Assembly (NCBI GenBank): GCA_017557525.1
Contig: JAFYYN010000105.1
Coordinates: 34,367 to 98,366, forward strand
DNA length: 64,000 nt
Direction: 5' to 3'
Source: Lachnospiraceae bacterium
GTDB taxonomy: Bacteria > Bacillota > Clostridia > Lachnospirales > Lachnospiraceae
Shown here: positions 1-64,000 of the stretch, one piece after another
How positions within the stretch are numbered: position 1 is the stretch's first letter
Layout: each line of letters begins with the position of its first letter
Notes under the pieces: generated by a model
What the model was told of the DNA's origin: nothing
Seen by the model: the letters and a program-made list of their open reading frames with translations, nothing else
The model's database searches: none
Program-made: the position numbers and the translations under genes

Positions 1-911
1 CTTGCCATACGGAGCTTCATAACAAAATCATCAAGGATTTCCTGGAGCTCGCTCTCTGTATATACACCGTTCTGTAAATCTCTTTCAAAATATATGTCAA
101 GGAAGGTTGATGTACGGCCTAAGCTCATTGCTGCACCGTTCTGCTCCTTGATGGCTCCAAGATATCCGAAGTACAACCACTGTACAGCCTCACGTGAATT
201 GGTGGCAGGCTTTGAAATATCGATACCGTAAAGCAGAGCCATATCCTTTAATTTTCCTAAGAAATTAATCTGCTGGAAAAGTTCCTCCAAGCGGCGGATG
301 CTTTCTGCATCTTGAAGTTCTGCACCAAGCCTAGCCTTATCCTTCTGCTTTTCCTCGATAAGCTTGTCAACGCCGTAAAGAGCCACACGTCTGTAATCGC
401 CGATGATCCTGCCGCGGCCGTATGCATCAGGAAGTCCGGTGATGATACCTACATGGCGGGCTTTTCTGATTTCTTCATTATAAACACGGAATACTCCGTC
501 ATTATGAGTGGTACGATAGAGGAACTCCTCCTCTACCTTTTCTGAAAGCTCGTAGCCATAAGCCTGACATGCCTTTCTGGTCATATTAAGACCGCCGAAG
601 GGGTTAACGCCACGGCGTAAAGGACGGTCTGTCTGGAGACCGACGATAAGCTCCTTGTCCTTGTCAAGATAACCGGGCTTATAGTTAAGAAGTGAGGTTA
701 CGTGCTGTGTGTCAATATCGAGCACGCCGCCAAAACGCTGCTCAAGCTCGAAGAGTCCTGAGAGCTTGTGCATTAATTCATTTGTTCTTTCTGTTGCTCC
801 TGCAAGGAAACTCTCATCTCCCTCATATGGAGTATAATTCTGTTGGATAAAATCCCTTACATTGATCTCATTTTTCCAAGTTTCACCTTTAAATCCTGCC
901 CAAGCTTCCAT
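1..911 (-). CDS. pflB: Formate acetyltransferase (pyruvate formate-lyase), N-terminal part
   Basis: Pyruvate formate-lyase converts pyruvate and CoA to acetyl-CoA and formate in anaerobic fermentation. About 303 N-terminal residues are present; the gene runs off the left edge, so the catalytic Cys pair and the C-terminal glycyl-radical loop are not visible. The reading frame carries strongly PFL-like blocks (INVRDFIQQNYTPYEGDE, QTDRPLRRGVNPFGG, GLPDAYGRGRIIGDYRRVALYG). I place the start at 911 because GGAGG lies five bases upstream of that ATG; the in-frame ATG at 923 has no ribosome site and itself overlaps the GGAGG. Regulation is visible: a promoter, ZTP aptamer and terminator lie at 1041-1206. 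Confidence 0.96.
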   Translation of the reverse strand, partial: MEAWAGFKGETWKNEINVRDFIQQNYTPYEGDESFLAGATERTNELMHKLSGLFELEQRFGGVLDIDTQHVTSLLNYKPGYLDKDKELIVGLQTDRPLRRGVNPFGGLNMTRKACQAYGYELSEKVEEEFLYRTTHNDGVFRVYNEEIRKARHVGIITGLPDAYGRGRIIGDYRRVALYGVDKLIEEKQKDKARLGAELQDAESIRRLEELFQQINFLGKLKDMALLYGIDISKPATNSREAVQWLYFGYLGAIKEQNGAAMSLGRTSTFLDIYFERDLQNGVYTESELQEILDDFVMKLRMA

Positions 912-1040
912 GTCTGCCTCCATTCTATTTTTCAAAAACTACCAACAAGTTCATCTTTAATACTCCATTCCGCTTTGCGGAACGGACCGGCATCACCTTT
1001 TTGCATTACTTTAATACCACTTCATAGCAATAAAGAGTAT

Positions 1041-1075
1041 AACAAAAGGGCAGCGTTTTCAAAGAAAACACTGCC
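1041..1075 (-). terminator. Intrinsic terminator of the pflB riboswitch (expression platform)
   Basis: On the minus strand GGGCAGTGTTTTC pairs with GAAAACGCTGCCC across a short loop and is followed by TTTTGTT. The left arm begins with the GGGC that also ends the conserved CCGTCTGGGC segment of the aptamer. Aptamer folding and terminator folding should therefore be mutually exclusive, as expected for a ligand-activated ON switch. Confidence 0.85.
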
Positions 1076-1170
1076 CAGACGGTCGGCTTAAATGATATAA
1101 GCATACTTATATCCGGAACAGACTCACCGTAGTTAAATCTACGAGTACTCATCCGTCAGAGCCCTGTTCC
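1071..1170 (-). promoter_or_regulatory. ZTP (pfl motif) riboswitch aptamer upstream of pflB
   Basis: The ZTP/ZMP riboswitch (the 'pfl' RNA motif) senses purine-biosynthesis alarmones of folate shortage and commonly precedes one-carbon genes, including pfl. Here the minus strand shows a P1 stem GGAACAG/CTGTTCC (1164-1170 with 1112-1118), a CTGACGGATGAG internal segment, a CGTAG/CTACG hairpin followed by GGTGAG, and downstream CCGTCTGGGCA, close to the family's CCGCCUGGGCA. GATG in the internal segment can pair with CGTC, which would form the expected pseudoknot. The GGGC end is shared with the downstream terminator. Recognised by eye; not scored against a covariance model. Confidence 0.82.
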
Positions 1171-1177
1171 TATATTT

Positions 1178-1206
1178 AAGATAACATATTGGCATTACAC
1201 TGTCAA
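1178..1206 (-). promoter_or_regulatory. Sigma-A-type promoter of pflB
   Basis: Minus-strand TTGACA (1201-1206) and TATCTT (1178-1183) are separated by 17 bases. Transcription would start about at 1171, right at the first base of the ZTP aptamer, which supports both calls. Confidence 0.75.
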
Positions 1207-1258
1207 TATACAAAAAATTAAATTTCTATGATATTAAATTGGTAAAAATGTCCAATTC

Positions 1259-2662
1259 TCATCTGTATCTGTTTTCCGGGTACTGCTTATAGTACTCTTC
1301 CTTATCCTCATACATTTTTGCATCTGCCTCGGCCATGCATTCACGTATGTCAAATTTGCCCTCCCGGAAACTGAAGCCTACCGCAAAGCTTACCTCCTGA
1401 TCGGCATCACAGATCTTACGAAGGCTTGCCAGCCTGTCCTCTACATATTCAAAAGTACAGTTTATACATATGATCATGAACTCATCTCCGCCGGCACGGT
1501 AGATATCTTCATCGACAAATACCTGCTGAAGGATAGCCGCGCTTTTTTTGAGCAGCCTGTCTCCCGTTGCGTGTCCCAGGCAGTCATTGGTCTTTTTAAG
1601 GCCATTGAGATCGGCGAATATAATACCGATACTTGTGGGTACAATATAAACAGGATTATCAAACTCCTCCACACGATTGTTCATGGCGTTTCTGTTTTTG
1701 GTACCGGTAAGGATATCCATCGTTGAAAGCAGTTCCAGACGTGTAACCATCTGGTAATTGGCTATTCTCGATGCCAGGAAGAAAGCGGTCAGCTCCATAA
1801 CTCCCTTGATCATAAGAGAATGCCTTACATCAAAGTTTGAAGCCCAGATGTAACCGACTAACTTTTCATTATACTTTAGTGGGAATAAGAACAGCGTTTT
1901 TACTCCGTTGCGGCTTAATGCCTTATACCAGACAGGATTTCTCTCTTTAATAACCTCCATATCCTGCTCATTTTTGATTATCAGACTGGCATTACCGGCG
2001 AGAGTCTCCTTCCAGCTTTCCACCGTAGCATAAAAGCCTTTGTTCATGCTCTCGGTAGTACGGGCAGCTACATAGCCTGATCTCATCGAGTCAGCAAGCA
2101 CCAGAGATTCCCTGGCCTCTTCATCCACGACTACTATACAGCATCTGCGGGCCTCACAAATGTTCCTGATATCAAGGATAACCTCATCAATGCACTCATT
2201 AAAATTCTTTGCTCCATGCAGCTTTATGCAGGCCGCAAGCACCCTTGAGGAAATATCCGGAGATACATCCGACATGATGCCGGCATTAGCCATCGGCTTT
2301 GCATCATATATGTACAGGCAGTACCCAATATTTTCCTTATCAGACCGTAGAGGCAGGAAATACATCTCCAGCCATACCCCATAGTCTTCCACTTCGATAT
2401 ATGAGTGATGAGGCTCAGATAAAACTGCACTTCTGTAACAGTAATCCTCAAAATTCAGGCTTTTGGGGAAAATCTCCTCATACGGCACATTTTCAGTATA
2501 TTCCTTGCCCTCGAGCCTTTTTACCTCGTCCTGATGAACCTTGTTGCCGGCGACTATTCTGATATTCCCATACTTTCCGTCATCAAGGATATCCACCGAC
2601 ATTATGCAGGCTTTAGATATGTAATTTTCAAGTATGCTTTTATAATCCATAGTTTGTTTCAT
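1259..2662 (-). CDS. GGDEF-domain protein with GAF-like sensor (putative diguanylate cyclase)
   Basis: A 467-residue soluble protein that likely makes c-di-GMP from two GTP. The N-terminal ~135 residues are unassigned. Residues ~150-300 look like a GAF-type sensor, and ~308-465 form a GGDEF domain with an intact GGDEF signature at ~391-395, preceded by the DxNGLK and GHxxGD motifs. No RxxD inhibitory site precedes the signature, so product feedback is not evident. No membrane segments are seen. A promoter (2735-2763) and an inverted repeat (2680-2709) lie just upstream. No strong ribosome site marks the start; an ATG four codons downstream is possible. It could feed the PilZ protein encoded at 19371-20126. 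Confidence 0.88.
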   Translation of the reverse strand: MKQTMDYKSILENYISKACIMSVDILDDGKYGNIRIVAGNKVHQDEVKRLEGKEYTENVPYEEIFPKSLNFEDYCYRSAVLSEPHHSYIEVEDYGVWLEMYFLPLRSDKENIGYCLYIYDAKPMANAGIMSDVSPDISSRVLAACIKLHGAKNFNECIDEVILDIRNICEARRCCIVVVDEEARESLVLADSMRSGYVAARTTESMNKGFYATVESWKETLAGNASLIIKNEQDMEVIKERNPVWYKALSRNGVKTLFLFPLKYNEKLVGYIWASNFDVRHSLMIKGVMELTAFFLASRIANYQMVTRLELLSTMDILTGTKNRNAMNNRVEEFDNPVYIVPTSIGIIFADLNGLKKTNDCLGHATGDRLLKKSAAILQQVFVDEDIYRAGGDEFMIICINCTFEYVEDRLASLRKICDADQEVSFAVGFSFREGKFDIRECMAEADAKMYEDKEEYYKQYPENRYR

Positions 2663-2679
2663 GTCGCAGGCATTTTACA

Positions 2680-2709
2680 CATCGGTGACATGCCTGTATG
2701 ACACCGATG
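2680..2709. repeat. Inverted repeat in the leader of the GGDEF gene
   Basis: CATCGGTG (2680-2687) and CACCGATG (2702-2709) form a perfect 8-bp stem around a 14-base spacer. It lies between the predicted -10 and the start codon, so it would be a stem-loop in the 5' leader about 17 bases before the ATG. It could be an operator or a translation-affecting hairpin; function unknown. Confidence 0.6.
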
Positions 2710-2734
2710 GAGCTTCTAAATTTTCACCGTTACC

Positions 2735-2763
2735 ATAATACAACTTATAACGTTTTTTGTAAA
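2735..2763 (-). promoter_or_regulatory. Sigma-A-type promoter of the GGDEF gene
   Basis: Minus-strand TTTACA (2758-2763) and TATTAT (2735-2740) with a 17-base spacer, 73 bases upstream of the start codon. Confidence 0.65.
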
Positions 2764-2781
2764 TACTTTTATATAAGTATA

Positions 2782-2821
2782 AAATAGCCGCTCCCCTTAA
2801 AGTACAAGGAAACGGCTATTT
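2782..2821 (-). terminator. Intrinsic terminator after the small-gene pair
   Basis: Minus-strand AAATAGCCG and CGGCTATTT form the base of a hairpin that continues with partial pairing, followed by TTTTATA. It closes the transcript of the two small genes at 2854-3415. Confidence 0.75.
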
Positions 2822-2853
2822 CACATATCATGCAATTTCATTAGTCTAAAAAA

Positions 2854-3108
2854 TTATGACCAGTAAGGCTTCTGCTCGCTGTTGGATACGCCTTTCAGTT
2901 TTTCCTTAAACTCGTCCAGTATCTCGGTGTAGTCCTCGGCCTTATAATCCTTTATCTTCTTATTTTCGACAAGACTTTTAAGCGTCTCTTCAAACTTCTG
3001 TACGTCCTGAAGAGCCGTATCCTTGTAGTTGTTAGAAATATTCATTTTTATTTTTTCAATAAGAAGATCAAGCTGATTTTCCTCTTTGCTCTTGAAAAAA
3101 AGTCCCAT
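2854..3108 (-). CDS. Small hypothetical protein (84 aa)
   Basis: Not recognised. An 84-residue, charged, predominantly helical soluble protein starting MGLFFKSKEENQLD, with Lys/Glu-rich heptad-like spacing (LLIEKIKMNI, FEETLKSLVENKK) and no signal peptide or membrane segment. The start is supported by GGAGGTG five bases upstream. It follows the 104-codon frame at 3122 with only 13 bases between, so the two are probably one operon, closed by the terminator at 2782-2821. Confidence 0.7.
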   Translation of the reverse strand: MGLFFKSKEENQLDLLIEKIKMNISNNYKDTALQDVQKFEETLKSLVENKKIKDYKAEDYTEILDEFKEKLKGVSNSEQKPYWS

Positions 3109-3121
3109 GACACACCTCCGG

Positions 3122-3415
3122 TCAACCTTTGTTTATCTCATTTAATGCGAACCGCTTTCCATGCGGTATAATTTCAAAATCCTTAAAATGTTCATCCATC
3201 CAGGCCACTGCTTCATCATAGCCCGCTGTGCTGAACTCAAACTCTTGCTTAAGCTTTTTCTCGTCCGGTGTAGCATCAAAGCCAAACGGACCCGGATAGA
3301 GATAAGCCTCGAGCTTTTCCTCCTTCTTTTTAAGGGCGAAGGAAGTCCCGTTGTAGCTCCCGTAATATGGCTGGAGCTTTATATAATTTATTGAAATCGG
3401 CTTTTCAAACATCAT
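3122..3415 (-). CDS. Small hypothetical protein (97 aa)
   Basis: Not recognised. It reads MMFEKPISINYIKLQ..., with a central Tyr/Pro/Gly-rich strand region (LEAYLYPGPFGFDATPDEK) and a C-terminal acidic, aromatic helix region; no membrane segment. The open frame extends to 3436, but a TATAAT at 3442-3447 would place transcription start next to that codon, so I prefer the ATG at 3415 (GGATGG seven bases upstream). Likely first gene of a two-gene operon with 2854-3108. Confidence 0.65.
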   Translation of the reverse strand: MMFEKPISINYIKLQPYYGSYNGTSFALKKKEEKLEAYLYPGPFGFDATPDEKKLKQEFEFSTAGYDEAVAWMDEHFKDFEIIPHGKRFALNEINKG

Positions 3416-3462
3416 AATAAGACCATCCCTTTGCATTAAAGATTATAGCAAAAATTTGCATT

Positions 3463-3497
3463 AAAAAAACTGTACTTTTTTTACACAAAGTACAGTT
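3463..3497 (-). terminator. Intrinsic terminator after the PTS EIIC gene
   Basis: Minus-strand AACTGTACTTT and AAAGTACAGTT form an 11-bp hairpin followed by a run of seven T residues, 50 bases after the EIIC stop codon. Confidence 0.85.
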
Positions 3498-3547
3498 ATG
3501 ATTATTCATATTTTTACTACATCTGTAGATTTTATCAGATATACCTC

Positions 3548-4678
3548 TTAGTTAAGCTTAAGATCGTTTTCTTTGATCCAGTTCATTTTGCGTAGGATCA
3601 TGCAGAATACTACTGAAAGGACTGCAGGAAGTACGAAGCATACCAGTCCGAGACCTATCCAGTCAAATGCGGATACAGCAACGGTATCGATTATCTCACC
3701 GTCTGCATTCTTTATGAGCTGTGCTGCCCAGCCATTATCGGCCCAGCCTGATATAACACCTATCTGGCCTACGAAACCGCATGTACCCATACCTGAAGAA
3801 ATCGGAGCTCCGTTCATCTGAAGCTTAAAGATACAGGTAGCTATGGGGCCTGTGATCGCACTTGCAAGTGTGGGCGGGATCCAGATTCTGGGATTCTTTA
3901 CTATGTTGCCCATCTGGAGCATGCTTGTTCCGATACCCTGTGAAATAAGTCCGCCTACCTTATTTTCACGATAGCTCATAACCGCAAAGCCAACCATCTG
4001 AGCACAGCAGCCTGCTACTGCTGCTCCGCCGGCTAGCCCTGTCAGGGATAACGCCGCACATATTGCTGCTGAACTAATGGGTAATGTAAGTGCCATACCT
4101 ACTATGACTGAAACGACGATACCCATAAGGAATGGCTGCTGATCTGTAGCCCACCTGATGATCTCACCTACCGAATTGGCTATATCACCGATGGTAGGTG
4201 CTGTACATACCGAAAGGCCTACACCTGAGCCTATAGCTACAAGAGGTGTTACCAAAATATCAACTTTTGTCTGCTTGGAAACCAGTTTTCCCAGCTCAGT
4301 AGAGATGATAGCGATAAAGAATACTGCCAGAGGTCCGCCTGCCCCACCTAATGTGTTTGCTGCATTTCCTACTGCAAGCATTGAGAAAATAACAAGGGGT
4401 GATGCTTTAAGCGCGTATGCTATGGCCACTGCCATTGCAGGGCCTGCCATTGCCTTTGCATAGTTGCCCATGTTTACAAGGAATTCGATATTGAGCTGCT
4501 GTCCTAATGTTCCGATGATCGTTCCGATCAGCAGTGAAGCAAATAGTCCCTGTGCCATGGCGCTCATTGCGTCGACGAAATACCTCTTAGCAGAAATCTC
4601 GATGTTCTGCTTCTTCAAGAATGCCTTAAGCTTGCTGTCCTGTGTCTGATCAACTGCTTTTTTCTCTTCTGTTGCCAT
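3548..4678 (-). CDS. Orphan PTS EIIC-type membrane protein (PTS_EIIC_2 / PfoR-like)
   Basis: A 376-residue polytopic membrane protein, roughly nine to ten hydrophobic segments after a ~35-residue charged N-terminus. Gly/Ala-rich stretches (GNAANTLGGAGGPLAVFF, GSGVGLSVCTAPTIGDIANSVGEI) resemble the PTS_EIIC_2 family, which includes PfoR of Clostridium perfringens. No EIIA or EIIB domain is fused or encoded next door, so phosphotransfer-coupled transport cannot be assumed; members may transport or regulate. It lies downstream of nagB but is separated from it by a terminator (4776-4806), so it probably has its own promoter. An amino-sugar substrate would be only a guess from location. Confidence 0.8.
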   Translation of the reverse strand: MATEEKKAVDQTQDSKLKAFLKKQNIEISAKRYFVDAMSAMAQGLFASLLIGTIIGTLGQQLNIEFLVNMGNYAKAMAGPAMAVAIAYALKASPLVIFSMLAVGNAANTLGGAGGPLAVFFIAIISTELGKLVSKQTKVDILVTPLVAIGSGVGLSVCTAPTIGDIANSVGEIIRWATDQQPFLMGIVVSVIVGMALTLPISSAAICAALSLTGLAGGAAVAGCCAQMVGFAVMSYRENKVGGLISQGIGTSMLQMGNIVKNPRIWIPPTLASAITGPIATCIFKLQMNGAPISSGMGTCGFVGQIGVISGWADNGWAAQLIKNADGEIIDTVAVSAFDWIGLGLVCFVLPAVLSVVFCMILRKMNWIKENDLKLN

Positions 4679-4775
4679 TTTTCTGTCCTTTCTCTTTTTC
4701 CGGGTTTTAACACCAAGTGATCATCCCATTAATACACCTTGTCCTAATAGCAAATCTACACTTTTTAAGCAAATG

Positions 4776-4806
4776 TAAAAACAGGAGTTGCAAAATGCAA
4801 CTCCTG
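4776..4806 (-). terminator. Intrinsic terminator after nagB
   Basis: A perfect 10-bp hairpin, CAGGAGTTGC (4782-4791) with GCAACTCCTG (4797-4806), followed on the minus strand by TTTTTAC. A closely similar hairpin core (GGAGTTGC/GCAACTCC) recurs at 57065-57089. Confidence 0.88.
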
Positions 4807-4872
4807 CCTCATAATAAAATCTCTTGGTATTTTTTATTCAGCGCAAATACATTAAGTTGCATTTGCACATTA

Positions 4873-5661
4873 TCATAACCTCTCTGACCTATAAATGTCA
4901 AGGAAATATTTATAAGTATCTACTTTTAATTCTCCACAAGCCTGCTCGTCGCATGCGATGATGGCATTGTTATGGAGCTGCAGAGCGCTTAATGTCCACA
5001 TCTGTGATACTCCGCCCTCTACTACTGCTGCAAGAGCTCTTGCCTTGTTATGTCCATTGATAAGGATCATAACCTCTTTAGAATCTGTTACTGTACCAAC
5101 GCCTACTGAGAGTGCCTTTGCAGGTACCTGCTCAGGATCATTGTCGAAGAATCTGGAATTTACGATACGGGTGTCTTCGGTAAGGTCACGTACACCTGTG
5201 CGTGAGTTAAGTGATGTAAAGGGCTCGTTAAATGCGATATGTCCGTCTACACCGCAGCCGCCCATGAAGAGATCGATGCCGCCATAAGACTTAATCTTCT
5301 CTTCGTATCTTGCACACTCAGCCTCAGGATCTTCTGCAAGTCCGTTTAAGATATTGATATTCTCTCTGGGGATATCAATATGGTTAAAAAGATTGTCATG
5401 CATGAAATACCAGTAGCTCTCGTGATGCTCCTTGGGAAGTCCAACATACTCATCCATGTTAAAGGTTACAACATTCTTAAAGGTAACACGACCTGCCTTG
5501 TTAGCCTCTACGAGGTTCTTGTAAACACCAATAGGTGAAGAACCTGTAGGAAGACCTAAGATGAAAGGTCTGTTCTCTTTGTGGTTGTTGATAGCCTTGA
5601 TGATGTACTCAGCTGCCCACTTACTCATTTTCTCGTAGTTTTCCTGGATAATTACCTTCAT
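4873..5661 (-). CDS. nagB: Glucosamine-6-phosphate deaminase
   Basis: Converts glucosamine-6-phosphate to fructose-6-phosphate and ammonia, the last dedicated step of amino-sugar catabolism. The 262-residue length is typical. Visible motifs are the N-terminal [16 protein letters not shown] phosphate-binding segment, FNMDEYVGL, and the catalytic block [13 protein letters not shown]. It sits 57 bases downstream of a GntR/UTRA regulator, probably cotranscribed, and ends in a strong terminator. glmM just upstream works in the opposite, biosynthetic direction. Confidence 0.96.
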
Positions 5662-5718
5662 TTTATCGTCCTTCTTTCATTTTATTTGATCCCCCGTACG
5701 GTAGAGGGATATTTACTT

Positions 5719-6447
5719 TTACAGACGGAAGGCGAATATATCGCCTCTTATGTACTGCCTTGACGTATGGAGGGGGCGTCCCTTTTTGTCATATATTACT
5801 TCGTGGAGAAACATTACTGCGGAATCAGGTTCGATCTTTAACAACCGAGCTACATTCGGTGAGGCTTTTTTTAGAGAAATGACATGTGTAGCCTGTGCGG
5901 GCTCTGTACCGCATTCCTCAAGCAGATTATAAAGCGAACCGTTTAAGTCGCTTTCAAGCAGATAGGAGTATGCCATTGAAAAATGGTTTTCCTCCAGTAT
6001 GACCGGTACTCCGTCTGCATAATGAATCCTCAATGTCTCTACTACCCTGCTGCCACATGACACTCCCAGCTCTTCCTCATCTATTGAGCTGGCCGGTATA
6101 GTTTTCTGGTCGAGCACCTTGGTGGACGGCTTTTTGCCATTCATTCTACAGGTGTCGTGAAAGCTGTTTACCTCATGCAGCTTTCTCCTTATAGCCGGTA
6201 CCGTAACAAAGGTGCCTTTTCCCTGCTTTTTTTCGAGTATCCCCTGCTTTTCGAGCTCGGAGATTGCCTTTCGAACCGTAATGCGGCTCACCCCGTATGT
6301 GGTACACATTTCCTGCTCGGCAGGGATCCTCGTACCCACATGAAGCTCTCCGTTGCTGATACTGTTTTTTATTTTCTGCATCAGCTGAATATAGAGCGGC
6401 TTGGAGGTGTCACTATTAAGTTTTGTATCTATTGTTTTTTCCTGCAT
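5719..6447 (-). CDS. GntR-family (HutC/UTRA) transcriptional regulator, NagR-like
   Basis: A 242-residue regulator. An N-terminal winged helix-turn-helix spans about residues 15-78 (IPAEQEMCTTYGVSRITVRK, then the wing KKQGKGTFV) and a C-terminal UTRA ligand-binding domain about 95-238. Proteins of this architecture (YvoA/NagR, DasR) respond to GlcNAc-6-P or GlcN-6-P and control nag genes. Position immediately before nagB makes this the likely role. I could not find a convincing HutC-type operator by eye, so the regulatory target is inferred. Confidence 0.88.
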   Translation of the reverse strand: MQEKTIDTKLNSDTSKPLYIQLMQKIKNSISNGELHVGTRIPAEQEMCTTYGVSRITVRKAISELEKQGILEKKQGKGTFVTVPAIRRKLHEVNSFHDTCRMNGKKPSTKVLDQKTIPASSIDEEELGVSCGSRVVETLRIHYADGVPVILEENHFSMAYSYLLESDLNGSLYNLLEECGTEPAQATHVISLKKASPNVARLLKIEPDSAVMFLHEVIYDKKGRPLHTSRQYIRGDIFAFRL

Positions 6448-6469
6448 TCGTAGAATCCTTTACTTTTGA

Positions 6470-6519
6470 CACCTCATCAGTCAGCCTTTGGCTGACAGCT
6501 TCCCTTCAAGGTGAAGCCT
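6470..6519. repeat. Dispersed palindromic repeat, CTCATCAGTCAGC family (copy A)
   Basis: CACCTCATCAGTCAGCC followed by TTT and GGCTGACAGCTTCCC, then a second palindrome CTTCCC...GGTGAAG. GTCAGCC/GGCTGAC is a perfect 7-bp stem. Near-identical blocks occur at 43994-44044 and, more rearranged, at 41576-41724. This copy separates glmM from the GntR gene and would fold into two hairpins if transcribed. Confidence 0.75.
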
Positions 6520-6567
6520 ATGCTGCATGGTGTGTTTGCCCAAAGAAGAAGGCTTAAAGTCTATGGA

Positions 6568-7929
6568 TCAGCGGATCTTCTGAAGATGTCCTGAAACCTT
6601 CATTGATTCGATGATGCTGTCAACCTGCTTTTCGCACTCTTCGATGGTTCCTGCCTCTGACATAACACGAAGTACAGGCTCTGTACCTGATTTTCTTAAG
6701 AGCACACGTCCGTCATCGCCGAGATCTGCTGTAGCCTTCTCAACTGCTGCCTTAACTGCTTCGTCATTTAAGGTCTCGTCCTTGTCATCTACCTCTACAT
6801 TCTTAAGAACCTGAGGGAACATCTGGCAGCCTGAAGCAAGCGCCGAAAGAGGAAGCTTGGTGTCAATAAGAACTGACATGAGCATGATTGCTGTGATAAG
6901 TCCGTCACCGGTATGAGCATACTTACGGAAGATAACGTGTCCAGACTGCTCTCCTCCGATCATGTGATCGAATTCCTTCATGTTCTCATATACATATCTG
7001 TCGCCTACTGCGGTCTTTTCGTACTCGATGCCTTCCTTGTCGAGTGCCTTGTAAAGACCAAAGTTTGACATAATTGTTGTTACAACGGTGTTTGAAGGAA
7101 GCAGTCCGTTCTTCTTCATCCACTTTGAGCAGATGTACATGATCTTGTCGCCGTTAACCTCATCGCCATTCTCATCAACTGCAAGACATCTGTCAGCATC
7201 ACCGTCAAATGCAAATCCGACATCCATCTTGTTTTCCTTAACGTAAGCCTTTAAAGACTCGAGATGTGTTGAACCGCAGTTCATGTTGATATTAAGTCCG
7301 TCGGGTGCATCATTGATGACATAGGTCTTTGCCCCAAGTGCGTTAAATACTGCGGGTCCGATCATCCATGCGGCTCCGTTTGAACAGTCAAGAGCGATCT
7401 TGTAATTTTCAAATGAACGTGTAGCAAGTCCTGTAAGGTATCCGATGTAGCGGTTTCTTCCTGTATAAAAATCGATTGTACGTCCGATGGCATCTTCTAC
7501 TGCGCTTTCAAGCTCTGCAGGCTCGCCGTCTATAAATTTCTCAAGCTCGTTCTGAAGGTCATCATCCATTTTCTCACCTTCATTGTTCATAAGCTTGATG
7601 CCGTTGTCAAAGTAAGGATTGTGAGAAGCAGAGATCATAACGCCACAGTCAAAGCCTTCTGTCCTTGTGATATAGCTTACACAGGGAGTTGTGGTTACAT
7701 GCAGGAGATATGCGTCTGAACCTGTTGAAGTGATACCTGCTGCAAGTGCATTCTCATACATATAGGAGGATCTTCTGGTATCCTTTCCTATTACAATCTT
7801 TGCAGGCTCGCCGTTATGCTTTTTCTTGTAATACCAGCCTAAAAACTGACCGGTCTTGAATGCATGCTCTGCCTTAAGCACCTTTCCTGCTTTTCCTCTG
7901 AATCCGTCTGTTCCGAAATACTTTCCCAT
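6568..7929 (-). CDS. glmM: Phosphoglucosamine mutase
   Basis: Interconverts glucosamine-6-phosphate and glucosamine-1-phosphate for UDP-GlcNAc and peptidoglycan synthesis. The 453-residue protein has the N-terminal MGKYFGTDGFRGKAG, the catalytic phosphoserine loop MISASHNPYFDNGIK, the Mg-binding AFDGDADRCLAV and the sugar-binding GGEQSGHVIF. The frame opens 12 codons further upstream, but AAGGAGACTCAT immediately precedes the ATG at 7929, and the family normally begins MG(K/R)YFGTDG, so I use 7929. A consensus promoter and a perfect palindrome lie about 65-115 bases upstream. Confidence 0.95.
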   Translation of the reverse strand: MGKYFGTDGFRGKAGKVLKAEHAFKTGQFLGWYYKKKHNGEPAKIVIGKDTRRSSYMYENALAAGITSTGSDAYLLHVTTTPCVSYITRTEGFDCGVMISASHNPYFDNGIKLMNNEGEKMDDDLQNELEKFIDGEPAELESAVEDAIGRTIDFYTGRNRYIGYLTGLATRSFENYKIALDCSNGAAWMIGPAVFNALGAKTYVINDAPDGLNINMNCGSTHLESLKAYVKENKMDVGFAFDGDADRCLAVDENGDEVNGDKIMYICSKWMKKNGLLPSNTVVTTIMSNFGLYKALDKEGIEYEKTAVGDRYVYENMKEFDHMIGGEQSGHVIFRKYAHTGDGLITAIMLMSVLIDTKLPLSALASGCQMFPQVLKNVEVDDKDETLNDEAVKAAVEKATADLGDDGRVLLRKSGTEPVLRVMSEAGTIEECEKQVDSIIESMKVSGHLQKIR

Positions 7930-7992
7930 ATGAGTCTCCTTCTTGTTATTATTCGGTCTTACCAACCGTTTATTTCATCAAATACAAGATTA

Positions 7993-8020
7993 ATTATATG
8001 GAAAGTGAAATCTTTGTCAA
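7993..8020 (-). promoter_or_regulatory. Near-consensus sigma-A promoter of glmM
   Basis: Minus-strand TTGACA (8015-8020) and TATAAT (7993-7998), both perfect hexamers, with a 16-base spacer. It would give a leader of about 57 bases before the glmM ATG. Confidence 0.85.
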
Positions 8021-8043
8021 CATAATGTTATATAACATTATGT
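8020..8043. promoter_or_regulatory. 24-bp perfect palindrome abutting the glmM -35 box (candidate operator)
   Basis: The half-site ACATAATGTTAT is followed directly by its exact reverse complement, giving 24 bases of perfect dyad symmetry whose last base is the first base of the -35 hexamer. Such placement is typical of an activator or repressor site. It does not resemble the published HutC/NagR (GGT-ATA-GACC type), Rex or Fur boxes. The cognate protein is unknown. Confidence 0.65.
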
Positions 8044-8173
8044 ATATTTAATTTATTTTTCATATTCTCTCTAAAAAGCTCATCGTCAGCGGCTAATTGT
8101 ACGTCGAATGCTTTAGCGGTCGACATACGATATATTCTTCAAGGCGAAGCTTATAGTAAGTAATTGAACTTAT

Positions 8174-8202
8174 CAAAAAAAGGACCGGTCAAACACCGGT
8201 CC
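8174..8202 (-). terminator. Intrinsic terminator after the LacI-like/GGDEF gene
   Basis: GGACCGGT (8182-8189) and ACCGGTCC (8195-8202) form a perfect 8-bp GC-rich stem, followed on the minus strand by seven T residues. It probably ends the flagellar/chemotaxis-linked transcription block. Confidence 0.9.
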
Positions 8203-8210
8203 GCTAGAAA

Positions 8211-10151
8211 TCATTTCAATATTTTTCTGGTTGCTCTGTTTTTATCCTTCATGGCATACATCCTGTCGTCACTCTTAGTGAGCCACTCCGTAAGCGTTAT
8301 GCCCGCATTTGGCGTACAGATACAGTATCCGTAGCTTGCACACACATTATAAGGCTTTTTGGAATTTTTATTGAAATCCTCAAGATATGTTTCAAAACGC
8401 TTTACAAACTTTGCTACGGAATTTTCGGAGTAGTCAAGTGCCAATACCTGGAACTCATCTCCGCCAACTCTGAAGCCTATCTCATCGCTGAAGGAGGCCT
8501 CCCTTATGGCATCTGCCAAGACACAGAGAGCAAAATCACCCTCGGGATGTCCAAAGTTGTCGTTTATTACCTTAAGCCCATCCATATCGATGCCTATGAT
8601 AACCATAGTCCTGTGTTCGGTCTGGATGATATTATACATACGGTGGGTTTCAAGCTCAAATCCATGCCTGTTTTTAAGACCCGTAAGCACATCCGTAACA
8701 TACATGGAGGAAAGCTTATCAATAAGCGCCGCATTTCTCTTTAACGATCTCATATGCTCCAAGGCATTACATATGGAGATATGCATCGACTCATAAAATC
8801 CGTTTATTGTACCGCCCGGATAATAATCGATCACGGTATAGCCGAAGCTTGCGCCCTGGAAATGCAGGGGGATAACATAATAAGCCTTAGGTTCGTCACT
8901 TATAAACTCGTCCGGCAGCAGCTCACGTCTAGGGATGGTGATATCCACCTTCTTCTGCAGCTCCGTATTAAAGAATACCGTCCTAACGTGCATATTATCG
9001 GTATATCCGTGCATCTCATCATTTTCCATGGATTCCCACTTGTAATCGTTTACCACAACAAAGAAATCCTTATAATATTCATTAATAAATATATATTTGG
9101 ACAATGAATGATTGAGCTCCTCAAAATCCTGAGCGACGGCAGTGTCCAGACTCATAAAGCAGCTCTCAAGGAACTCATGCCTCTGTCCGCTCCATGCCGA
9201 AAAGTAATTTCTAACCGCATCAGTCAGGGATTTTGTGGAGAACTCCTGACAGCCGCAGCTCTGTCTTGGTACTATGGTACCCGGAATATATTCGTATTTT
9301 TCAATCTTTTTTCCGTCTCTTAAAGCATAGAACATCTTGATGGCGGTTTTCGCCATTTCCTTGATATCGATTCTGACCGAAGAAATTGAAGGGATAGTAT
9401 ATCTAACCTCATTTATATCATCGAAACCGGTAACCACAACATCCCTGGGGATCTCAAAGCCTCTTTCCTGAAGTGAATGGCATACTGCTATAGCCATATA
9501 GTCATTAGCACAGACTATTGCTTCTGGCAGCTTGCCGTTTCTTCTTTCAAGGATGGTATCAACTATGCTGTCACCCTGATTACGCCAGAAATCACCATGG
9601 ATCAGGTTTTCATCCTCTAAAACCATGCCATACTCGTTAAATACACGTCTTACGCAGGCAAGTCTTTTAACCGCATCCGGATGTCCTTCAATACCGCTGA
9701 CATAAAACAGATCCTTAAAATGATGATGCTCAATAAGATGCTTTATCATGCATTCCATCGAATTTTCATCATCTATCAGAACAGTGTTATAATCGTCCGC
9801 TTCACGTCTGATGCTTATAACAGGACAGTGGCTGTTCTTTTTTACCATATTTAAAACTTCTTCGGCTGCATCATGATTTGTGAATGTATCAAGGCACAGG
9901 AAAATACCATCGTAATCAGCATACTCCGGCAGATAAGCCGCATTAAACTCACCTGCTTCGAATTCCTCGGTATTGCCGTATCCGCCGAACCAGTTAAATA
10001 TGATAGAATAATATCCGCTTTTTGACATTTCATCTGTCAGATGGTTGATCATCTGAATCTGATAATCAACCATGCTGCCACAGATTATTATAGCCACTTT
10101 TTTTCTTTTAGAAAATCCCATAGTTTGCATCAAATACAGGCATGTTTGCAT
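8211..10151 (-). CDS. LacI-like periplasmic-binding-fold sensor fused to GGDEF domain
   Basis: A 646-residue soluble protein. Residues ~17-300 form a LacI-type sugar-binding (Peripla_BP_3) domain (KKVAIIICGSMVDYQ..., AIVCANDYMAIAVCHSLQERG, VVVTGFDDINEVRYT) but with no helix-turn-helix before it. A linker or GAF-like region covers ~310-480, and a GGDEF domain ~485-646 carries an intact GGDEF at ~563-567. No signal peptide or membrane segment, so the sensor acts in the cytoplasm. It probably couples a small ligand, perhaps a sugar, to c-di-GMP output. Start choice is uncertain: no good ribosome site precedes 10151, and downstream in-frame ATGs exist. It follows the flagellar block directly and ends at a strong terminator. 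Confidence 0.88.
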   Translation of the reverse strand: MQTCLYLMQTMGFSKRKKVAIIICGSMVDYQIQMINHLTDEMSKSGYYSIIFNWFGGYGNTEEFEAGEFNAAYLPEYADYDGIFLCLDTFTNHDAAEEVLNMVKKNSHCPVISIRREADDYNTVLIDDENSMECMIKHLIEHHHFKDLFYVSGIEGHPDAVKRLACVRRVFNEYGMVLEDENLIHGDFWRNQGDSIVDTILERRNGKLPEAIVCANDYMAIAVCHSLQERGFEIPRDVVVTGFDDINEVRYTIPSISSVRIDIKEMAKTAIKMFYALRDGKKIEKYEYIPGTIVPRQSCGCQEFSTKSLTDAVRNYFSAWSGQRHEFLESCFMSLDTAVAQDFEELNHSLSKYIFINEYYKDFFVVVNDYKWESMENDEMHGYTDNMHVRTVFFNTELQKKVDITIPRRELLPDEFISDEPKAYYVIPLHFQGASFGYTVIDYYPGGTINGFYESMHISICNALEHMRSLKRNAALIDKLSSMYVTDVLTGLKNRHGFELETHRMYNIIQTEHRTMVIIGIDMDGLKVINDNFGHPEGDFALCVLADAIREASFSDEIGFRVGGDEFQVLALDYSENSVAKFVKRFETYLEDFNKNSKKPYNVCASYGYCICTPNAGITLTEWLTKSDDRMYAMKDKNRATRKILK

Positions 10152-10153
10152 CA

Positions 10154-10203
10154 GTCCGAGGTGCCTGCTCCTCAGACCGCAGGTGAAAAATAATTGTCAC
10201 CTG
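10154..10203. other. Two adjacent inverted repeats upstream of the LacI-like/GGDEF gene
   Basis: GTCCGAGG (10154-10161) pairs with CCTCAGAC (10170-10177), and CAGGTGA (10180-10186) pairs with TCACCTG (10197-10203). Both lie between the upstream gene and the start codon, and no T-run follows either, so they look like leader stem-loops or operator sites rather than a terminator. Confidence 0.5.
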
Positions 10204-10233
10204 AAAGCTGTTAAATATGTTTATATTTCTAAA

Positions 10234-11013
10234 TTAATGCCAGGTTGAACAGATCTTAGCTATCTCCTCGTAGCTCATACCCTTCTTGATCTTAAACTCA
10301 CCTATCTGAAGCTGATATGCGTATCCGCTGTCAAGCAGATACTTATTGAAATCGTTCCAGTCATCAACAACTCCGGCTTTCTGTACTGCCTGTGCGAAAA
10401 GCTCGGATGTCATACCCTTGGTAATTGTAACTGTTACAGCCTTGTTCTTTCCTGCCTTTTCTGTAGGCGTAGGCTCGGGTGTAGCTGTAGGCTCCTTAGG
10501 TGCTTTAGTAGGCTTAGGTGTAGCCGTAGGCTCCGGAACAGGTGTTGCTGTAGGCTTTGGTGTAGGAGTGGGCTCCGGTGTAGGCGTTGCAGTAGGTTCC
10601 GGTGTAGGTGTTGCTGTAGGCTCCGGTGTAGGTGTTGCTGTAAGAGTCGAAGTCGGTTCCTCCGTAGGAGTAGCCGTAGGTGCCAAGGTTACTTCCTCGG
10701 TTGGTGTTGCTGTCGGCTTTTCGGTGGGAGTTGCCTCTGCGGTAGGAGTTGTTTCCTCCGTAGGAGTTACCTCCTCTTTTACCGTTGGTGTAGGTGTATC
10801 CGTAGGTGCATTCTCTGCAGTGGGCTTTGGAGTAGTACTGTCAATACCTACTATTTTACCCAGATTATCGTTAGGATCAGAATTCTGATTTGTATCAGTA
10901 TTTGTCTCTATTTTATTTTTCAGTTCAAGATTAGGAATAATGATCACAACAAAAACGAAAAGTGTAAACAGTATTCCTATCCCGACACCTCTCATATAGT
11001 ATTTCAGTTTCAT
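10234..11013 (-). CDS. Membrane-anchored protein with Thr/Pro-rich stalk and MltG LysM-like domain
   Basis: A 259-residue protein. One N-terminal membrane segment (about residues 9-28, signal-anchor type) precedes a low-complexity extracellular stalk (~55-185) of repeated TPTPEPTA-like units. The C-terminal ~70 residues (VTVTITKGMTSELFAQAVQK...GEFKIKKGMSYEEIAKIC) resemble the LysM-like module that precedes the catalytic domain in MltG/YceG transglycosylases. No catalytic domain follows, so it is more likely a wall-binding or scaffolding protein than an enzyme. It is the last gene of the run that begins at flgB, 31 bases after its neighbour. Confidence 0.72.
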   Translation of the reverse strand: MKLKYYMRGVGIGILFTLFVFVVIIIPNLELKNKIETNTDTNQNSDPNDNLGKIVGIDSTTPKPTAENAPTDTPTPTVKEEVTPTEETTPTAEATPTEKPTATPTEEVTLAPTATPTEEPTSTLTATPTPEPTATPTPEPTATPTPEPTPTPKPTATPVPEPTATPKPTKAPKEPTATPEPTPTEKAGKNKAVTVTITKGMTSELFAQAVQKAGVVDDWNDFNKYLLDSGYAYQLQIGEFKIKKGMSYEEIAKICSTWH

Positions 11014-11044
11014 TTTATGTAAGTCTCCCGATAATATTTATTTC

Positions 11045-11788
11045 TTATTTGCAATAAAGTTCAATAATCAGCTTAACCTCGCCCTGTCCCATATTGAGCA
11101 GTTTTGAGATTTCCAAAACAGACTTGTTTTTCTTGTAAAGATTAATGACTTCATTTGTCTTTTCGTTCTTTTCGGGAGCATTCTTTTTCAGTTCCTTTTT
11201 TACGTCGCCCGGAACATTTGTGATCCTCTGTTTTGCACGATCCTTCGATTTCATGTTTTTAACCTTGGGATCTTCCTCGTAAGGCTCATCGTCGGTATCG
11301 TCAAAGCTGAAATCCTCCATACCGATATCGAGCTTTCTGGGCACATCGGAAGCGGGCGCAGTCTCAGTGATCTTTGAGGCAATGCTGCCTGCTTCGGCAA
11401 AGTCCTGCTTTTCAAGAGCAATCCTTAAAGACTCAATACGGCTGACCGTCTCCTTAAGCTCCTTTTCCTTATCCTGAAGCATCTGATAAAGGAATACTGT
11501 TTCCTTATGATTTGTATCAATCTTGGCAAGCACCTGATCGGAATATTCATTAACTGCCATTATCTTATCGTTAGAGATTTCTTCCAGCTGGTCCTGGGTA
11601 GTCTCCAGCAGCTTATTGGCGTTCGTATTCATATCCCTGATAGCTCTTTCACTTATGACATTAAGCTGTTTCATATCAGGCACCGGAACAGTATTTTCCG
11701 GTACATCCCTGGTCTTATCAACCAGGAAAAAGCTAACAACAATCAGTATCAATCCAAAAATCAGTAATGCGATCTCTAATGCGCTCAT
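11045..11788 (-). CDS. Membrane-anchored coiled-coil protein, SwrB-like architecture (DUF6115-type)
   Basis: A 247-residue protein. One N-terminal membrane segment (~4-24) is followed by a long charged coiled-coil region (~40-135), an acidic linker (SFDDTDDEPYEEDPK) and a C-terminal helix-turn-helix-like tail (INLYKKNKSVLEISKLLNMGQGEVKLIIELY). B. subtilis SwrB, encoded just after sigD, has the same plan of anchor, coiled coil and short C-terminal module and promotes flagellar export-apparatus assembly. Position shortly after sigD supports an equivalent role, but the assignment is by architecture only. Confidence 0.6.
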   Translation of the reverse strand: MSALEIALLIFGLILIVVSFFLVDKTRDVPENTVPVPDMKQLNVISERAIRDMNTNANKLLETTQDQLEEISNDKIMAVNEYSDQVLAKIDTNHKETVFLYQMLQDKEKELKETVSRIESLRIALEKQDFAEAGSIASKITETAPASDVPRKLDIGMEDFSFDDTDDEPYEEDPKVKNMKSKDRAKQRITNVPGDVKKELKKNAPEKNEKTNEVINLYKKNKSVLEISKLLNMGQGEVKLIIELYCK

Positions 11789-11792
11789 AATC

Positions 11793-12113
11793 TCAAATCC
11801 TTATATCAAAGCCTGAATGCACACCGGTATCAGTACCGTTTTCCTTCTGCTCTGACTCATTTTCCTTCTTTTTCTTTTTTTTCTCCTTTTCGGAGTAACT
11901 TCCGTTTCCCTTTTCCTTTGCGTCGTACCTGTACTCCGGATTTTCGGCCGCAGTAGCCTGTACTACCTGCTGTTCATGAACTCTTGCCTCGTGTGCGATC
12001 TCCTGCATACCGCTCTGCTGCTGGGCAACCTGCTTTGCGATGTTTGTGCTGTGAACAATCGAGGCCTCCTGTGATTTGGGTACCATAGTGTACATTTCGA
12101 TAGGTGTAATCAT
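11793..12113 (-). CDS. Hypothetical protein of the flagellar operon (106 aa)
   Basis: Not recognised as a named family. It begins MITPIEMYTMVPKSQEASIVH and carries a Gln/Glu-rich N-terminal half and a strongly basic-acidic tail with a run of lysines (KEKKKKKKENESEQKENG). No membrane segment. It lies four bases before the SwrB-like gene and 35 bases after fapA, clearly within the operon. It is probably a small adaptor; similar N-termini (ITPIE, MVPRSQE) are common in clostridial flagellar operons. Confidence 0.65.
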   Translation of the reverse strand: MITPIEMYTMVPKSQEASIVHSTNIAKQVAQQQSGMQEIAHEARVHEQQVVQATAAENPEYRYDAKEKGNGSYSEKEKKKKKKENESEQKENGTDTGVHSGFDIRI

Positions 12114-12148
12114 ATACTACCTCCTATTCTGCTAAAGGTGCCTAAAAC

Positions 12149-13744
12149 CTATTTGTATGCAGTAACTCTTACATCCGCTCCGTCTCTTATGAGTCTGCAG
12201 TGCTTGGTCTCTGACCTGATATATGTGGAGATGTTGGAAATGGTTACCTTGCATCCCGGATATATAACATCATCGACCAGTACATAACCCTTAGTGGAAT
12301 TTTCAAGCATAAGGTCCAGCTCTTCCAAACGGGCATTGATCTCCTCAATCCTCTTTTTAAATTCCTTGTTGCTGACAGAAAGCTGCTGGAACTGGATTAT
12401 CTTTTCCTTGGGCAGCTGCTCGCGGTCCTTGATCTTCTTGGAAATAAAGAAAAGTATCTTTTCAGTCTTGTCTATATTCTCCCTGATCGTTCTTTTCTCG
12501 TTAAGGAGCTCTCTTTCCTCCTCAACAAGATTCATGTTTTCTCCAACCTCTATCACTGTCTGAGTGCCCATAACCGAACCGGCGGTTTTCGCTTCGATAA
12601 ACTTGCCTGCCCTGATGATGCCTCCGGTAATAAAGCCTTTCTTGCCTCTGACTATGATTTCCGCGCCCGCCGTTACCTTGCTGTGCATGATGGATTCGGT
12701 CTGGATAAATCCACCCGCCCTGACCTCGGCGCTTTCAATAAATTTGGCCACGATATTTGCACCGGCATTGAGGATACCCTTATTCATGCCCTGTATCCCT
12801 CGTTTTAAAACTATCTGTCCGCCTGCAAATATCTCTGCACCCTCAACGATGCCCTCAACAATTACGTCACCGTCCGCATGTACCTTATATCCCGAATTTA
12901 CATTACCGGCAACTATAACTGTACCGTTATACTCGATATCGCCTGTCGCAACATCCACATTGCCCGGTATCTCGTATGTATCGGAAACAAATACCTGCTT
13001 ATCCGCAAGCACCGCATGTCCGTTAACATTGCTTATAAGCTGAAGTCCATCGGACGTAAGCCTTGCATTCTTGGACTGCTTAAGAAATATAACGTTAACC
13101 TTTCTCGGCTGTATCGCTCTGCCTAAAACATCGACGCCCGGTTTTCCGTGTACCGCCGGAGTAAGCACTGCAAGTACCTGGTCTTTTTCTACCTTGCTTA
13201 AGTTATCCAGCTGATGGAAATCCACCGAACCGTCCTCATTCATCTTAGGTTTCTTAGTAAGATCTGTATTAAAGAAATACTCCACTACAGCATCGCTGCC
13301 TTCTACGGGTGGCTCAGCCTCAGCGATTATATAAGGCGTACAATACTGTCTCTCGGCGAGAAACTTATCTATAACATCCTCTTTTATGCCTGATTTGATG
13401 CCTCTCTTGTTTGCAAGCCAGAGAATCTCGTCCTTGGTAAGCTTTTTGCCGCCTTCAACCTCGGGATAAAATCTTGCGGTAACCACTGTGAAATTATCGG
13501 ATATTTCAAGATTCATGGTTTCATCAAAAGCTGAAACCTTTATCGCAGTGATCCGGAGCTCCTTCTTCTCGGAAAAGTTCCTAAAAAGGTTATATATGGC
13601 TATCTTGTCATAGTCGACATTATAAATATCGAGATAATTCAGTATTTCATTAGGGTCGCACGGTACACCGCCCGGCTCTGGAGGATAAGCTATCAGATAT
13701 GTTCCGTCATTTCTGATTTCAAGTCGGAAATAGCCGTTTGTCAA
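12149..13744 (-). CDS. fapA: FapA family (DUF342) flagellar-operon protein
   Basis: A 531-residue FapA/DUF342 protein. The N-terminal ~165 residues form the FapA N domain. A central region (~235-400) is a right-handed beta-helix rich in Gly/Val/Ile repeats (VDVATGDIEYNGTVIVAGNV, VIVEGIVEGAEIFAGGQIV). A coiled coil (~405-480) precedes a short C-terminal beta segment. The family is often encoded next to sigD in flagellar operons and has been linked to polar localisation or assembly, but its exact molecular function is not settled. It follows sigD by 19 bases. Confidence 0.88.
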   Translation of the reverse strand: MTNGYFRLEIRNDGTYLIAYPPEPGGVPCDPNEILNYLDIYNVDYDKIAIYNLFRNFSEKKELRITAIKVSAFDETMNLEISDNFTVVTARFYPEVEGGKKLTKDEILWLANKRGIKSGIKEDVIDKFLAERQYCTPYIIAEAEPPVEGSDAVVEYFFNTDLTKKPKMNEDGSVDFHQLDNLSKVEKDQVLAVLTPAVHGKPGVDVLGRAIQPRKVNVIFLKQSKNARLTSDGLQLISNVNGHAVLADKQVFVSDTYEIPGNVDVATGDIEYNGTVIVAGNVNSGYKVHADGDVIVEGIVEGAEIFAGGQIVLKRGIQGMNKGILNAGANIVAKFIESAEVRAGGFIQTESIMHSKVTAGAEIIVRGKKGFITGGIIRAGKFIEAKTAGSVMGTQTVIEVGENMNLVEEERELLNEKRTIRENIDKTEKILFFISKKIKDREQLPKEKIIQFQQLSVSNKEFKKRIEEINARLEELDLMLENSTKGYVLVDDVIYPGCKVTISNISTYIRSETKHCRLIRDGADVRVTAYK

Positions 13745-13763
13745 AACTGTGTCTCCTTTCGAA

Positions 13764-14525
13764 TCATCCTAAAAACATCTTCATATTATTGCCGAGACGC
13801 TGTTTCATCTTTACCAGTGATTTGGAATGCAGCTGTGAAACTCTGGATTCCGAAACATCCATAACATTAGCGATCTCTTTTAATGTCATATCTTCATAAT
13901 AATACAGAAGCACGACCTTTTTCTCTTTGTCAGTCAGCGTTTCCAAGACCTCCATAAGCAGCCTTTTAAGCTCATCCTTTTCAACCACCTTGTCAGGCTG
14001 CAGATAATCCTTTGTTTCAACGGGTTCAACCTTGGAATCACCCTGCTCCATGTATTCGTCAAGGGATATTATATTGCTGACCTTGGTCTCGTTCTGCATA
14101 TCCATCAGATCATCCATGGATATACCGAGCTCCTCTGCAAGCTCCTCATCGGTAGCAAGCTTTCCGGTCCTCTCTTCGATCTTTCTGTAGGCCATATCGA
14201 GCTGCTTCTGCTTCTGTCTGACAGTCCTCGGTATCCAGTCCATACGCCTTATCTGATCGAGTATCTCACCCCTGATCCTTAAGGATGCATAAGTTTCAAA
14301 TTTTATGCCTTTTCCGTAATCAAACTTGTCGATAGCGTCGATGAGCCCGAAAATACCATAGCCAACCATGTCGTCATACTCAACATTATAACCGAAATAC
14401 ATGCTTAGCTTACCTGCAACAATCTTTACGAGCCCTGAGTATTCTATTATAAGTTTTTCTCTGAGCTCAGGAGTTTTCTGTTTGGAATAGTCGCTCCAGA
14501 GCTTGTCCTTGTCCACTACTGCCAT
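13764..14525 (-). CDS. sigD: Flagellar sigma factor (sigma-28/FliA/SigD type)
   Basis: A 253-residue FliA/WhiG-type sigma factor directing late flagellar and chemotaxis genes. Region 2 is visible at ~20-90 (DDMVGYGIFGLIDAIDKFD, then FETYASLRIRGEILDQIRRMDW), region 3 at ~95-150, and region 4 with helix-turn-helix at ~195-250 (MTLKEIANVMDVSESRVSQLHSKSL). It sits between the 99-residue membrane protein and fapA in the 3' half of the fla/che block, the position of sigD in B. subtilis. An anti-sigma FlgM is not in this window. Confidence 0.94.
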   Translation of the reverse strand: MAVVDKDKLWSDYSKQKTPELREKLIIEYSGLVKIVAGKLSMYFGYNVEYDDMVGYGIFGLIDAIDKFDYGKGIKFETYASLRIRGEILDQIRRMDWIPRTVRQKQKQLDMAYRKIEERTGKLATDEELAEELGISMDDLMDMQNETKVSNIISLDEYMEQGDSKVEPVETKDYLQPDKVVEKDELKRLLMEVLETLTDKEKKVVLLYYYEDMTLKEIANVMDVSESRVSQLHSKSLVKMKQRLGNNMKMFLG

Positions 14526-14546
14526 TTGATAATCCCCCTATAACTA

Positions 14547-14846
14547 TCATTTGCTGTCGGATTCCTCTTTTGACTGATCTGCCTTTTCCTGCTCTTCGTT
14601 AGCCTGCTGTGCTTTTAAGGCTTCTTCTTCCAATCTCTGTTTCTCGTCTTTAAGTCTTTCTTCTGCTTCCCTGTTCTGCTTGGCAAAAATAGAATTAACT
14701 ATCTGCCCTATAATAAGGAAAACTATCAGGGAAACAAGAACCGTAATGAGTGTAGCCAGCAGTCCGGCATGATTCAAAATACAGCACACACAGGCAATAA
14801 GTCCTGCTGTAAGTGTTATGATTATAACAATGGGCTTGTCTTTCAC
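14547..14846 (-). CDS. Small membrane protein with charged coiled-coil tail (99 aa)
   Basis: Not recognised. Two hydrophobic segments (about residues 5-25 and 30-52) are followed by a ~45-residue highly charged helix (EAEERLKDEKQRLEEEALKAQQANEEQEK). It lies between cheD and sigD with gaps of 17 and 21 bases, so it is part of the operon. It may be a membrane scaffold for motility proteins; no functional claim can be made from sequence alone. Confidence 0.68.
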   Translation of the reverse strand: MKDKPIVIIITLTAGLIACVCCILNHAGLLATLITVLVSLIVFLIIGQIVNSIFAKQNREAEERLKDEKQRLEEEALKAQQANEEQEKADQSKEESDSK

Positions 14847-14863
14847 CGCATAACTCCTTTATG

Positions 14864-15349
14864 CTATATATATTTCTCCGGCTTTCCTATGGCCCTTATC
14901 TGCAGCCTGTAGGTCTCCGGATCAAACTCGATGGTCCGTCCGTATGTCCCCCCACAGTCCGAGGCTACAATAGGAATTCCTTTTTTCATAAGAATACCTT
15001 TGACTGCTTCCGCGTTACGCTCTCCGATATTAAGATAGTCCCCGCTGCCCTGGAAAGCAAACATCCTGGCTCCCCCGGCCATCTTGGCCATGAGAGCCCT
15101 TTGAGGCACTCCCTGTTTTCTTAATTCCTCTATTAATTTTTCCACACCTGTGTCTGCAAACTTCGCAGGATTCTCGGTCCTTTTTGATATCGAACTGTCC
15201 GGCAGCATGACATGCAGCATACCGCAAACAGAAGATTTTATATCAAAAAGTACCAGTCCTATACACGACCCGAGTCCCAAGGTTATGATCCTGTCCGGAG
15301 CCCTGCAGATGTTCATGTCGGCCATACCGACCCTTACCAAATTGCCCAT
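14864..15349 (-). CDS. cheD: Chemoreceptor glutamine deamidase CheD
   Basis: Deamidates receptor glutamines and, with CheC, takes part in adaptation. The 161-residue length is typical. The catalytic cysteine lies in LGLGSCIGLVLFD (Cys29) and the histidine in CGMLHVMLP (His46), as in the papain-like CheD fold. ERNAEAVKGIL and IVASDCGGTYGRTIEFD are typical C-terminal features. It follows cheC by 11 bases. Confidence 0.95.
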   Translation of the reverse strand: MGNLVRVGMADMNICRAPDRIITLGLGSCIGLVLFDIKSSVCGMLHVMLPDSSISKRTENPAKFADTGVEKLIEELRKQGVPQRALMAKMAGGARMFAFQGSGDYLNIGERNAEAVKGILMKKGIPIVASDCGGTYGRTIEFDPETYRLQIRAIGKPEKYI

Positions 15350-15360
15350 CTTTTTCCCTT

Positions 15361-15981
15361 TTAAAGCCCCAGTTTTTCAAAAATCGTGTTAAATGCCTCA
15401 AGTGTCGGCACCAGGATGAAAAATCCCTCTGCCTTTTTATTTTTGTATTCAAATACCGACTGTATCAAAAGCACCTTATCGCTCACCTTGCCAAACTCTA
15501 TAGCCGGCACGGAAAGCACTGCTCCCGCCATATCATGTGAAAGAGCGGGAACGCTTGGCGCACATACAAGTCCCGTAAGCTTTGCGATAGCTGAAAGATA
15601 CGACCCTGCAACTATATTTCCGAACTCGGACAGCGCGGATCTTACCATCTCTGTACATTCCAACTGTTCTTCTTCGTCTTCATGCTGAAGGAGATGATTT
15701 ATGATTATCCTTGCTGATTTAACGTCCATAACGAACATCATCATGCCATCGATATCCTGGCTTAGGGTAACCATAATACCGATAACTTCGTTTTCTGCCC
15801 CGCCGATTATCTCACTCAGCTCTGAAAACTCTAAGAATCTTATTATCGGGACTTCAATCCCTATCTGGCCGTCGAGCAGAGTGGAAATAGCGGTAGCCGC
15901 ATTTCCTGTTCCGATATTCGATATCTCCTTTAAGACATCGAACTCCACCTCGGAGAGTTCTTCTATCCTTTTTATGGACAT
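15361..15981 (-). CDS. cheC: CheY-phosphate phosphatase CheC
   Basis: A 206-residue CheC-family protein that removes phosphate from CheY-P and partners CheD. Two copies of the phosphatase signature are visible: VLKEISNIGTGNAATAISTL near residue 20 and LSEFGNIVAGSYLSAIAKL near residue 117. It is encoded between cheW and cheD, two bases after cheW. Since CheY itself is not encoded in the window, its substrate must come from another locus. Confidence 0.94.
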   Translation of the reverse strand: MSIKRIEELSEVEFDVLKEISNIGTGNAATAISTLLDGQIGIEVPIIRFLEFSELSEIIGGAENEVIGIMVTLSQDIDGMMMFVMDVKSARIIINHLLQHEDEEEQLECTEMVRSALSEFGNIVAGSYLSAIAKLTGLVCAPSVPALSHDMAGAVLSVPAIEFGKVSDKVLLIQSVFEYKNKKAEGFFILVPTLEAFNTIFEKLGL

Positions 15982-15983
15982 AT

Positions 15984-16448
15984 TTACTCTCCTTTCTCCT
16001 TCTCCTGAAGGACAGCCGCAACATTTAAAACGGAGATCAGACCCTTTGTATGCTTTCCGATACCCGTAATATATGTATTTTTATCTTCAGAGGTCACAAC
16101 CCTGTCAATCTCTTCTTCCTTTAAGGTAATAACCTCTCTTACCTCGTCCACTATAAAACCAATGCTGGCCTGAGGCTCGGGCTTAAGGATAAGTATCCTC
16201 GTCTTCGGAGTAAAAACATCATCCTCAAATCCGAATCTGCGTCTTAAGCTCATAACAGGTATGATCTCGCCGCGCAGGTTTATAACTCCGGGGAAATACT
16301 CCTGTGCCTTGGGAACTCTGGTAATACGCTGCATTCTGATGATATTGTCTATGTAACTGATATCTATACCGTACTGTTCGTTATTGATCATAACATCTAT
16401 GTACTGTTTGATCTGATCAATGCTGCCTGCTTCAGCTATGTCTGCCAT
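15984..16448 (-). CDS. cheW: Chemotaxis coupling protein CheW
   Basis: A 154-residue single CheW domain that couples receptors to CheA. Family blocks are IDISYIDNIIRMQRITRVP, FPGVINLRGEIIPVMSLRRRFG and IGFIVDEVREVITL. It lies between cheA (47 bases upstream) and cheC. The short gap before it contains a normal ribosome site (GGAGGTAAG). Confidence 0.95.
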   Translation of the reverse strand: MADIAEAGSIDQIKQYIDVMINNEQYGIDISYIDNIIRMQRITRVPKAQEYFPGVINLRGEIIPVMSLRRRFGFEDDVFTPKTRILILKPEPQASIGFIVDEVREVITLKEEEIDRVVTSEDKNTYITGIGKHTKGLISVLNVAAVLQEKEKGE

Positions 16449-16495
16449 ATCTTACCTCCAAAAACTATGGGATTGCCTGTTGCGACAAATATGTA

Positions 16496-18589
16496 TTAAA
16501 CAAGTGCATTTGTGTCAAGGATGAGAGCTATCTCTCCATCGCCTAAGACTGTTGCGCCGCTGATGATCTTTGAGTTATTGATGTACTTGCCGATGGACTT
16601 GATAACTATTTCGAGCTGTCCTATAAGGTCATCAACGATAAGACCGGCCTTCTTTTCTCCCTTTGCCACAACTACCATGGTTACGGTATTCTTTTCCTCA
16701 CGTCTTACGGGCACATCAAGTATATCTGCCATGCGTACAAGCGGTATAACACTGCCGCGAAGGTTAACGACCTCTTTTCTTTCAACCCTCTTTATCTCTT
16801 CGATCGGGATATCCTCGATGGTATCGATGCTTCCCAAAGGGATCGCATACTTCTCATCGCCTATGATTACCATAAGTGACTGGATGATCGCAAGTGTCAG
16901 CGGAAGTCTTATAGTAAAGGTAGTACCCTGTCCCAATGCAGTCCTGCACTCTACAGTACCGCTTAAGGACTCGATCTTTGACTTAACTACATCAAGACCA
17001 ACGCCACGTCCGGATACGTCCGAAATCTTGTCAGCTGTGGAGAAGCTTGGCTTAAACAGAAGATCTATGAAATCCTTCTCGGTCATAGTCTCTGCCTGCT
17101 CCTCGGTAATAGTGCCTTTTTCTATAGCCTTTGCCTTTACCTTTTCGGTATTAATTCCGCCACCGTCATCACTGCACTCGATAACTACGCTGTTACCTTC
17201 CTGATATGCATTTAAGAATATGGAGCCTGTTTCAGGCTTGCCTAAGCTCTTTCTTACCTCAGCACTCTCAAGTCCGTGATCTGCAGAGTTACGAAGTATG
17301 TGCATCAGAGGATCACCGATCTCATCGATAACAGTACGATCAAGCTCTGTCTCCTCACCGGACATATACAGCTCCATAGGCTTGTCAAGCTTTTTGGAAA
17401 GATCCCTTATCATTCTGGGGAATCTGTTAACTACGCTCTCAATAGGAACCATCCTTACCTTCATAACGCTCTGGTGGATGTTTCCGGTAATTCTTTCAAG
17501 ATATTCTATCTGCTCATTATATGCGGAACGCTTTTCCTTCCCGGCATAATCGTCGGGAGAAATCGATGCAAGACCGTTCTTTGCTATGATAAGCTCGCTA
17601 ACCAGGTTCATCAGATCGTCAAGCTTTTCAATATCAACACGTACGGAACGGTTAACGACAGCCTTCTTTGCAGTTGTCTGACCTGCAGGCTTCTGTGTTG
17701 AAGCGGCTGCCGCAGCAGAAGCTGTAGGAGCCTGAGGAACAGGCTTTTTCTCCTCTTCCTTCTTTTCTTCGTCCTTAACCTCAGCAACCTCTACATTATC
17801 AAAGGTTACCTTCTCAATTGTTACTTCCTTTACCTCCGAGACATTAAGCACACGCTTTCTCAAGTCCTCGGGAGCTGCCTTTGAAAGTACGCATACAACA
17901 AAGCTTAAGTCAAATTTTTCGTCCTCTATCATCTGGGCATCGGGTACGGATTTGATGATCTCACCGAACTCCTCGACTGCCTTAAATACCAGATATGCTC
18001 TTGCAGCTTTGAGCAGGCAGGACTCCTGTAGATCAACATGGATCTCGTAGGTTGTAAGGCCCTGGGATGCTGCTTCCTTTATGGCCATCTTCTCATGGTC
18101 GGCATATGCAACCGAATTAGCCTTAGGAGCTTCAGCTTCTTCCTTTTTAGGTGCAGGCTCCTCCTTTTTAGCAGGCTCGGGAGCTGCTGCCTCACCCTTT
18201 AAGCCCACCTCAAGCTCATGTGCAAGCGTGTCAATAAGGGGCTGATTGTCATTCATCCCCTCATCCTGAGTGTTTATGATATTATCCACATATTCCTGAA
18301 GAGCATCAAGACCTTCGAAAAGGCAGTCCGTAAGCTCCGGTCTTACCTTCATCTTTCCGCTTCTTATCTCCTGGAAAACATTTTCCATATCATGGGTTAA
18401 TTTCTGCATTCTCTTGTAACCCATGGTCCCCGCCATACCCTTTAAGGAGTGGGCGGCACGGAATATCTCATTAATGGTGTTTTCATTTTCCGGCTCTTTT
18501 TCCAAGATAAGAAGATGCTCATTTAGTGCCTGAAGATGCTCCTTAGCCTCTTCAATAAATACCTCCAGATACTGGCTAACGTCCATCAA
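16496..18589 (-). CDS. cheA: Chemotaxis histidine kinase CheA
   Basis: A 697-residue CheA with all five domains: P1 histidine phosphotransfer (RAAHSLKGMAGTMG, phospho-accepting His47), an Ala/Pro/Glu-rich linker, a P2 response-regulator-binding domain (~175-265), P3 dimerisation (~315-385), P4 kinase (N box SADHGLES, G1 DDGGGI, G2 GRGVGLDVV) and P5 CheW-like (~560-697). Presence of P2 implies that CheY exists in the genome even though no cheY is in this block. It overlaps cheB by four bases (ATGA). Confidence 0.96.
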   Translation of the reverse strand: MMDVSQYLEVFIEEAKEHLQALNEHLLILEKEPENENTINEIFRAAHSLKGMAGTMGYKRMQKLTHDMENVFQEIRSGKMKVRPELTDCLFEGLDALQEYVDNIINTQDEGMNDNQPLIDTLAHELEVGLKGEAAAPEPAKKEEPAPKKEEAEAPKANSVAYADHEKMAIKEAASQGLTTYEIHVDLQESCLLKAARAYLVFKAVEEFGEIIKSVPDAQMIEDEKFDLSFVVCVLSKAAPEDLRKRVLNVSEVKEVTIEKVTFDNVEVAEVKDEEKKEEEKKPVPQAPTASAAAAASTQKPAGQTTAKKAVVNRSVRVDIEKLDDLMNLVSELIIAKNGLASISPDDYAGKEKRSAYNEQIEYLERITGNIHQSVMKVRMVPIESVVNRFPRMIRDLSKKLDKPMELYMSGEETELDRTVIDEIGDPLMHILRNSADHGLESAEVRKSLGKPETGSIFLNAYQEGNSVVIECSDDGGGINTEKVKAKAIEKGTITEEQAETMTEKDFIDLLFKPSFSTADKISDVSGRGVGLDVVKSKIESLSGTVECRTALGQGTTFTIRLPLTLAIIQSLMVIIGDEKYAIPLGSIDTIEDIPIEEIKRVERKEVVNLRGSVIPLVRMADILDVPVRREEKNTVTMVVVAKGEKKAGLIVDDLIGQLEIVIKSIGKYINNSKIISGATVLGDGEIALILDTNALV

Positions 18590-19374
18590 TTTCCTCCGTT
18601 TCCGTCTGTGGATAGTTTAATACCCGTGACCCTTGTAATAGCATCAGCGATCGCTTCAAGCGGCAGCACCTCATCTGCAAGCCCCGCCTTTCTTACCATG
18701 CCCGGCATCCCATCAACCGCGCTGGTCTTCTCGTCCTGAGCTATAACATATACATTTTTCTTTTCGTACAATTCCCCTATGCCCCTGGTTCCGTCGGACC
18801 CCATTCCGGTAAGCACAACACATATGATCTCATCAAGATCAAGCTTCATCAGAGATTCAAACATGATATCCGCGCAAGGTCTGAGACCGCTCCTCGGAGG
18901 CGTGTCAAGCAAGGATATATACAGTCCGCTCCTGCGCCCTGTAATGCTTAAATGTTTACCGCCCTTTGCGATATACATATGACCTTTTCTAAGCTTGAAC
19001 CCGTTTTCTGCCTCTGTTACGGTTATCTCAGATTTTTCGTCAAGCCGTTTTGCCATCGAATCTGTAAATCCGCTCGGCATATGCTGTACCATGATGACCG
19101 GTGCATTAAGATCCTTGGGAAGCTTCGGAATGATCTTTGCCAATGCATTCGGTCCTCCGGTCGAAGCACAGATAGCCACAAGTTTATTAGAATTAAGCGG
19201 AACATTTTTATGCGGAAGCTTTTTAAACTCCCTTTTCAGCATATATGACATCGGACCGAAGCCCTCTGTTTCCTGCCCGCCATTCACTTCGCCTGTCTGC
19301 TTATTGTCTATTATATCAGATTCGATACTACTCATGAGTGCAGAGTCATTTTTTTCTGATATTTTTTTAATCAT
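18586..19374 (-). CDS. cheB: CheB methylesterase lacking an intact receiver domain
   Basis: Removes methyl groups from chemoreceptors and can deamidate them. The C-terminal methylesterase domain (~62-255) is complete with the triad Ser71 (ICASTGGPNA), His98 (VQHMPSGF) and Asp194 (GMGSDGT). A normal CheB is about 350 residues with an N-terminal receiver domain; this one is 262. Its first ~25 residues, KNDSALMSSIESDII, resemble the first strand and helix of a CheB receiver (DDSALMR..SDII), while the phospho-acceptor region is absent. The gene overlaps its neighbours by four bases on both sides, leaving no room for a frameshifted receiver. It would not be activated by CheA phosphorylation. Confidence 0.88.
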   Translation of the reverse strand: MIKKISEKNDSALMSSIESDIIDNKQTGEVNGGQETEGFGPMSYMLKREFKKLPHKNVPLNSNKLVAICASTGGPNALAKIIPKLPKDLNAPVIMVQHMPSGFTDSMAKRLDEKSEITVTEAENGFKLRKGHMYIAKGGKHLSITGRRSGLYISLLDTPPRSGLRPCADIMFESLMKLDLDEIICVVLTGMGSDGTRGIGELYEKKNVYVIAQDEKTSAVDGMPGMVRKAGLADEVLPLEAIADAITRVTGIKLSTDGNGGN

Positions 19375-20126
19375 AGGCCGTTTTCTTTCTGCCTCTGGCG
19401 TCTTTCTTCGCTGAATATGTACCTTACTATATTTTCTCGTATCTCTTTCTTTATCTTTTTAAACTCACAGCGGTACTCCATCTTTCCCCGCTGGTTTGCG
19501 ACCTCGTTGATACCGATTATCTTGGCCTCGGCCTCAACGTCTATTTCCTCGTCAAGGCTGAATCTCACAAGCAGCATGGTACCGTTTTCGTGTTTTTCCA
19601 TGGAGCTGAATTTTAATCCGCCGCCGCTGACGTTTACTATGGTTCCGTCTAAGCTCAAGCCCTCAAGCTGTTCGAGTTTTTCCGTTACCAGCCTCTTTTC
19701 CCGGTCATCCTTATATGCTTTTTTCTCCATAAAGTAACGGAGTCTCATCTCAAGCTCGCTTATCACCCTGTAGCTTAAGGGGATTATTTTTTCGAGTCGG
19801 AAATACTGACGGCGCTGATCCCTCTTAAATTCGGAAATAATATCTAAAACCAGGTAAAAAACATTATTCTGCCTTAATCTGTTCTTTACCTCGCATTTGC
19901 ACATATATATACCGTTGTTTGTCAGGAAGCTCAGTTCATATCTGCTTCCAATCTCAAGCGGCACAAGATGGCCGGACTCAATCGGGACAGCTATATTCAT
20001 CCTGTAATCATCGATGATATCAAGGACCTGGCTCTGATAGGTCTTTGGTTCTGTCTCAGTTGTCCTGGCCTGATATATGCTTTTCAATTCTATGCGGTCT
20101 CCGACCTTTAATATGTTTTTCAGCAT
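19371..20126 (-). CDS. PilZ-domain flagellar brake protein, YcgR/YpfA (MotI)-like
   Basis: A 251-residue c-di-GMP receptor. An N-terminal YcgR-type domain (~1-105) precedes a C-terminal PilZ domain whose c-di-GMP signature is visible as DQRRQYFR near residue 110-117 and NVSGGGLKFSS near 170. Such proteins bind c-di-GMP and slow the motor through MotA or the switch. It is encoded between flhG and cheB, overlapping cheB by four bases, so the brake is made with the motor. Two GGDEF proteins in the window could supply its ligand. Confidence 0.9.
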   Translation of the reverse strand: MLKNILKVGDRIELKSIYQARTTETEPKTYQSQVLDIIDDYRMNIAVPIESGHLVPLEIGSRYELSFLTNNGIYMCKCEVKNRLRQNNVFYLVLDIISEFKRDQRRQYFRLEKIIPLSYRVISELEMRLRYFMEKKAYKDDREKRLVTEKLEQLEGLSLDGTIVNVSGGGLKFSSMEKHENGTMLLVRFSLDEEIDVEAEAKIIGINEVANQRGKMEYRCEFKKIKKEIRENIVRYIFSEERRQRQKENGL

Positions 20127-20143
20127 ATCGTCATCCTTCCGGG

Positions 20144-21073
20144 TTACTTTCTATTGGTTTGAGGCTCCTCGTCCTGCGGTTTCTTTTTCTTTTTATATAT
20201 GCTCTTCATCCATCGGCTGAACAGCTGGGCAATACCTTTTTTATCGGACTCTGCGGATCCTGATACCAGCTTTTCGGCTATGGACTGTATTGCCTTTACC
20301 GAAGCAGAACGCGGTTCCGCCAGCGTTATCGGCTGCTGCTGCATTATCGCTTTTCCGCAGTTGATATCGTCAGGTATGGCTCCCACGAGCTCTATCTTTA
20401 GATTCAGAAATTTCTCTACAACAAGACTAAGCTTTTCATAGAGAGCATCGCCCTCTTCCTTTGTCTTTATGCGGTTAGCGACCATCCTTATTACTGTATC
20501 GTCCTTGGAAAAACCGTTCCGCCTGTTTAATGTTTTAAGCAGTGCATAGGCATCCGTGATCGAGGTAGGCTCAGGAGTTGCTACCAGCAGTACCTCGTTG
20601 CTTGCGGAAACAAACTCCAGCACAGAGTCAGAAATACCGGCACCTGTATCCACAAGTATGATATCAGCCAGTTCATCGAGTTCGTATAGCTTTTGTACCA
20701 GGTATACAACCTGTTCCCTTGTAAGCCTGGAAAGCTCCTGGATGCCGGACCCACCGGATATGAAACCGATACCCTCGGGTCCCTGTATTATTATGTCCTT
20801 TAATTCTTTGCCTCTGAACATCAGATCTGCCAGATTGTAATCAGGTCTGATGCCAAGCATTACTTCAATATTTGCCAAGCCGAAATCGGCGTCAAGTATT
20901 ATTACTTTTTTGCCGAGCCGGGAAAGCTGTATTGCCAGATTGACGGTCAGGGTGGATTTTCCGACTCCTCCCTTTCCGCTTGTGACCGTTATTACCCTTG
21001 AGACCTTGCGATCCTTTTTCTTCTGCTCCTGCTGCTTAGTGACTAAGAGCCTTAACTGTTCGGCCTGATCCAT
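20144..21073 (-). CDS. flhG: FlhG (MinD-like ATPase regulating flagellar number and placement)
   Basis: A 309-residue ParA/MinD-family ATPase. The deviant Walker A TSGKGGVGKSTLTVNLA lies at ~32-48 and the ADFGLANIEVMLG block follows; DTGAG appears in the switch region. A C-terminal amphipathic, basic tail (RWMKSIYKKKKK) suits membrane targeting. FlhG acts with the SRP-type GTPase FlhF to set flagellar position and number. Its ATG overlaps the flhF stop codon by one base (TGATG), implying translational coupling. Confidence 0.94.
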   Translation of the reverse strand: MDQAEQLRLLVTKQQEQKKKDRKVSRVITVTSGKGGVGKSTLTVNLAIQLSRLGKKVIILDADFGLANIEVMLGIRPDYNLADLMFRGKELKDIIIQGPEGIGFISGGSGIQELSRLTREQVVYLVQKLYELDELADIILVDTGAGISDSVLEFVSASNEVLLVATPEPTSITDAYALLKTLNRRNGFSKDDTVIRMVANRIKTKEEGDALYEKLSLVVEKFLNLKIELVGAIPDDINCGKAIMQQQPITLAEPRSASVKAIQSIAEKLVSGSAESDKKGIAQLFSRWMKSIYKKKKKPQDEEPQTNRK

Positions 21074-22308
21074 CAGTCACTGCCTCCCAAGAGCTGTTTT
21101 GCTATCATCTGTGCGTCAAGCCGTGATATGTCGTTGGGAACTTTCTGTCCAAAGGTTGCATAGGATAACGGAGCTCCGGTCAAAAGCTTCACGTTAAAAA
21201 CATTTCCAAGGGTTTCTGTTTCGTCAAGCTTAGTAAATATAAGCCTGTACTTTGTAATTTCCGAGTAAGCCTCGGTGATCCTTATAAGATCCTTATATTT
21301 TGTGGTAATGCTGAGTACAAGGAAAATATCGCGCTGCTCTTCCGGTATAGCATTTATCAGCTTTTCGATATCCTCACGCTGCTGCTTGTCACGATGTGAA
21401 CGCCCTGCGGTATCGATCATTACGATATCGTAGTTTTTCATTTCCTCGTAGGCATCTTTAAGCTCCGTATCGGAATAAACTACCTTTAACGGCACATCCA
21501 GTATCTCGGCATAGGTTTTAAGCTGATCCACCGCTGCTATCCTGTAGGTATCGGAGGTAAGCAGTGCCACATTGAGCTTTTTATCAAGCTTGAGCTTTGA
21601 AGCAAGCTTTGCAATAGTGGTGGTTTTTCCAACTCCTGTAGGGCCGATAAAGAATACAAATCTTGCCTTTCCGCTGGTAACGCCCATCACCTCGGTTTTC
21701 CCAAGCTTAAGGACTATCTTCTGATAAATGCCCGAGAGCATGTTCTCTATCGATGCATCCTTTTTAAGGGTTGGCTCTATCTCACTTATAAGCTGGGTGA
21801 TGTACTTTTCATCAACCTCATTTGAAAGCAGCTGCTCCTTTACAAGTGCCAGGCACTCGTTTTTCTTTTCCTCTTCTTTGTCCTCTTCCTTTTTTTCCTC
21901 TTCCTTTACATCGGCAGTCTCAGCCTTGCTCTCCTTTGCCGCCTTTATCTGTTTTTCAAGCAGGCTTGCGATATTCGAGATCCGCTGTTCGAGCTGTTTT
22001 GTGTTTTCTGCGGAAGATTCAGGCTTATCTTTTTCCAATATACCCTTGTCATCGTCCTTGTCGTCAAGGATGATCTCAGGATTATCCTTAAACATCGCCC
22101 TTATGCTCTCGCGTCTTGAAAGCTCTGTTTTGGGCGGTGTTTCATCCAGAGCCGCCGTAATCTCATATATGGGCTTTTTAAAGAGGCGTGCGAGTCCCTT
22201 CGGCTTTATCACCTTCACGTTGGTGACAATGGCTTCCTTACCCAGCTCGTCTTTAGCGAGCAGGATAGCCTCTTTTTCTGTATTCCCTTGAAATTTTTTG
22301 ATTATCAA
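21073..22308 (-). CDS. flhF: FlhF, SRP-type GTPase for flagellar placement
   Basis: A 411-residue flagellar SRP-like GTPase. An acidic, low-complexity B domain (~80-170, Glu/Lys runs) precedes the N and G domains; the P-loop FFIGPTGVGKTTTIAKLA, the IDTAGR motif and the guanine-specificity TKLDET are present. FlhF recruits early basal body parts to the membrane and pairs with FlhG, encoded immediately downstream. It overlaps flhA by four bases. Confidence 0.94.
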   Translation of the reverse strand: MIIKKFQGNTEKEAILLAKDELGKEAIVTNVKVIKPKGLARLFKKPIYEITAALDETPPKTELSRRESIRAMFKDNPEIILDDKDDDKGILEKDKPESSAENTKQLEQRISNIASLLEKQIKAAKESKAETADVKEEEKKEEDKEEEKKNECLALVKEQLLSNEVDEKYITQLISEIEPTLKKDASIENMLSGIYQKIVLKLGKTEVMGVTSGKARFVFFIGPTGVGKTTTIAKLASKLKLDKKLNVALLTSDTYRIAAVDQLKTYAEILDVPLKVVYSDTELKDAYEEMKNYDIVMIDTAGRSHRDKQQREDIEKLINAIPEEQRDIFLVLSITTKYKDLIRITEAYSEITKYRLIFTKLDETETLGNVFNVKLLTGAPLSYATFGQKVPNDISRLDAQMIAKQLLGGSD

Positions 22309-24353
22309 TTAACCGTCACCATCCCAACTGACTGAAGTTCTACATCCGAATCTATCTCGGAATATGATATTACTATTAGGTCAGGGAAGTAATCCCTTGA
22401 CAGCCTCTTAAAGTACATCCTGACTATGGGAGAGGTAATGATTATAGGATTCTTTCCCATATCCTCCAGTGTCTTTACCTGCTCCTCTATGGAATCCATG
22501 AGTTTCCTGGTCTTTTCAGGATCATAATTTATGTAAGTTGTCTGCTCCGTGGTCTTTACGGATGCCATGATCTCCTGCTCTACCTTAGGATCAAGCGTTA
22601 CTACCAGATTCTTTTCTCCCTTAGGGAAGTACTTGGTGGAGATAGCACGCTTTAAGCTCTGTCTTACATATTCTGTAAGCACATCCGTATCGTGCGTCGT
22701 TGTTGCATAATCTGCAAGCGTTTCAAAAATAGTTACAAGGTCTCTAATTGAAATACCCTCTCTAAGCAGGTTCTGGAGTACCTTCTGTATCTCGCCTACT
22801 CCTAAGAGCTTTGGTACAAGCTCTGATACAAGGGTATCGTTTGCGTCCTTGATGTTGTTGATAAGGTTCTGTACATCCTGACGGGTAAGCAGCTCGTCAA
22901 GATGACGTCTGATAACCTCGGTAAGATGTGTTGCAATGATCGAAGGAGGATCAACAACCGTGTAGCCGTAGGATTCCGCACGCTCCCTCTGGCTCTCGGT
23001 GATCCAGATCGCAGGCAGATGGAACGAAGGCTCGAAGGTAGGTATACCTGTGATCTCCTCTTCAACATAACCGGGGTTCATTGCCATATAGTGGTCAAAC
23101 AGTATCTCTCCCTCGGATACTGGAACGCCTTTTATCTTAATTACATACTGGTTAGGATTAAGCTGGATGTTATCACGAAGTCTGATGGTAGGCACTACAC
23201 ATCCAAGCTCAAGTGCTATCTGACGCCTGATAAGTACAACTCGGTCTAACAGGTCACCGCCCTGGTTTGCATCCGCAAGAGGTATGATACCGTAACCGAA
23301 TTCAAGTTCAATCTGGTCAACCTGCAATAGCTGGGTAACATTTTCCGGCCGTCGTATTTCCTCCGCTGCCGTTTCCTCGGTCGTAACCTCTTTCTCGACC
23401 TCTTTTGTCTTTACCTTCTTCTCGATGCTCCTGCCAGCTGCTAAGAACATAGCTCCAAAGGGAATAAAGATAAGTGAGGGAAGAGGCGTAAGTCCAAGCA
23501 CGATCATTGCCGCTCCAACCATGTAAAGTACTCTTGGGATCGAGAAAAGCTGTGATACAAGGATATCTCCGATATCGGAATCCTTTGATACCTTCGTTAC
23601 CAGCATACCGGTAGCCAGCGATATCATAAGTGAAGGCATCGAGCTTACAAGTCCGTCACCTATGGTAAGCATACCGTATTTCTGAAGTGCATCACCTGCT
23701 GAAAGTCCCTGAGAGGTAACGCCCATTGCGATACCACCGCCAAAGTTTATAAGCGTGATGATAAGACCCGCTACCGCGTCTCCCTTTACGTATTTCGTAG
23801 CACCGTCCATGGAACCGAAGAATGTGGACTCTTCCTGTATCTTCTCTCTTCTTTTCCTGGCCTCTTCATCCGTTATGGCTCCGGTATTTAAGTCCGCGTC
23901 GATAGCCATCTGCTTACCTGGCATGGCGTCGAGGGTAAATCTTGCGGTTACTTCCGACACACGCTCGGAACCTTTGTTGATTACGAGGAACTGTATCAGT
24001 ATAATGATTATAAATACGATGGCGCCGAGGATTATATTGCCTCCGCCTACGAATTCACCGAATTTTGTGATAACCGTTCCGGGATCTCCCTTTGCAAGTA
24101 TCAGTCTCGTTGAGGATACGTTAAGCGATATCCTGAAGATCGTGGTCATCAGCAGTATCGTAGGAAAGCTTGACATCTGTAGCACATCCGGTGCAAACAG
24201 GGAATTAAACAGCACTATCATCGCTATAGACATGTTGAAGGCTACCAGCACGTCCAGCATGATCGAAGGTATGGGTACTATAAAGAACACGATTACAGAC
24301 ATTACGTATACGCCGATCATGTAGTTAGATAATGTCTTGAAATTCAGCTTCAT
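22305..24353 (-). CDS. flhA: Flagellar export gate protein FlhA
   Basis: A 682-residue FlhA. Eight membrane segments fill about residues 15-320, with the conserved cytoplasmic FHIPEP-type loop (RFTLDAMPGKQMAIDADLNTGAITDEEARKRR, given here in part) near 145-175. The C-terminal ~340 residues form the cytoplasmic substrate/chaperone docking domain. It is the main nonameric ring of the type III export gate. It lies 22 bases after flhB. Confidence 0.97.
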   Translation of the reverse strand: MKLNFKTLSNYMIGVYVMSVIVFFIVPIPSIMLDVLVAFNMSIAMIVLFNSLFAPDVLQMSSFPTILLMTTIFRISLNVSSTRLILAKGDPGTVITKFGEFVGGGNIILGAIVFIIIILIQFLVINKGSERVSEVTARFTLDAMPGKQMAIDADLNTGAITDEEARKRREKIQEESTFFGSMDGATKYVKGDAVAGLIITLINFGGGIAMGVTSQGLSAGDALQKYGMLTIGDGLVSSMPSLMISLATGMLVTKVSKDSDIGDILVSQLFSIPRVLYMVGAAMIVLGLTPLPSLIFIPFGAMFLAAGRSIEKKVKTKEVEKEVTTEETAAEEIRRPENVTQLLQVDQIELEFGYGIIPLADANQGGDLLDRVVLIRRQIALELGCVVPTIRLRDNIQLNPNQYVIKIKGVPVSEGEILFDHYMAMNPGYVEEEITGIPTFEPSFHLPAIWITESQRERAESYGYTVVDPPSIIATHLTEVIRRHLDELLTRQDVQNLINNIKDANDTLVSELVPKLLGVGEIQKVLQNLLREGISIRDLVTIFETLADYATTTHDTDVLTEYVRQSLKRAISTKYFPKGEKNLVVTLDPKVEQEIMASVKTTEQTTYINYDPEKTRKLMDSIEEQVKTLEDMGKNPIIITSPIVRMYFKRLSRDYFPDLIVISYSEIDSDVELQSVGMVTVN

Positions 24354-24375
24354 AGCACCCTCCTTTCACTATATT

Positions 24376-25524
24376 TTATATTTCCTCTTTCAGGGAATAT
24401 ACATAAGCGAGGACCTCAGCGGTCATCTGGTAGAGCTCCTCGGGTATTTCCTCATCGATCTCCACGTTATGGTAGAGCATTCTGGCAAGGGGCTTATTCT
24501 CTACTATAGGGATATCGTATTTTGCAGCCTCTTCCCTGATCTTCTGAGCTAAATAGTCAGCACCCTTTGCGAGAAGTATGGGTGCCTCAGCCTTTGATTT
24601 ATCATACTGTATTGCACAGGCTAAATGCGTAGGGTTTGTGATAACTACATCGGCCTGCGGCAGCTGCTGCATCATTCTCCTCTGGGACGCTTCCCTCATC
24701 CTCTGTCTGATCTGTCCCTTTATCTTGGGATCGCCTTCAGTCTGCTTGAACTCGTCCTTTATTTCCTGCTTGGACATTCTCATGTCTTTTTTGAACTTGA
24801 ATTTCTGGTAGATATAATCCGCAAGACCAATGACCAGATAGATTATTGCCACCTTAAACCCAAAATCAAGCACCTTTTCGCCGATATACATTACCGCGTC
24901 AAACAGGTTCATGTCATAAAAGGCATTTACAAGTCCTGCAGAATCACTGAGCTCCGAATAGGCAAGGTACCCGATAACTCCGATCTTGATTATGGCTTTT
25001 AAGAGCTCCACCATTTTATCAAGTGAAAATATCCTCTTAAATCCATTTATAGGATTTAATTTACTGAATTTAGGCATCAGGGGCTTTAATGTAGGCTGCC
25101 ATTTTACCTGTGCCACATTTATGACTATCCCCAAAACTACGGCTATGGCAAAGCAGGGCAGACAGGTAAGTAATATAGTCCACAGTGCACTATCAATAAA
25201 TGCCGCGGCGTGATTGACGGTAAAAACACCCTTTGAATAGGTTTCTATGGTGTTATAGTATTCCGGAAACGAATCCCAGAAATTTCCGCCTATGTACCCG
25301 ACAAATACCTTTAAGCTCCCGAACAATGCCAAAAGCGTAACTGCGGTAGCCAGCTCCTGGCTCTTTGCAACCTGACCTTCTTTACGGGCGTCATCCAGTT
25401 TTTTGGGCGTAGCTTCCTCGGTCTTGTCTCCTCCTTCGTCATTTGCGAAGAACTGGAGGTTAAAGACTAAGAGTGAAAGATCCTTATCTAATTCCTCTCT
25501 CGTGTATCTCACGCCCATAAACAT
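24376..25524 (-). CDS. flhB: Flagellar export switch protein FlhB
   Basis: A 382-residue FlhB that controls the change from rod/hook to filament export. The N-terminal EEATPKKLDDARKEGQVAKS, four membrane segments (~60-245) and the autocleavage motif NPTH at ~297-300 within DVVITNPTHLACAIQY are present. The start could be a few codons downstream of 25524 because no ribosome site is obvious; the family block begins near FFANDEGGDKTEEAT. A short palindrome separates it from fliR. Confidence 0.96.
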   Translation of the reverse strand: MFMGVRYTREELDKDLSLLVFNLQFFANDEGGDKTEEATPKKLDDARKEGQVAKSQELATAVTLLALFGSLKVFVGYIGGNFWDSFPEYYNTIETYSKGVFTVNHAAAFIDSALWTILLTCLPCFAIAVVLGIVINVAQVKWQPTLKPLMPKFSKLNPINGFKRIFSLDKMVELLKAIIKIGVIGYLAYSELSDSAGLVNAFYDMNLFDAVMYIGEKVLDFGFKVAIIYLVIGLADYIYQKFKFKKDMRMSKQEIKDEFKQTEGDPKIKGQIRQRMREASQRRMMQQLPQADVVITNPTHLACAIQYDKSKAEAPILLAKGADYLAQKIREEAAKYDIPIVENKPLARMLYHNVEIDEEIPEELYQMTAEVLAYVYSLKEEI

Positions 25525-25588
25525 TTTCTGTGCTTTCTCTCCTATTATCAGTCCACTTTTATGGTTTGCTTTTCCATTTTTTAACTCA

Positions 25589-25610
25589 GACTTCCCCTCT
25601 AGGTGAAGTC
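25589..25610. repeat. Short palindrome, probable degenerate copy of the dispersed repeat
   Basis: GACTTC and GAAGTC flank CCCTCTAGGT, giving a stem-loop whose CTTCCCCT...AGGTGAAG core matches the second palindrome of the dispersed repeat copies at 6470 and 43994. It lies between fliR and flhB. Confidence 0.5.
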
Positions 25611-25632
25611 ATTGGGATAGTCGACAGAATAA

Positions 25633-26415
25633 TTATCCCGGCTCAAAATATGATATAGCCGTTCTCATGAGGTCGAACATTTCGTCAAATATCAGTTCTC
25701 CTACTGTCGGTATAAGCTGCATTACTATGAGCATAACTGCCAGACCGACGAAAACCTTTAGCTGCATACCGATAACAAACATGTTCATCTGCGGTGCTAC
25801 CTTTGCCATAATGGCAAGTATGGCATTTACTATCAAAAGAGCAGCAAATATCGGAAGTACTATCCTGAATGCTATCACAAAAAAGTCAACTATATATTTT
25901 AAACCCACATTATAGATCAAAGGATTTATGATAACTCCTCCGACCGGTACCACCTTAAAGCTGTCTATTAAGGCATCAATCAGATAGTGATGCATATAGG
26001 TTATCATAAGCACAAGCATCACGGCATATTCGTAAACGACACCGCTGACCGTTACCTGAGTGGAGGTTACGGGGTCAAATTCGTTTACCATCGAAAACCC
26101 GATCTGCATATCCATCATATGTCCGGCAAGACTCAGTATCTGATAGCTTACATTTGCCAGGAAACCCAGGATCACTCCCGCCAGTAAGTTTTCGGCAACT
26201 ACTATGGCATACCCCACAACACCCATATATTCCAACGGCTCATACGGGGTTGCCTGAAAAAGCACCAGTGACAGTAAAAGCGTAAAACCGATCTTTGAGG
26301 TACGCGGCGAGTTTTTCAGGCTGAAAAAAGGTGCAGTATAAACAAAGCCGGAAACCCTGACCAGTATTACCACGAAAAATTCAAGCTGTTGTAATGTAAA
26401 AACCTGATCACTCAT
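25633..26415 (-). CDS. fliR: Flagellar export protein FliR
   Basis: A 260-residue polytopic inner-membrane protein of the export gate core (FliPQR). About six hydrophobic segments are seen. FliR-type blocks are FFVVILVRVSGFVYTAPFFS near the N-terminus and MVNEFDPVTSTQVTVSG in the middle. It overlaps fliQ by four bases, the usual fliP-fliQ-fliR order. Confidence 0.94.
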   Translation of the reverse strand: MSDQVFTLQQLEFFVVILVRVSGFVYTAPFFSLKNSPRTSKIGFTLLLSLVLFQATPYEPLEYMGVVGYAIVVAENLLAGVILGFLANVSYQILSLAGHMMDMQIGFSMVNEFDPVTSTQVTVSGVVYEYAVMLVLMITYMHHYLIDALIDSFKVVPVGGVIINPLIYNVGLKYIVDFFVIAFRIVLPIFAALLIVNAILAIMAKVAPQMNMFVIGMQLKVFVGLAVMLIVMQLIPTVGELIFDEMFDLMRTAISYFEPG

Positions 26416-26681
26416 CTTATAAACGCGTTAAAATTCTCAAACAAGTACTCCATGTACTCTACTATATTGCTAAGTATCCAGTTGCCGGCAATTGTCAGCA
26501 CCAGGAAAATGCTGATCAGCTTAGGCACGAAGGTAAGCGTCTGTTCCTGTATTGATGTTACCGTCTGCAGGATGCTGACTATAAGTCCCACTACCAGCGA
26601 TACAAGCAGCATGGGCGCAGAAACCTTAATTATCAGATACAGGGTTTCACTCATCAGATTTACTACCATGTCAGCACTCAA
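26412..26681 (-). CDS. fliQ: Flagellar export protein FliQ
   Basis: An 89-residue protein with two membrane helices, part of the FliP5Q4R1 export channel. It carries the typical SETLYLIIKVSAPMLLVSLVVG and ISILQTVTSIQEQTLTFVPK segments. The start is the TTG at 26681, supported by GGAGGTGACC eight bases upstream; the next ATG lies five codons in and would leave the ribosome site too far away. Confidence 0.93.
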   Translation of the reverse strand: MSADMVVNLMSETLYLIIKVSAPMLLVSLVVGLIVSILQTVTSIQEQTLTFVPKLISIFLVLTIAGNWILSNIVEYMEYLFENFNAFIR

Positions 26682-26727
26682 GACCGGTCACCTCCATACT
26701 CGAAATTTTTTAAAACACCTACATAAG

Positions 26728-27591
26728 CTAATAAAACGTCCTTACCAGCTGTCCTATTATAAGATCCCAGCCGTCTGCCACCACAAACAGAAGTATCTTA
26801 AACGGCATCGATATTGTGGTGGGTGGAAGCATCATCATACCCATTGACATAAGGGTGGATGCTACAACCATATCCAGTATCAGGAACGGTATATAAATGA
26901 GGAAGCCTATGATAAAGGCAATTCTTAACTCATTCAGTATAAATGCGGGTATAAGCACGTTGGTCGGTACGTCATCCCTGGTTTTTACCTCCTCAATACC
27001 TGCTATATCAAGGAAAAGCTGCAGGTCCTTTTCGCCGCCGTCCATCTGCTCAAACATAAAATCTCTTATTGGTTCAAGCCCTAATGTGATCGCTTCCTCG
27101 GTATTGATCTCGCCCTTGTTTAAGGGTACGATCGCCGCATCGTAAATCTTTGTAAGCGTCGGTGACATTATAAAAAACGTCAAAAACAGCGCCAGTCCTA
27201 TCAGCACCTGGTTAGGAGGTGTTGTCTGGGTACCAACCGCCGTACGTACAAAATGCAGCACTATGACAATCCTGGTAAATGAAGTCAGCATTACCAGGAT
27301 GGACGGTGCCAGCGAAATAATCGTAAGTATTAAAAGTATCTGCAGAGTAGCAGAAAGAGAGCTCGTATTGTCCCCGTCAAACCGGAACGTGAGCCCGCCA
27401 ATATCTCCCTCTACATAGTCATTGCTTACATCGGTATTTTCATTTGAAAGCGCAGAAGCCCCGTCGGTCACTTCAGTAGCTCCGACAGGTATTTCAGCAC
27501 GACAAAGAGAGGTGAGTATGCATGCTATTGTAAAGATGAGCCCGAAAACCAGTGCTTTCAAAAGCCATCTCTTTTTTACAAACTCAATCAT
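26728..27591 (-). CDS. fliP: Flagellar export protein FliP
   Basis: A 287-residue FliP, core of the export gate. A cleavable N-terminal signal-like segment (~7-32) precedes the mature protein; the family blocks [36 protein letters not shown] and [18 protein letters not shown] (quoted in part) are strong. The frame is open to 27645, but the ATG at 27591 (MIEFVKKRW) has AAAAGG eight bases upstream and gives the normal FliP length, so I use it. It follows fliO by about 87 bases. Confidence 0.93.
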
Positions 27592-27678
27592 GCTACCAAC
27601 CTTTTCTTTCGCAGATATTCTTTTTTGATTATATTTTCTCATCAACGAAATTATTTGCTGTTTTCAGCATACAATCAG

Positions 27679-28152
27679 TTAATGGATATTACTGTCTTCC
27701 TTGCCCTCATCCTCACCAATAAGCTTAGTCTCGTTAAGGATCTCTCCGGGCTTTTTATGATTTGTATTATCCTTCTTCTTCAGTATTTCCGACATCGTTT
27801 CTTTAAAGCTCTTTTCCTGTATTTCAGGCGGGAAATTCTTTATATCATCCTTGGAAAGCTCACCGACTACCGTGATCGTATCCTTTGCCACGGCAATACA
27901 GAAATATCTTTCCCCTATCTCCACTATCTGGAGATATTTGTTTGTACTTATCCTGAAAATATCGATGCTGCGGAAATTTGACTTTGCTGTCCTTCCAAGC
28001 TGCTTTTTCCCGACAAACTTAGTCGTATAATAGCTCGCAACGATTATCAGAATACAAAGGATTATAAGACCTATAAGCTTTAATACGCTTTTTATCCCGC
28101 CACCTTCGCCATTTAAGAAATCCGTAGCGGCAAATACTAATCTGTATGGCAT
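27679..28152 (-). CDS. fliO: Flagellar biosynthetic protein FliO (FliZ-like)
   Basis: A 157-residue FliO-family protein with one membrane segment (~21-44, VLKLIGLIILCILIIVASYY) and a small beta-rich cytoplasmic domain (RISTNKYLQIVEIGERYFCIAVAKD). FliO assists assembly of the FliP ring. It lies directly after fliY with no intergenic bases; in B. subtilis cheY occupies that junction, and here it is absent. Confidence 0.85.
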   Translation of the reverse strand: MPYRLVFAATDFLNGEGGGIKSVLKLIGLIILCILIIVASYYTTKFVGKKQLGRTAKSNFRSIDIFRISTNKYLQIVEIGERYFCIAVAKDTITVVGELSKDDIKNFPPEIQEKSFKETMSEILKKKDNTNHKKPGEILNETKLIGEDEGKEDSNIH

Positions 28153-29310
28153 TTATTTTATAACCTCTGTGACCTTTATACCAAAGGTCTCCTCGATAAC
28201 TACCACTTCACCCTTTGCAACATACTTACCGTTTACGAGGACATCAATCGGTTCTCCGGCAAGCCTGTTAAGCTCTATAATGGTACCCGGTGAAAATTCC
28301 AGTATTTCCTTTATGGACTTGCTTGTCCTGCCAAGCTCAGCCGTAACCTCGAGCGGTACATCAAGCAGCAGATCGATATTTTCGGTCTTAAGCAACGGGT
28401 TGTTCATTTCCATAAAAGGCTGGAACTGAACAGGAGCTATGTTTACATTCTGGACAGGCGGTGCCTGGAAAGGAACTGCCTGCTGAGGCTGAGCATACAT
28501 ACCCGAAGGCATACCCATACTTTCTGCGAACATGCCCTGGCTCTGCATCTGGGGCTGGGGCTGCGGCTTTGGTGCCGGTGCCGGCTGAGGCGCGGGTTTG
28601 GATGCAGGAGCAGCCGGCTCACTATCCGTCATGCTCATAAACTGCTCGTAAATATTTTTTGCAAAATCAATGGAATACATCTGCATTATCTCACTGTTAA
28701 TGAGAGTCCCGATCTCCATCTTAAACGCTACCTTGACAAAGGTACCGGTAAGGAAATCGGCGATATCAGTTGCATTCATGATCTCTGTAAGCTTTACGAG
28801 ACTGGCTGTAGGCGGGCTGATATCAATCTTCTTGCTAAGCATCGAAGACATTGAGGTTGATGCCGAACCCATCATCTGGTTCATAGCCTCTCCTATGGCA
28901 CTCAAATGAAGATCGGTAAGCTCCTCGTTGACATTGGTACCGTCTCCGCCCATCATGAGATTGGTTATTACTCTCACATCATCTTCTTTAAGTATCAGCA
29001 GATTGTTTCCCTCAAGTCCTGATGTATATAAAACCTGTATGCATACACAGGGCTCGGCATACTCTGTAAGCAGACTGTCCCAGGTTGCATAAGAAACCTT
29101 AGGAGTAGTTATATTTACCTTCTGGTTTATCAGCTGGGACAGCGTAGTAGCTGCCGTACCCATGCTTATATTGGATATTTCGCCTATAGCATCCTTCTCT
29201 GCGTCGGTAAGGCCACCGTCCGGCACTGATACCGGCGAAGACTCGGCTGAAGGCATATTCACGCTGTTCAAAAGCGCATTGATTTCTTCCTGTGAAAGCA
29301 TGCCATCCAT
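28153..29310 (-). CDS. fliY: Flagellar switch protein FliY (CheC-type phosphatase plus FliN domain)
   Basis: A 385-residue FliY. Its N-terminal LSQEEINALLNSV resembles the FliM CheY-P-binding peptide. A CheC-like phosphatase domain (~35-225) has two E-x-x-N signatures (AIGEISN and AIGEAMN), then a Pro/Gln-rich linker (~235-300) and a C-terminal SpoA/FliN domain (~305-385, LDVPLEVTAELGRTSKSIKEIL). It is a structural switch part and a motor-bound CheY-P phosphatase. Confidence 0.95.
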   Translation of the reverse strand: MDGMLSQEEINALLNSVNMPSAESSPVSVPDGGLTDAEKDAIGEISNISMGTAATTLSQLINQKVNITTPKVSYATWDSLLTEYAEPCVCIQVLYTSGLEGNNLLILKEDDVRVITNLMMGGDGTNVNEELTDLHLSAIGEAMNQMMGSASTSMSSMLSKKIDISPPTASLVKLTEIMNATDIADFLTGTFVKVAFKMEIGTLINSEIMQMYSIDFAKNIYEQFMSMTDSEPAAPASKPAPQPAPAPKPQPQPQMQSQGMFAESMGMPSGMYAQPQQAVPFQAPPVQNVNIAPVQFQPFMEMNNPLLKTENIDLLLDVPLEVTAELGRTSKSIKEILEFSPGTIIELNRLAGEPIDVLVNGKYVAKGEVVVIEETFGIKVTEVIK

Positions 29311-29313
29311 TAG

Positions 29314-30294
29314 CTACTCCTCCTCTGTTATTACCTGTGATATTTTTACCGCATAAGAATCCGATGATGTACCCGGGAATGCGTAAAACTTTTTTATATT
29401 TCCAACGAATACTCCCAGCTGGTCGTTTATCCTGGTATTCAGCTTTATGATATCGCCCTTCTGGATATTCACAAAATCCTTTACGGATATCGTGCTGCGG
29501 CCAAGCTCTGCCTTTATAGGGATCCTTGCCTTTGATATTGCCACTTCGACAAGCTCCCTGTTTGCGGTAGTATCAACGCCTCTTATAGTCGAATACCAGT
29601 ATTTGGTATTTAGTTTATCGATTACCGGCTCTAAAACCTCGTAAGGCATACATACATTTATCATACCCTCGACATTGCCGATCCTCATATTCATGGTAAT
29701 GATGGCTGACATCTCACTCGGAGAAATAATCTGGGCAAACTGTGAATTTGTCTCTATCCTCTGCAGCCTGGCCTCGATAGGCGTAACGTTTGCCCAGGGC
29801 TCAACCATGAGATTTATTAAAATGATATATATACGTTCAATAATTGAGAGCTCGATTTCTGAGAACTCCCTCGGTTTTTCAAGCGGTGTCCCTATGCCTC
29901 CCAGCATCCTGTCAACAATGGTATATCCCAGTTTTTCGGCCATCTCTATAATGATATTGCCGGTAAGCGGAGAAAAATCCACTATTCCCAGAAGTACGGG
30001 ATTTGAGAGCGAGTTCGTAAACTCCTGATAAATCGTTGCCTCAGCATTTACTACCTCAACCTGAACATTTTTCCTGAGATATGCAGGAAGTGAGGTTGAA
30101 AGCAGTCTGCCATAGTGCTCAAATATGATCTCCAGAGTCCTTAAGTGTTCCTTTGAAAACTTGGAGGGCCTGTTGAAATCATAGTTTTTTACGGAGCGCT
30201 CGGTTGCTTCCTTGATGTTGCTCGCATCAAGCTCGCCGCTGCTTAGTGCCGCCAGCAGATTATCAATCTCGTTTTGGGATAATACATCACCCAT
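29314..30294 (-). CDS. fliM: Flagellar motor switch protein FliM
   Basis: A 326-residue FliM. The N-terminal CheY-P-binding peptide VLSQNEIDNLLAAL is intact, followed by the CheC-like middle domain (~45-225) and the C-terminal SpoA domain (~245-320). Despite the absence of cheY nearby, the docking peptide is conserved, which implies a CheY encoded elsewhere. The start is supported by AGGAGGAGCAGC; fliY follows after three bases. Confidence 0.96.
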   Translation of the reverse strand: MGDVLSQNEIDNLLAALSSGELDASNIKEATERSVKNYDFNRPSKFSKEHLRTLEIIFEHYGRLLSTSLPAYLRKNVQVEVVNAEATIYQEFTNSLSNPVLLGIVDFSPLTGNIIIEMAEKLGYTIVDRMLGGIGTPLEKPREFSEIELSIIERIYIILINLMVEPWANVTPIEARLQRIETNSQFAQIISPSEMSAIITMNMRIGNVEGMINVCMPYEVLEPVIDKLNTKYWYSTIRGVDTTANRELVEVAISKARIPIKAELGRSTISVKDFVNIQKGDIIKLNTRINDQLGVFVGNIKKFYAFPGTSSDSYAVKISQVITEEE

Positions 30295-30331
30295 TGCTGC
30301 TCCTCCTACAACTTGAAACGTTAGTCATGTT

Positions 30332-30847
30332 TTACGAGATCAAATAGTCAATAGTGATATCTACAATAAATTTAGAATTAAACAAAGTCTGGATGTCATT
30401 AAGTATCTTTTCTTTAACTGTCTTCTTGGTTTCAGGCTTAGCAAGCTGCTCATTATCATAGCTTGAAACATAGGTCTTGATTATGGATACGATATCACTC
30501 TTCATAGTCTCAACCTTAGGATTGAGCTTAGCATAATCATCATCGGCATTATTGATGGTAAGGCTCGCGGAGATCTTTGCGTAATGAGCCTTTCCGTCGG
30601 TACCGGTAGCAAGATTTGCAGTCATATCCTCAATCTCGTACTTCTCGATATTTTCGATATCGTAAGTATTGTTGATATCCTGCGGCAGAGGAGACTCAAG
30701 CTCCAGATCTATGATCTGAAGTATCTTGGTGATCAGCTGATCCGTCCTCTGTGCATTGGGAACCACAGTAAATACCATGTATGCGCTTAAGGTAAGATTT
30801 ACGATACAAAGTATGATAACCAGTACCGTGAGCATATTTTTCTTCAT
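30332..30847 (-). CDS. fliL: Flagellar basal body-associated protein FliL
   Basis: A 171-residue protein with one N-terminal membrane segment (~6-27) and an extracytoplasmic FliL domain containing DMTANLATGTDGKAHYAKISASLTI (quoted in part) and SIIKTYVSSYD. FliL surrounds stators and modulates motor torque. It lies between motB and fliM, an arrangement in which stator and switch genes are contiguous. Confidence 0.9.
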   Translation of the reverse strand: MKKNMLTVLVIILCIVNLTLSAYMVFTVVPNAQRTDQLITKILQIIDLELESPLPQDINNTYDIENIEKYEIEDMTANLATGTDGKAHYAKISASLTINNADDDYAKLNPKVETMKSDIVSIIKTYVSSYDNEQLAKPETKKTVKEKILNDIQTLFNSKFIVDITIDYLIS

Positions 30848-30899
30848 AACTCGTGCCTTTCATATGATGAAAACTTTTATTTATCTGCGTTTTCTTTGA

Positions 30900-31811
30900 T
30901 CAAGAACTTAATGAATTATATATCCTTATCTCAACACGCCTGTTACGCGCTCTTCCTTCCGCAGTAGCATTTGTATCTATGGGGTCGTACTCGCCTCTTC
31001 CTGTCCAGGAAATGTGCTCCACGCTCACTCCCTTTTCATTTATTAGATACTGCGAAACGCTGATAGCTCTTGCTGAGGAAAGAATATCATTGCTTGAATA
31101 GGTCTGGGATTTCATCGGGATATTATCCGTATGACCTATTACCTGAACATTATTGCCCGAATAAACCTTAAGTATATCTCCTACCTTTGAAAGCAGTGGC
31201 AGGCATTCCTTTTTAAGCTCTGCGCTGCCCGACTCAAACAGTACCGAGCCGCTGATGGTAAGCTCAACATACTTTCCGTTTACATCCATGCCGACTTCCA
31301 TAAGTCCGCTGATGTTATATCTTTCTGTCATCTCGGAAATGGCATCCACCATCTCGGTGGTCTCCTTATAATTGGCTGCCTCTAAAGCCTCCTGGAGCTT
31401 GCCTTCGCCGATCTCTACATCGTCTTTTTTGCCCTCTCCCTGAGAATCATCGGGAGTCTTTCCTTCATTTTTCTGATCATCAGGACCTTTATCATTATCG
31501 CCTGGTTTATCTCTCATGTCTTCTCCGTTATCCTCAGATTTCTGTCCTAAGGATGCGTAGTATTCATCAAGGTTTGAGAGCTGTGTTGTACCCATACCTA
31601 CCAGGGTACCCTCACCGATGGTTGTGCTTCCGTCTTCAAAGACACTGAAAGCACTGGTCATCGATGCCACAACCTCTTCCCATTTGTTTGCATCAACACT
31701 TGACATTGAGAAGAGCAATACGAAGAAACAAAGCAGAAGGTTCATCAGGTCAGAGAATGTCGCCATCCAGGCGGGTGAACCTTTAGGCGGATCTTCCTGC
31801 TTTTTTTTCAA
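30900..31811 (-). CDS. motB: Stator protein MotB
   Basis: A 303-residue MotB. The single membrane helix carries the proton-binding aspartate in ATFSDLMNLLLCFFVLLFSM. An acidic linker (~95-130) precedes the OmpA/MotB peptidoglycan-binding domain (~175-300) with GHTDNIP and ARNRRVEIRI. With MotA it forms the ion-driven torque generator. It overlaps motA by four bases; motAB lie inside the fla/che block between flbD and fliL, unlike in B. subtilis. Confidence 0.96.
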   Translation of the reverse strand: MKKKQEDPPKGSPAWMATFSDLMNLLLCFFVLLFSMSSVDANKWEEVVASMTSAFSVFEDGSTTIGEGTLVGMGTTQLSNLDEYYASLGQKSEDNGEDMRDKPGDNDKGPDDQKNEGKTPDDSQGEGKKDDVEIGEGKLQEALEAANYKETTEMVDAISEMTERYNISGLMEVGMDVNGKYVELTISGSVLFESGSAELKKECLPLLSKVGDILKVYSGNNVQVIGHTDNIPMKSQTYSSNDILSSARAISVSQYLINEKGVSVEHISWTGRGEYDPIDTNATAEGRARNRRVEIRIYNSLSS

Positions 31812-32632
31812 CCTTCTTCACCACCTTCATTTGAAGCGAAGTTAGCCCTGGCCTCAGGTGCAAGGAAGGACTTGAGCTTTTCCTCGATAACTCTGGGGTT
31901 CTCACCTGCCTGGATAGACAGAAGTCCCTCAACCATGACCTCCTTCATCTGAATTTCCTTGTCACTGGTAGCTTTAAGCTTGGTTGCTGTAGGAGTACAG
32001 ATCCAGTTTGCGAGGACTGAACCATAGAATGTGGTAACAAGAGCTACCGCCATGGAAGGTCCTACGGTACTAACGTCCGACAGGTTACCAAGCATGTTAA
32101 TAAGTCCGATAAGGGTACCGATCATACCCCATGCAGGACCCATGGAACCCAGGTTCTCCCAGAAGGATACATTACCCTTGTGACGGGTCTCGATACACGA
32201 AAGCTCGGTCTCCATAATGGAACGTACAAGCTCGGGATCGGTACCGTCCACGATAAGGAGCACACCCTTCTTCATGAACTCGTCCTCTATGCCTCCTGCG
32301 GCTTCCTCTAATGCAAGTAAGCCCTCTTTACGGGCTATATTAGAAAGATTTATTATCGACTTTATGGTCTCCTCTTCGTTCATGGAGACGGTTTTTAAGT
32401 TAAGTGTGAAGGTCTTCAGACTCTTTACGAACTCTCCGGGGCTGCCCTGCATAGCCATGGTAGCCATGAAAGCTCCACCGAATGTGATAAGGAGTGAAGG
32501 TACATCCACAAAGGCCTTTACTGCTGCAAAATTGACACTGAAGGTATTGGCATCAAATACCATACCGAATATCATGAGCAAAAACGCTGCGACCAGTCCG
32601 ATAATCGTCGCCAGATCCAAAAAAATCACCAC
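31808..32632 (-). CDS. motA: Stator protein MotA
   Basis: A 274-residue MotA with four membrane segments (~5-25, 35-55, 150-170, 185-205) and the cytoplasmic loop between helices 2 and 3. The LGNLSDVSTVGPSMAVALVTTFYG and GPAWGMIGTLIGLI blocks are typical. It forms the pentameric stator ring with MotB. flbD precedes it by 20 bases. Confidence 0.96.
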   Translation of the reverse strand: MVIFLDLATIIGLVAAFLLMIFGMVFDANTFSVNFAAVKAFVDVPSLLITFGGAFMATMAMQGSPGEFVKSLKTFTLNLKTVSMNEEETIKSIINLSNIARKEGLLALEEAAGGIEDEFMKKGVLLIVDGTDPELVRSIMETELSCIETRHKGNVSFWENLGSMGPAWGMIGTLIGLINMLGNLSDVSTVGPSMAVALVTTFYGSVLANWICTPTATKLKATSDKEIQMKEVMVEGLLSIQAGENPRVIEEKLKSFLAPEARANFASNEGGEEG

Positions 32633-32652
32633 CCTATGTGAAATTTTATCTT

Positions 32653-32862
32653 TTAATCGATTTGTTCATCAAGAATATATTTTTCGAAAAAATCCCTCTT
32701 ATATGATTTTACTAAACTTTTGACCTTTTGTCTACTTTCTTTGACAATTATTTTTTTGCCGGTTGTCAAAGTTATCACAGTCTCCGGAATTTCTTCAATA
32801 TACTCTATCAGCTCGGCATTTACAGTTATTTCCTTGCCATCAAGCTTAGTTACATCTATCAT
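32653..32862 (-). CDS. flbD: FlbD/SwrD-family small flagellar protein
   Basis: A 69-residue FlbD-family protein (SwrD in B. subtilis, which increases motor power by way of the stator). Family features are MIDVTKLDGKEITVNAELIEYIEEIPETVI (quoted in part) and TLTTGKKIIVKES. It lies between flgE and motAB, as swrD lies after flgE in B. subtilis. An intrinsic-terminator-like hairpin separates it from flgE. Confidence 0.92.
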   Translation of the reverse strand: MIDVTKLDGKEITVNAELIEYIEEIPETVITLTTGKKIIVKESRQKVKSLVKSYKRDFFEKYILDEQID

Positions 32863-32935
32863 AACATTTTTCTCCTGAATTGTCTATAAAAATATGATAA
32901 CATTAAACAAATAAAATGTAAATATAAAAACAGAA

Positions 32936-32962
32936 GCCGGCAACGTTTTTATCGCTGCCGGC
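32936..32962 (-). terminator. Terminator-like hairpin between flgE and flbD
   Basis: GCCGGCA (32936-32942) and TGCCGGC (32956-32962) form a strong stem, followed on the minus strand by TTCTGTTTTTA. The T-run is offset by about five bases, so termination may be partial. If active it would lower expression of flbD, motAB and all downstream genes relative to the rod-hook half. Confidence 0.6.
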
Positions 32963-32992
32963 CATAGGTTTTAAGCCGAAATCATAAAGTCA

Positions 32993-34519
32993 TTAACGCT
33001 TAAGGTTGATAAGTTCTTCAAGCATGGTATCCGAAGTGGTGATAACCCTTGAATTTGCCTGGAATCCACGCTGTGTGGTGATGATGTTTGTAAACTCGGT
33101 TGAAAGGTCAACGTTTGACATTTCGAGTACGCCGGAAGTCATCTTTCCGCCGTGCATAGCTATATCCTCGCCTCTGCCGTCAAACTTTTCAGAGTTCATG
33201 GTGTCAAGGAAGAGGCTGTTTCCTACTGCTTCAAGACCTGCAGGGTTAGCAAAACGAGCTACTGCGATCTGACAGAGGAGCTTTTTGTCGCCGTTATCGT
33301 ATGAACCATAGATACGTCCTGAAGTATCAACGGAAATACCGGTCATATTTCCCTTAGGCTTACCTGCACCGGTACCCTTGTCTAACGACCCTCTCTGGCA
33401 TGAGAATGAAGATGATCCGCTTGAAGCATACATGGTCATGCTTGAGAAATCACAGTCAATTGTAGAGAAAGGTGAGCTTGCATCATCATCTGTAGTGATT
33501 TTGAGCTGAACGGATTTATTGTTTCCACCGCCTACGCCTACAAACTTACCGCTTGATTTGTCAAACTGAAGTTTTACGCCGGTAGCCATATTAAGCTTAA
33601 CCTTACCGGTCTTAGCAAACTCAGTAGCATCAACAGGAGTAGCTGTACCTGCGATACCGCCTGATACATTACCCTGATCATCCTTCTGACCGCCGAAATC
33701 AATACCCCAGCCGGTCTTTAAGGTATAATCATTTCCGTTTCCTGTACCTACAGGCTTGCTGGGATCTGCAGGCTCATTGACAAATATTGAAGTACCGTTG
33801 GCATCAAGTATGTCTGAAATCACAAGATCATAGACATCCTCTGACTTTGCGCCGCCTGCATCTGTTGCAGGATGCATCTCAAGGATTGCCATATAGCTCT
33901 GTCCAAGCTTATCATAGAAAGATATTGTTGAAGTCTTTCCTGTCTCTGACTGAAGCTGGGTATCCTTATAGTCGATATTACCTGAAAAATATACATTTTC
34001 CGTAGCCTCAGGAGCTACAAAGCTGGTTTCAGGCGATCTAACCTTTAACTCGCTTACTGTATCGGGAACGCATCTTGTAGGGTCGTTAGGGTCAACCTGC
34101 CAGCCCATAACCTTACATCCGCTGTTGTTACAGAGAACGCCTGCAGCATCGACTGTAAAAGCACCGGCCTTTGTAAAGTAATTCTGAACACCGTTATTAA
34201 CGATAAAGAGCTGATCGCCTTCGATCATGAGGTCGAGAGCATTATCCGTTCTCTGGGTACCGCCTGATACGGTAACGGTATTTGAAATAGATGCAACGGA
34301 TGCACCAAGACCTATCTGCCTTGCGTTTGTACCGGCTGTATTAGCCTCGGCATTGGGACCCGAAGCATTTGCCGTTGTCTGATAAAGAATATCCGAGAAA
34401 TTTACCTGGCCACTCTTAAAACCGATGGTATTAACGTTAGAAATATTGTGACCTATAACATCCATCTTAGTCTGATGAACCTTTAATCCGGAAACACCGG
34501 AATATAATGAACGCATCAT
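32993..34519 (-). CDS. flgE: Flagellar hook protein FlgE
   Basis: A 508-residue hook protein. The N-terminal rod-hook motif MMRSLYSGVSGLKVHQTKMDVIGHNISNVNTIGFKS (quoted in part) and the C-terminal DLSTEFTNIITTQRGFQANSRVITTSDTMLEELINLKR (quoted in part) are typical, with a variable domain between (~130-400). The frame is open to 34531, but GGAG overlaps that ATG and lies six bases before the ATG at 34519, so I start there. The gene follows the TIGR02530-type gene after a 122-base gap. Confidence 0.95.
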   Translation of the reverse strand: MMRSLYSGVSGLKVHQTKMDVIGHNISNVNTIGFKSGQVNFSDILYQTTANASGPNAEANTAGTNARQIGLGASVASISNTVTVSGGTQRTDNALDLMIEGDQLFIVNNGVQNYFTKAGAFTVDAAGVLCNNSGCKVMGWQVDPNDPTRCVPDTVSELKVRSPETSFVAPEATENVYFSGNIDYKDTQLQSETGKTSTISFYDKLGQSYMAILEMHPATDAGGAKSEDVYDLVISDILDANGTSIFVNEPADPSKPVGTGNGNDYTLKTGWGIDFGGQKDDQGNVSGGIAGTATPVDATEFAKTGKVKLNMATGVKLQFDKSSGKFVGVGGGNNKSVQLKITTDDDASSPFSTIDCDFSSMTMYASSGSSSFSCQRGSLDKGTGAGKPKGNMTGISVDTSGRIYGSYDNGDKKLLCQIAVARFANPAGLEAVGNSLFLDTMNSEKFDGRGEDIAMHGGKMTSGVLEMSNVDLSTEFTNIITTQRGFQANSRVITTSDTMLEELINLKR

Positions 34520-34641
34520 AATAAACTCCAATCTGCAGCCATTCTTCGCTGACTGCTAAAAAACTATACCTGATAGGATCTGACAGTCTCTGGCGTTCGA
34601 CTGTCTGCGCTCTCCTTTATAAGGTCCAGCGCGTTTCGGTA

Positions 34642-35034
34642 TTAAACTATAACTGCTCCGTCAATATTGGTGAAAACCCTGTCTTCGTTTTCATCCACCG
34701 CCGTAATGACCGTATTTTTGTTTACATTCACAATAAATGCGAAATCATCAACCATTACAAGCGATTCCTTTATTCCTTTCATCTCCGCTTTCTTAACTCC
34801 CGTATTCAGCCTCTCCCACTGTTCATCCGAGAGATTTATGTTTCTGCTGATAATACGTTCGCCGGCATGCTTTGATATCTTTAAGCCTTCATTTTCCTTT
34901 TGCTTTTCCTTAAAAACACTTTCAAAGGAACGTAGATTGTTTTCAGAAGCTTCTTTCCTTGAAACATTTTTTTTTCTGTCTGCTCCTGAAACCAGCGGGA
35001 CGGAAGGAAACCTGTTTAAAACATCAATTGCCAT
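34642..35034 (-). CDS. Flagellar operon protein, TIGR02530 family
   Basis: A 130-residue soluble protein of the conserved flagellar-operon family found between flgD and flgE in many Firmicutes. The characteristic C-terminal core is LKISKHAGERIISRNINLSDEQWERL (quoted in part), VKKAEMKGIKESLVMVDD and ITAVDENEDRVFTNIDGAVIV. Function is not established; it may help hook assembly. The start has GGAGGAGACGAG upstream. Confidence 0.85.
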   Translation of the reverse strand: MAIDVLNRFPSVPLVSGADRKKNVSRKEASENNLRSFESVFKEKQKENEGLKISKHAGERIISRNINLSDEQWERLNTGVKKAEMKGIKESLVMVDDFAFIVNVNKNTVITAVDENEDRVFTNIDGAVIV

Positions 35035-35055
35035 CTCGTCTCCTCCTGCGGTCTG

Positions 35056-35547
35056 TTATTCTTCAGCCTGCTCTCCGCTCTCAGAAGATGTTTCAGCGCT
35101 TTCTCCGCCGGTAGGTGCTGTCTGCATTACGGTATAGAGCTCATCGTACTTAAATACCTGATCTCCAACTGATAAGGTAACCTTTCCACCGGAAATGTTA
35201 ACCGAATCAACTATTCCCTCAGGATATGTTACGTTACCGTTTGCATCCTTAAACTGGAATACACAGTAGCGGCCTACAAGTGAAAATGCCTGTGACTTTT
35301 CTGATTCTGTACCCAGATTCTGAAGCTGTTCAAGCTGTGAGAACTGAGCCAGCTGAGCTACATATTCTGTATCGTTGCTGGGATTCATGGGATCCTGATT
35401 CTGCATCTGGCAAACCAGAAGCTGAAGGAATGCATCCTTTCCCAACTCTGTGGAACCACGTCTCGCCGTCTTGTCAACTTCGGTATTTGTAGCTGTATAA
35501 CTGCCGTCAACCTTGGCTAAGCCGAGTCCGGAAATATTATCTGCCAT
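35056..35547 (-). CDS. flgD: Hook-capping protein FlgD
   Basis: A 163-residue FlgD, the scaffold that caps the growing hook. The N-terminal FlgD block LGKDAFLQLLVCQMQNQDPMNPSNDTEYVAQLAQFSQLEQ (quoted in part) is unmistakable; the C-terminal part is short and acidic, as in other Clostridia. It follows fliK by 28 bases and has AGGAGGCAAT before its ATG. Confidence 0.95.
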   Translation of the reverse strand: MADNISGLGLAKVDGSYTATNTEVDKTARRGSTELGKDAFLQLLVCQMQNQDPMNPSNDTEYVAQLAQFSQLEQLQNLGTESEKSQAFSLVGRYCVFQFKDANGNVTYPEGIVDSVNISGGKVTLSVGDQVFKYDELYTVMQTAPTGGESAETSSESGEQAEE

Positions 35548-35575
35548 ATTGCCTCCTTACCTTTTGTTGTATCCC

Positions 35576-36868
35576 TTAAGCTCTGAAACTGACTGTACTC
35601 TCGGGATTCAAAATTGTTTCCTCTGCTTGGATCTCATCCGTCGCATCAGTGCCGTTTGCAAATAAACTGTTGTTTCTTCTTGAATTTCTGTTTCCTTCAG
35701 ATCTGCCGTTACTTGCTTCACTTTCGGAATTTCTGCTGTCAGCCATGTTAAAGTCTGAAATCCTGACCTCTACAGCCTCAACCCTGATACCCTTTGCCTC
35801 GATGTTTTCCTTCAGTATCTGGAGTGAACTCTCGATAGCCTCTTTAGCCTGTCTGTTTTCGGTATTGATCTGTGCTGTCATAACACCGGCTTTTGAAATG
35901 ATGTTGATCGAAACTCTTCCGAGATTTTCCGGATTAAGCCTCATCTCCAGCGATGTGCTGTCAGCGTTAAGCTCAACCTTTACCTTTTCAACGACCTGGA
36001 AAACTATTTCCCTGAAATTGGTCGTGCTTTCAGTTTCGGTAACTTCCTGTGTCATTTCAAGATGGTTTATGAAATTTTCTGCTGCCGTTGCTACCTGACC
36101 TTCCATAAAGTCCGTCTTTAATGTCTCTTTAGGCTCATCCGATTCGAAAAGCATACCGCCTTCGGAGCTGTCACGATTGTCCGTAACAGTGATCTCGGGA
36201 CCGTTTGCCTTTAAGCCGTCAACCGCTTCTTCCATTATTTCGGACCCGTCAGTTAAAGCCTGCTCATCACTCTCAGCCTCGTCATTTACCTTCTGACTAA
36301 AGTCCTTCATAAAGTTCTGTACAAAAGCCTTAAACGAATCAGCGTCCATACCGTTTGCCTCAAGAGTTTCCTCTACGAAAGCATTCAGTTCATTAAAGGC
36401 TTCCAACATACCATTGTCGACAAGCATGCTCGAAATGTCGTTTTCACCATTCAGGTTCAGTATCAGCTGTGCGACATTGTTTCTGTCAGCAAGATCACCG
36501 ACGTTTAAGTCCATCGACTGTAAAACTGCCTCTAACTCTTCCGGAGTGATGTTCAGTATCTGTGCTGCACCTGCAAGTATCTCGTCAGGCGTCCTGGGCT
36601 CTGAAGTATTTTTCTTCATTTCCTTTATTGCACGATCTGAAAGAGAATCCCTTTTGGCTACTCCGTCGTTTTTGTACTCGGTACGCTTTGCCGGTGGTTT
36701 GACAAATTTTTCTACCTTTAATCCGTCAGATCCGTTGTGATTTGCCACCTTGGTTTTCATGACCCTTTCAAACTCATCCTTGGTCGAAGCAGTTTTTGTA
36801 CCCTTTAGCTGTACCGGCTGCTTAACCTGGTTTAAATCTCCCAACGCATTAATGTTTACTGCCGTCAT
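35576..36868 (-). CDS. fliK: Hook-length control protein FliK
   Basis: A 430-residue FliK-type ruler and export-switch effector. The long, poorly conserved N-terminal part is Asn/Asp/Glu-rich; the C-terminal Flg_hook domain (~295-380) has LEMRLNPENLGRVSINIISK and NRQAKEAIESSLQILKENIE. A frame exists to 36895, but GGAGG six bases before the ATG at 36868 decides the start. Gene order fliJ, motE-like, fliK, flgD matches B. subtilis fliJ-ylxF-fliK-flgD. Confidence 0.9.
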   Translation of the reverse strand: MTAVNINALGDLNQVKQPVQLKGTKTASTKDEFERVMKTKVANHNGSDGLKVEKFVKPPAKRTEYKNDGVAKRDSLSDRAIKEMKKNTSEPRTPDEILAGAAQILNITPEELEAVLQSMDLNVGDLADRNNVAQLILNLNGENDISSMLVDNGMLEAFNELNAFVEETLEANGMDADSFKAFVQNFMKDFSQKVNDEAESDEQALTDGSEIMEEAVDGLKANGPEITVTDNRDSSEGGMLFESDEPKETLKTDFMEGQVATAAENFINHLEMTQEVTETESTTNFREIVFQVVEKVKVELNADSTSLEMRLNPENLGRVSINIISKAGVMTAQINTENRQAKEAIESSLQILKENIEAKGIRVEAVEVRISDFNMADSRNSESEASNGRSEGNRNSRRNNSLFANGTDATDEIQAEETILNPESTVSFRA

Positions 36869-36956
36869 ATCTTTCCTCCTTTCCTTCGTATTCATGAGTT
36901 AAAAACCCTCTATTTTATTTTCGGCATTTTACCCGATTTTCATAACCTTTTTTGGA

Positions 36957-37751
36957 TCAATTTAAGAAATTTTTTGAAACCTTTGCATAATATTCCTCAT
37001 CCATATCATGCATTGTCTGAAGGATACGCGCTACAAACAGAGGATCCATCTTGTCCATTATAGGTGTGGCCTCGGTAGGTTTCATGGAAAGCAGTATCTT
37101 GCAGGTGTACTCAAGATCGGCCGTCATTTCCTCTAAAGCCGAAGCAGCCTGAGCGGGCTTCATGTTCTTTATGAGATTAGCCTTTTCCTTGATCATGTCA
37201 TCGTATGCAAGCTGCTCAAGAACCTGACGGTAGATTTCCTCGGCTGTTTCAGGATTGATCTCTTCGTAGTATTTTTTGTACTCCTCGATGCTTGGTGCCT
37301 GAGAATTATAAACCACATTTACATCAAAACGCTTTACCCTTTCCTCAAATGCCTCCTGAGCTGCTTCAAAGCCCTTTAGCCTTGCCACCTCGTTCTGAAG
37401 CTCTAAGATCTTTTTCCTGTTAGCCTCATCCGTCTCATTTAAGGTATCTATCTGATCCTCTAATTTCTTTATAACCTCTACAGCCTCATCTATGTTTTTA
37501 TAGGGATAATTCTTTTCCTCGATGATCACTTCATCGGAAGCCTCAGGCAATATGAGATTTAAGACCGGAATATCCTTTATAAGCGGCCTCAGCTTACTGC
37601 CCATGCCCCCGACATCCATCTTTATGAGTAACGCAAAAATAGCAAGCCATACAAGAATGATAAAGATGATCAGTATGACCGTACCTATTTTAGCGCCTAT
37701 TCCCTCGCCTTTTTCGTTGTTTCCATCCGGATTTCTGTCTTTTTTAGCCAT
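36957..37751 (-). CDS. MotE/FlbB-like (YlxF) membrane protein with MgtE_N-type domain
   Basis: A 264-residue protein with one membrane segment (~22-46), a coiled coil (~85-150) and a C-terminal MgtE_N-like helical repeat (~180-260: AQAASALEEMTADLEYTCKIL, LSMKPTEATPIMDKMDPLFV, quoted in part). It sits in the ylxF position between fliJ and fliK. Related MotE/FlbB proteins act as stator-associated or MotB-chaperone factors; that function is inferred from family resemblance. Confidence 0.82.
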   Translation of the reverse strand: MAKKDRNPDGNNEKGEGIGAKIGTVILIIFIILVWLAIFALLIKMDVGGMGSKLRPLIKDIPVLNLILPEASDEVIIEEKNYPYKNIDEAVEVIKKLEDQIDTLNETDEANRKKILELQNEVARLKGFEAAQEAFEERVKRFDVNVVYNSQAPSIEEYKKYYEEINPETAEEIYRQVLEQLAYDDMIKEKANLIKNMKPAQAASALEEMTADLEYTCKILLSMKPTEATPIMDKMDPLFVARILQTMHDMDEEYYAKVSKNFLN

Positions 37752-37756
37752 AATAT

Positions 37757-38203
37757 TTATTCCTCAACTCTGCCATACTGATAGCTGATAAGCTCATCCG
37801 TCTGCTTGCTTTCTTCTTCGTTATATTCGCGCATGTACTCCGCAAATTTATTCTCTTTGAGCTTTTCCATGCTTTTTCTTTCCTGCATCACGGTATTAAG
37901 CTTTTCTGTCGCAGCAGCGACCTTCTTTTCAGCTCTTTTTACCGCAAATGTCTGGGTATTTATCTGTGTCTCCGTAACCTCTATCGCAGCACTGGTGCTG
38001 TTTATCCTTCTGACATCAAGATTACCCGTATACAGCCTTTTAAGCTCCTGTTCGTAAGCTTCCTTACGGTCCTTTAAAGCCTGCAGCTTATCCTCTTCTT
38101 CATTAAGACGCATCTTGGCAGCGCCAAATTCCATTTTTGCCTGCTCTTCAAGCTTAAGTTTGATCGCAAGTATGCTCTCAAGACGAAATGTAAATTTTGT
38201 CAT
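37757..38203 (-). CDS. fliJ: Flagellar export chaperone FliJ
   Basis: A 148-residue, almost wholly helical coiled-coil protein with the FliJ N-terminal TFRLESILAIKLKLEEQAK. FliJ is the central stalk of the FliHIJ export ATPase complex. It lies 31 bases after fliI and five bases before the motE-like gene. Confidence 0.9.
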   Translation of the reverse strand: MTKFTFRLESILAIKLKLEEQAKMEFGAAKMRLNEEEDKLQALKDRKEAYEQELKRLYTGNLDVRRINSTSAAIEVTETQINTQTFAVKRAEKKVAAATEKLNTVMQERKSMEKLKENKFAEYMREYNEEESKQTDELISYQYGRVEE

Positions 38204-38234
38204 ACTTTATAACATGCCTTAGCATGCATTCTCC

Positions 38235-39557
38235 TTAATCAAAAATAGCCTTAAGATCCTCTAATGTCTGGTCAAAGGTAAATTTTTCATCCGTGCCCTG
38301 ACACAGAAAGTCGTTAACCGCATCTATCTTTTCAATCGCATAATCGATATTTTTATTTGCTCCCGCCTTATAAGCTCCGATATTGATAAGGTCTTCCGAC
38401 TCCGTATAGGTAGCCAGTACCATCTTCAGCTGTGAAGCGAGCTTTTTCTGCTCTTTAGTTACTATCGAGCTCATAACACGGGAAATGCTCGACAGGATAT
38501 CTATAGCGGGATAATGCCCCTTTGCGGCGATCTTTCTTGAAAGCACGATATGCCCGTCAAGGATACCACGGGCTGTATCAGTTATGGGCTCGTTAAAATC
38601 ATCACCGTCTACAAGTACGGTATAAAGACCGGTGATAGAGCCTACCGCGCCCTTGCCCGCGCGCTCCAGGAGCTTGGGCATTTCCGAATAAACGCTCGGA
38701 GGATACCCACGGGAAACAGGTGGCTCACCGGCTGCTAATCCTATCTCACGCTGAGCCATCGAAAAACGGGTAAGCGAGTCCATCATCAAAAGCACATCCT
38801 TACCCTGATCCCTGAAATACTCAGCTATTGCAGTTGCGGTCTTTGCGGCTTTTTTACGGGCAAGTGCCGGCTTATCCGAGGTAGCAATAACAACAACGGA
38901 ACGCTTCATGCCTTCCTCACCTAAGTCACGCTCTATAAACTCCCTTACCTCTCTGCCTCGCTCTCCGATAAGGGCAATAACATTTATATCTGCCTTTGTA
39001 TTTCTCGCAAACATTCCTAGTAGCGTACTTTTTCCTACACCGGAGCCGGCAAATATTCCGATACGCTGTCCCTTGCCTATGGTAAGTAACCCGTCCACGG
39101 CCTTTACACCTAAGGTCAGGGTTTCTTTTATCATCTCTCTCTTTAAAGGGTCGGGCGGAGCCGCCTCTGCAGGATATGTATCCATTGTTTTTATTGGCTC
39201 GCCGTCCATGGGCTCCCCGAGTCCGTTAAGCTTTTTTCCTAACAGCTCATCGCCCACTCTGACAGAAAATTTTACTCCAAGGTTTTCAACATAACTGCCT
39301 ACACCGATACCGCCTATTTCCTCATATGGCATAAGCAGGACATAATCATCCTTAAAGCCGATTACCTCAGCTCTTGTCTCAACCGAATAGTCGGTAGAGG
39401 TAACCTTGCAGACATCATCAAGCACTACGTCGGGTCCGAAGGATTCCATAGTAAGACCTACTACCTTCTTAACCCTGCCCAGTTCCTTGACATAATTTTT
39501 CTCTAAAAAAGCCCCGTATTTCTTTGCATCTATATCCATAGCATCATATGCAGGCAT
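38235..39557 (-). CDS. fliI: Flagellum-specific export ATPase FliI
   Basis: A 440-residue F1-beta-like ATPase that energises and orders flagellar type III export. Walker A AGSGVGKSTLLG lies at ~170-181 and Walker B-type DVLLMMDSLTRFSMAQREIGLA near 255-275; ERGREVREFIE is typical of the family. It lies 70 bases after fliH. Confidence 0.96.
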   Translation of the reverse strand: MPAYDAMDIDAKKYGAFLEKNYVKELGRVKKVVGLTMESFGPDVVLDDVCKVTSTDYSVETRAEVIGFKDDYVLLMPYEEIGGIGVGSYVENLGVKFSVRVGDELLGKKLNGLGEPMDGEPIKTMDTYPAEAAPPDPLKREMIKETLTLGVKAVDGLLTIGKGQRIGIFAGSGVGKSTLLGMFARNTKADINVIALIGERGREVREFIERDLGEEGMKRSVVVIATSDKPALARKKAAKTATAIAEYFRDQGKDVLLMMDSLTRFSMAQREIGLAAGEPPVSRGYPPSVYSEMPKLLERAGKGAVGSITGLYTVLVDGDDFNEPITDTARGILDGHIVLSRKIAAKGHYPAIDILSSISRVMSSIVTKEQKKLASQLKMVLATYTESEDLINIGAYKAGANKNIDYAIEKIDAVNDFLCQGTDEKFTFDQTLEDLKAIFD

Positions 39558-39627
39558 ACTTACACTTCGGCGACGCGCCTGTTACGACACCGATGGGAGA
39601 CAAAAACTGTCTGCCCGTATTAATGTT

Positions 39628-40536
39628 TTATATGTTACCGCTCTGCTTCTTTGCTTCTACATCACCCGAAAGCAGTCTTAAATCCTCAATAAGACTTCTA
39701 AGCTGGGTATCCACGCTACAGTCAAAAATCCTTGCATCCGTCTCTATCAGACATCCACCCTCAGAAAGCATCTTATCCTCGACAACCTCGATCTGGGAAC
39801 CGTCAGGCAGCCATAAAAGTATCTCGGGCTTTGAGTTAAGCACGGTACCATAATCATGCGGCGACACCCTTATTATAAAGTTTCTGCAGGGTGTCTGCTT
39901 TGTCATTGCCTGGTGTATCACATGCATGATAACCTCGGTATGGTCACTCGTGTAAATACCTGTCAGCTTTTCAATATATTTTATCAGAACTTCAACAAAA
40001 GCAGGTTCAAGTTCACTCACCTGCTTCTCATAATCATCTTCATTTTGTTTTATCTGGCGCTCCAGGGAAGCCTTGAGCTCATTGCACTCATTTTCAGCAG
40101 TCTGCCTGCCCTCTTCGTAGCCCTGATTCATATATGACTGGATCAGGCTTTCATACTGGGTTTCCGCTTCCTCTTTTGCCTTATTTATTATCTCTTCAGC
40201 CTGTTCCTCAGCTTCGTCAAGGATCCTTCCTGCTTCGACTCTTAAGTCCTCCAGCTTTTTCTGGAGTTTTTCTATCTCGCGCTGGTTTGCAAGGATCTTT
40301 TTCTCCTGCTCGGAAAGTGTCTCCTCCTCGCTCCCCTTTATGATGACCCTGTCTCCTGTAATACCCTCGACAAAGCCGTCATCCGGTGCGTATTCGCCTT
40401 CTGCCGTATCGTCCGAAGCCTGTTTTTCAAGCCTTTCGACATAGAGCCTGCGAAAATTTTCCGCTCTCTCATTCATGTCAAGCTTTTTCGTAGGCTCATC
40501 ATAGTTTACGCTGTATGCTTTTATTAAATTAGACAA
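39628..40536 (-). CDS. fliH: Flagellar assembly protein FliH
   Basis: A 302-residue FliH, negative regulator and adaptor of FliI. A long Glu/Lys/Gln-rich coiled coil (~70-175, including GxxxE-like spacing in RILDEAEEQAEEIINKAKEEAE) precedes the C-terminal domain (~180-290) that binds FliI. It overlaps fliG by eight bases. Confidence 0.88.
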   Translation of the reverse strand: MSNLIKAYSVNYDEPTKKLDMNERAENFRRLYVERLEKQASDDTAEGEYAPDDGFVEGITGDRVIIKGSEEETLSEQEKKILANQREIEKLQKKLEDLRVEAGRILDEAEEQAEEIINKAKEEAETQYESLIQSYMNQGYEEGRQTAENECNELKASLERQIKQNEDDYEKQVSELEPAFVEVLIKYIEKLTGIYTSDHTEVIMHVIHQAMTKQTPCRNFIIRVSPHDYGTVLNSKPEILLWLPDGSQIEVVEDKMLSEGGCLIETDARIFDCSVDTQLRSLIEDLRLLSGDVEAKKQSGNI

Positions 40537-41548
40537 CTATATCGTCACCTCCGCCTCTGGAAATGATGATCTCGCCTGAATCCTCAAGCTTTCTGATAAT
40601 ATTAACGATCTTCTGCTGAGCCTCTTCAACATCCTTCATACGAACAGGACCCATATATTCCATATCTTCCTTGATCATAACGGCAAGACGCTTTGAAAGG
40701 TTGTTGAAAATAGCCTCCTGAACCTGCTCGTTTGCAGCCTTCATAGCTATAGCCAGCTCAGAATTATCAACCTCACGGAGTACTCTCTGGATGGACTTGT
40801 CATCAAGCAACAGAATATCCTCGAATACGAACATCTTCTTTCTGATCTCGTCCGCAAGCTCGGGCTCTTCGATTTCCAGTGTTTCCAGGATATGCTTTTC
40901 TGTAGCACGGTCCACGGAATTCAATATCTCTACGATAGAATCTACGCCGCCGGCGATTGTGAAATCCTGGTTTGCAAGAGCTGCAACCTTCTTTTCAAGC
41001 ACTGCCTCAACCTCCTGGATAACATCGGGTGAGGTACGGTCCATCATAGCTATACGCTTTGCAACATCGGCCTGCTTTTCGGGAGGCAGGGCACTGATGA
41101 TCTGCGAGGACTGCTGCGAAGGCAGGTAGCTTAATATAAGGGCAATGGTCTGAGGATGCTCGTCCTGTATAAAGTTTAGCAGGGTTGCGGGATCTGTTTT
41201 TCTGATAAACTCGAAAGGACGTACCTGCAGGGACGCAGTAAGCCTTCCGATAACATCCGTAGCTCTTTCGGCACCCAGAGCATTTTCCAAAAGCTCCTTG
41301 GCGTAACCGATACCACCCTCGGCAATGTACTGCTGTGCAAGACAGAGCTCGTAAAACTCGTCCATCACATCGTCCTTTACCTGCTGTGATACGCTTTTTG
41401 TATTTGCTATTTCAAGAGTAAGTGCTTCTATCTCTTCTTCTTTTAAGTGTTTAAACAGCTTAGAGGCTTTTTCCGGCCCCAGCGCGATCATAAGGATCGC
41501 TGCCTTTTGGAGCCCGTTATATTCCACAAGGCTTGCTTTTGCAGGCAT
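40529..41548 (-). CDS. fliG: Flagellar motor switch protein FliG
   Basis: A 339-residue FliG with N, middle and C domains. The middle EHPQTIALILSYLPSQQSSQII and the C-terminal MFVFEDILLLDDKSIQRVLREVDNSELAIAMKA (quoted in part), which holds the charged residues that contact MotA, are conserved. It lies after fliF with the composite repeat at 41576-41724 in between. Confidence 0.96.
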   Translation of the reverse strand: MPAKASLVEYNGLQKAAILMIALGPEKASKLFKHLKEEEIEALTLEIANTKSVSQQVKDDVMDEFYELCLAQQYIAEGGIGYAKELLENALGAERATDVIGRLTASLQVRPFEFIRKTDPATLLNFIQDEHPQTIALILSYLPSQQSSQIISALPPEKQADVAKRIAMMDRTSPDVIQEVEAVLEKKVAALANQDFTIAGGVDSIVEILNSVDRATEKHILETLEIEEPELADEIRKKMFVFEDILLLDDKSIQRVLREVDNSELAIAMKAANEQVQEAIFNNLSKRLAVMIKEDMEYMGPVRMKDVEEAQQKIVNIIRKLEDSGEIIISRGGGDDIVV

Positions 41549-41575
41549 CGCTCTAAATTCCTCCTAAAAGTTAAT

Positions 41576-41724
41576 CCTCTCAGCCTTCCCCTTGAGGGGA
41601 AGGTGCCCGAAGTACGTCACAAGGAGGGACCCACGAAGTGGGAAGATGCCTTGCGACATAAAGCGGATGAGGTGTTCTCTCCGGTACAACCCCTCATCAG
41701 TCAGCTACGCTGACAGCTTATGAC
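41576..41724. repeat. Composite dispersed-repeat block between fliF and fliG (copy C)
   Basis: About 145 bases made of palindromes: CTTCCCCTTGAGGGGAAG (41585-41602), CCCACGAAGTGGG (41630-41642) and CCTCATCAGTCAGC with TACGCTGACAGC (41691-41716). The last unit matches copies A and B. As the genes on both sides are cotranscribed, the element would be an mRNA structure inside the operon. Confidence 0.72.
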
Positions 41725-41727
41725 GTA

Positions 41728-43350
41728 TTATTCCCAACCGTCATCGTTAAGCCAGTTGCGCAGCAGCGCTGCTACAGACTCAGCGTTTTCATCAATGTAT
41801 TTCTCTATCATCTTTCTGGTTTCGGACTTCTCGCCAAACTCAATATCCTCTAAGGACTGGTTCTCTCTTGTGGTAGCGAGCAGTCTCTCAACAGAAAGCT
41901 CAGGTTCTGTCTCAATAGTCTCCACAGGCTTCATAGCCCTGAATACTACGAATAATAAAAGACCTACAATAAGAGCAGCAAGCAGTATCTCAAGTATGAG
42001 TGAGAAATTCATGCTCTCTTCAACAGGCTTAGGAATGTAAAGGGTTTCCTCATATACTCTTAAGGAAATGTTATTTACAGGGATTCCGCTCGCGTCAGAG
42101 AAAAGCTGCTTTAACGCGTTTATTTCATCCTGGTCCGAAACCTCAACGATATTATTCTGATGGGTCTCAACATATCTGTCAAAGGTTGTATTTTCAAGCT
42201 CGCCCGCCTCTTCAAGACTTTCCTCGGAAACCTGGACAGCCTTTCTGAAGGTTAATGCCATACGTGATTTTTCATGATCTATAAAAGGTGAATTCCTTAC
42301 GGTCTGGGTTACACGCTCACTGGGCTTAAACTTGTAGTGCTCCTCATTATATGCACTGTTGCCCGAACCCGAAGTCTGCACATAATAATCAGTCTCGTCA
42401 TTGGAATCGGTACCGGGGATATCTCCTGATACTCCGGTGTTTTCAGAGCTTATCTTGGTATACTCGTCATAAACGCCCTGCTCCAAGCCCTCTGCTGCCA
42501 GGTACTCAGTAAACATGACAGAGGTCTTTTCCATATTTACTTCAATCTCGGGAACTATTTCAGCGTTATAATATCCGTTGATCGTAGCAAGCTCAAGCAT
42601 CTTATCGGAATACCATTTTTCAACGGTCTGCTTGTAAGACAAAGTAGTTTCTGCCGTATAAGCCTCCGGATCCTGAGCCTCGCCTCCGAAAAGGAGACGG
42701 CCGTGCTGGTCTATGATCTTTATTTTATCAGTAGTGCTGTTTCCTATCGCATAGGCTACATAGGTTGCAATGGAAACAGGGGTATTTTTCTTATCAAACT
42801 TGTCGTTAACGGTCAGCATTACGCTTGCGCCAATGTCCTGCTGCTCCTTTAAGATTGACCTTGAATTATCCGAAGGATAATAGATCACGCTGGCCTTATC
42901 AACTCCGTCTATGGTTGAAAGCTTTGCCTCGAGCTTGCTCTGGATAAGGAAATGGTTATTTCTCATCTTATCGGATGCCGTAGTCCCCACACCCTCTCTT
43001 TCCAGTAGGTCATTAAGAGTGAAAGCGCTCTCTGCCACCAGCTCACTGTCGGCTAATGCCAATATTGCGTCCTGTTTCTGGTTCGCATTTACCTCTACTG
43101 TCAAATTGTCGGCATTAAGCCTGTTTTCTATGGAATTTTCCGTAAGGAGAGCCATAGCTGCCTTGGCATTTGCGGTGCTGTCAAATGTGGTCAGTTTCTC
43201 GAATGTTGTCTGGTTAAGTATAACTATAAGAATAATTAAGGCCAACACAACTACAGCCACCGTACTGACTATGATGGCTCGCTGTTTGGCCGAATATTTT
43301 TTCCATATTTCCTGTAATTTTTTTGGTATCTGCTTCAAACGTTCAAGCAT
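41728..43350 (-). CDS. fliF: Flagellar MS-ring protein FliF
   Basis: A 540-residue MS-ring protein. Two membrane segments (~24-46 and ~455-478) flank the periplasmic ring-building domains (ADSELVAESAFTLNDLLEREGVGTTA and VNDKFDKKNTPVSIATYVAYAIG, quoted in part). The C-terminal cytoplasmic tail that binds FliG is present. It is the assembly platform of the basal body. Confidence 0.95.
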   Translation of the reverse strand: MLERLKQIPKKLQEIWKKYSAKQRAIIVSTVAVVVLALIILIVILNQTTFEKLTTFDSTANAKAAMALLTENSIENRLNADNLTVEVNANQKQDAILALADSELVAESAFTLNDLLEREGVGTTASDKMRNNHFLIQSKLEAKLSTIDGVDKASVIYYPSDNSRSILKEQQDIGASVMLTVNDKFDKKNTPVSIATYVAYAIGNSTTDKIKIIDQHGRLLFGGEAQDPEAYTAETTLSYKQTVEKWYSDKMLELATINGYYNAEIVPEIEVNMEKTSVMFTEYLAAEGLEQGVYDEYTKISSENTGVSGDIPGTDSNDETDYYVQTSGSGNSAYNEEHYKFKPSERVTQTVRNSPFIDHEKSRMALTFRKAVQVSEESLEEAGELENTTFDRYVETHQNNIVEVSDQDEINALKQLFSDASGIPVNNISLRVYEETLYIPKPVEESMNFSLILEILLAALIVGLLLFVVFRAMKPVETIETEPELSVERLLATTRENQSLEDIEFGEKSETRKMIEKYIDENAESVAALLRNWLNDDGWE

Positions 43351-43397
43351 TTTTTTGATAGTCCTCCCATCGTAACTATCCGCGGCCGCTGCCCTTT

Positions 43398-43542
43398 ATC
43401 AACTCATAAACCCGCCGGCATCCGCCGTCGGACGCCACTAACGTGGCTTATGTTTACTCGTTGATTAAGACCAGCTTCCACCGATATCCTTACAAACACA
43501 AATCTGCAAGCAAGCTTGCGCTTTGTGTTTTGTGCGGATATC
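43398..43542. other. Two long inverted repeats between fliE and fliF
   Basis: ATCAACTCATAAAC (43398-43411) is an imperfect complement of GTTTACTCGTTGAT about 40 bases later, enclosing GC-rich mini-hairpins. Next, GATATCCTTACAAACACAAA (43483-43502) pairs with TTTGTGTTTTGTGCGGATATC-type sequence at 43522-43542 around an AAGCAAGCTTG centre. No T-run follows on the minus strand, so they are not obvious terminators; they may be repeat remnants or operon mRNA structures. Confidence 0.55.
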
Positions 43543-43561
43543 CGCGAATAGTTACTATTTA

Positions 43562-43927
43562 TCAAAACTGCATCTGCATAATCTCTCTATATGCGTCCAT
43601 TACCGCATTTCGCACAGCGACAGTATACTGCAGGGAAATGTTTGCCTTCATCTGGGCTACCTGCAGCTCGTGCGTATTATTTGTCAGCCCCATTGCATAC
43701 TTTAATTCTGCCTCGGATGCCTCATTGGAATACTGGTTGGTTTCCTTAAGCATTGTCATGGCAGAGTTAAGCAGAGAATCAAATGATCCGGCCTTTGCCT
43801 TTTCGCCTAACTCACTCGGAGCAAATAATTGAAAATCATCGGTTTTAAGGGTTTTATGCGTCTTTGTGGAGGTATCAAAACCAATCGCCTCAAGTCCGTT
43901 TAACCCCAGTATTTTATAGCTGTCCAT
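43562..43927 (-). CDS. fliE: Flagellar rod-MS ring junction protein FliE
   Basis: A 121-residue FliE. The C-terminal helices SFDSLLNSAMTMLKETNQYSNEASEAELKYAMG (quoted in part) and LQVAQMKANISLQYTVAVRNAVMDAYREIMQMQF (quoted in part) are typical. FliE joins the MS ring and export gate to the rod. It lies between flgC and fliF as in B. subtilis. Confidence 0.93.
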   Translation of the reverse strand: MDSYKILGLNGLEAIGFDTSTKTHKTLKTDDFQLFAPSELGEKAKAGSFDSLLNSAMTMLKETNQYSNEASEAELKYAMGLTNNTHELQVAQMKANISLQYTVAVRNAVMDAYREIMQMQF

Positions 43928-43993
43928 TTAACTTTCTCCTAAGTTTTAAACTATACCAACTAGCGTAATTGCATGCCGTTTCCATTTAATTAA

Positions 43994-44044
43994 CACCTCA
44001 TCAGTCAGCTCCGCTGACAGCTTCCCCCTCAAGGTAAAGCCTTT
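43994..44044. repeat. Dispersed palindromic repeat (copy B)
   Basis: CACCTCATCAGTCAGCTCC followed by GCTGACAGCTTCCCCCTCAAGG: the same two-palindrome unit as copy A at 6470-6519 with few differences. It lies in the spacer between flgC and fliE. Confidence 0.75.
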
Positions 44045-44109
44045 ATATAACGACAGCTGATATGGTTAACGAGTATAATGATATAGTCCGGAATGATAAT
44101 CAAAAGTCA

Positions 44110-44562
44110 TCAGCTCCCTACATCGAGACCCTTTAAGAGCATATTCTTTGTAGCGTTAAACGCAGTTACATTTGCCTCGTATGAACGGGTAGCGTCGATC
44201 AGGTTTGTCATTTCTGTTACAGTATCGACATTTGGATATGTAACGTATCCTTCCTCATCTGCGTCAGGATGGGCAGGATCATAAACCTTCTTTAAAGCAG
44301 TTACATGATCCTCAGCGATAGCAGTAACCTTTACACCCTGTCCGTTTATGGTGGTTGCGCGTCTCGCCTGCTGCATTGCAAGTGCTGCCCCGAATGCATC
44401 CTTATTTTTCTCAGCAAAAACTACAGTTTTCCTGCGGTATACCTTTCCGTTTTCATCGCGCGTGGTATCAATATTGGCAAGGTTCTGCGCTATTGTATCC
44501 ATACGCATGGTCTGGGCTGTCATACCGCTGGCACTAATGTTCATTCCGTTAAATATTGCCAT
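44110..44562 (-). CDS. flgC: Flagellar rod protein FlgC
   Basis: A 150-residue proximal rod protein. The N-terminal FNGMNISASGMTAQTMRMDTIAQNLANIDT and C-terminal EMTNLIDATRSYEANVTAFNATKNMLLKGLDVG (both quoted in part) are standard rod motifs. It follows flgB after an 83-base spacer containing a small ATGTCAT/ATGACAT hairpin. Confidence 0.95.
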   Translation of the reverse strand: MAIFNGMNISASGMTAQTMRMDTIAQNLANIDTTRDENGKVYRRKTVVFAEKNKDAFGAALAMQQARRATTINGQGVKVTAIAEDHVTALKKVYDPAHPDADEEGYVTYPNVDTVTEMTNLIDATRSYEANVTAFNATKNMLLKGLDVGS

Positions 44563-44645
44563 ACCCTGTACCTTCTTTCCTAATGTAAGAAACCCGGTCT
44601 TATGCTCGATGTCATCAGCTTAATGACATTGGTCTTTACCTTGTT

Positions 44646-45047
44646 TTAGTTCTTTGACAATACTGACTTGATCCTACTGAATTCCTGCGTCATAGAATTA
44701 AGTAATGCATAATACCTGATCTGGTTTTCAGCAAGATTTGCGTTCTCCGTATTTATATCAACATTGTTGCCGTCAAGCCTGTAAGAAAGCTCCGACTGAT
44801 CCGTATATACACGGGTACCGAGCTTATCCAGCTGCACGTTTGCCACGCGGCGGTTTAAGTCATCATCGCTTGAATAATCCCTCATAAGCTCACGCCTTAA
44901 GTAGCTTTCAAACTGGATGTCCTTTCTCTTGTAGCCGGGCGTGCTTACATTTGCGATATTATTGGATATTACTTCATTTCTCTTCCAGCTCGCATCCGCA
45001 GCCTTCTTTAATACATTTACATAGTTGAATGCATTTGAACCTATCAT
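44646..45047 (-). CDS. flgB: Flagellar rod protein FlgB
   Basis: A 133-residue rod protein and first gene of the fla/che block. The N-terminal LKKAADASWKRNEVISNNIANVSTPGYKRKDI (quoted in part) is the conserved rod motif. AAGGTATGTTAA precedes the ATG. codY lies immediately upstream with a terminator between, so flgB should have its own promoter in 45048-45150; I found no clear -35/-10 there. Confidence 0.95.
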   Translation of the reverse strand: MIGSNAFNYVNVLKKAADASWKRNEVISNNIANVSTPGYKRKDIQFESYLRRELMRDYSSDDDLNRRVANVQLDKLGTRVYTDQSELSYRLDGNNVDINTENANLAENQIRYYALLNSMTQEFSRIKSVLSKN

Positions 45048-45081
45048 TTAACATACCTTCTTTATTAAAATAATCCAAACT

Positions 45082-45117
45082 CCATCACTTCATGATGGAA
45101 CGGCATCATATTGTTCC
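45082..45117. other. Tandem stem-loops in the flgB leader
   Basis: CCATCA (45082-45087) pairs with TGATGG (45093-45098), and the overlapping GGAAC (45097-45101) pairs with GTTCC (45113-45117). They lie 35-70 bases before the flgB start and could be regulatory leader structures or operator dyads. Confidence 0.45.
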
Positions 45118-45149
45118 GTCACTTTCGTCGGCAGTTTATAACATAAGAC

Positions 45150-45178
45150 AAAAAGGGATTTCGCTAAAAATCCCTTTT
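45150..45178 (-). terminator. Intrinsic terminator after codY
   Basis: AAAAGGGATTT and AAATCCCTTTT form an 11-bp hairpin around CGCTA-A, with a T-run on the minus strand. It lies 20 bases after the codY stop codon and insulates flgB from the codY transcript. Confidence 0.85.
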
Positions 45179-45197
45179 CAAATGCCAATCCATTACT

Positions 45198-45965
45198 CTA
45201 TTTAGTTTTCTCCAGCTCCTCAAATACCACATCATTGAGTACTTTAATATAGGTACCCTTCATACCCGAGGACCTTGACTCTATTACGCCTGCGCTCTCG
45301 AACTTACGCAGGGCATTTACTATTACTGACCTTGTGATACCCACGCTGTCAGCTATGCGGCTGGCTACTAAGATCCCTTCGTTGCCGCCCAGCTCCTTAA
45401 ATATATGCTTGATCGCATCAAGCTCTGAGAAGGAAAGTGTACCTATGGCCGAACGAACTATAGCGACCTTTCTGCTTTCCTCTGCATTTTCCTCGTTTAC
45501 GGAACGCATCATCTCCAAGCCCACTACCGTGGTACCGTACTCTGAAAGGATGATGTCGTCTATGTTAAACTGAGCCTGTTTCCTGTACTGAAAGAGTGTC
45601 CCGAGTCTCTCGCCTGCTATATCTATAGGTGTGATAAGCGCTACATATGACTCTATATCGGGGAGCTCAAAACCTAAGGTCTCAAGGTTAACATTCTCTT
45701 TAGTGGAAAGGATATTAAGGAGACGCTCGTTAAGCTCGCCATCGATATGATCACCTATCTTGTTCATTATAAGCTCACTCAGTGGCTCCACATTATCCTT
45801 GTTTGTAACCCCTAAAACTTTGCCTTTTTTACTGATGACAAGTATGTTAGCATCCAGAATATCGCTTAAAACCTGGCAGATATCATTGAATACAACCTTA
45901 TGTGAATTGTTATTGTGCAAAAGCTTGTTTATTTTACGCGTTTTATCAAGTAATTGAACACTCAT
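45198..45965 (-). CDS. codY: Global nutritional regulator CodY
   Basis: A 255-residue CodY: N-terminal GAF domain sensing branched-chain amino acids (~1-155, including DILDANILVISKKGKVLGV) and C-terminal winged helix-turn-helix (~165-250; RIADSVGITRSVIVNALRKFESAGVIESRS, quoted in part). Length and both domains are normal. Order topA-codY-flgB matches B. subtilis except that trmFO, xerC-type codV and clpQY are absent between topA and codY. A CodY-box-like site lies just upstream of the promoter, suggesting autoregulation. Confidence 0.96.
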   Translation of the reverse strand: MSVQLLDKTRKINKLLHNNNSHKVVFNDICQVLSDILDANILVISKKGKVLGVTNKDNVEPLSELIMNKIGDHIDGELNERLLNILSTKENVNLETLGFELPDIESYVALITPIDIAGERLGTLFQYRKQAQFNIDDIILSEYGTTVVGLEMMRSVNEENAEESRKVAIVRSAIGTLSFSELDAIKHIFKELGGNEGILVASRIADSVGITRSVIVNALRKFESAGVIESRSSGMKGTYIKVLNDVVFEELEKTK

Positions 45966-46002
45966 ACACTACCCCCATCAGAAAGCTATAACTCTATTTT
46001 GT

Positions 46003-46031
46003 AGATTAACACATATTTTACAAAAAATCAA
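46003..46031 (-). promoter_or_regulatory. Putative sigma-A promoter of codY
   Basis: Minus-strand TTGATT (46026-46031) and TAATCT (46003-46008) with a 17-base spacer, about 40 bases before the codY start. Moderate matches to consensus. Confidence 0.55.
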
Positions 46032-46034
46032 TAG

Positions 46035-46049
46035 AATTTTCTAAAAATT
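46035..46049. promoter_or_regulatory. Candidate CodY box upstream of codY
   Basis: AATTTTCTAAAAATT matches the published CodY consensus AATTTTCWGAAAATT at 14 of 15 positions. It ends four bases before the predicted -35 of codY, a position suited to autoregulation. AT-rich sequence makes chance matches possible. Confidence 0.6.
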
Positions 46050-46088
46050 TATGCATTTTTCCGATAAGGGTTGAAATATTATAAAAAA

Positions 46089-48059
46089 TTATGCATTTTC
46101 CGGCTTCTGCCACGACATATAGTCACAATCGGGGTATTTTTCACATGAATAGTATCTTCTGCCCTTTCTGCTCTTCATAAGCAATATATCACTGCCGCAC
46201 TTAGGGCACTTATATTCCGTCTTTTCATTATAGGACTTGGTATTCCTGCACTCCGGAAAGCCGGGGCACGCAAGGAATTTACCGTGAGGTCCGTACTTGA
46301 TGACCATATTTCTTCCACACTGGTCACATATTATATCGGTTACCTCGTCCTGAACCTTAACCTTTTCAAGATTTTTCTGAGCCTCTTCAACAGCAACCTC
46401 TAGGTCAGGGTAAAAGTTTCTGACAATTGTCTTCCACTCCACATCACCTGTTTCAACGCTGTCAAGAGTATCCTCCATAAGAGCAGTAAACTCGGTATTT
46501 ACTATCTCGGGGAAATACTTGATCATTATGGCATTTACCGCCTCACCAAGCTCGGTGGTATAAAGATTTCTCTTGTCCTTTACGATATAATGCCTTGCAA
46601 GTATTGTTGTAATTGTAGGAGCATATGTACTCGGACGCCCTATACGCAGCTCCTCAAGGGTCTTTACAAGTGATGCCTCTGTGAAATGAGCCGGGGCTAA
46701 AGTAAAGTGCTGCTCCTTTTTCATTTCCTTTAACTTAAAAGTATCGCCCTGCTTAATTCCACTTAAATTTCCATCATTTTCAGACTCTTTATCTTCCTCT
46801 GTGGAATATACTGACATGAAGCCTGAGAATGCGAGTTTTGATGATGCACAGCTGTAGGTTACTCCGTTTGCGTCAAATACTGCCTTAACTGTTTGGTATA
46901 CTGCTGCCTCCATACGGCTGGCAACGAAACGCTTCCATATTAACTGGTAGAGCCTGTACAGATCTCTCGAGAGTGATGACTTTATATCGTCAAGAGGTAT
47001 ATCTATATAGGAAGGTCTTATTGCTTCATGGGCATCCTGTATTTTCTTTCCGGTGCCCTTGTTTACATCGGCGGTAGTTACATACTCCTTGCCGTAGGTT
47101 TCCTCAATATACTTGCGTACATTCTTATCTGCCTCATCCGATACTCTTACCGAATCTGTACGCAGATATGTGATAAGACCTATCGTGCCATGTCCCTTTA
47201 CCTCTACTCCTTCGTAAAGCGTCTGAGCCAGCTGCATAGTCTTTTTTGTAGAGAAATTAAGCACCTTGGATGCTTCCTGCTGCAGTGTACTGGTCGTAAA
47301 GGGGAACGGAGCCTTCCTGCTTCTTTCTCCTTCCTTAAGCTCTGTACACTTAAAGCTCTTTCCTGATTTCTTTATATAGGAATCTGTCTGACTCTCCGAG
47401 TTAAGTGCTACTCTTTTGTCTTTCTCTCCTACAAAATGCACGGGTATAACATTATTCCCCTTAACTAAGAGCTCTGCATCAAGGCTCCAATACTCCTCGG
47501 GCTTAAAATCTGCTATTTCCTTTTCTCTGTCACAGATGAGTTTGAGTGCTACTGACTGCACTCTGCCTGCTGACAGACCGCTCTTGATCTTTGCCCAAAG
47601 AAGCGGACTAATCTTATATCCAACCATTCTGTCAAGTACTCGTCTTGCCTGCTGTGCATCTACCAAACCCATATCTATACGCCTGGGTGCCTTTATCGAG
47701 TTCTTGATGGCATTTTTGGTTATTTCGTTGAATGTTATCCTGTCTGCTTCGTTTTCATCGAGCTTAAGCATTTTCTGCAAATGCCAGGATATTGCTTCTC
47801 CTTCACGGTCCGGGTCGGTTGCGAGATAGATCTTATCCGCTTTCTTTGCTGCCTTACGGAGCTCCGCTAATATATCGCCCTTTCCTCTAATGGTTATATA
47901 CTTGGGCTCAAAGTCATCCTCTACGGATACTCCGAGCTGGCTCTTGGGCAGGTCGCGGACATGACCCTGGGAAGCTATTACTTCATAGCCTGAGCCAAGG
48001 AATTTCTTGATTGTTTTCGCTTTAGCCGGGGACTCTACTATTACTAAGTTCTTTGCCAT
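46089..48059 (-). CDS. topA: DNA topoisomerase I
   Basis: A 656-residue type IA topoisomerase that relaxes negative supercoils. The Toprim domain opens with KNLVIVESPAKAKTIKKFLG; the catalytic tyrosine lies in GLITYLRTDSVRVS near residue 305. Two C-terminal four-cysteine zinc fingers (CDQCGRN...CPGFPEC and CPKCGSD...CEKYPDC) follow. It lies upstream of codY in transcription order. A short duplication of its last codons lies just after the stop (46043-46103). Confidence 0.96.
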   Translation of the reverse strand: MAKNLVIVESPAKAKTIKKFLGSGYEVIASQGHVRDLPKSQLGVSVEDDFEPKYITIRGKGDILAELRKAAKKADKIYLATDPDREGEAISWHLQKMLKLDENEADRITFNEITKNAIKNSIKAPRRIDMGLVDAQQARRVLDRMVGYKISPLLWAKIKSGLSAGRVQSVALKLICDREKEIADFKPEEYWSLDAELLVKGNNVIPVHFVGEKDKRVALNSESQTDSYIKKSGKSFKCTELKEGERSRKAPFPFTTSTLQQEASKVLNFSTKKTMQLAQTLYEGVEVKGHGTIGLITYLRTDSVRVSDEADKNVRKYIEETYGKEYVTTADVNKGTGKKIQDAHEAIRPSYIDIPLDDIKSSLSRDLYRLYQLIWKRFVASRMEAAVYQTVKAVFDANGVTYSCASSKLAFSGFMSVYSTEEDKESENDGNLSGIKQGDTFKLKEMKKEQHFTLAPAHFTEASLVKTLEELRIGRPSTYAPTITTILARHYIVKDKRNLYTTELGEAVNAIMIKYFPEIVNTEFTALMEDTLDSVETGDVEWKTIVRNFYPDLEVAVEEAQKNLEKVKVQDEVTDIICDQCGRNMVIKYGPHGKFLACPGFPECRNTKSYNEKTEYKCPKCGSDILLMKSRKGRRYYSCEKYPDCDYMSWQKPENA

Positions 48060-48160
48060 TTCTGATACCTTTCTTCCTAAACGTAGAAAAACTTCCGCGT
48101 TGCTACAGTTTTTCTTTTGATCTTACCGCGCCAAGCGTCGCGCGGACCTTTTTAGTCACC

Positions 48161-48212
48161 CTTTGCTGCGCAAAGCATGACGTTGCATGCATTACTTCGT
48201 AAGGTATGCAAC
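48161..48212. other. Hairpins flanking the topA foldback
   Basis: CTTTGC/GCAAAG (48161-48175) and, more strikingly, GTTGCATGCATTAC (48182-48195) with GTAAGGTATGCAAC (48199-48212), a 14-base arm matching at 12 positions around a TTC loop. They lie between topA and the long foldback at 48285-48531 and may belong to the same structured region. Confidence 0.55.
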
Positions 48213-48284
48213 AAACGAAAAATAGAGTACACCTTTTTATTCAGAAAATCAAGTACTTTTTTCAACGAGTTTTTTCGATGCGCC

Positions 48285-48531
48285 GGATGGTTGGACAGAT
48301 ACTCCCGGATGAAACCCGTTTTCGCTACCGCAGGGATATGCAATACAGTCACAATCACATCATACCTTCGGACGCTTGCAACCGTGGGCCCGCTTGATAC
48401 CGGGCCCACTAGTGCTACGCTCAAAAATCGGTTTGGTTAACCGATTTTTGCCTCGGTATGATATGTCTGTGACCGTTGCATATCCTCTGCCGCTTTATGG
48501 TTTCATCCAGGAGCATCTGCCTCAACCATCC
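48285..48531. repeat. Long imperfect foldback enclosing two perfect hairpins
   Basis: The left arm (48285-48366) begins GGATGGTTG, contains GGATGAAACC and GATATGCAA and ends CATCATACC; the right arm (48455-48531) is its imperfect reverse complement (about 77 against 82 bases, roughly three quarters identical with small gaps). The 88-base interior holds a perfect 9-bp hairpin GTGGGCCCG/CGGGCCCAC (48384-48409) and a perfect 12-bp hairpin around ATCGGTT/AACCGAT (48422-48450). Open frames here are short and consistent with chance. The 529-base gap 48060-48588 holds no gene I can support. It could be a MITE-like element, a structured RNA or a complex terminator. Confidence 0.75.
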
Positions 48532-48588
48532 TAGTTCCACCTAAACATAAAAATTTTAGAAAGGCAATTTGATTTTTGCTATACCTTG

Positions 48589-51441
48589 TCACATTAATGT
48601 TTTCAAATTAATATAGAATTTATTATATTCTTCAATATTAGATCTAAAATCAGAATACAATACTTGCTCAATATATTTAAATACCGGAAGGTTTTCAGAA
48701 AATGTTTTATTATACATCTCCTTTGAATCTTGATTTTCGTTCAAGGTTTGACTTTTCTCCAGTACCTTGTTTGTCAAATAAGCTGATAATGTATTGCACA
48801 CCTCCATCGGAAGCGGGTTAGCTGCGGTTACGATCTTCTTACGTTTCAGTTTCTTCACAAGCTCGTTATACCTTGCATAAACCACGGGGGCAAAATTCCC
48901 CTGCTTGATATATTTTGAATAACGTATCTCAAGGACTGCCTTTCTAATAAGAAGAAACAGCATCCAGAAAATGATCACAGCTCCTACTATGAACAATAAC
49001 GGGTAAACAAAGATGGCTAGATCTTTATTTGTTTCATCTTCCTCTATGGCAATAGGCGTATTCTCATCGGCTATTGATACCGAGCTGTCAGAATCACCTG
49101 CACCAAAGCCAAGATCCACATTTAAGAGCTGTGAGAAGAAACGACCTATGCCTGACATTTCAGCGCCCACGGGTGCTGCCTCAAAGCTTGGAGGTGTAAG
49201 CTCGTAAGGTACCCATCCCTGGCCCTCAAGATAGATTTCTACCCATGCATGCGCATAGTAGTCGCTTACAGGTACAGAGTACACCGTTTTATCGGCGTTA
49301 AACTCATTTTCTCCGCTAAACCAGTCACTGCCGTCAATGTCAGTTTTATCAGCCTCTTCCGAGACAAGTGAATAAGGCACGCAGTAACCCTCTATATATC
49401 TGGCAGGTATACCCATATGGCGCAGTATCATAACTCCCGCAGACGCAAAGTGTGAACAAAGGCCTCTCTTCTGGCTCTCGAGGAAATACCTTACATAGTC
49501 CTCGCCTCTAGGTGTCTTTCCGGGTGAAAGCGTATAAGGGTACTCTGCAAGAAACATCTCTTTGATTGCATCGCAGGCTGCAAGCCTGTATTCGTTTATG
49601 GAATCCTTTAACGCATATACCTTGTCATATGCGTCTTCAATATCATAATAAACAACCTGTCTGTCTTCTATTTCGGTTGTCCTGAGCTCTATGGCTATTC
49701 CGTTTTCTCTAATCTCGTTAAGCTCATTTGTCAGCATCCTGTGATTAAAAAACCCAGTAAGCCCGAAATCCGAGTGCTCCCTGACGAAGGTATCAAGATA
49801 CCTGTCAAGCTCATCGGGCACCTGCAGACACGCGTCATATATATAATCCTGATAGCTTATTTTTTCGTAAGGGCTTCCGTCAGCGGTTGAACCCATTACG
49901 ATGCCGTCAGTCATCTCATCAATATACAGTCTGTTAACAGTTTTCCGATATGTCCCGTCCGATAATGTCGAAATCCGGTCCGAAGATTTAGGAAGGGTTA
50001 CAACTGTGGAGTTTGTATTTGAATAATCATCTGCACCTAGATACTGCGCATACTGGATAGGATAATAGACTGCCTTTCCGGTTCCGACAACTCTTTCCTT
50101 TGCCGGATCATCAGGCTCATATATCGGATCAGCTCCAGACTCAATTCCTGATGGATATGTGATATACGGATAAACATCCATGCCAAAGCTCTTATCGACA
50201 TAGTCTATCTGCATAGCGCCGGTAACAGAGTCTTTTACCTTCAGCATATTCGAAGTAATATCATGATCGATACTATCTATCTCCTGAGAACTGATATAAT
50301 CCCTTCCATTTATGTTCAGCCCCAGTTCTGAATAGTCCTTAAGGTCTATCCTGTTGTTCCAGTTCGTACCGAAATAGCTCACTCCCTTAAATCCTGAAAG
50401 GTAAATTGTTTCCTTACCGTAAGGTACATAACTTACTACTATATCTGTCCTAAAATCAGGGCTTACAGCCGAGACTCCTCCGAGCGCTCCGCGGTTTAAT
50501 CCGTTAATCGAGTCATAGCTGTTAAACAGGCCGTAAATTCCATTCTGTACAAGTATCTTAATGGTATCATCAAGCGAAGCCTTAGCGCTGTCCTCAGGCG
50601 TTTCGCCTATATCCCTGCTGTATGCAGGCAATGAAAAGATACAGATAAAGAATGAAAATACTGCCGATATCGCAAGCACCATAAGTATACCCCGATGGTC
50701 ACCCCTCGTGGTATAATAGGTCTTTTTGAATAATTTATCCTTGATATAGTCCGGCGCGTTTTTTCCCGGAATTGTTACCCTGTTAAACGAGCCCTTCTGG
50801 AGCAGCCCCGTACAGATACAACCGGTCATGATAAGTATGACCGAAAAAAGAGGCGGCTTGTGCCCGATATAAAGCGGGATCTGCATAAGGATAAAGGAGA
50901 TGCCGAAGGTCTCCGCGAAATTCATGTACCTTGATACTGTGATATTGTACATGATCACCAGAAACGCAATGATGAATATCAGGGCTATAGTAATAGTCAG
51001 CTTTCTGTTCGTGATGGACTCCTCCGCGCTTCTCACAACAGACATATTGAAGAATTCGCCGTATTCCTCACGTATATGGTTTGTTATGGCCTGGAAACCG
51101 CTGTTTGCGTAAAGATAATACCTCAGCAGCTCCACTGTAAACAGGATAAGGAAAGCGATATATCCTATATAGAATACCTTTTTGTGAAAATACAAAAGCG
51201 AAATAAGTACACTGGCAGCAAGTGTAAAAAAGACTATTGTAGTTTTGTCATAGTTTAACGAAAAGGCATCACAGAAGCCTGTAACAGTACCGACACATAC
51301 AAGAAAGATTATCATGGCTTTAGAAAGGCACAAAAAGAGAGGGCTTGCCTTCCGGCTGCCATAAACATCCTCTATGGCTATGCCTGTCGAGTCAAGCTCC
51401 AGAATCTGCTTTTTCTCCTGTCGTGACAATCTTTTTCTCAT
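48589..51441 (-). CDS. Membrane transglutaminase-like protein (TgpA-type)
   Basis: A 950-residue protein. About six N-terminal membrane segments (~30-285) precede a large extracytoplasmic region with a transglutaminase-like core: Cys662 in RGLCSHFASAGVMILRHMG, His731 in YYAHAWVEIYLEG, and GWVPYELTPPS where the family usually has Asp but Glu747 stands here. One more membrane segment (~805-830) and a cytoplasmic tail with a DUF4129-like region follow. It is the third gene of a MoxR-DUF58-transglutaminase set, a recurrent association of unknown envelope function. Confidence 0.88.
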   Translation of the reverse strand: MRKRLSRQEKKQILELDSTGIAIEDVYGSRKASPLFLCLSKAMIIFLVCVGTVTGFCDAFSLNYDKTTIVFFTLAASVLISLLYFHKKVFYIGYIAFLILFTVELLRYYLYANSGFQAITNHIREEYGEFFNMSVVRSAEESITNRKLTITIALIFIIAFLVIMYNITVSRYMNFAETFGISFILMQIPLYIGHKPPLFSVILIMTGCICTGLLQKGSFNRVTIPGKNAPDYIKDKLFKKTYYTTRGDHRGILMVLAISAVFSFFICIFSLPAYSRDIGETPEDSAKASLDDTIKILVQNGIYGLFNSYDSINGLNRGALGGVSAVSPDFRTDIVVSYVPYGKETIYLSGFKGVSYFGTNWNNRIDLKDYSELGLNINGRDYISSQEIDSIDHDITSNMLKVKDSVTGAMQIDYVDKSFGMDVYPYITYPSGIESGADPIYEPDDPAKERVVGTGKAVYYPIQYAQYLGADDYSNTNSTVVTLPKSSDRISTLSDGTYRKTVNRLYIDEMTDGIVMGSTADGSPYEKISYQDYIYDACLQVPDELDRYLDTFVREHSDFGLTGFFNHRMLTNELNEIRENGIAIELRTTEIEDRQVVYYDIEDAYDKVYALKDSINEYRLAACDAIKEMFLAEYPYTLSPGKTPRGEDYVRYFLESQKRGLCSHFASAGVMILRHMGIPARYIEGYCVPYSLVSEEADKTDIDGSDWFSGENEFNADKTVYSVPVSDYYAHAWVEIYLEGQGWVPYELTPPSFEAAPVGAEMSGIGRFFSQLLNVDLGFGAGDSDSSVSIADENTPIAIEEDETNKDLAIFVYPLLFIVGAVIIFWMLFLLIRKAVLEIRYSKYIKQGNFAPVVYARYNELVKKLKRKKIVTAANPLPMEVCNTLSAYLTNKVLEKSQTLNENQDSKEMYNKTFSENLPVFKYIEQVLYSDFRSNIEEYNKFYINLKTLM

Positions 51442-51480
51442 GTATATCTATATTATATCCTCACATATGTCCTAATGCTT

Positions 51481-51511
51481 ACACCTCATCCAAAGGCGAC
51501 AGATGAGGTGT
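51481..51511. repeat. Short inverted repeat related to the CACCTCATC repeat family
   Basis: ACACCTCATC (51481-51490) and GATGAGGTGT (51502-51511) form a perfect 10-bp dyad around an 11-base spacer. The arm sequence equals the start of dispersed copies A and B. It lies between the DUF58 gene and the transglutaminase gene. Confidence 0.6.
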
Positions 51512-51516
51512 TCACA

Positions 51517-52560
51517 TCAATTTAGACTCACTTCAATCCCATCCTCCAGCAGCTTCACTTCATCCCCGTAAATGGACAGCAGCAGCGTAGACTTCTGATT
51601 AGAAGCGTAATATGCCTCCTTAGCCATATCCGCGCTCTCATATAGCGGCAGAAAATACATATCCCTGTAACAGGCAGTCAGTGACTCCTCGTTATCTATC
51701 ACATAATAATCAAAAGAACATGAAACGCTGTTAAATAGGCAGATTTCAAACCTCTCACCGCGCTTTGCTAGTTCATGCGTTACCGCGTCAAGAGTATCAA
51801 CAGTCGCCGAAATATTGCTTTTCTCAAGCTCAGGCACCACCACAAGGGACATAACCGAGGTACGTTCCATCTCCTTTACGGCAAGCTCATCCAGCTTTGA
51901 GCTAAGCTTCCAGTGTATCCTTGCCAGGCGGTCACCCGGGCGGTACTCCCTTATCTCCTTAATATCCGATGAAAGATTTCCCTTAAGGTCAGGTTCTGTA
52001 TACTCATCATACCCTTCCGAGTATGGTATCTCAGCCACATCCACATTTTCCTTCTTTTCAGGAAAAACTGCAACCTGTACCGAAAAGCTGACTGGCAGAT
52101 TGACGCTCACCATGCCCATAAAGCCCGTAACCTTCATGCCCTTGCCTTCAAACACGACCATACCGATTTTTGAGGTTTTGACACTTATATTGATCCTGTC
52201 CTTCTTTTTAGGCATGATATTGATATTCAGCAAGTTTATCTTGTCAGTACTGAAAAACATATTGTTCATTGAAAAAGTAAGGGAACATTTTAAGAACGGA
52301 TAATAAGTCGGGTTGTCATATTCCGCGAAGAACAGGATATTATTCCCCACCTCGGTATCAGCGACAACCGAACCCCCGGTGAGGCTTATCTTCTTCACGT
52401 TTATCAGGAAAACAGGTATGAGCACTGCCGGCAGCAGGACATAAGGAAAAAGCAGAAATACCAGGTAATTCTGCTTAAAAACCACTACAAAGAAAAATAT
52501 TAAGATAAATATAAATAAATATTTGATTATTGACCAAACATGAATTTTCATATAAATCAT
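51517..52560 (-). CDS. DUF58 domain protein
   Basis: A 347-residue protein with two N-terminal membrane segments (~10-52) and a C-terminal DUF58 (VWA-like) region with the hallmark IREYRPGDRLARIHWKLSSK near residues 200-220, followed by DELAVKEMER. DUF58 proteins accompany MoxR ATPases and are thought to be their partners. It lies between moxR and the transglutaminase gene in one operon. The first ATG has AAGGG nearby; the fourth codon is a second ATG. Confidence 0.88.
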   Translation of the reverse strand: MIYMKIHVWSIIKYLFIFILIFFFVVVFKQNYLVFLLFPYVLLPAVLIPVFLINVKKISLTGGSVVADTEVGNNILFFAEYDNPTYYPFLKCSLTFSMNNMFFSTDKINLLNINIMPKKKDRINISVKTSKIGMVVFEGKGMKVTGFMGMVSVNLPVSFSVQVAVFPEKKENVDVAEIPYSEGYDEYTEPDLKGNLSSDIKEIREYRPGDRLARIHWKLSSKLDELAVKEMERTSVMSLVVVPELEKSNISATVDTLDAVTHELAKRGERFEICLFNSVSCSFDYYVIDNEESLTACYRDMYFLPLYESADMAKEAYYASNQKSTLLLSIYGDEVKLLEDGIEVSLN

Positions 52561-52580
52561 TTTCCCTTAAGTGAACTACT

Positions 52581-52636
52581 CGGTAATTGAATTACCTGAG
52601 CATCTGATCATGGAGCTTGCGCTCCATAGGTTCAGG
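52581..52636. other. Nested stem-loops between moxR and the DUF58 gene
   Basis: GGTAAT/ATTACC (52582-52596) is followed by a perfect 7-bp hairpin ATGGAGC/GCTCCAT (52610-52627), enclosed by CCTGA/TCAGG (52595-52599 with 52632-52636). This is most of the 78-base spacer. No T-run follows, so attenuation or mRNA processing is as likely as termination. Confidence 0.5.
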
Positions 52637-52638
52637 GC

Positions 52639-53562
52639 TTACCCGGGCATCTTAACAGATTCAAAGGACTTCGCGAGCGCCATCTCCAACGAATAACCAG
52701 TGGCCTTAGCCTTAGTTGAAAGAACCACGCGGTGGTTTGCTATGCTGAAGTATACCGCCTTTACATCCTCGGGCACCACATAATTCCTGTCATCAATATA
52801 AGCCTTGGCTCTTGCCATCTTCATAAGTGCGATACTCGCTCTGGGGCTTAAGCCCAGTGAATACATATCATTATTCCTGGTGATCTCTGTCAGCTGTACT
52901 ATATAATCCATTATAGATTCAGCAACACTGACCGAAGCAACCTGCTCCTGTATCGCCAGCATATCATCCTTGCCTATAACAGGCTTAAGCTCACCCACTA
53001 TCTCATGAGAGTCACCGCGGAGTATATCTATGGCGCTGTTGTGATCAGGGTAACCCATGGTAAGCCTGATCATAAAGCGGTCAAGCTGGGACTCAGGGAG
53101 CTTCTGCGTACCGGAAGCACCTACCGGGTTCTGTGTTGCAATAACAAAGAAAGGATTGGGCAGCCTGTAGGTAACGCCGTCCACAGTCACATTCTGCTCT
53201 TCCATAACTTCCAAAAGCGCCGACTGGGTCTTGGGTGAGGTACGGTTTATCTCATCCGCAAGGAACAGGTTTGTAAAGACCGCTCCCTCCTTAAAAGTAA
53301 ATGCACCGGTATTTTTATCATACATGGTAAAGCCGTTAAGATCGGAAGGCAGAACATCAGGCGTAAACTGTATTCTCTTGTAATCAAGGGACATGGTCTT
53401 CGCAAGCGCAGTAACAAGCGTAGTCTTTCCAACACCCGGTATATCCTCTAAGAGAATGTGCCCCTTCGCGAGTATGGCGCAGAGCACCATGTCTATAACT
53501 TCATCCTTACCATGTATAACAAGCTTTATAGAGTTCTTTATTTTTTCTGTAACCGCTGACAT
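52639..53562 (-). CDS. MoxR-family AAA+ ATPase
   Basis: A 307-residue AAA+ ATPase. Walker A (EDIPGVGKTTLVTALA) lies at ~36-51, Walker B (LFLADEINRTSPKTQSALLEVMEE, quoted in part) near 100, and sensor 1 (FFVIATQNPVGASGTQ) near 135; the C-terminal lid has LGLSPRASIALMKMARAKA. MoxR ATPases act as chaperones for VWA/DUF58 proteins. AGGAGG precedes the start. First gene of the trio with DUF58 and the transglutaminase. Confidence 0.93.
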   Translation of the reverse strand: MSAVTEKIKNSIKLVIHGKDEVIDMVLCAILAKGHILLEDIPGVGKTTLVTALAKTMSLDYKRIQFTPDVLPSDLNGFTMYDKNTGAFTFKEGAVFTNLFLADEINRTSPKTQSALLEVMEEQNVTVDGVTYRLPNPFFVIATQNPVGASGTQKLPESQLDRFMIRLTMGYPDHNSAIDILRGDSHEIVGELKPVIGKDDMLAIQEQVASVSVAESIMDYIVQLTEITRNNDMYSLGLSPRASIALMKMARAKAYIDDRNYVVPEDVKAVYFSIANHRVVLSTKAKATGYSLEMALAKSFESVKMPG

Positions 53563-53671
53563 TTCGTCCTCCTAATACATTTTGCTATTATTTTCCTTCT
53601 CGCTTTGCAATACAATAAATACGATACTATAGACATGCCAAAGATGGTACGTCAAACATTATAAGTATAAT

Positions 53672-53699
53672 AAAAACCACTTGATTTTTCAAGTGGTTT
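53672..53699 (-). terminator. Intrinsic terminator after the FtsX-type ABC permease gene
   Basis: AAACCACTTGA (53674-53684) and TCAAGTGGTTT (53689-53699) form a perfect 11-bp stem; on the minus strand TTTTTATT follows. It closes the ABC operon at 53763-56984. Confidence 0.88.
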
Positions 53700-53762
53700 A
53701 TTATCATTTCAACGAATTTAATGAAGTTTTAAGATTATATAGTATCCAGTGATTTTATTTTT

Positions 53763-56309
53763 TCATACAATATCGGCTTGTTTTCTTAAATCAAACGCAT
53801 GAATAACAGAAAAAGCTACGGTCAATATGATTACTACACCCAGTGTTACAAACATAGCTATGCCCATTTCTTTTAATGTAATATTATAAAAAGAATATAC
53901 ATTTCTCATAAAAGACAACGAAGCAATAATATGCATAACTATTCCTACTATCAATGCATCCACTATGCATTGCGAATTTTCTAACAAACTTAGTTTTAAT
54001 AATGTTTTTTTATCTATTCCTATGTTCCGGTAAGTTTTTATCGAAGGTAACCAAATAATACGATCCAATTTATTTACCACATAAAGCAAAATCACAGCTA
54101 CTATTATGACAACTGTTACACAGATCAGTACTGAAACGACTCTAATATCAAATGTTTCCTGAGCCTCCTTGTTATATTCATGTATATCACTTATATACAT
54201 ACCATTAAGAAAGGCAAAATCATTTAATTTTCTATAAAGAATTTCATAAGTTCCTTTTTTTTCTATAATTTTATAAAGCGTTTCATGGTGAAAGTCTTCA
54301 CTATTGAAGTATTTATAATATAGCTCAATAGGAGCTATTATTACAATTGTCAATCCAGTATCAAAACTACTCTTCTCTGTAGCTATATTAACCCATGAAT
54401 AACCAACTTCAAGCTCAAAGCTGTTCTCCAGATTTGTAAAAGAACTTCCACACATCACACCGGTATTTTTAATAATAGTCTTTCCTACATCAAAGTATTT
54501 TTTAGAATCAAAAGAATGGTAATACCCTTGGACTATGCTTTTCTTTTCTGAAGAAAACGTCTCATAATCTGGTAAATAGCTTCCTCCATTTTCTTGCATA
54601 TACCGGTAATAATTTTCTTCCGGGAACACAATAGGAACCGACCATATCAAGTTCCCAGAGCCATCTATGTAAGAATCATACCAACCTTTGGCCTTAATGT
54701 CATCAAACACTTCTTTTCCAAGCATTTCTTCAGAAAGTATCATTCTGGTTGCACTGACACCTGCTTTCTTTTGTATGCTTTCGATTTCAGGAATGGACTC
54801 CAATTCATATTCTGACTCTATATAAATGTCACCATCTTTTGATAGCATAAAATCATAACCGGGTTTAATAATATCCCTCTCAGCAATTTGATATGATGAT
54901 ATCCCTATAATACAGCAGCAAGGAATAACAGTCAGAGCAAGAATCACTACAAATGTTTTTATCACTCTCCGTCCTGAAAACCTATGGTTGTTACACTCCG
55001 CAAGGTTGTATAGTGAACTAAGTGTTTTTTGATTATATCTGTATGTATTCCTCTTTCCCATTGATTCATGCTTAGGCAATTTGTGTTTTATCACTAAAAA
55101 CAATACTATAAGTGAACTTAACGTCATGATAAAGAAAGATATTAAAAACAATGTCACATTTATATTTTGTAATCCAGTATCAAAATAAGTCGAGTCTGAA
55201 ACGTAAGTTACCATCTTCCCCCAGAAATGGGAAAAGACTATCAGGATACAAAAAGCGATACCATATCCCAATACCAATACTATAAAATTGATCGTTAAAT
55301 ATATTTGATAGATCTGTTCTCTTTTGGCACCCACGCAAAACATGAGTTTCATTTGTTTTTGTTCTTCATGAAGGTTTTGATACTGACATATAACTATAAC
55401 GCAAACACCTGAAACAATCAAAACAAATTCTAATACAAATATCCCATTTTTTAAAGTACGCAGATAGTCCGTTAATTCAATACTCTTTAGTGCATTCTCA
55501 ACATACTGGTTTATTTTAACTTCTTTATATTCCCCACTATCTTCAAGTATACCATATATATTCACTAAATCCTCATAGTTTTCATCACACAAACAATAAT
55601 ATGATTTCTGACAATAATACTCACTTTCTTTCTGTTCTTTGTCATAGATACAATAACCATATGAAACATGCTGCGTACTCATTTTCTTCTCATAGTCAAA
55701 GATCCCACATATAGTGTATTCTTTCGCACCTGACAGTATAAAAGATTCCTTCCCGGCGATTTCATCCTGAGAACATTTTCCATTCTCGTCTTTTCTTATG
55801 CCATAAGGTATTGTAATCTTGTCTCCGATTTTGATACTTTCTTTAGCAACAGACCTACCGTCATCTAAAATAAAATCCTTCGGAACCACTATCTCATTAT
55901 CTGATTCAGGCCACCTTCCTTTCCATAAACCAGAAACCAAAACAACATCATTCTCATCATGTATCCCCACAAGACTCATATAATAGTATTCGAACGTATC
56001 TTTCATCGAATCAGGAACATAATCTTCCGGTATTTTCCCTTGTCTTACAGAATACGTTACATCACACGAAGCAACCTTAAGCAGCCTCTCATTAGTGAGT
56101 TCTTCGGGATCAGAAGTAACATTGTCAACCATAACTGAAATATCCCATTTTCCGACATTCAGATAAGCGTTTTCTATTATTGACGATATATGTCCTGAAT
56201 AAACCAATTCCATTACTGATATAAATAATGCGCATGTTATGATACCCGAAAGGACAATAATATATTTTCTTTTTTTCCTTCTCATCAGCATGAATATCAG
56301 TTTAAGCAT
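53763..56309 (-). CDS. FtsX-type ABC transporter permease (MacB/Bce-like)
   Basis: An 848-residue permease. It has one N-terminal membrane segment (~15-38), a large extracytoplasmic domain (~40-280), three segments (~285-405), another helix (~450-475), a second extracytoplasmic domain (~480-715) and three C-terminal segments (~720-845). This double-FtsX plan fits exporters or antimicrobial-peptide-sensing transporters. A LolD-like ATPase gene lies six bases upstream. Substrate unknown. Its AT-richer composition than the flagellar block is noticeable by eye. The neighbouring sigma/anti-sigma genes suggest an envelope-stress role. Confidence 0.85.
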   Translation of the reverse strand: MLKLIFMLMRRKKRKYIIVLSGIITCALFISVMELVYSGHISSIIENAYLNVGKWDISVMVDNVTSDPEELTNERLLKVASCDVTYSVRQGKIPEDYVPDSMKDTFEYYYMSLVGIHDENDVVLVSGLWKGRWPESDNEIVVPKDFILDDGRSVAKESIKIGDKITIPYGIRKDENGKCSQDEIAGKESFILSGAKEYTICGIFDYEKKMSTQHVSYGYCIYDKEQKESEYYCQKSYYCLCDENYEDLVNIYGILEDSGEYKEVKINQYVENALKSIELTDYLRTLKNGIFVLEFVLIVSGVCVIVICQYQNLHEEQKQMKLMFCVGAKREQIYQIYLTINFIVLVLGYGIAFCILIVFSHFWGKMVTYVSDSTYFDTGLQNINVTLFLISFFIMTLSSLIVLFLVIKHKLPKHESMGKRNTYRYNQKTLSSLYNLAECNNHRFSGRRVIKTFVVILALTVIPCCCIIGISSYQIAERDIIKPGYDFMLSKDGDIYIESEYELESIPEIESIQKKAGVSATRMILSEEMLGKEVFDDIKAKGWYDSYIDGSGNLIWSVPIVFPEENYYRYMQENGGSYLPDYETFSSEKKSIVQGYYHSFDSKKYFDVGKTIIKNTGVMCGSSFTNLENSFELEVGYSWVNIATEKSSFDTGLTIVIIAPIELYYKYFNSEDFHHETLYKIIEKKGTYEILYRKLNDFAFLNGMYISDIHEYNKEAQETFDIRVVSVLICVTVVIIVAVILLYVVNKLDRIIWLPSIKTYRNIGIDKKTLLKLSLLENSQCIVDALIVGIVMHIIASLSFMRNVYSFYNITLKEMGIAMFVTLGVVIILTVAFSVIHAFDLRKQADIV

Positions 56310-56315
56310 ACCATT

Positions 56316-56984
56316 TCACCTCACTCCATCAATCCCGCCATCGCTCATTCTTAATATCTGATCTGCGTATGAAGCCATATCAATGTCATGTGTAACCATA
56401 ATCACAGTACTCCCATATATATTTACACAATTTCTTAGAAGTTCCATAACCTTTCCTGCATTTTCGTGATCAAGATTTCCTGTTGGTTCATCTGCAAGTA
56501 TAACTTTAGGAGTTATCAATAGTGCCCTTGCTATAGCAACTCGTTGTTTTTCTCCACCGGACAGCTCGGCAGGAAATTTCTTCAAAACATCTTCAATTCC
56601 CAAATCAGATACAATCCGTTCCAAATATGACTGATCAAATTGTTTTTTATCAAAAACAAGCGGAAGAATGATATTATTTTTTACATTTAGTTCATCTATA
56701 AGGTTATATTGCTGAAATATTACGCTAAGCTGTCTTCGTTTTAGTTCTGCTTTCTTATTCTCATCACAGCTATTGATTAAAACACCATCAAAATAATACT
56801 CCCCTGAATCAGGAGAAATGAGCGTAGCCAGAACATTTATCAGTGTAGTTTTTCCACATCCGCTCTTACCCATTATTGCTAAAAAACTTTTTTCACCCAC
56901 ATATAAATCAATCCCCCGAAGCGCATCAACCTTTGATTTGCCCACTCCAAATGATTTAAATATTTTTTTTGCTTCGATTAGCAT
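56316..56984 (-). CDS. ABC transporter ATP-binding protein (LolD/MacB type)
   Basis: A 222-residue ATPase subunit: Walker A GKSGCGKTTLINVL (~38-51), Q-loop VIFQQYNLIDEL, signature LSGGEKQRVAIARALL and Walker B VILADEPTGNLD, with the H-loop VTHDIDMA. It partners the FtsX-type permease encoded six bases downstream. The stretch upstream (56990-57060) is AT-rich with two ATTATAAT blocks, but no well-spaced -35; a separate promoter is likely because a hairpin terminator precedes it. Confidence 0.92.
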   Translation of the reverse strand: MLIEAKKIFKSFGVGKSKVDALRGIDLYVGEKSFLAIMGKSGCGKTTLINVLATLISPDSGEYYFDGVLINSCDENKKAELKRRQLSVIFQQYNLIDELNVKNNIILPLVFDKKQFDQSYLERIVSDLGIEDVLKKFPAELSGGEKQRVAIARALLITPKVILADEPTGNLDHENAGKVMELLRNCVNIYGSTVIMVTHDIDMASYADQILRMSDGGIDGVR

Positions 56985-57058
56985 AGGATTATTTCCTTTC
57001 GCACTACCGCATTATAATATAGATCCTTTTTTCAAAAGCGATTATAATATTGACTATT

Positions 57059-57089
57059 CAAAGACCGGAGTTGCATTTGGCAACTCCGG
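57059..57089 (-). terminator. Hairpin terminator at the end of the sigma-factor operon
   Basis: CCGGAGTTGC (57065-57074) and GCAACTCCGG (57080-57089) form a perfect 10-bp stem, followed on the minus strand by TCTTTG. The T-run is poor, so efficiency is uncertain. The core matches the nagB terminator at 4782-4806. Confidence 0.6.
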
Positions 57090-57106
57090 CAATAAATCTC
57101 TACAGA

Positions 57107-57499
57107 TTATTGATAATCCCAATTGTTGATTTCGACTGTATAGTCGTTAAACGCATCATTTCCCTTTTGGATTACTATTCCCACAGGCTGACCCACATAT
57201 CCATCCCCATACGAATTGTACCATCCTAAATATGTAGTATCATATTCATAGCATACTGTCACTGGGTTTGCTTGAGTCCAGCTTGTCTCTCCCATTTTCT
57301 TCGCAATTGTATCAACCTTTATATAATTATACAGTGAAACATCTCCCAATGTATCGGGAATACTCCCCTGTCATTTTGCTGGCTATCAGGCATTATACCG
57401 TTCAACTATGCAGCTCTTTTTGCAGAAGCATACCCCAAAGGATATTACACCGGCATATCCAGTATACCTCTTCAACCTTATCACGCAGATTATAATCAT
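57107..57499 (-). pseudogene. Decayed gene, only the C-terminal ~80 codons still open
   Basis: Codons for GDVSLYNYIKVDTIAKKMGE through NDYTVEINNWDYQ are open at 57107-57349 but with no good start (a TTG would be needed). Upstream the coding character moves between frames: MPDSQQNDRG reads into a GGGG run where one extra base would restore SIPDTLGDVSLYN, and further up DYNLRDKVEEVYW ends at a stop. This looks like a frameshifted remnant of a protein gene. The family is unknown. It lies between the secreted-protein gene and the terminator, in the sigma operon. Confidence 0.5.
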
Positions 57500-57934
57500 T
57501 TAATAACTGGCAGTATTACCATTCACATCAAATGATTCGCTTCCATTACCATCCGAGGCAGTTACCGACATCCAGACTTTGTAAGTTCCGTGAGATACTG
57601 TAGTAGAATCTGTATTGTCCTGATCTTTCCCGCCGCTATGACTCCATGAAGTAACTCTATGCCATGTCCCGTTTATTAACTGATCAAGATAAACGGTTAT
57701 ACTTGTTGATGTAGTACCGGACTTACCATAAACCTCTGATTTAACTGTTGCTGTTCCAGCAGATATAGAAAGTACACATTTAGAACTATTTACATATGCA
57801 TATGGATCCTCTCCTTCATCATCTACCGGATACTCTAATTCATCAGCCTTTGTATTAACATTTGGCTTCATCTCAAAAGAAAACAGAGAAAACGCCAATA
57901 ATGCAACAACAGGTAATAATATTACTTTCTTCAT
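57500..57934 (-). CDS. Small secreted protein of the sigma-factor operon (144 aa)
   Basis: Not recognised with certainty. A signal peptide (KKVILLPVVALLAFSLFSF, probable cleavage after TKA near residue 30) is followed by an acidic segment (DELEYPVDDEGEDPYAYV) and a beta-rich, Ser/Thr-rich domain. It has one cysteine in the mature part. The frame opens at 57952, but GGAAGG seven bases before the ATG at 57934 decides the start. It lies 36 bases after the anti-sigma gene, so it is probably induced with the sigma factor. Extracellular role unknown. Confidence 0.75.
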   Translation of the reverse strand: MKKVILLPVVALLAFSLFSFEMKPNVNTKADELEYPVDDEGEDPYAYVNSSKCVLSISAGTATVKSEVYGKSGTTSTSITVYLDQLINGTWHRVTSWSHSGGKDQDNTDSTTVSHGTYKVWMSVTASDGNGSESFDVNGNTASY

Positions 57935-57970
57935 TGTTTTTCCTTCCTTCATCCAAATTATTGTTTAGTC

Positions 57971-58693
57971 CTATTTTTCGATTGATTCAATCATTTTAAT
58001 CATTTCCTGCCTGCCAACATTTCCTGGCTGTGCAATCAAGCTATAAACATATGTACCATCTGTAACAATTAAGTAGTTACTATCATCTGTCTCTATATAC
58101 TCCCCTGAGTACTCTCTAAAAGAAACCTGTTCCGACCTTCCATTTTCTGTACTGTAATAAGTCTTAACTGTAGATGTATCTTGCGAATAATATATTTCTC
58201 CATCAAATTCTTTAGACTGATAGATAGTATTATAACTCATGACATGCATGTGCTCAGTTTCCTTATAGTACCCCTCCGGAATCCATACCGGCTCATAATA
58301 GTCTAAAATCTCCAGAGCCGGATTTTTCTCCTGTTTCTCAACAGTAACAGATACATCATTATAATCAATTTCAAGCTCACCGTGATTACCCTTATCCTTA
58401 ACCTGTATACCCCGGATATGGTTGAGCACAGCAGCATATACAATACCCCCAGTCAGAGCAGTTGACAGACAAACAATAAAAACTATACAGGCGACCTTGC
58501 TGATGCACAGACGGCCTATCCTTATCCTCTTCTTTTCGCTCTGTCGCGCCACCTCCTTGCATTTATCTAAGAAACCGCTCTCCTCAATTTTCTTCAGCCT
58601 CTCATCGATCTGCTTTTCTTCCTCTTCGGTAAGACGCGGTTCCCCAAAATAAAGATCTATAGCCTCTTTAAGGCTGTATTTTTCTTCATCCAT
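57971..58693 (-). CDS. DUF4367-type membrane protein, putative anti-sigma factor
   Basis: A 240-residue single-pass protein. The cytoplasmic N-terminal ~60 residues carry charged helices (TEEEEKQIDERLKKIEESG) and a Cys, followed by a membrane segment (~65-88, VACIVFIVCLSTALTGGIVYA) and an extracytoplasmic DUF4367-like domain (PVWIPEGYYKETEH...VSFREYSGEY...YVYSLIAQPG). This layout, directly after an ECF-like sigma gene, suits an anti-sigma. The frame is open from 58738, overlapping the sigma gene by 17 bases with its own AGGAGG; I prefer 58693 (GGAGG six bases upstream, MDEEKYSLKEA). Either is possible. Confidence 0.8.
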   Translation of the reverse strand: MDEEKYSLKEAIDLYFGEPRLTEEEEKQIDERLKKIEESGFLDKCKEVARQSEKKRIRIGRLCISKVACIVFIVCLSTALTGGIVYAAVLNHIRGIQVKDKGNHGELEIDYNDVSVTVEKQEKNPALEILDYYEPVWIPEGYYKETEHMHVMSYNTIYQSKEFDGEIYYSQDTSTVKTYYSTENGRSEQVSFREYSGEYIETDDSNYLIVTDGTYVYSLIAQPGNVGRQEMIKMIESIEK

Positions 58694-58721
58694 CTCTACC
58701 CTCCCCGAACGTCTGTTCTTA

Positions 58722-59330
58722 TTATCGCATTTTTTCATTGTTCAGCCTCCTTCTGATTTCTTTTTTAAGTTTTTTCCTGGCTCTATGGAGCCATTGTTTT
58801 ACGGTATCTTCTTTAGCTCCGTGTATTTCCGCGATCTCAGGTATTTTATAGCCTTCAATATAAAATTCCTTTATTATCTGCTTATATCTGTCCTTCAATG
58901 CATCCACTGCCAGCAGGATCTCATTTCTTTCTATCCAGCCTAACACTTTCGTTTCAAAGTATTCATCTACAAGTTTATCAGCCGATACTCCTATAAAAGT
59001 ATTTACGCTTTTAAGTTCTTCATCGGTGAGTATAGGCAGTTCATGTCTCATAATAAGCTGCTGTTTTCGGAATATGTCTAAAGCGGCTGTTTTAGCGGCA
59101 TTAACCAATTTCCCTTTTAACATTTCAGGGTTTTCCCTGAAATAATCGATATTTTGGGTGACCTTAAGAAAGGTTGACTGAAAGGCATCATCCGCATAAT
59201 CCTGATTTTTCAGAATATCCGTGCATATCCTCATAACCAACCTGCTATGTTCTCTGAATATTGTCTCCGGGCTGATATCTTCACTATCCGTTACCGCCAG
59301 TTTAACAGATAACTGTAATCCATCTTCCAT
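58722..59330 (-). CDS. ECF-like sigma-70 family RNA polymerase sigma factor
   Basis: A 202-residue sigma factor with region 2 (~20-90: FREHSRLVMRICTDILKNQDYADDAFQSTFLKV, quoted in part) and region 4 (~135-190: LKDRYKQIIKEFYIEGYKIPEIAEIHGAKEDTVKQWLHRARKKL, quoted in part), and no region 3. It overlaps or abuts the DUF4367 gene, implying control by that membrane protein. Its own promoter (59367-59396) shares both boxes and spacing with the one at 63841-63870, pointing to autoregulation. Confidence 0.9.
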   Translation of the reverse strand: MEDGLQLSVKLAVTDSEDISPETIFREHSRLVMRICTDILKNQDYADDAFQSTFLKVTQNIDYFRENPEMLKGKLVNAAKTAALDIFRKQQLIMRHELPILTDEELKSVNTFIGVSADKLVDEYFETKVLGWIERNEILLAVDALKDRYKQIIKEFYIEGYKIPEIAEIHGAKEDTVKQWLHRARKKLKKEIRRRLNNEKMR

Positions 59331-59366
59331 AGCTTATCACCCTATCTTTTTCTACTCTCTATTATA

Positions 59367-59396
59367 TATAACGAAGCAAGTATGCAAAAGGTGACA
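59367..59396 (-). promoter_or_regulatory. ECF-type promoter of the sigma operon
   Basis: Minus-strand TGTCACC (59390-59396) and CGTTATA (59367-59373), 16 bases apart. The same boxes, same spacing and similar flanks (TTTT after the first box, AT-rich run before it) recur at 63841-63870. TSS would be near 59360, 30 bases before the ATG. Confidence 0.78.
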
Positions 59397-59441
59397 CTTT
59401 TTCAAAAAAATTTAAAAAAAATTGTATTTGTGATAATTATG

Positions 59442-60107
59442 TCATTTTTTCGCTCTAAAAGTAAGTTTATTAAACCTTTTCTGAGCTAAATAGAAAAACA
59501 CTATTGAAAATACAAGGGTACTCACCAGCTTGATCCAAATATCCTTTAATTCTAAGCTTTTACCTATTTCTACCGTTATTACAAGGTATCTGCTGATCTC
59601 TGTTAAGCCACCCCAGATATTTATATATAATACCATCATCACTATAGCAAATGTCCAAAGCATATTTCTGATCATCATTAAAACTAAAAACCCTATTCCA
59701 CCATAATACCATGACTGTGTTAACAGAACAAGATAGAATTTCATTACATCTGCCATCGGATATTTGTTTACGAACAGCAGCGCAGTACAGGTTATTAATG
59801 TAAGAACACTAAAAGCTCCCATCACAGTTGCTGCTCTTCCCGTCCCGAGCACTTTTCTTGAAAAACCGTATGAAAAAAATGCTTCTGCACCCTCGTCCTC
59901 TACAAATGAATAGAAAAGCATTATTACCCACCAGGATGCAAGCGGAGGAATAAGCTGTTGATACATATTAAGAACCAAAAACGGCTGCCATGGGTCGAAC
60001 ATTACAGAGCCATATAATGTCAGCAATGCTATAAACACAACAGGAACAAATGACGTTACTGACATTCCTTTAAAATCAAGAATAATTAGTCTGATGAATC
60101 TTTTCAT
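59442..60107 (-). CDS. ABC-2-type transporter permease
   Basis: A 221-residue protein with about six hydrophobic segments (for example SFVPVVFIALLTLYGSVMF, LASWWVIMLFYSFV, GFLVLMMIRNMLWTFAIVMMVLYI, quoted in part) typical of ABC-2 permeases. The frame opens 11 codons earlier, but AGAGGAG six bases before the ATG at 60107 decides the start. It follows the ATPase gene after about 45 bases and probably forms a transporter with it and the 696-residue permease. Confidence 0.85.
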   Translation of the reverse strand: MKRFIRLIILDFKGMSVTSFVPVVFIALLTLYGSVMFDPWQPFLVLNMYQQLIPPLASWWVIMLFYSFVEDEGAEAFFSYGFSRKVLGTGRAATVMGAFSVLTLITCTALLFVNKYPMADVMKFYLVLLTQSWYYGGIGFLVLMMIRNMLWTFAIVMMVLYINIWGGLTEISRYLVITVEIGKSLELKDIWIKLVSTLVFSIVFFYLAQKRFNKLTFRAKK

Positions 60108-60152
60108 TTTTCTCCTCTTAAAACAATCTACAATAAACACACCTCCGTAACC

Positions 60153-61001
60153 CTATTCCATATGAAGAAGATAAATATACGATTCCTCAAGGGTAGGTTC
60201 TACCTGTACGGCAGCCTCACATGGTTTTTTACAGCACACCATTCTTGTTCTGAATATTCCATCGATATTTCTGCAGTCTGTTATGATACCGTCATATTCT
60301 TCCCCTGTTCTTTCTTCAGTTAAATAGATTTCCCATAAGTTTCCTCTTGCTTTATCTATCATCTCGTCAGCTGTGCCGGTCAGCACCACTTTCCCTTTAT
60401 GCATTACTGTTACCCTGTCGCACACATCCGTTATATCATCTATAATATGAGTTGAAAACAAAACTGTCATTCTATCCCCTAGCTTTTTGAGCAGCAGCTT
60501 GAAACGCATCCTCTCCTCCGGATCCAGTCCTGATGTTGGCTCATCTACTATAAGAATTTCAGGATTACCCAATATAGCCTGAGCTATCCCAAGCCTTCTA
60601 ACCATACCTCCGGATAGAGTCCCCACTTTTGCATCCGCCTTATCACTCAGATTAACCAGATTTATCACTTTTCTGCACTCATCCTCTGGATTTCCCTTTA
60701 TCTTTTTTAGTATAGCAACATGTTCCAAAGCATCCTTTACTGTCAGTTGATGATACATTCCAAATTTTTGTGGAAGATATCCGATGATATTTCTGACTTT
60801 TCCAACCTCTTCCCATGTAAGTCCGTTATATACTATGCTTCCGCTATCCTTTTCAAGTATTGTGGCGACTATCCTCATTAATGTAGTCTTTCCGGCTCCG
60901 TTTTCTCCGACCAGTCCGTGTACGCCCTTAATACCATTGATAGTTACATTATCCAAAGCTTTTAATTTTCCATACTTCTTGTTTAACCCGATTATATCCA
61001 T
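60153..61001 (-). CDS. ABC transporter ATP-binding protein (ABC-2 exporter type)
   Basis: A 282-residue ATPase: Walker A GENGAGKTTLMRIV (~33-46), Q-loop GYLPQKFGMYHQL, signature LSGGMVRRLGIAQAIL, Walker B ILIVDEPTSGLDPEE and H-loop STHIIDD. The C-terminal ~75 residues are a variable extension. It is encoded between two permease genes, the pattern of antibiotic- or peptide-resistance exporters such as BcrA, though substrate is unknown. Confidence 0.92.
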   Translation of the reverse strand: MDIIGLNKKYGKLKALDNVTINGIKGVHGLVGENGAGKTTLMRIVATILEKDSGSIVYNGLTWEEVGKVRNIIGYLPQKFGMYHQLTVKDALEHVAILKKIKGNPEDECRKVINLVNLSDKADAKVGTLSGGMVRRLGIAQAILGNPEILIVDEPTSGLDPEERMRFKLLLKKLGDRMTVLFSTHIIDDITDVCDRVTVMHKGKVVLTGTADEMIDKARGNLWEIYLTEERTGEEYDGIITDCRNIDGIFRTRMVCCKKPCEAAVQVEPTLEESYIYLLHME

Positions 61002-61021
61002 GATACCCCACCGTTTTCGCG

Positions 61022-63112
61022 TTATTCTGTTTCGCCGTCGATAATTTCATTGATAACTCTTGTGATTTTCCCAACATTTGAACCATTGTTTATCAGTTCA
61101 AGAAATTCTCCGAAAAAACTTATCTGTTTTTCATCATCCGCGGTTAAAATATGATCTTTTATCTTCTGTGCCATATCAGCCAGGTCCAGTCTTTTTTCAT
61201 CATCACGTATAGTTTGTATCAGGCTGTCAAATGATGGGATAAATATTTTCTCTCCATTAATAACATTTCTGATACTCAGGCTTTCTAAATATGAATATTC
61301 AAATATCCATATAACTTCCCTGTCCACTCTGTTCCAAGCACTTGTACGGGTTACTGAATCAACAACATTCCTGCCATCCATAGATTCTATCAAAGATCCT
61401 CCCTGATCAAAAAATATGCACATGATTATATGATCTTTAAAAAAGTACAGCCCTGAACTTGTATATGAATTTAAAAGACTCGGAAAAACAAATATTTTAT
61501 CTGCATTAAAGCTTTGCGCTCCATCTTTAAGTTCTCCTGAGGCGGCATTTGTAACAGCAATAAGCCCTTTCATCGCACTAGCCGCCTGTTCCGCATTTTC
61601 CGGATAAATTCTCGGATAAACCACTGATATACCGCCCACTATTTCCTCATCAAACCAGCCGCATGCCAAAGTAATACCTGAACTTATTCCTTCCCAATTA
61701 TCCGTTTTTCTATCCAGACTGCAGAAAACTTCATTATTCCCAAGGTATTTAACCGTTATTGGTACATCCTTCTTTCTGTCAGGATAGTTAAACATTGCCA
61801 AAGTATCCCATTCATTTGCCATAGCTTTTCCAACATACTCAACAGGAATCCATGCAAACATACCGGGCAGTATCCACTTATCGGAAGCCATATATAGGTT
61901 TATCGGCGGTATCCCTTCATATTCCAAACTCAAAATATGATTTCCGGTTTTATACCTGATATTTTCTACGATTAACGCGTCTCCCTCTACCCTGAACATT
62001 TCTTTTCTACCATCTATTGTACATTTAGAAATCTCAAATCCATGGAAGAGCGTAAAAACCAGTGGATGTTTATCATCTGTTATATTTAGCATAACTTCAG
62101 TACATATTTTTAGTTTTAGTCCATCATCAATGCTTACGTCATATCCTGTAATATCATACACTGACGATATAGCTGTTAGCTCTTCACCAAAATCCGGTTC
62201 CGGACTTTTACTATAATAATCAATCAACTCTGTCTGTCTCATATAACGATTTTGCAACTTTACTACGCGGTTTGCTCCCCGGATTCCTGCTATTATGAGC
62301 GTTATCGCAATGATTACGAGCACGACTTTATATATTGTTTTTCTTCTCCCTTTAATTGTATTTACCGCAAGTATAATCAGTAATACTCCCATTATTTCAC
62401 ATATTCTTGCTATCCAAAGTTCTTTATTCAGGCAGTAACCCAACGACTCCGATATTGCAGCATGCAGGTTTAAATCTCCCAAATTGAAAAGCATATATAT
62501 CTGATACTGAGAGCCTGATTCCGTCAGCAGAAATGGACTCACAAGCTTTGGAACTAATGGTCCTAGCAAAACTGATATAAATATAACAAGAGGATAGACC
62601 ATTTTAAATCTGACCGACTGCCCCAATATACATCCTATCAACCCGGATATAAAAAATGGAATAACCCAGTATAACAGTATATATGCACCGCTAGGGATAT
62701 AATATGGCTCCGCTGCTTTAAGTATACTAAATACCACAAATACAGCTAATGATCCTGTAGCAAAAATAAACATCCCGACAGTCATTAGAAGAAATATCTT
62801 TGCAATGATTTTATAAAAATGCGTATAAGGGATAACAGAAAATGCTTCGTCACATTCTTCTTTTCTCTCTTTAGATGATAATATAGTCCCGAGTATTATA
62901 CCCCCGGTCAACAAAGACTGCGTAACGATACCCTGAGATATAAAAGCATCACCTAAAACAAATTTTGAATAGAGGAATAGTCTTGAACAGAAATAAACCA
63001 GTATAGCAAACCATAGTATAATAAAAGCCCATATATTTATACTATTTACAAAGAGCATAAACTCCATTTTTATTACTTCTATAAAAGTTTTTCCTACATG
63101 ATTTCTACTCAT
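61022..63112 (-). CDS. ABC-2 permease fused to an M1-peptidase-like domain without HExxH
   Basis: A 696-residue protein. The N-terminal ~275 residues hold about seven membrane segments. From ~300 on lies an extracytoplasmic beta-rich domain (KLKICTEVMLNITDDKHPLVFTLFHGFEISKC..., YKTGNHILSLEYEGIPP, quoted in part) that resembles the N-terminal saddle domain of M1 aminopeptidases, as in the permease/M1 fusions known from other bacteria. I see no HExxH zinc motif or GAMEN motif, so it is probably non-catalytic. It lies 20 bases upstream of the ATPase gene and 52 after the secreted-protein gene. Confidence 0.75.
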   Translation of the reverse strand: MSRNHVGKTFIEVIKMEFMLFVNSINIWAFIILWFAILVYFCSRLFLYSKFVLGDAFISQGIVTQSLLTGGIILGTILSSKERKEECDEAFSVIPYTHFYKIIAKIFLLMTVGMFIFATGSLAVFVVFSILKAAEPYYIPSGAYILLYWVIPFFISGLIGCILGQSVRFKMVYPLVIFISVLLGPLVPKLVSPFLLTESGSQYQIYMLFNLGDLNLHAAISESLGYCLNKELWIARICEIMGVLLIILAVNTIKGRRKTIYKVVLVIIAITLIIAGIRGANRVVKLQNRYMRQTELIDYYSKSPEPDFGEELTAISSVYDITGYDVSIDDGLKLKICTEVMLNITDDKHPLVFTLFHGFEISKCTIDGRKEMFRVEGDALIVENIRYKTGNHILSLEYEGIPPINLYMASDKWILPGMFAWIPVEYVGKAMANEWDTLAMFNYPDRKKDVPITVKYLGNNEVFCSLDRKTDNWEGISSGITLACGWFDEEIVGGISVVYPRIYPENAEQAASAMKGLIAVTNAASGELKDGAQSFNADKIFVFPSLLNSYTSSGLYFFKDHIIMCIFFDQGGSLIESMDGRNVVDSVTRTSAWNRVDREVIWIFEYSYLESLSIRNVINGEKIFIPSFDSLIQTIRDDEKRLDLADMAQKIKDHILTADDEKQISFFGEFLELINNGSNVGKITRVINEIIDGETE

Positions 63113-63164
63113 TTTCCACTACCCCTTAATACGCGTTATCTGATCTTTTTATCAGTATATACTG

Positions 63165-63569
63165 TTAATTAGTAAGCCTTCCAGCCCCATAACAGTCTGA
63201 CGAAGCTCCACCTGCTGGCTCAAGATGCACATACAGTTCCGCTCCAGACGAAACCGGATAATTACTCAAAATTGAATACCATGTTCCACCTATCCAACCT
63301 GTTCCCGGTTGAAGAGTGGTAGAGCTAAGGATTGTGTAACTTGAAGAGGATGTTTTCTGTCTCAACTGAACAACAAGGTTTCTTGTTGAGTAAATTGAAT
63401 TGCATCCATCCAAATCGACAGTTCCATAACATACCATAGTATTGCTATCTTTAGATGGATCGGTTGTATAAATTGTAACCGAAACCGTCTGCGCCATTAC
63501 ACTTACCGAAGTACAAAAAGCAAGAATAAGGCATAACGTAAGAGCAAATCTTTTTAGAAATTTACGCAT
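63165..63569 (-). CDS. Small secreted protein, first gene of the second sigma-controlled operon
   Basis: A 134-residue protein, not recognised. A signal peptide (LKRFALTLCLILAFCTSVSVMA, cleavage probably after VMA near residue 26) is followed by a ~108-residue Ser/Thr/Gly-rich beta domain with three cysteines. No similarity to the other secreted protein (57500-57934) is evident beyond composition. It is the first gene after the ECF-type promoter at 63841-63870, with an unusually long ~265-base leader, and it precedes the ABC-2 exporter genes. It could be an exported effector or a sensor of envelope damage. Confidence 0.75.
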   Translation of the reverse strand: MRKFLKRFALTLCLILAFCTSVSVMAQTVSVTIYTTDPSKDSNTMVCYGTVDLDGCNSIYSTRNLVVQLRQKTSSSSYTILSSTTLQPGTGWIGGTWYSILSNYPVSSGAELYVHLEPAGGASSDCYGAGRLTN

Positions 63570-63654
63570 ATTTTTCCCTTTCCGTGACTTATAAAAAATA
63601 TCACTATAAACTTTGACTATCTATCATTTCTGATAAAGCAGCAAAAAACTCTTA

Positions 63655-63685
63655 TTATGTCAAATCTTTCAATGGTATCACCTCC
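63655..63685 (-). CDS. Possible five-codon leader peptide
   Basis: A perfect ribosome site GGAGGTGAT (63677-63685) in the long leader precedes TTG AAA GAT TTG ACA TAA (63672 to 63655), a five-codon frame (MKDLT). No start codon of a longer gene follows at good distance. The strength of the site without a gene makes it unusual; it may be a leader ORF or fortuitous. Confidence 0.3.
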
Positions 63686-63692
63686 ACTAATC

Positions 63693-63743
63693 CATCAGCC
63701 AATGTAAGTAACCTGCAGTATTACAAACCACATTTGGCTGATG
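63693..63743. other. Long stem-loop in the leader of the secreted-protein operon
   Basis: CATCAGCCAATGT (63693-63705) pairs with ACATTTGGCTGATG (63730-63743) with one bulge, and TGTAA/TTACA can extend the stem inward. It precedes the strong ribosome site at 63677-63685 on the minus strand. The gap 63570-64000 otherwise holds a promoter and a possible terminator, and no gene. Confidence 0.6.
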
Positions 63744-63840
63744 CATTTTATTATTTCAACAGTCTGTTGATATATCCATTCTTTTTCTTTACTAAAGACT
63801 CTCTTCTATCCATTGATCTATATTTTATGCTTCTATTATT

Positions 63841-63870
63841 TATAACGAAACAGATACGTAAAAGGTGACA
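63841..63870 (-). promoter_or_regulatory. ECF-type promoter of the secreted-protein/ABC-2 operon
   Basis: Minus-strand TGTCACC (63864-63870) and CGTTATA (63841-63847) with a 16-base spacer, identical in both boxes and spacing to the sigma-gene promoter at 59367-59396. Flanking TTTT and AT-rich upstream sequence also match. Confidence 0.78.
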
Positions 63871-63941
63871 CATTTTTGGAATTTTTTTAGAATTTTTTAG
63901 ATAAAAGTATAACTATTCATATTTCAGCCCAAATTTAAAAG

Positions 63942-63972
63942 AAGCGAACAACCTTATCAGTCATCCGCTTCT
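63942..63972 (-). terminator. Possible terminator of a gene beyond the right edge
   Basis: AGAAGCG and CGCTTCT (about 63941-63973) form a 7-bp stem with a long, weakly paired loop, followed on the minus strand by TTTTAAATTT. It would end a minus-strand transcript entering from the right. Confidence 0.4.
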
Positions 63973-64000
63973 CATCTGTCTTTATTATTCTTTTATCGGG

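Follow-up and report, generated by a model that had tools for sequence, protein, structure and literature searches.

Two copies of the motif TGTCACC-N16-CGTTATA, named here S1 and S2, lie on the minus strand of the window (the whole stretch of 64,000 nucleotides analysed) and are best read, with a probability of about 0.85, as the promoters of an autoregulated local regulon in which the ECF sigma factor encoded at 58722-59330 would control its own operon and a neighbouring exporter operon. The same prediction had been made in a preliminary description of this DNA, and it is supported by the synteny of the locus in a congener and by a -35 class that tracks the sigma clade, and direct control by the local sigma instead of a paralogue is probable.

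Promoter sites and genes of the window

The features of the region, all on the minus strand, are the following; the congeners G010 and G001 are used for comparison.

63939..63973, minus strand: terminator-like hairpin upstream of S2
63841..63870, minus strand: promoter S2, with the same boxes and spacing as S1, 271 nt 5' of the secreted-protein/ABC operon
63165..63569, minus strand: small protein that heads the S2 operon, its start resembling a signal peptide (by eye), with 38% identity to the G010 protein at L220:6959-7363
61022..63112, minus strand: 696 aa membrane protein, ABC-2-like by context with no family above cut-off, 35% identical to a 704 aa G010 protein
60153..61001, minus strand: ABC ATPase, 49% identical to its G010 counterpart
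59442..60140, minus strand: presumed ABC permease of 232 aa, a membrane protein whose gene comes last before S1; a 227 aa G010 ORF stands in the same place, a positional likeness
59367..59396, minus strand: promoter S1, TGTCACC-N16-CGTTATA, 36 nt to the sigma ATG (59330), then TATAATAGAG
58722..59330, minus strand: ECF sigma factor, 202 aa, Sigma70_r2 at 24-91 and Sigma70_r4_2 at 136-188, TIGR02937 above cut-off
57971..58738, minus strand: probable membrane anti-sigma, 255 aa, with an N-terminal part, one hydrophobic stretch (by eye) and DUF4367 at 148-253
57500..57952, minus strand: small protein encoded third in the sigma operon, its start resembling a signal peptide (by eye), conserved in five aligned sigma islands
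57107..57349, minus strand: 80 aa ORF that aligns over 83 columns, at 36% identity, with the second half of a secreted G001 protein of 132 aa
56316..56984, minus strand: LolD-type ABC ATPase, 64% identical to a G001 protein that follows a further promoter copy
53763..56309, minus strand: FtsX-type permease of 848 aa, sharing 36% identity with its G001 counterpart

S1 and S2 are the only matches in the window to TGTCACC-N14..18-CGTTATA, and none is expected by chance (100 dinucleotide shuffles, largest count 0). Thus, the motif does occur exactly twice, as described preliminarily, and its second copy does stand ahead of the secreted-protein/ABC operon, whereas the gap between S1 and the sigma start, given there as 30 bases, was measured as 36 nt.

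The sigma factor, whose gene is separated by S1 from that of the 232 aa membrane protein, has regions 2 and 4 only, with no region 3 family listed, which is a trait of ECF (group IV) sigmas, and it ends 14 residues past region 4. S1, which precedes this gene, has an ECF-type -10, its CGT following the -35 at about 16 nt. The gene of the DUF4367 protein overlaps that of the sigma by 17 nt. In Bacillus, SigW, SigV and SigP each have a membrane-bound anti-sigma encoded with the sigma, and the window resembles these systems in the putative membrane-bound partner encoded beside its sigma, SigW being also the best match of the latter in a search of solved structures (E 1.4e-7); however, the partner matches DUF4367 and not DUF4179, unlike the SigW/SigV/SigP comparison set. 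A DUF4367 profile gave no credible match to solved structures, the one hit, over 24 residues, being to a designed repeat protein (E 0.0052).

The S2 operon comprises four genes in the same orientation, separated by 12-52 nt. Terminator-like sites were only mildly in excess in the region (5 vs. 2.9 in shuffles), and a scan of the region found none between the last exporter gene and S1; as all seven genes are co-oriented, S2 transcripts may therefore run into the sigma operon. The leader of the S2 operon, 267 nt long, contains a long hairpin (CATCAGCCAA...TTGGCTGATG) at 63690-63745 and as a whole folds slightly better than shuffled sequences (z -1.81, 6/200 as good), and no Rfam family matched at gathering score in 56900-64000.

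When the search was extended to the whole genome (3,927,168 bases in 196 contigs, 92.54% complete), three exact sites were found in its 3.93 Mb, S1, S2 and a third, S3 (contig C20:220-249), located 5' of an ORF of 250 aa whose start resembles a signal peptide; the reversed-pattern control gave 0. A fourth site, S4 (contig C16:208-237), has one box mismatch, and 12 further sites have exactly two. As the 16 sites with up to two mismatches compare with 20 control matches, there is only noise past one mismatch, and the regulon recognisable from sequence is one of three to four predicted promoters. The candidate set is consequently wider than the two promoters first proposed, by one exact and one near site. 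The motif is not equally frequent in the coding DNA of this genome, S1 and S2 being outside the listed ORFs (at least 80 aa) and S3 outside ORFs of at least 40 aa.

Beyond this genome, 9 of 99 genomes, the own one included, carried the 14-base pattern with N14-18, at 11 places in all, and only the three places of the own genome had a TTTT run. Across the genome collection the 14-base pattern was present in at least 115 stretches, from many phyla according to their titles, and these were taken as chance. A form of the motif with a gap of 11-13 matched 42 of 395 genomes. The 24 genus genomes had 12 of its matches, and the reversed control had 6. Of these 12, six look real, namely S1, S2, S3, P1 of G010 (see below) and two in G013. 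All of the remaining six but that of G016 were inspected: four were rejected, having neither the A-tract nor the downstream AATAG, and the G002 match is ambiguous. Outside the genus, G432 had 13 matches, the ten listed being identical.

The G013 sites count against the regulon reading, because the promoter is present twice in a genome, 83% complete, with no sigma match at E<=1e-8. One of these two related sites (L221, 7633 onward) coincides in part with a 491 aa ORF (6192-7667), at the 3' end of the latter.

That the sites are ordinary sigma-A promoters, or chance matches in AT-rich DNA, has a negligible probability. Sigma-A-like pairs do overlap both sites (59388-59361, 10/12; 63862-63835, 9/12), with TTTGCA-N16-TATAAT overlapping S1, but such pairs occur in the region at the shuffle level (26 vs. 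26.3), and conservation across species concerns TGTCACC, the T-run and the CGT at N16.

The congener locus, the sigma islands and their promoter classes

Sigma matches at E<=1e-8 were found in 22 of the 24 genus genomes, a close one only in G010 (55% identity, the next being 34%). The G010 locus (L220) is arranged as follows.

L220, minus strand, in order: AAA-ATPase/PD-(D/E)XK gene, hairpin, P1, 178 aa ORF, P2, sigma, DUF4367 protein, 144 aa, 134 aa, 704 aa, ATPase, 227 aa
P1: TGTCACC-N16-CGTATAT, 5' of the 178 aa ORF
P2, promoter-like: TGTACAG-N16-CGTATAT, directly before the sigma gene

All genes are on one strand; the 144 aa and 134 aa proteins are of secreted type and those of 704 aa and 227 aa are membrane proteins. 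Identities to the window are 55% for the sigma, 53% for the DUF4367 protein, 55% for the 144 aa, 38% for the 134 aa and 35% for the 704 aa proteins, and 49% for the ATPase. The hairpin preceding P1 resembles by eye that upstream of S2. Thus, the exporter genes are inside the sigma operon in G010, whereas in the window they are split off upstream with their own promoter copy, S2. As both operons of the window have a common start signal and the congener keeps the genes together, the sigma probably switches on itself and the exporter. The family of the 704/696 aa proteins is rare, with matches at E<=1e-10 in 2 of 299 genomes of a family sample that excluded G010, one being the own genome and the other match partial.

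The spacer core of P2 agrees at 10/12 positions with that of S1 and also with that of P1, and its -35 agrees with that of S1 at only 3/7. This pattern would be compatible with an old pair of promoters. As the -35 of P2 is degenerate, TGTCACC directly ahead of a sigma gene was seen once, and, unless P1 reads through, this degeneracy counts against autoregulation in the strict sense in G010.

A separate element, TGCACACCA, was observed 82-89 nt after the -35 start at L220:9908, L221:7715 and L224:2541 and 6449, that is, behind four promoters of three congeners (G010, G013 and G001), and a variant of it follows the second G013 site. It was also present without such a promoter in L226 and L227 and inside a coding stretch of L175, and it is absent from the window.

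For 33 loci of sigma homologues, promoter classes were assigned in the 300 nt upstream of the match, with patterns written after the sequences had been inspected. The counts were 16 GGAACC (paired with CGTC), 10 TTGTCC-type (covering TGTCC[C/A], TGTCTA or CGTCCC), one TGTCACC (the window), one TGTACAG (G010) and five without a site; L190, L191 and L197, which the loose TTGTCC pattern also matched by chance, were counted as GGAACC. Among the five, L139 has ATGTCCC...CGTTATA about 3 kb upstream (L179). A tree was built with 31 of the 33 sigmas, L185 and L199 having been left out for lack of a usable frame from the match start, and carried a warning of long branches. The G010 sigma (L180) was entered in this tree as TGTCACC on account of P1, its sigma-proximal -35 being TGTACAG. 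It formed one group with the window sigma (95/87), beside an eleven-row group (99/99) made of nine TTGTCC-type sigmas and two without a site, and the GGAACC sigmas stood apart (88/88). The region 4.2 helix differs likewise by class, being VKQ.LHRARKKLK in the window and G010 sigmas, which share VKQ.LHRARKKLKK, ..KR.YR[SAG] in the TTGTCC class and GT[VI]KSRL.RA in the GGAACC class. On these sequence comparisons, the predicted -35 class follows the sigma clade in the genus.

These data bear on whether S1 and S2 could be ECF promoters that a paralogous ECF sigma mainly reads or at least shares, with the local sigma as only one of several inputs. The genome has eight sigma matches, three of them near relatives (L136, L138 and L139), and the L136 promoter has the same CGTTATATATA -10 (CGTTATA), so that cross-recognition is possible. 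However, the promoters at L136, L138 and L139 have TTGTCC or ATGTCCC and not TGTCACC, and the region 4.2 helix of the paralogues differs from that of the window sigma, which makes such an arrangement unlikely.

The regulon of the local sigma has apparent parallels elsewhere in the genus. Five aligned islands (the window, L220, L224, L178 and L177) all have a sigma, a DUF4367 protein and a conserved secreted-type protein of 137-150 aa; the partners in the window, L177 and L178 match DUF4367, and the promoter types differ between islands. Ten sigma-bearing loci, L179 and L223 not included, were scanned with their own boxes allowing up to 4 mismatches. Two promoter copies were found in the window, two in L177, three in L178, four in L224 and two in L225 (3 mismatches), the copies in L177, L178 and L224 having zero box mismatches; L226, L227 and L228 had one site each and L222 one for each of its two sigmas, whereas in L220 the P1 boxes did not find P2, nor the reverse. 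The reversed-box controls at the same threshold gave 0 except in L224 (4), L228 (1) and L221 (1). As L177 has a spacing of N18 and L178 a -10 of GATTAT, the classes differ in more than the -35.

The layout of L177, from the own genome, is similar to that of the window, with promoters at 155 and 6528 flanking genes for one protein of secreted type and one of lipoprotein type, an ABC ATPase and a membrane protein of 677 aa, followed by sigma, DUF4367 and secreted-protein genes. Many ECF sigma genes of the own genome precede a membrane-type partner, as observed in L176 (G000:C20; 2247-2825 and 8325-8888), L177, L178 and L179. In L178 (1911-2269, G000:C102), a broken sigma copy lies behind an intact copy of the island promoter, and the intact sigma gene follows about 6.5 kb further on.

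Selection or copying of the promoter block

The preliminary description took the identical boxes and spacing of S1 and S2, with similar flanks and a different spacer centre, as evidence of selection rather than recent duplication. The two sites do agree at 7/7 positions of the -35, 4/4 of the T-run and 7/7 of the -10, and only at 7/12 of the spacer core. The flanks are similar close in (6 of 10 nt upstream, 7 of 8 nt after the -10) but not further out (17/39 upstream, 13/40 downstream). This pattern, with 18/18 in boxes plus T-run, fits selection on the boxes, as does the comparison across species, in which S1, P1 and the two G013 sites agree at 11/11 positions of -35 plus T-run, with spacer cores of 5-8 of 12.

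The claim does not extend to S2, S3 and S4, which have in common about 105 nt upstream of the -35 at 84-93% identity (93% for this part of S3 vs. S2; 88% and 84% to S2 over the whole shared stretch). This block ends near the expected transcript start, and S3 and S4 abut partial gene copies: behind S3 come, by eye, the final codons of an ORF present in full in L178, and then a 250 aa gene 87% identical to its L178 neighbour, and S4 abuts a 5'-shortened gene copy of 241 residues, 71% identical to a 714 aa gene in L176. The block ends look like recombination junctions, as judged from these alignments. An assembly artefact behind them is possible; each of the S2, S3 and S4 contigs breaks off at most some 220 nt upstream of its promoter, and the first 141 bases are identical in the S3 and S4 contigs, as in contigs leaving a shared repeat.

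A duplication reading would go further and hold that copies of a terminator-promoter block spread through the genome, the shared boxes being leftover homology. The S2/S3/S4 block speaks for it and counts against the regulon reading, but S1 shares only the promoter core of about 54 nt (82%), and both the poor S1/S2 flanks and the conservation across species are contrary to it, so that it is very improbable as an account of S1 and S2.

The proposed circuit and known systems

If S1 and S2 are promoters of the local sigma, the circuit would work as follows. At rest, the DUF4367 protein, as putative anti-sigma, would hold the sigma at the membrane, from which an envelope signal, as expected for this class of sigma, would free it. 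The sigma with RNA polymerase would then read S1, giving more sigma, its anti-sigma and a small secreted protein, that is, positive feedback with its own brake, and free sigma would read S2, giving the second small secreted protein and the three-gene ABC exporter. The -35 TGTCACC may help to separate this circuit from the paralogous ones with TTGTCC-type -35 boxes. The cargo of the exporter could be the co-transcribed secreted proteins or a toxic compound.

The circuit logic is ordinary; several such circuits appear to stand side by side in the genus, each with its own signal. We suggest, tentatively and at somewhat less than even odds, that the genus multiplied sigma - DUF4367 - secreted islands, each insulated by a private promoter, and that promoter-block recombination, as at S3 and S4, gives the same promoter to new genes. 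If true, this would be a natural series of an ECF sub-family split into -35 classes (TTGTCC, TGTCACC) along with the region 4.2 helix. The locus itself offers a concrete candidate regulon, in which a sub-family of sigmas is connected with small secreted proteins and with exporters. Were the islands mutually insulated, the genus would be a ready set of related, separate ECF circuits for the study of promoter-specificity splitting after duplication.

ECF sigmas usually read the promoter of their own and their anti-sigma genes, and promoters of different groups are largely orthogonal (PMC3817407). Both autoregulation and group-wise orthogonality are thus already established there; what is unusual here, compared with autoregulated pairs in general, is the local expansion, with several islands of one sub-family and different -35 sequences in one genome.

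Typical ECF -35 boxes contain AAC, as stated in the ECF41 study (PMC3426412), and its absence from TGTCACC counts against the regulon reading. AAC is not strictly required, since ECF41 uses TGTCACA in the motif TGTCACA-n16 (+/-1)-CGTC, placed ahead of the sigma gene and of a neighbour, the sole targets detected (PMC3426412). This is the nearest published motif found, with a -35 one base from that of the window (6/7), a spacer of 16 and the motif before the sigma and a neighbouring target. Nevertheless, the -10 differs (CGTC vs. CGTT, 3/4), ECF41 has a large C-terminal extension that the window sigma lacks, the window sigma has a DUF4367 partner, and the described neighbours of ECF41 are carboxymuconolactone decarboxylase, oxidoreductase or epimerase, whereas those examined in the window are secreted-type proteins and ABC transporters. 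By the missing extension, the other -10 and the other neighbours, an assignment of the window sigma to ECF41 was ruled out. In the open-access literature, nothing was found on DUF4367 with ECF sigmas or on TGTCACC-N16-CGTTATA in such bacteria.

Searches with the gene products gave no Pfam family for the secreted proteins, no credible match to solved structures for the secreted-protein profile (best E 7.1) or the 696 aa protein (1.6), and no PADLOC match for 8 proteins. A lactococcin-972-like exporter was considered and dropped, since the ATPase at 56316-56984 scores 194.7 bits on TIGR03608, below the cut-off of 254.85, and the secreted proteins have no Pfam family.

In G001 (L224), the counterparts of this ATPase and of the permease at 53763-56309 follow their own promoter copy at 8341. 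The island scan found no promoter copy ahead of these LolD/FtsX-type genes in the window, where the first ORF is shortened; as its alignment covers the second half of the G001 protein, this 80 aa ORF is probably a 5'-shortened remnant. Between the sigma operon and this LolD-type exporter, a stretch at 57360-57480 looks by eye like a remnant of the 3' end of the PD-(D/E)XK/AAA-ATPase gene found ahead of the G010 operon.
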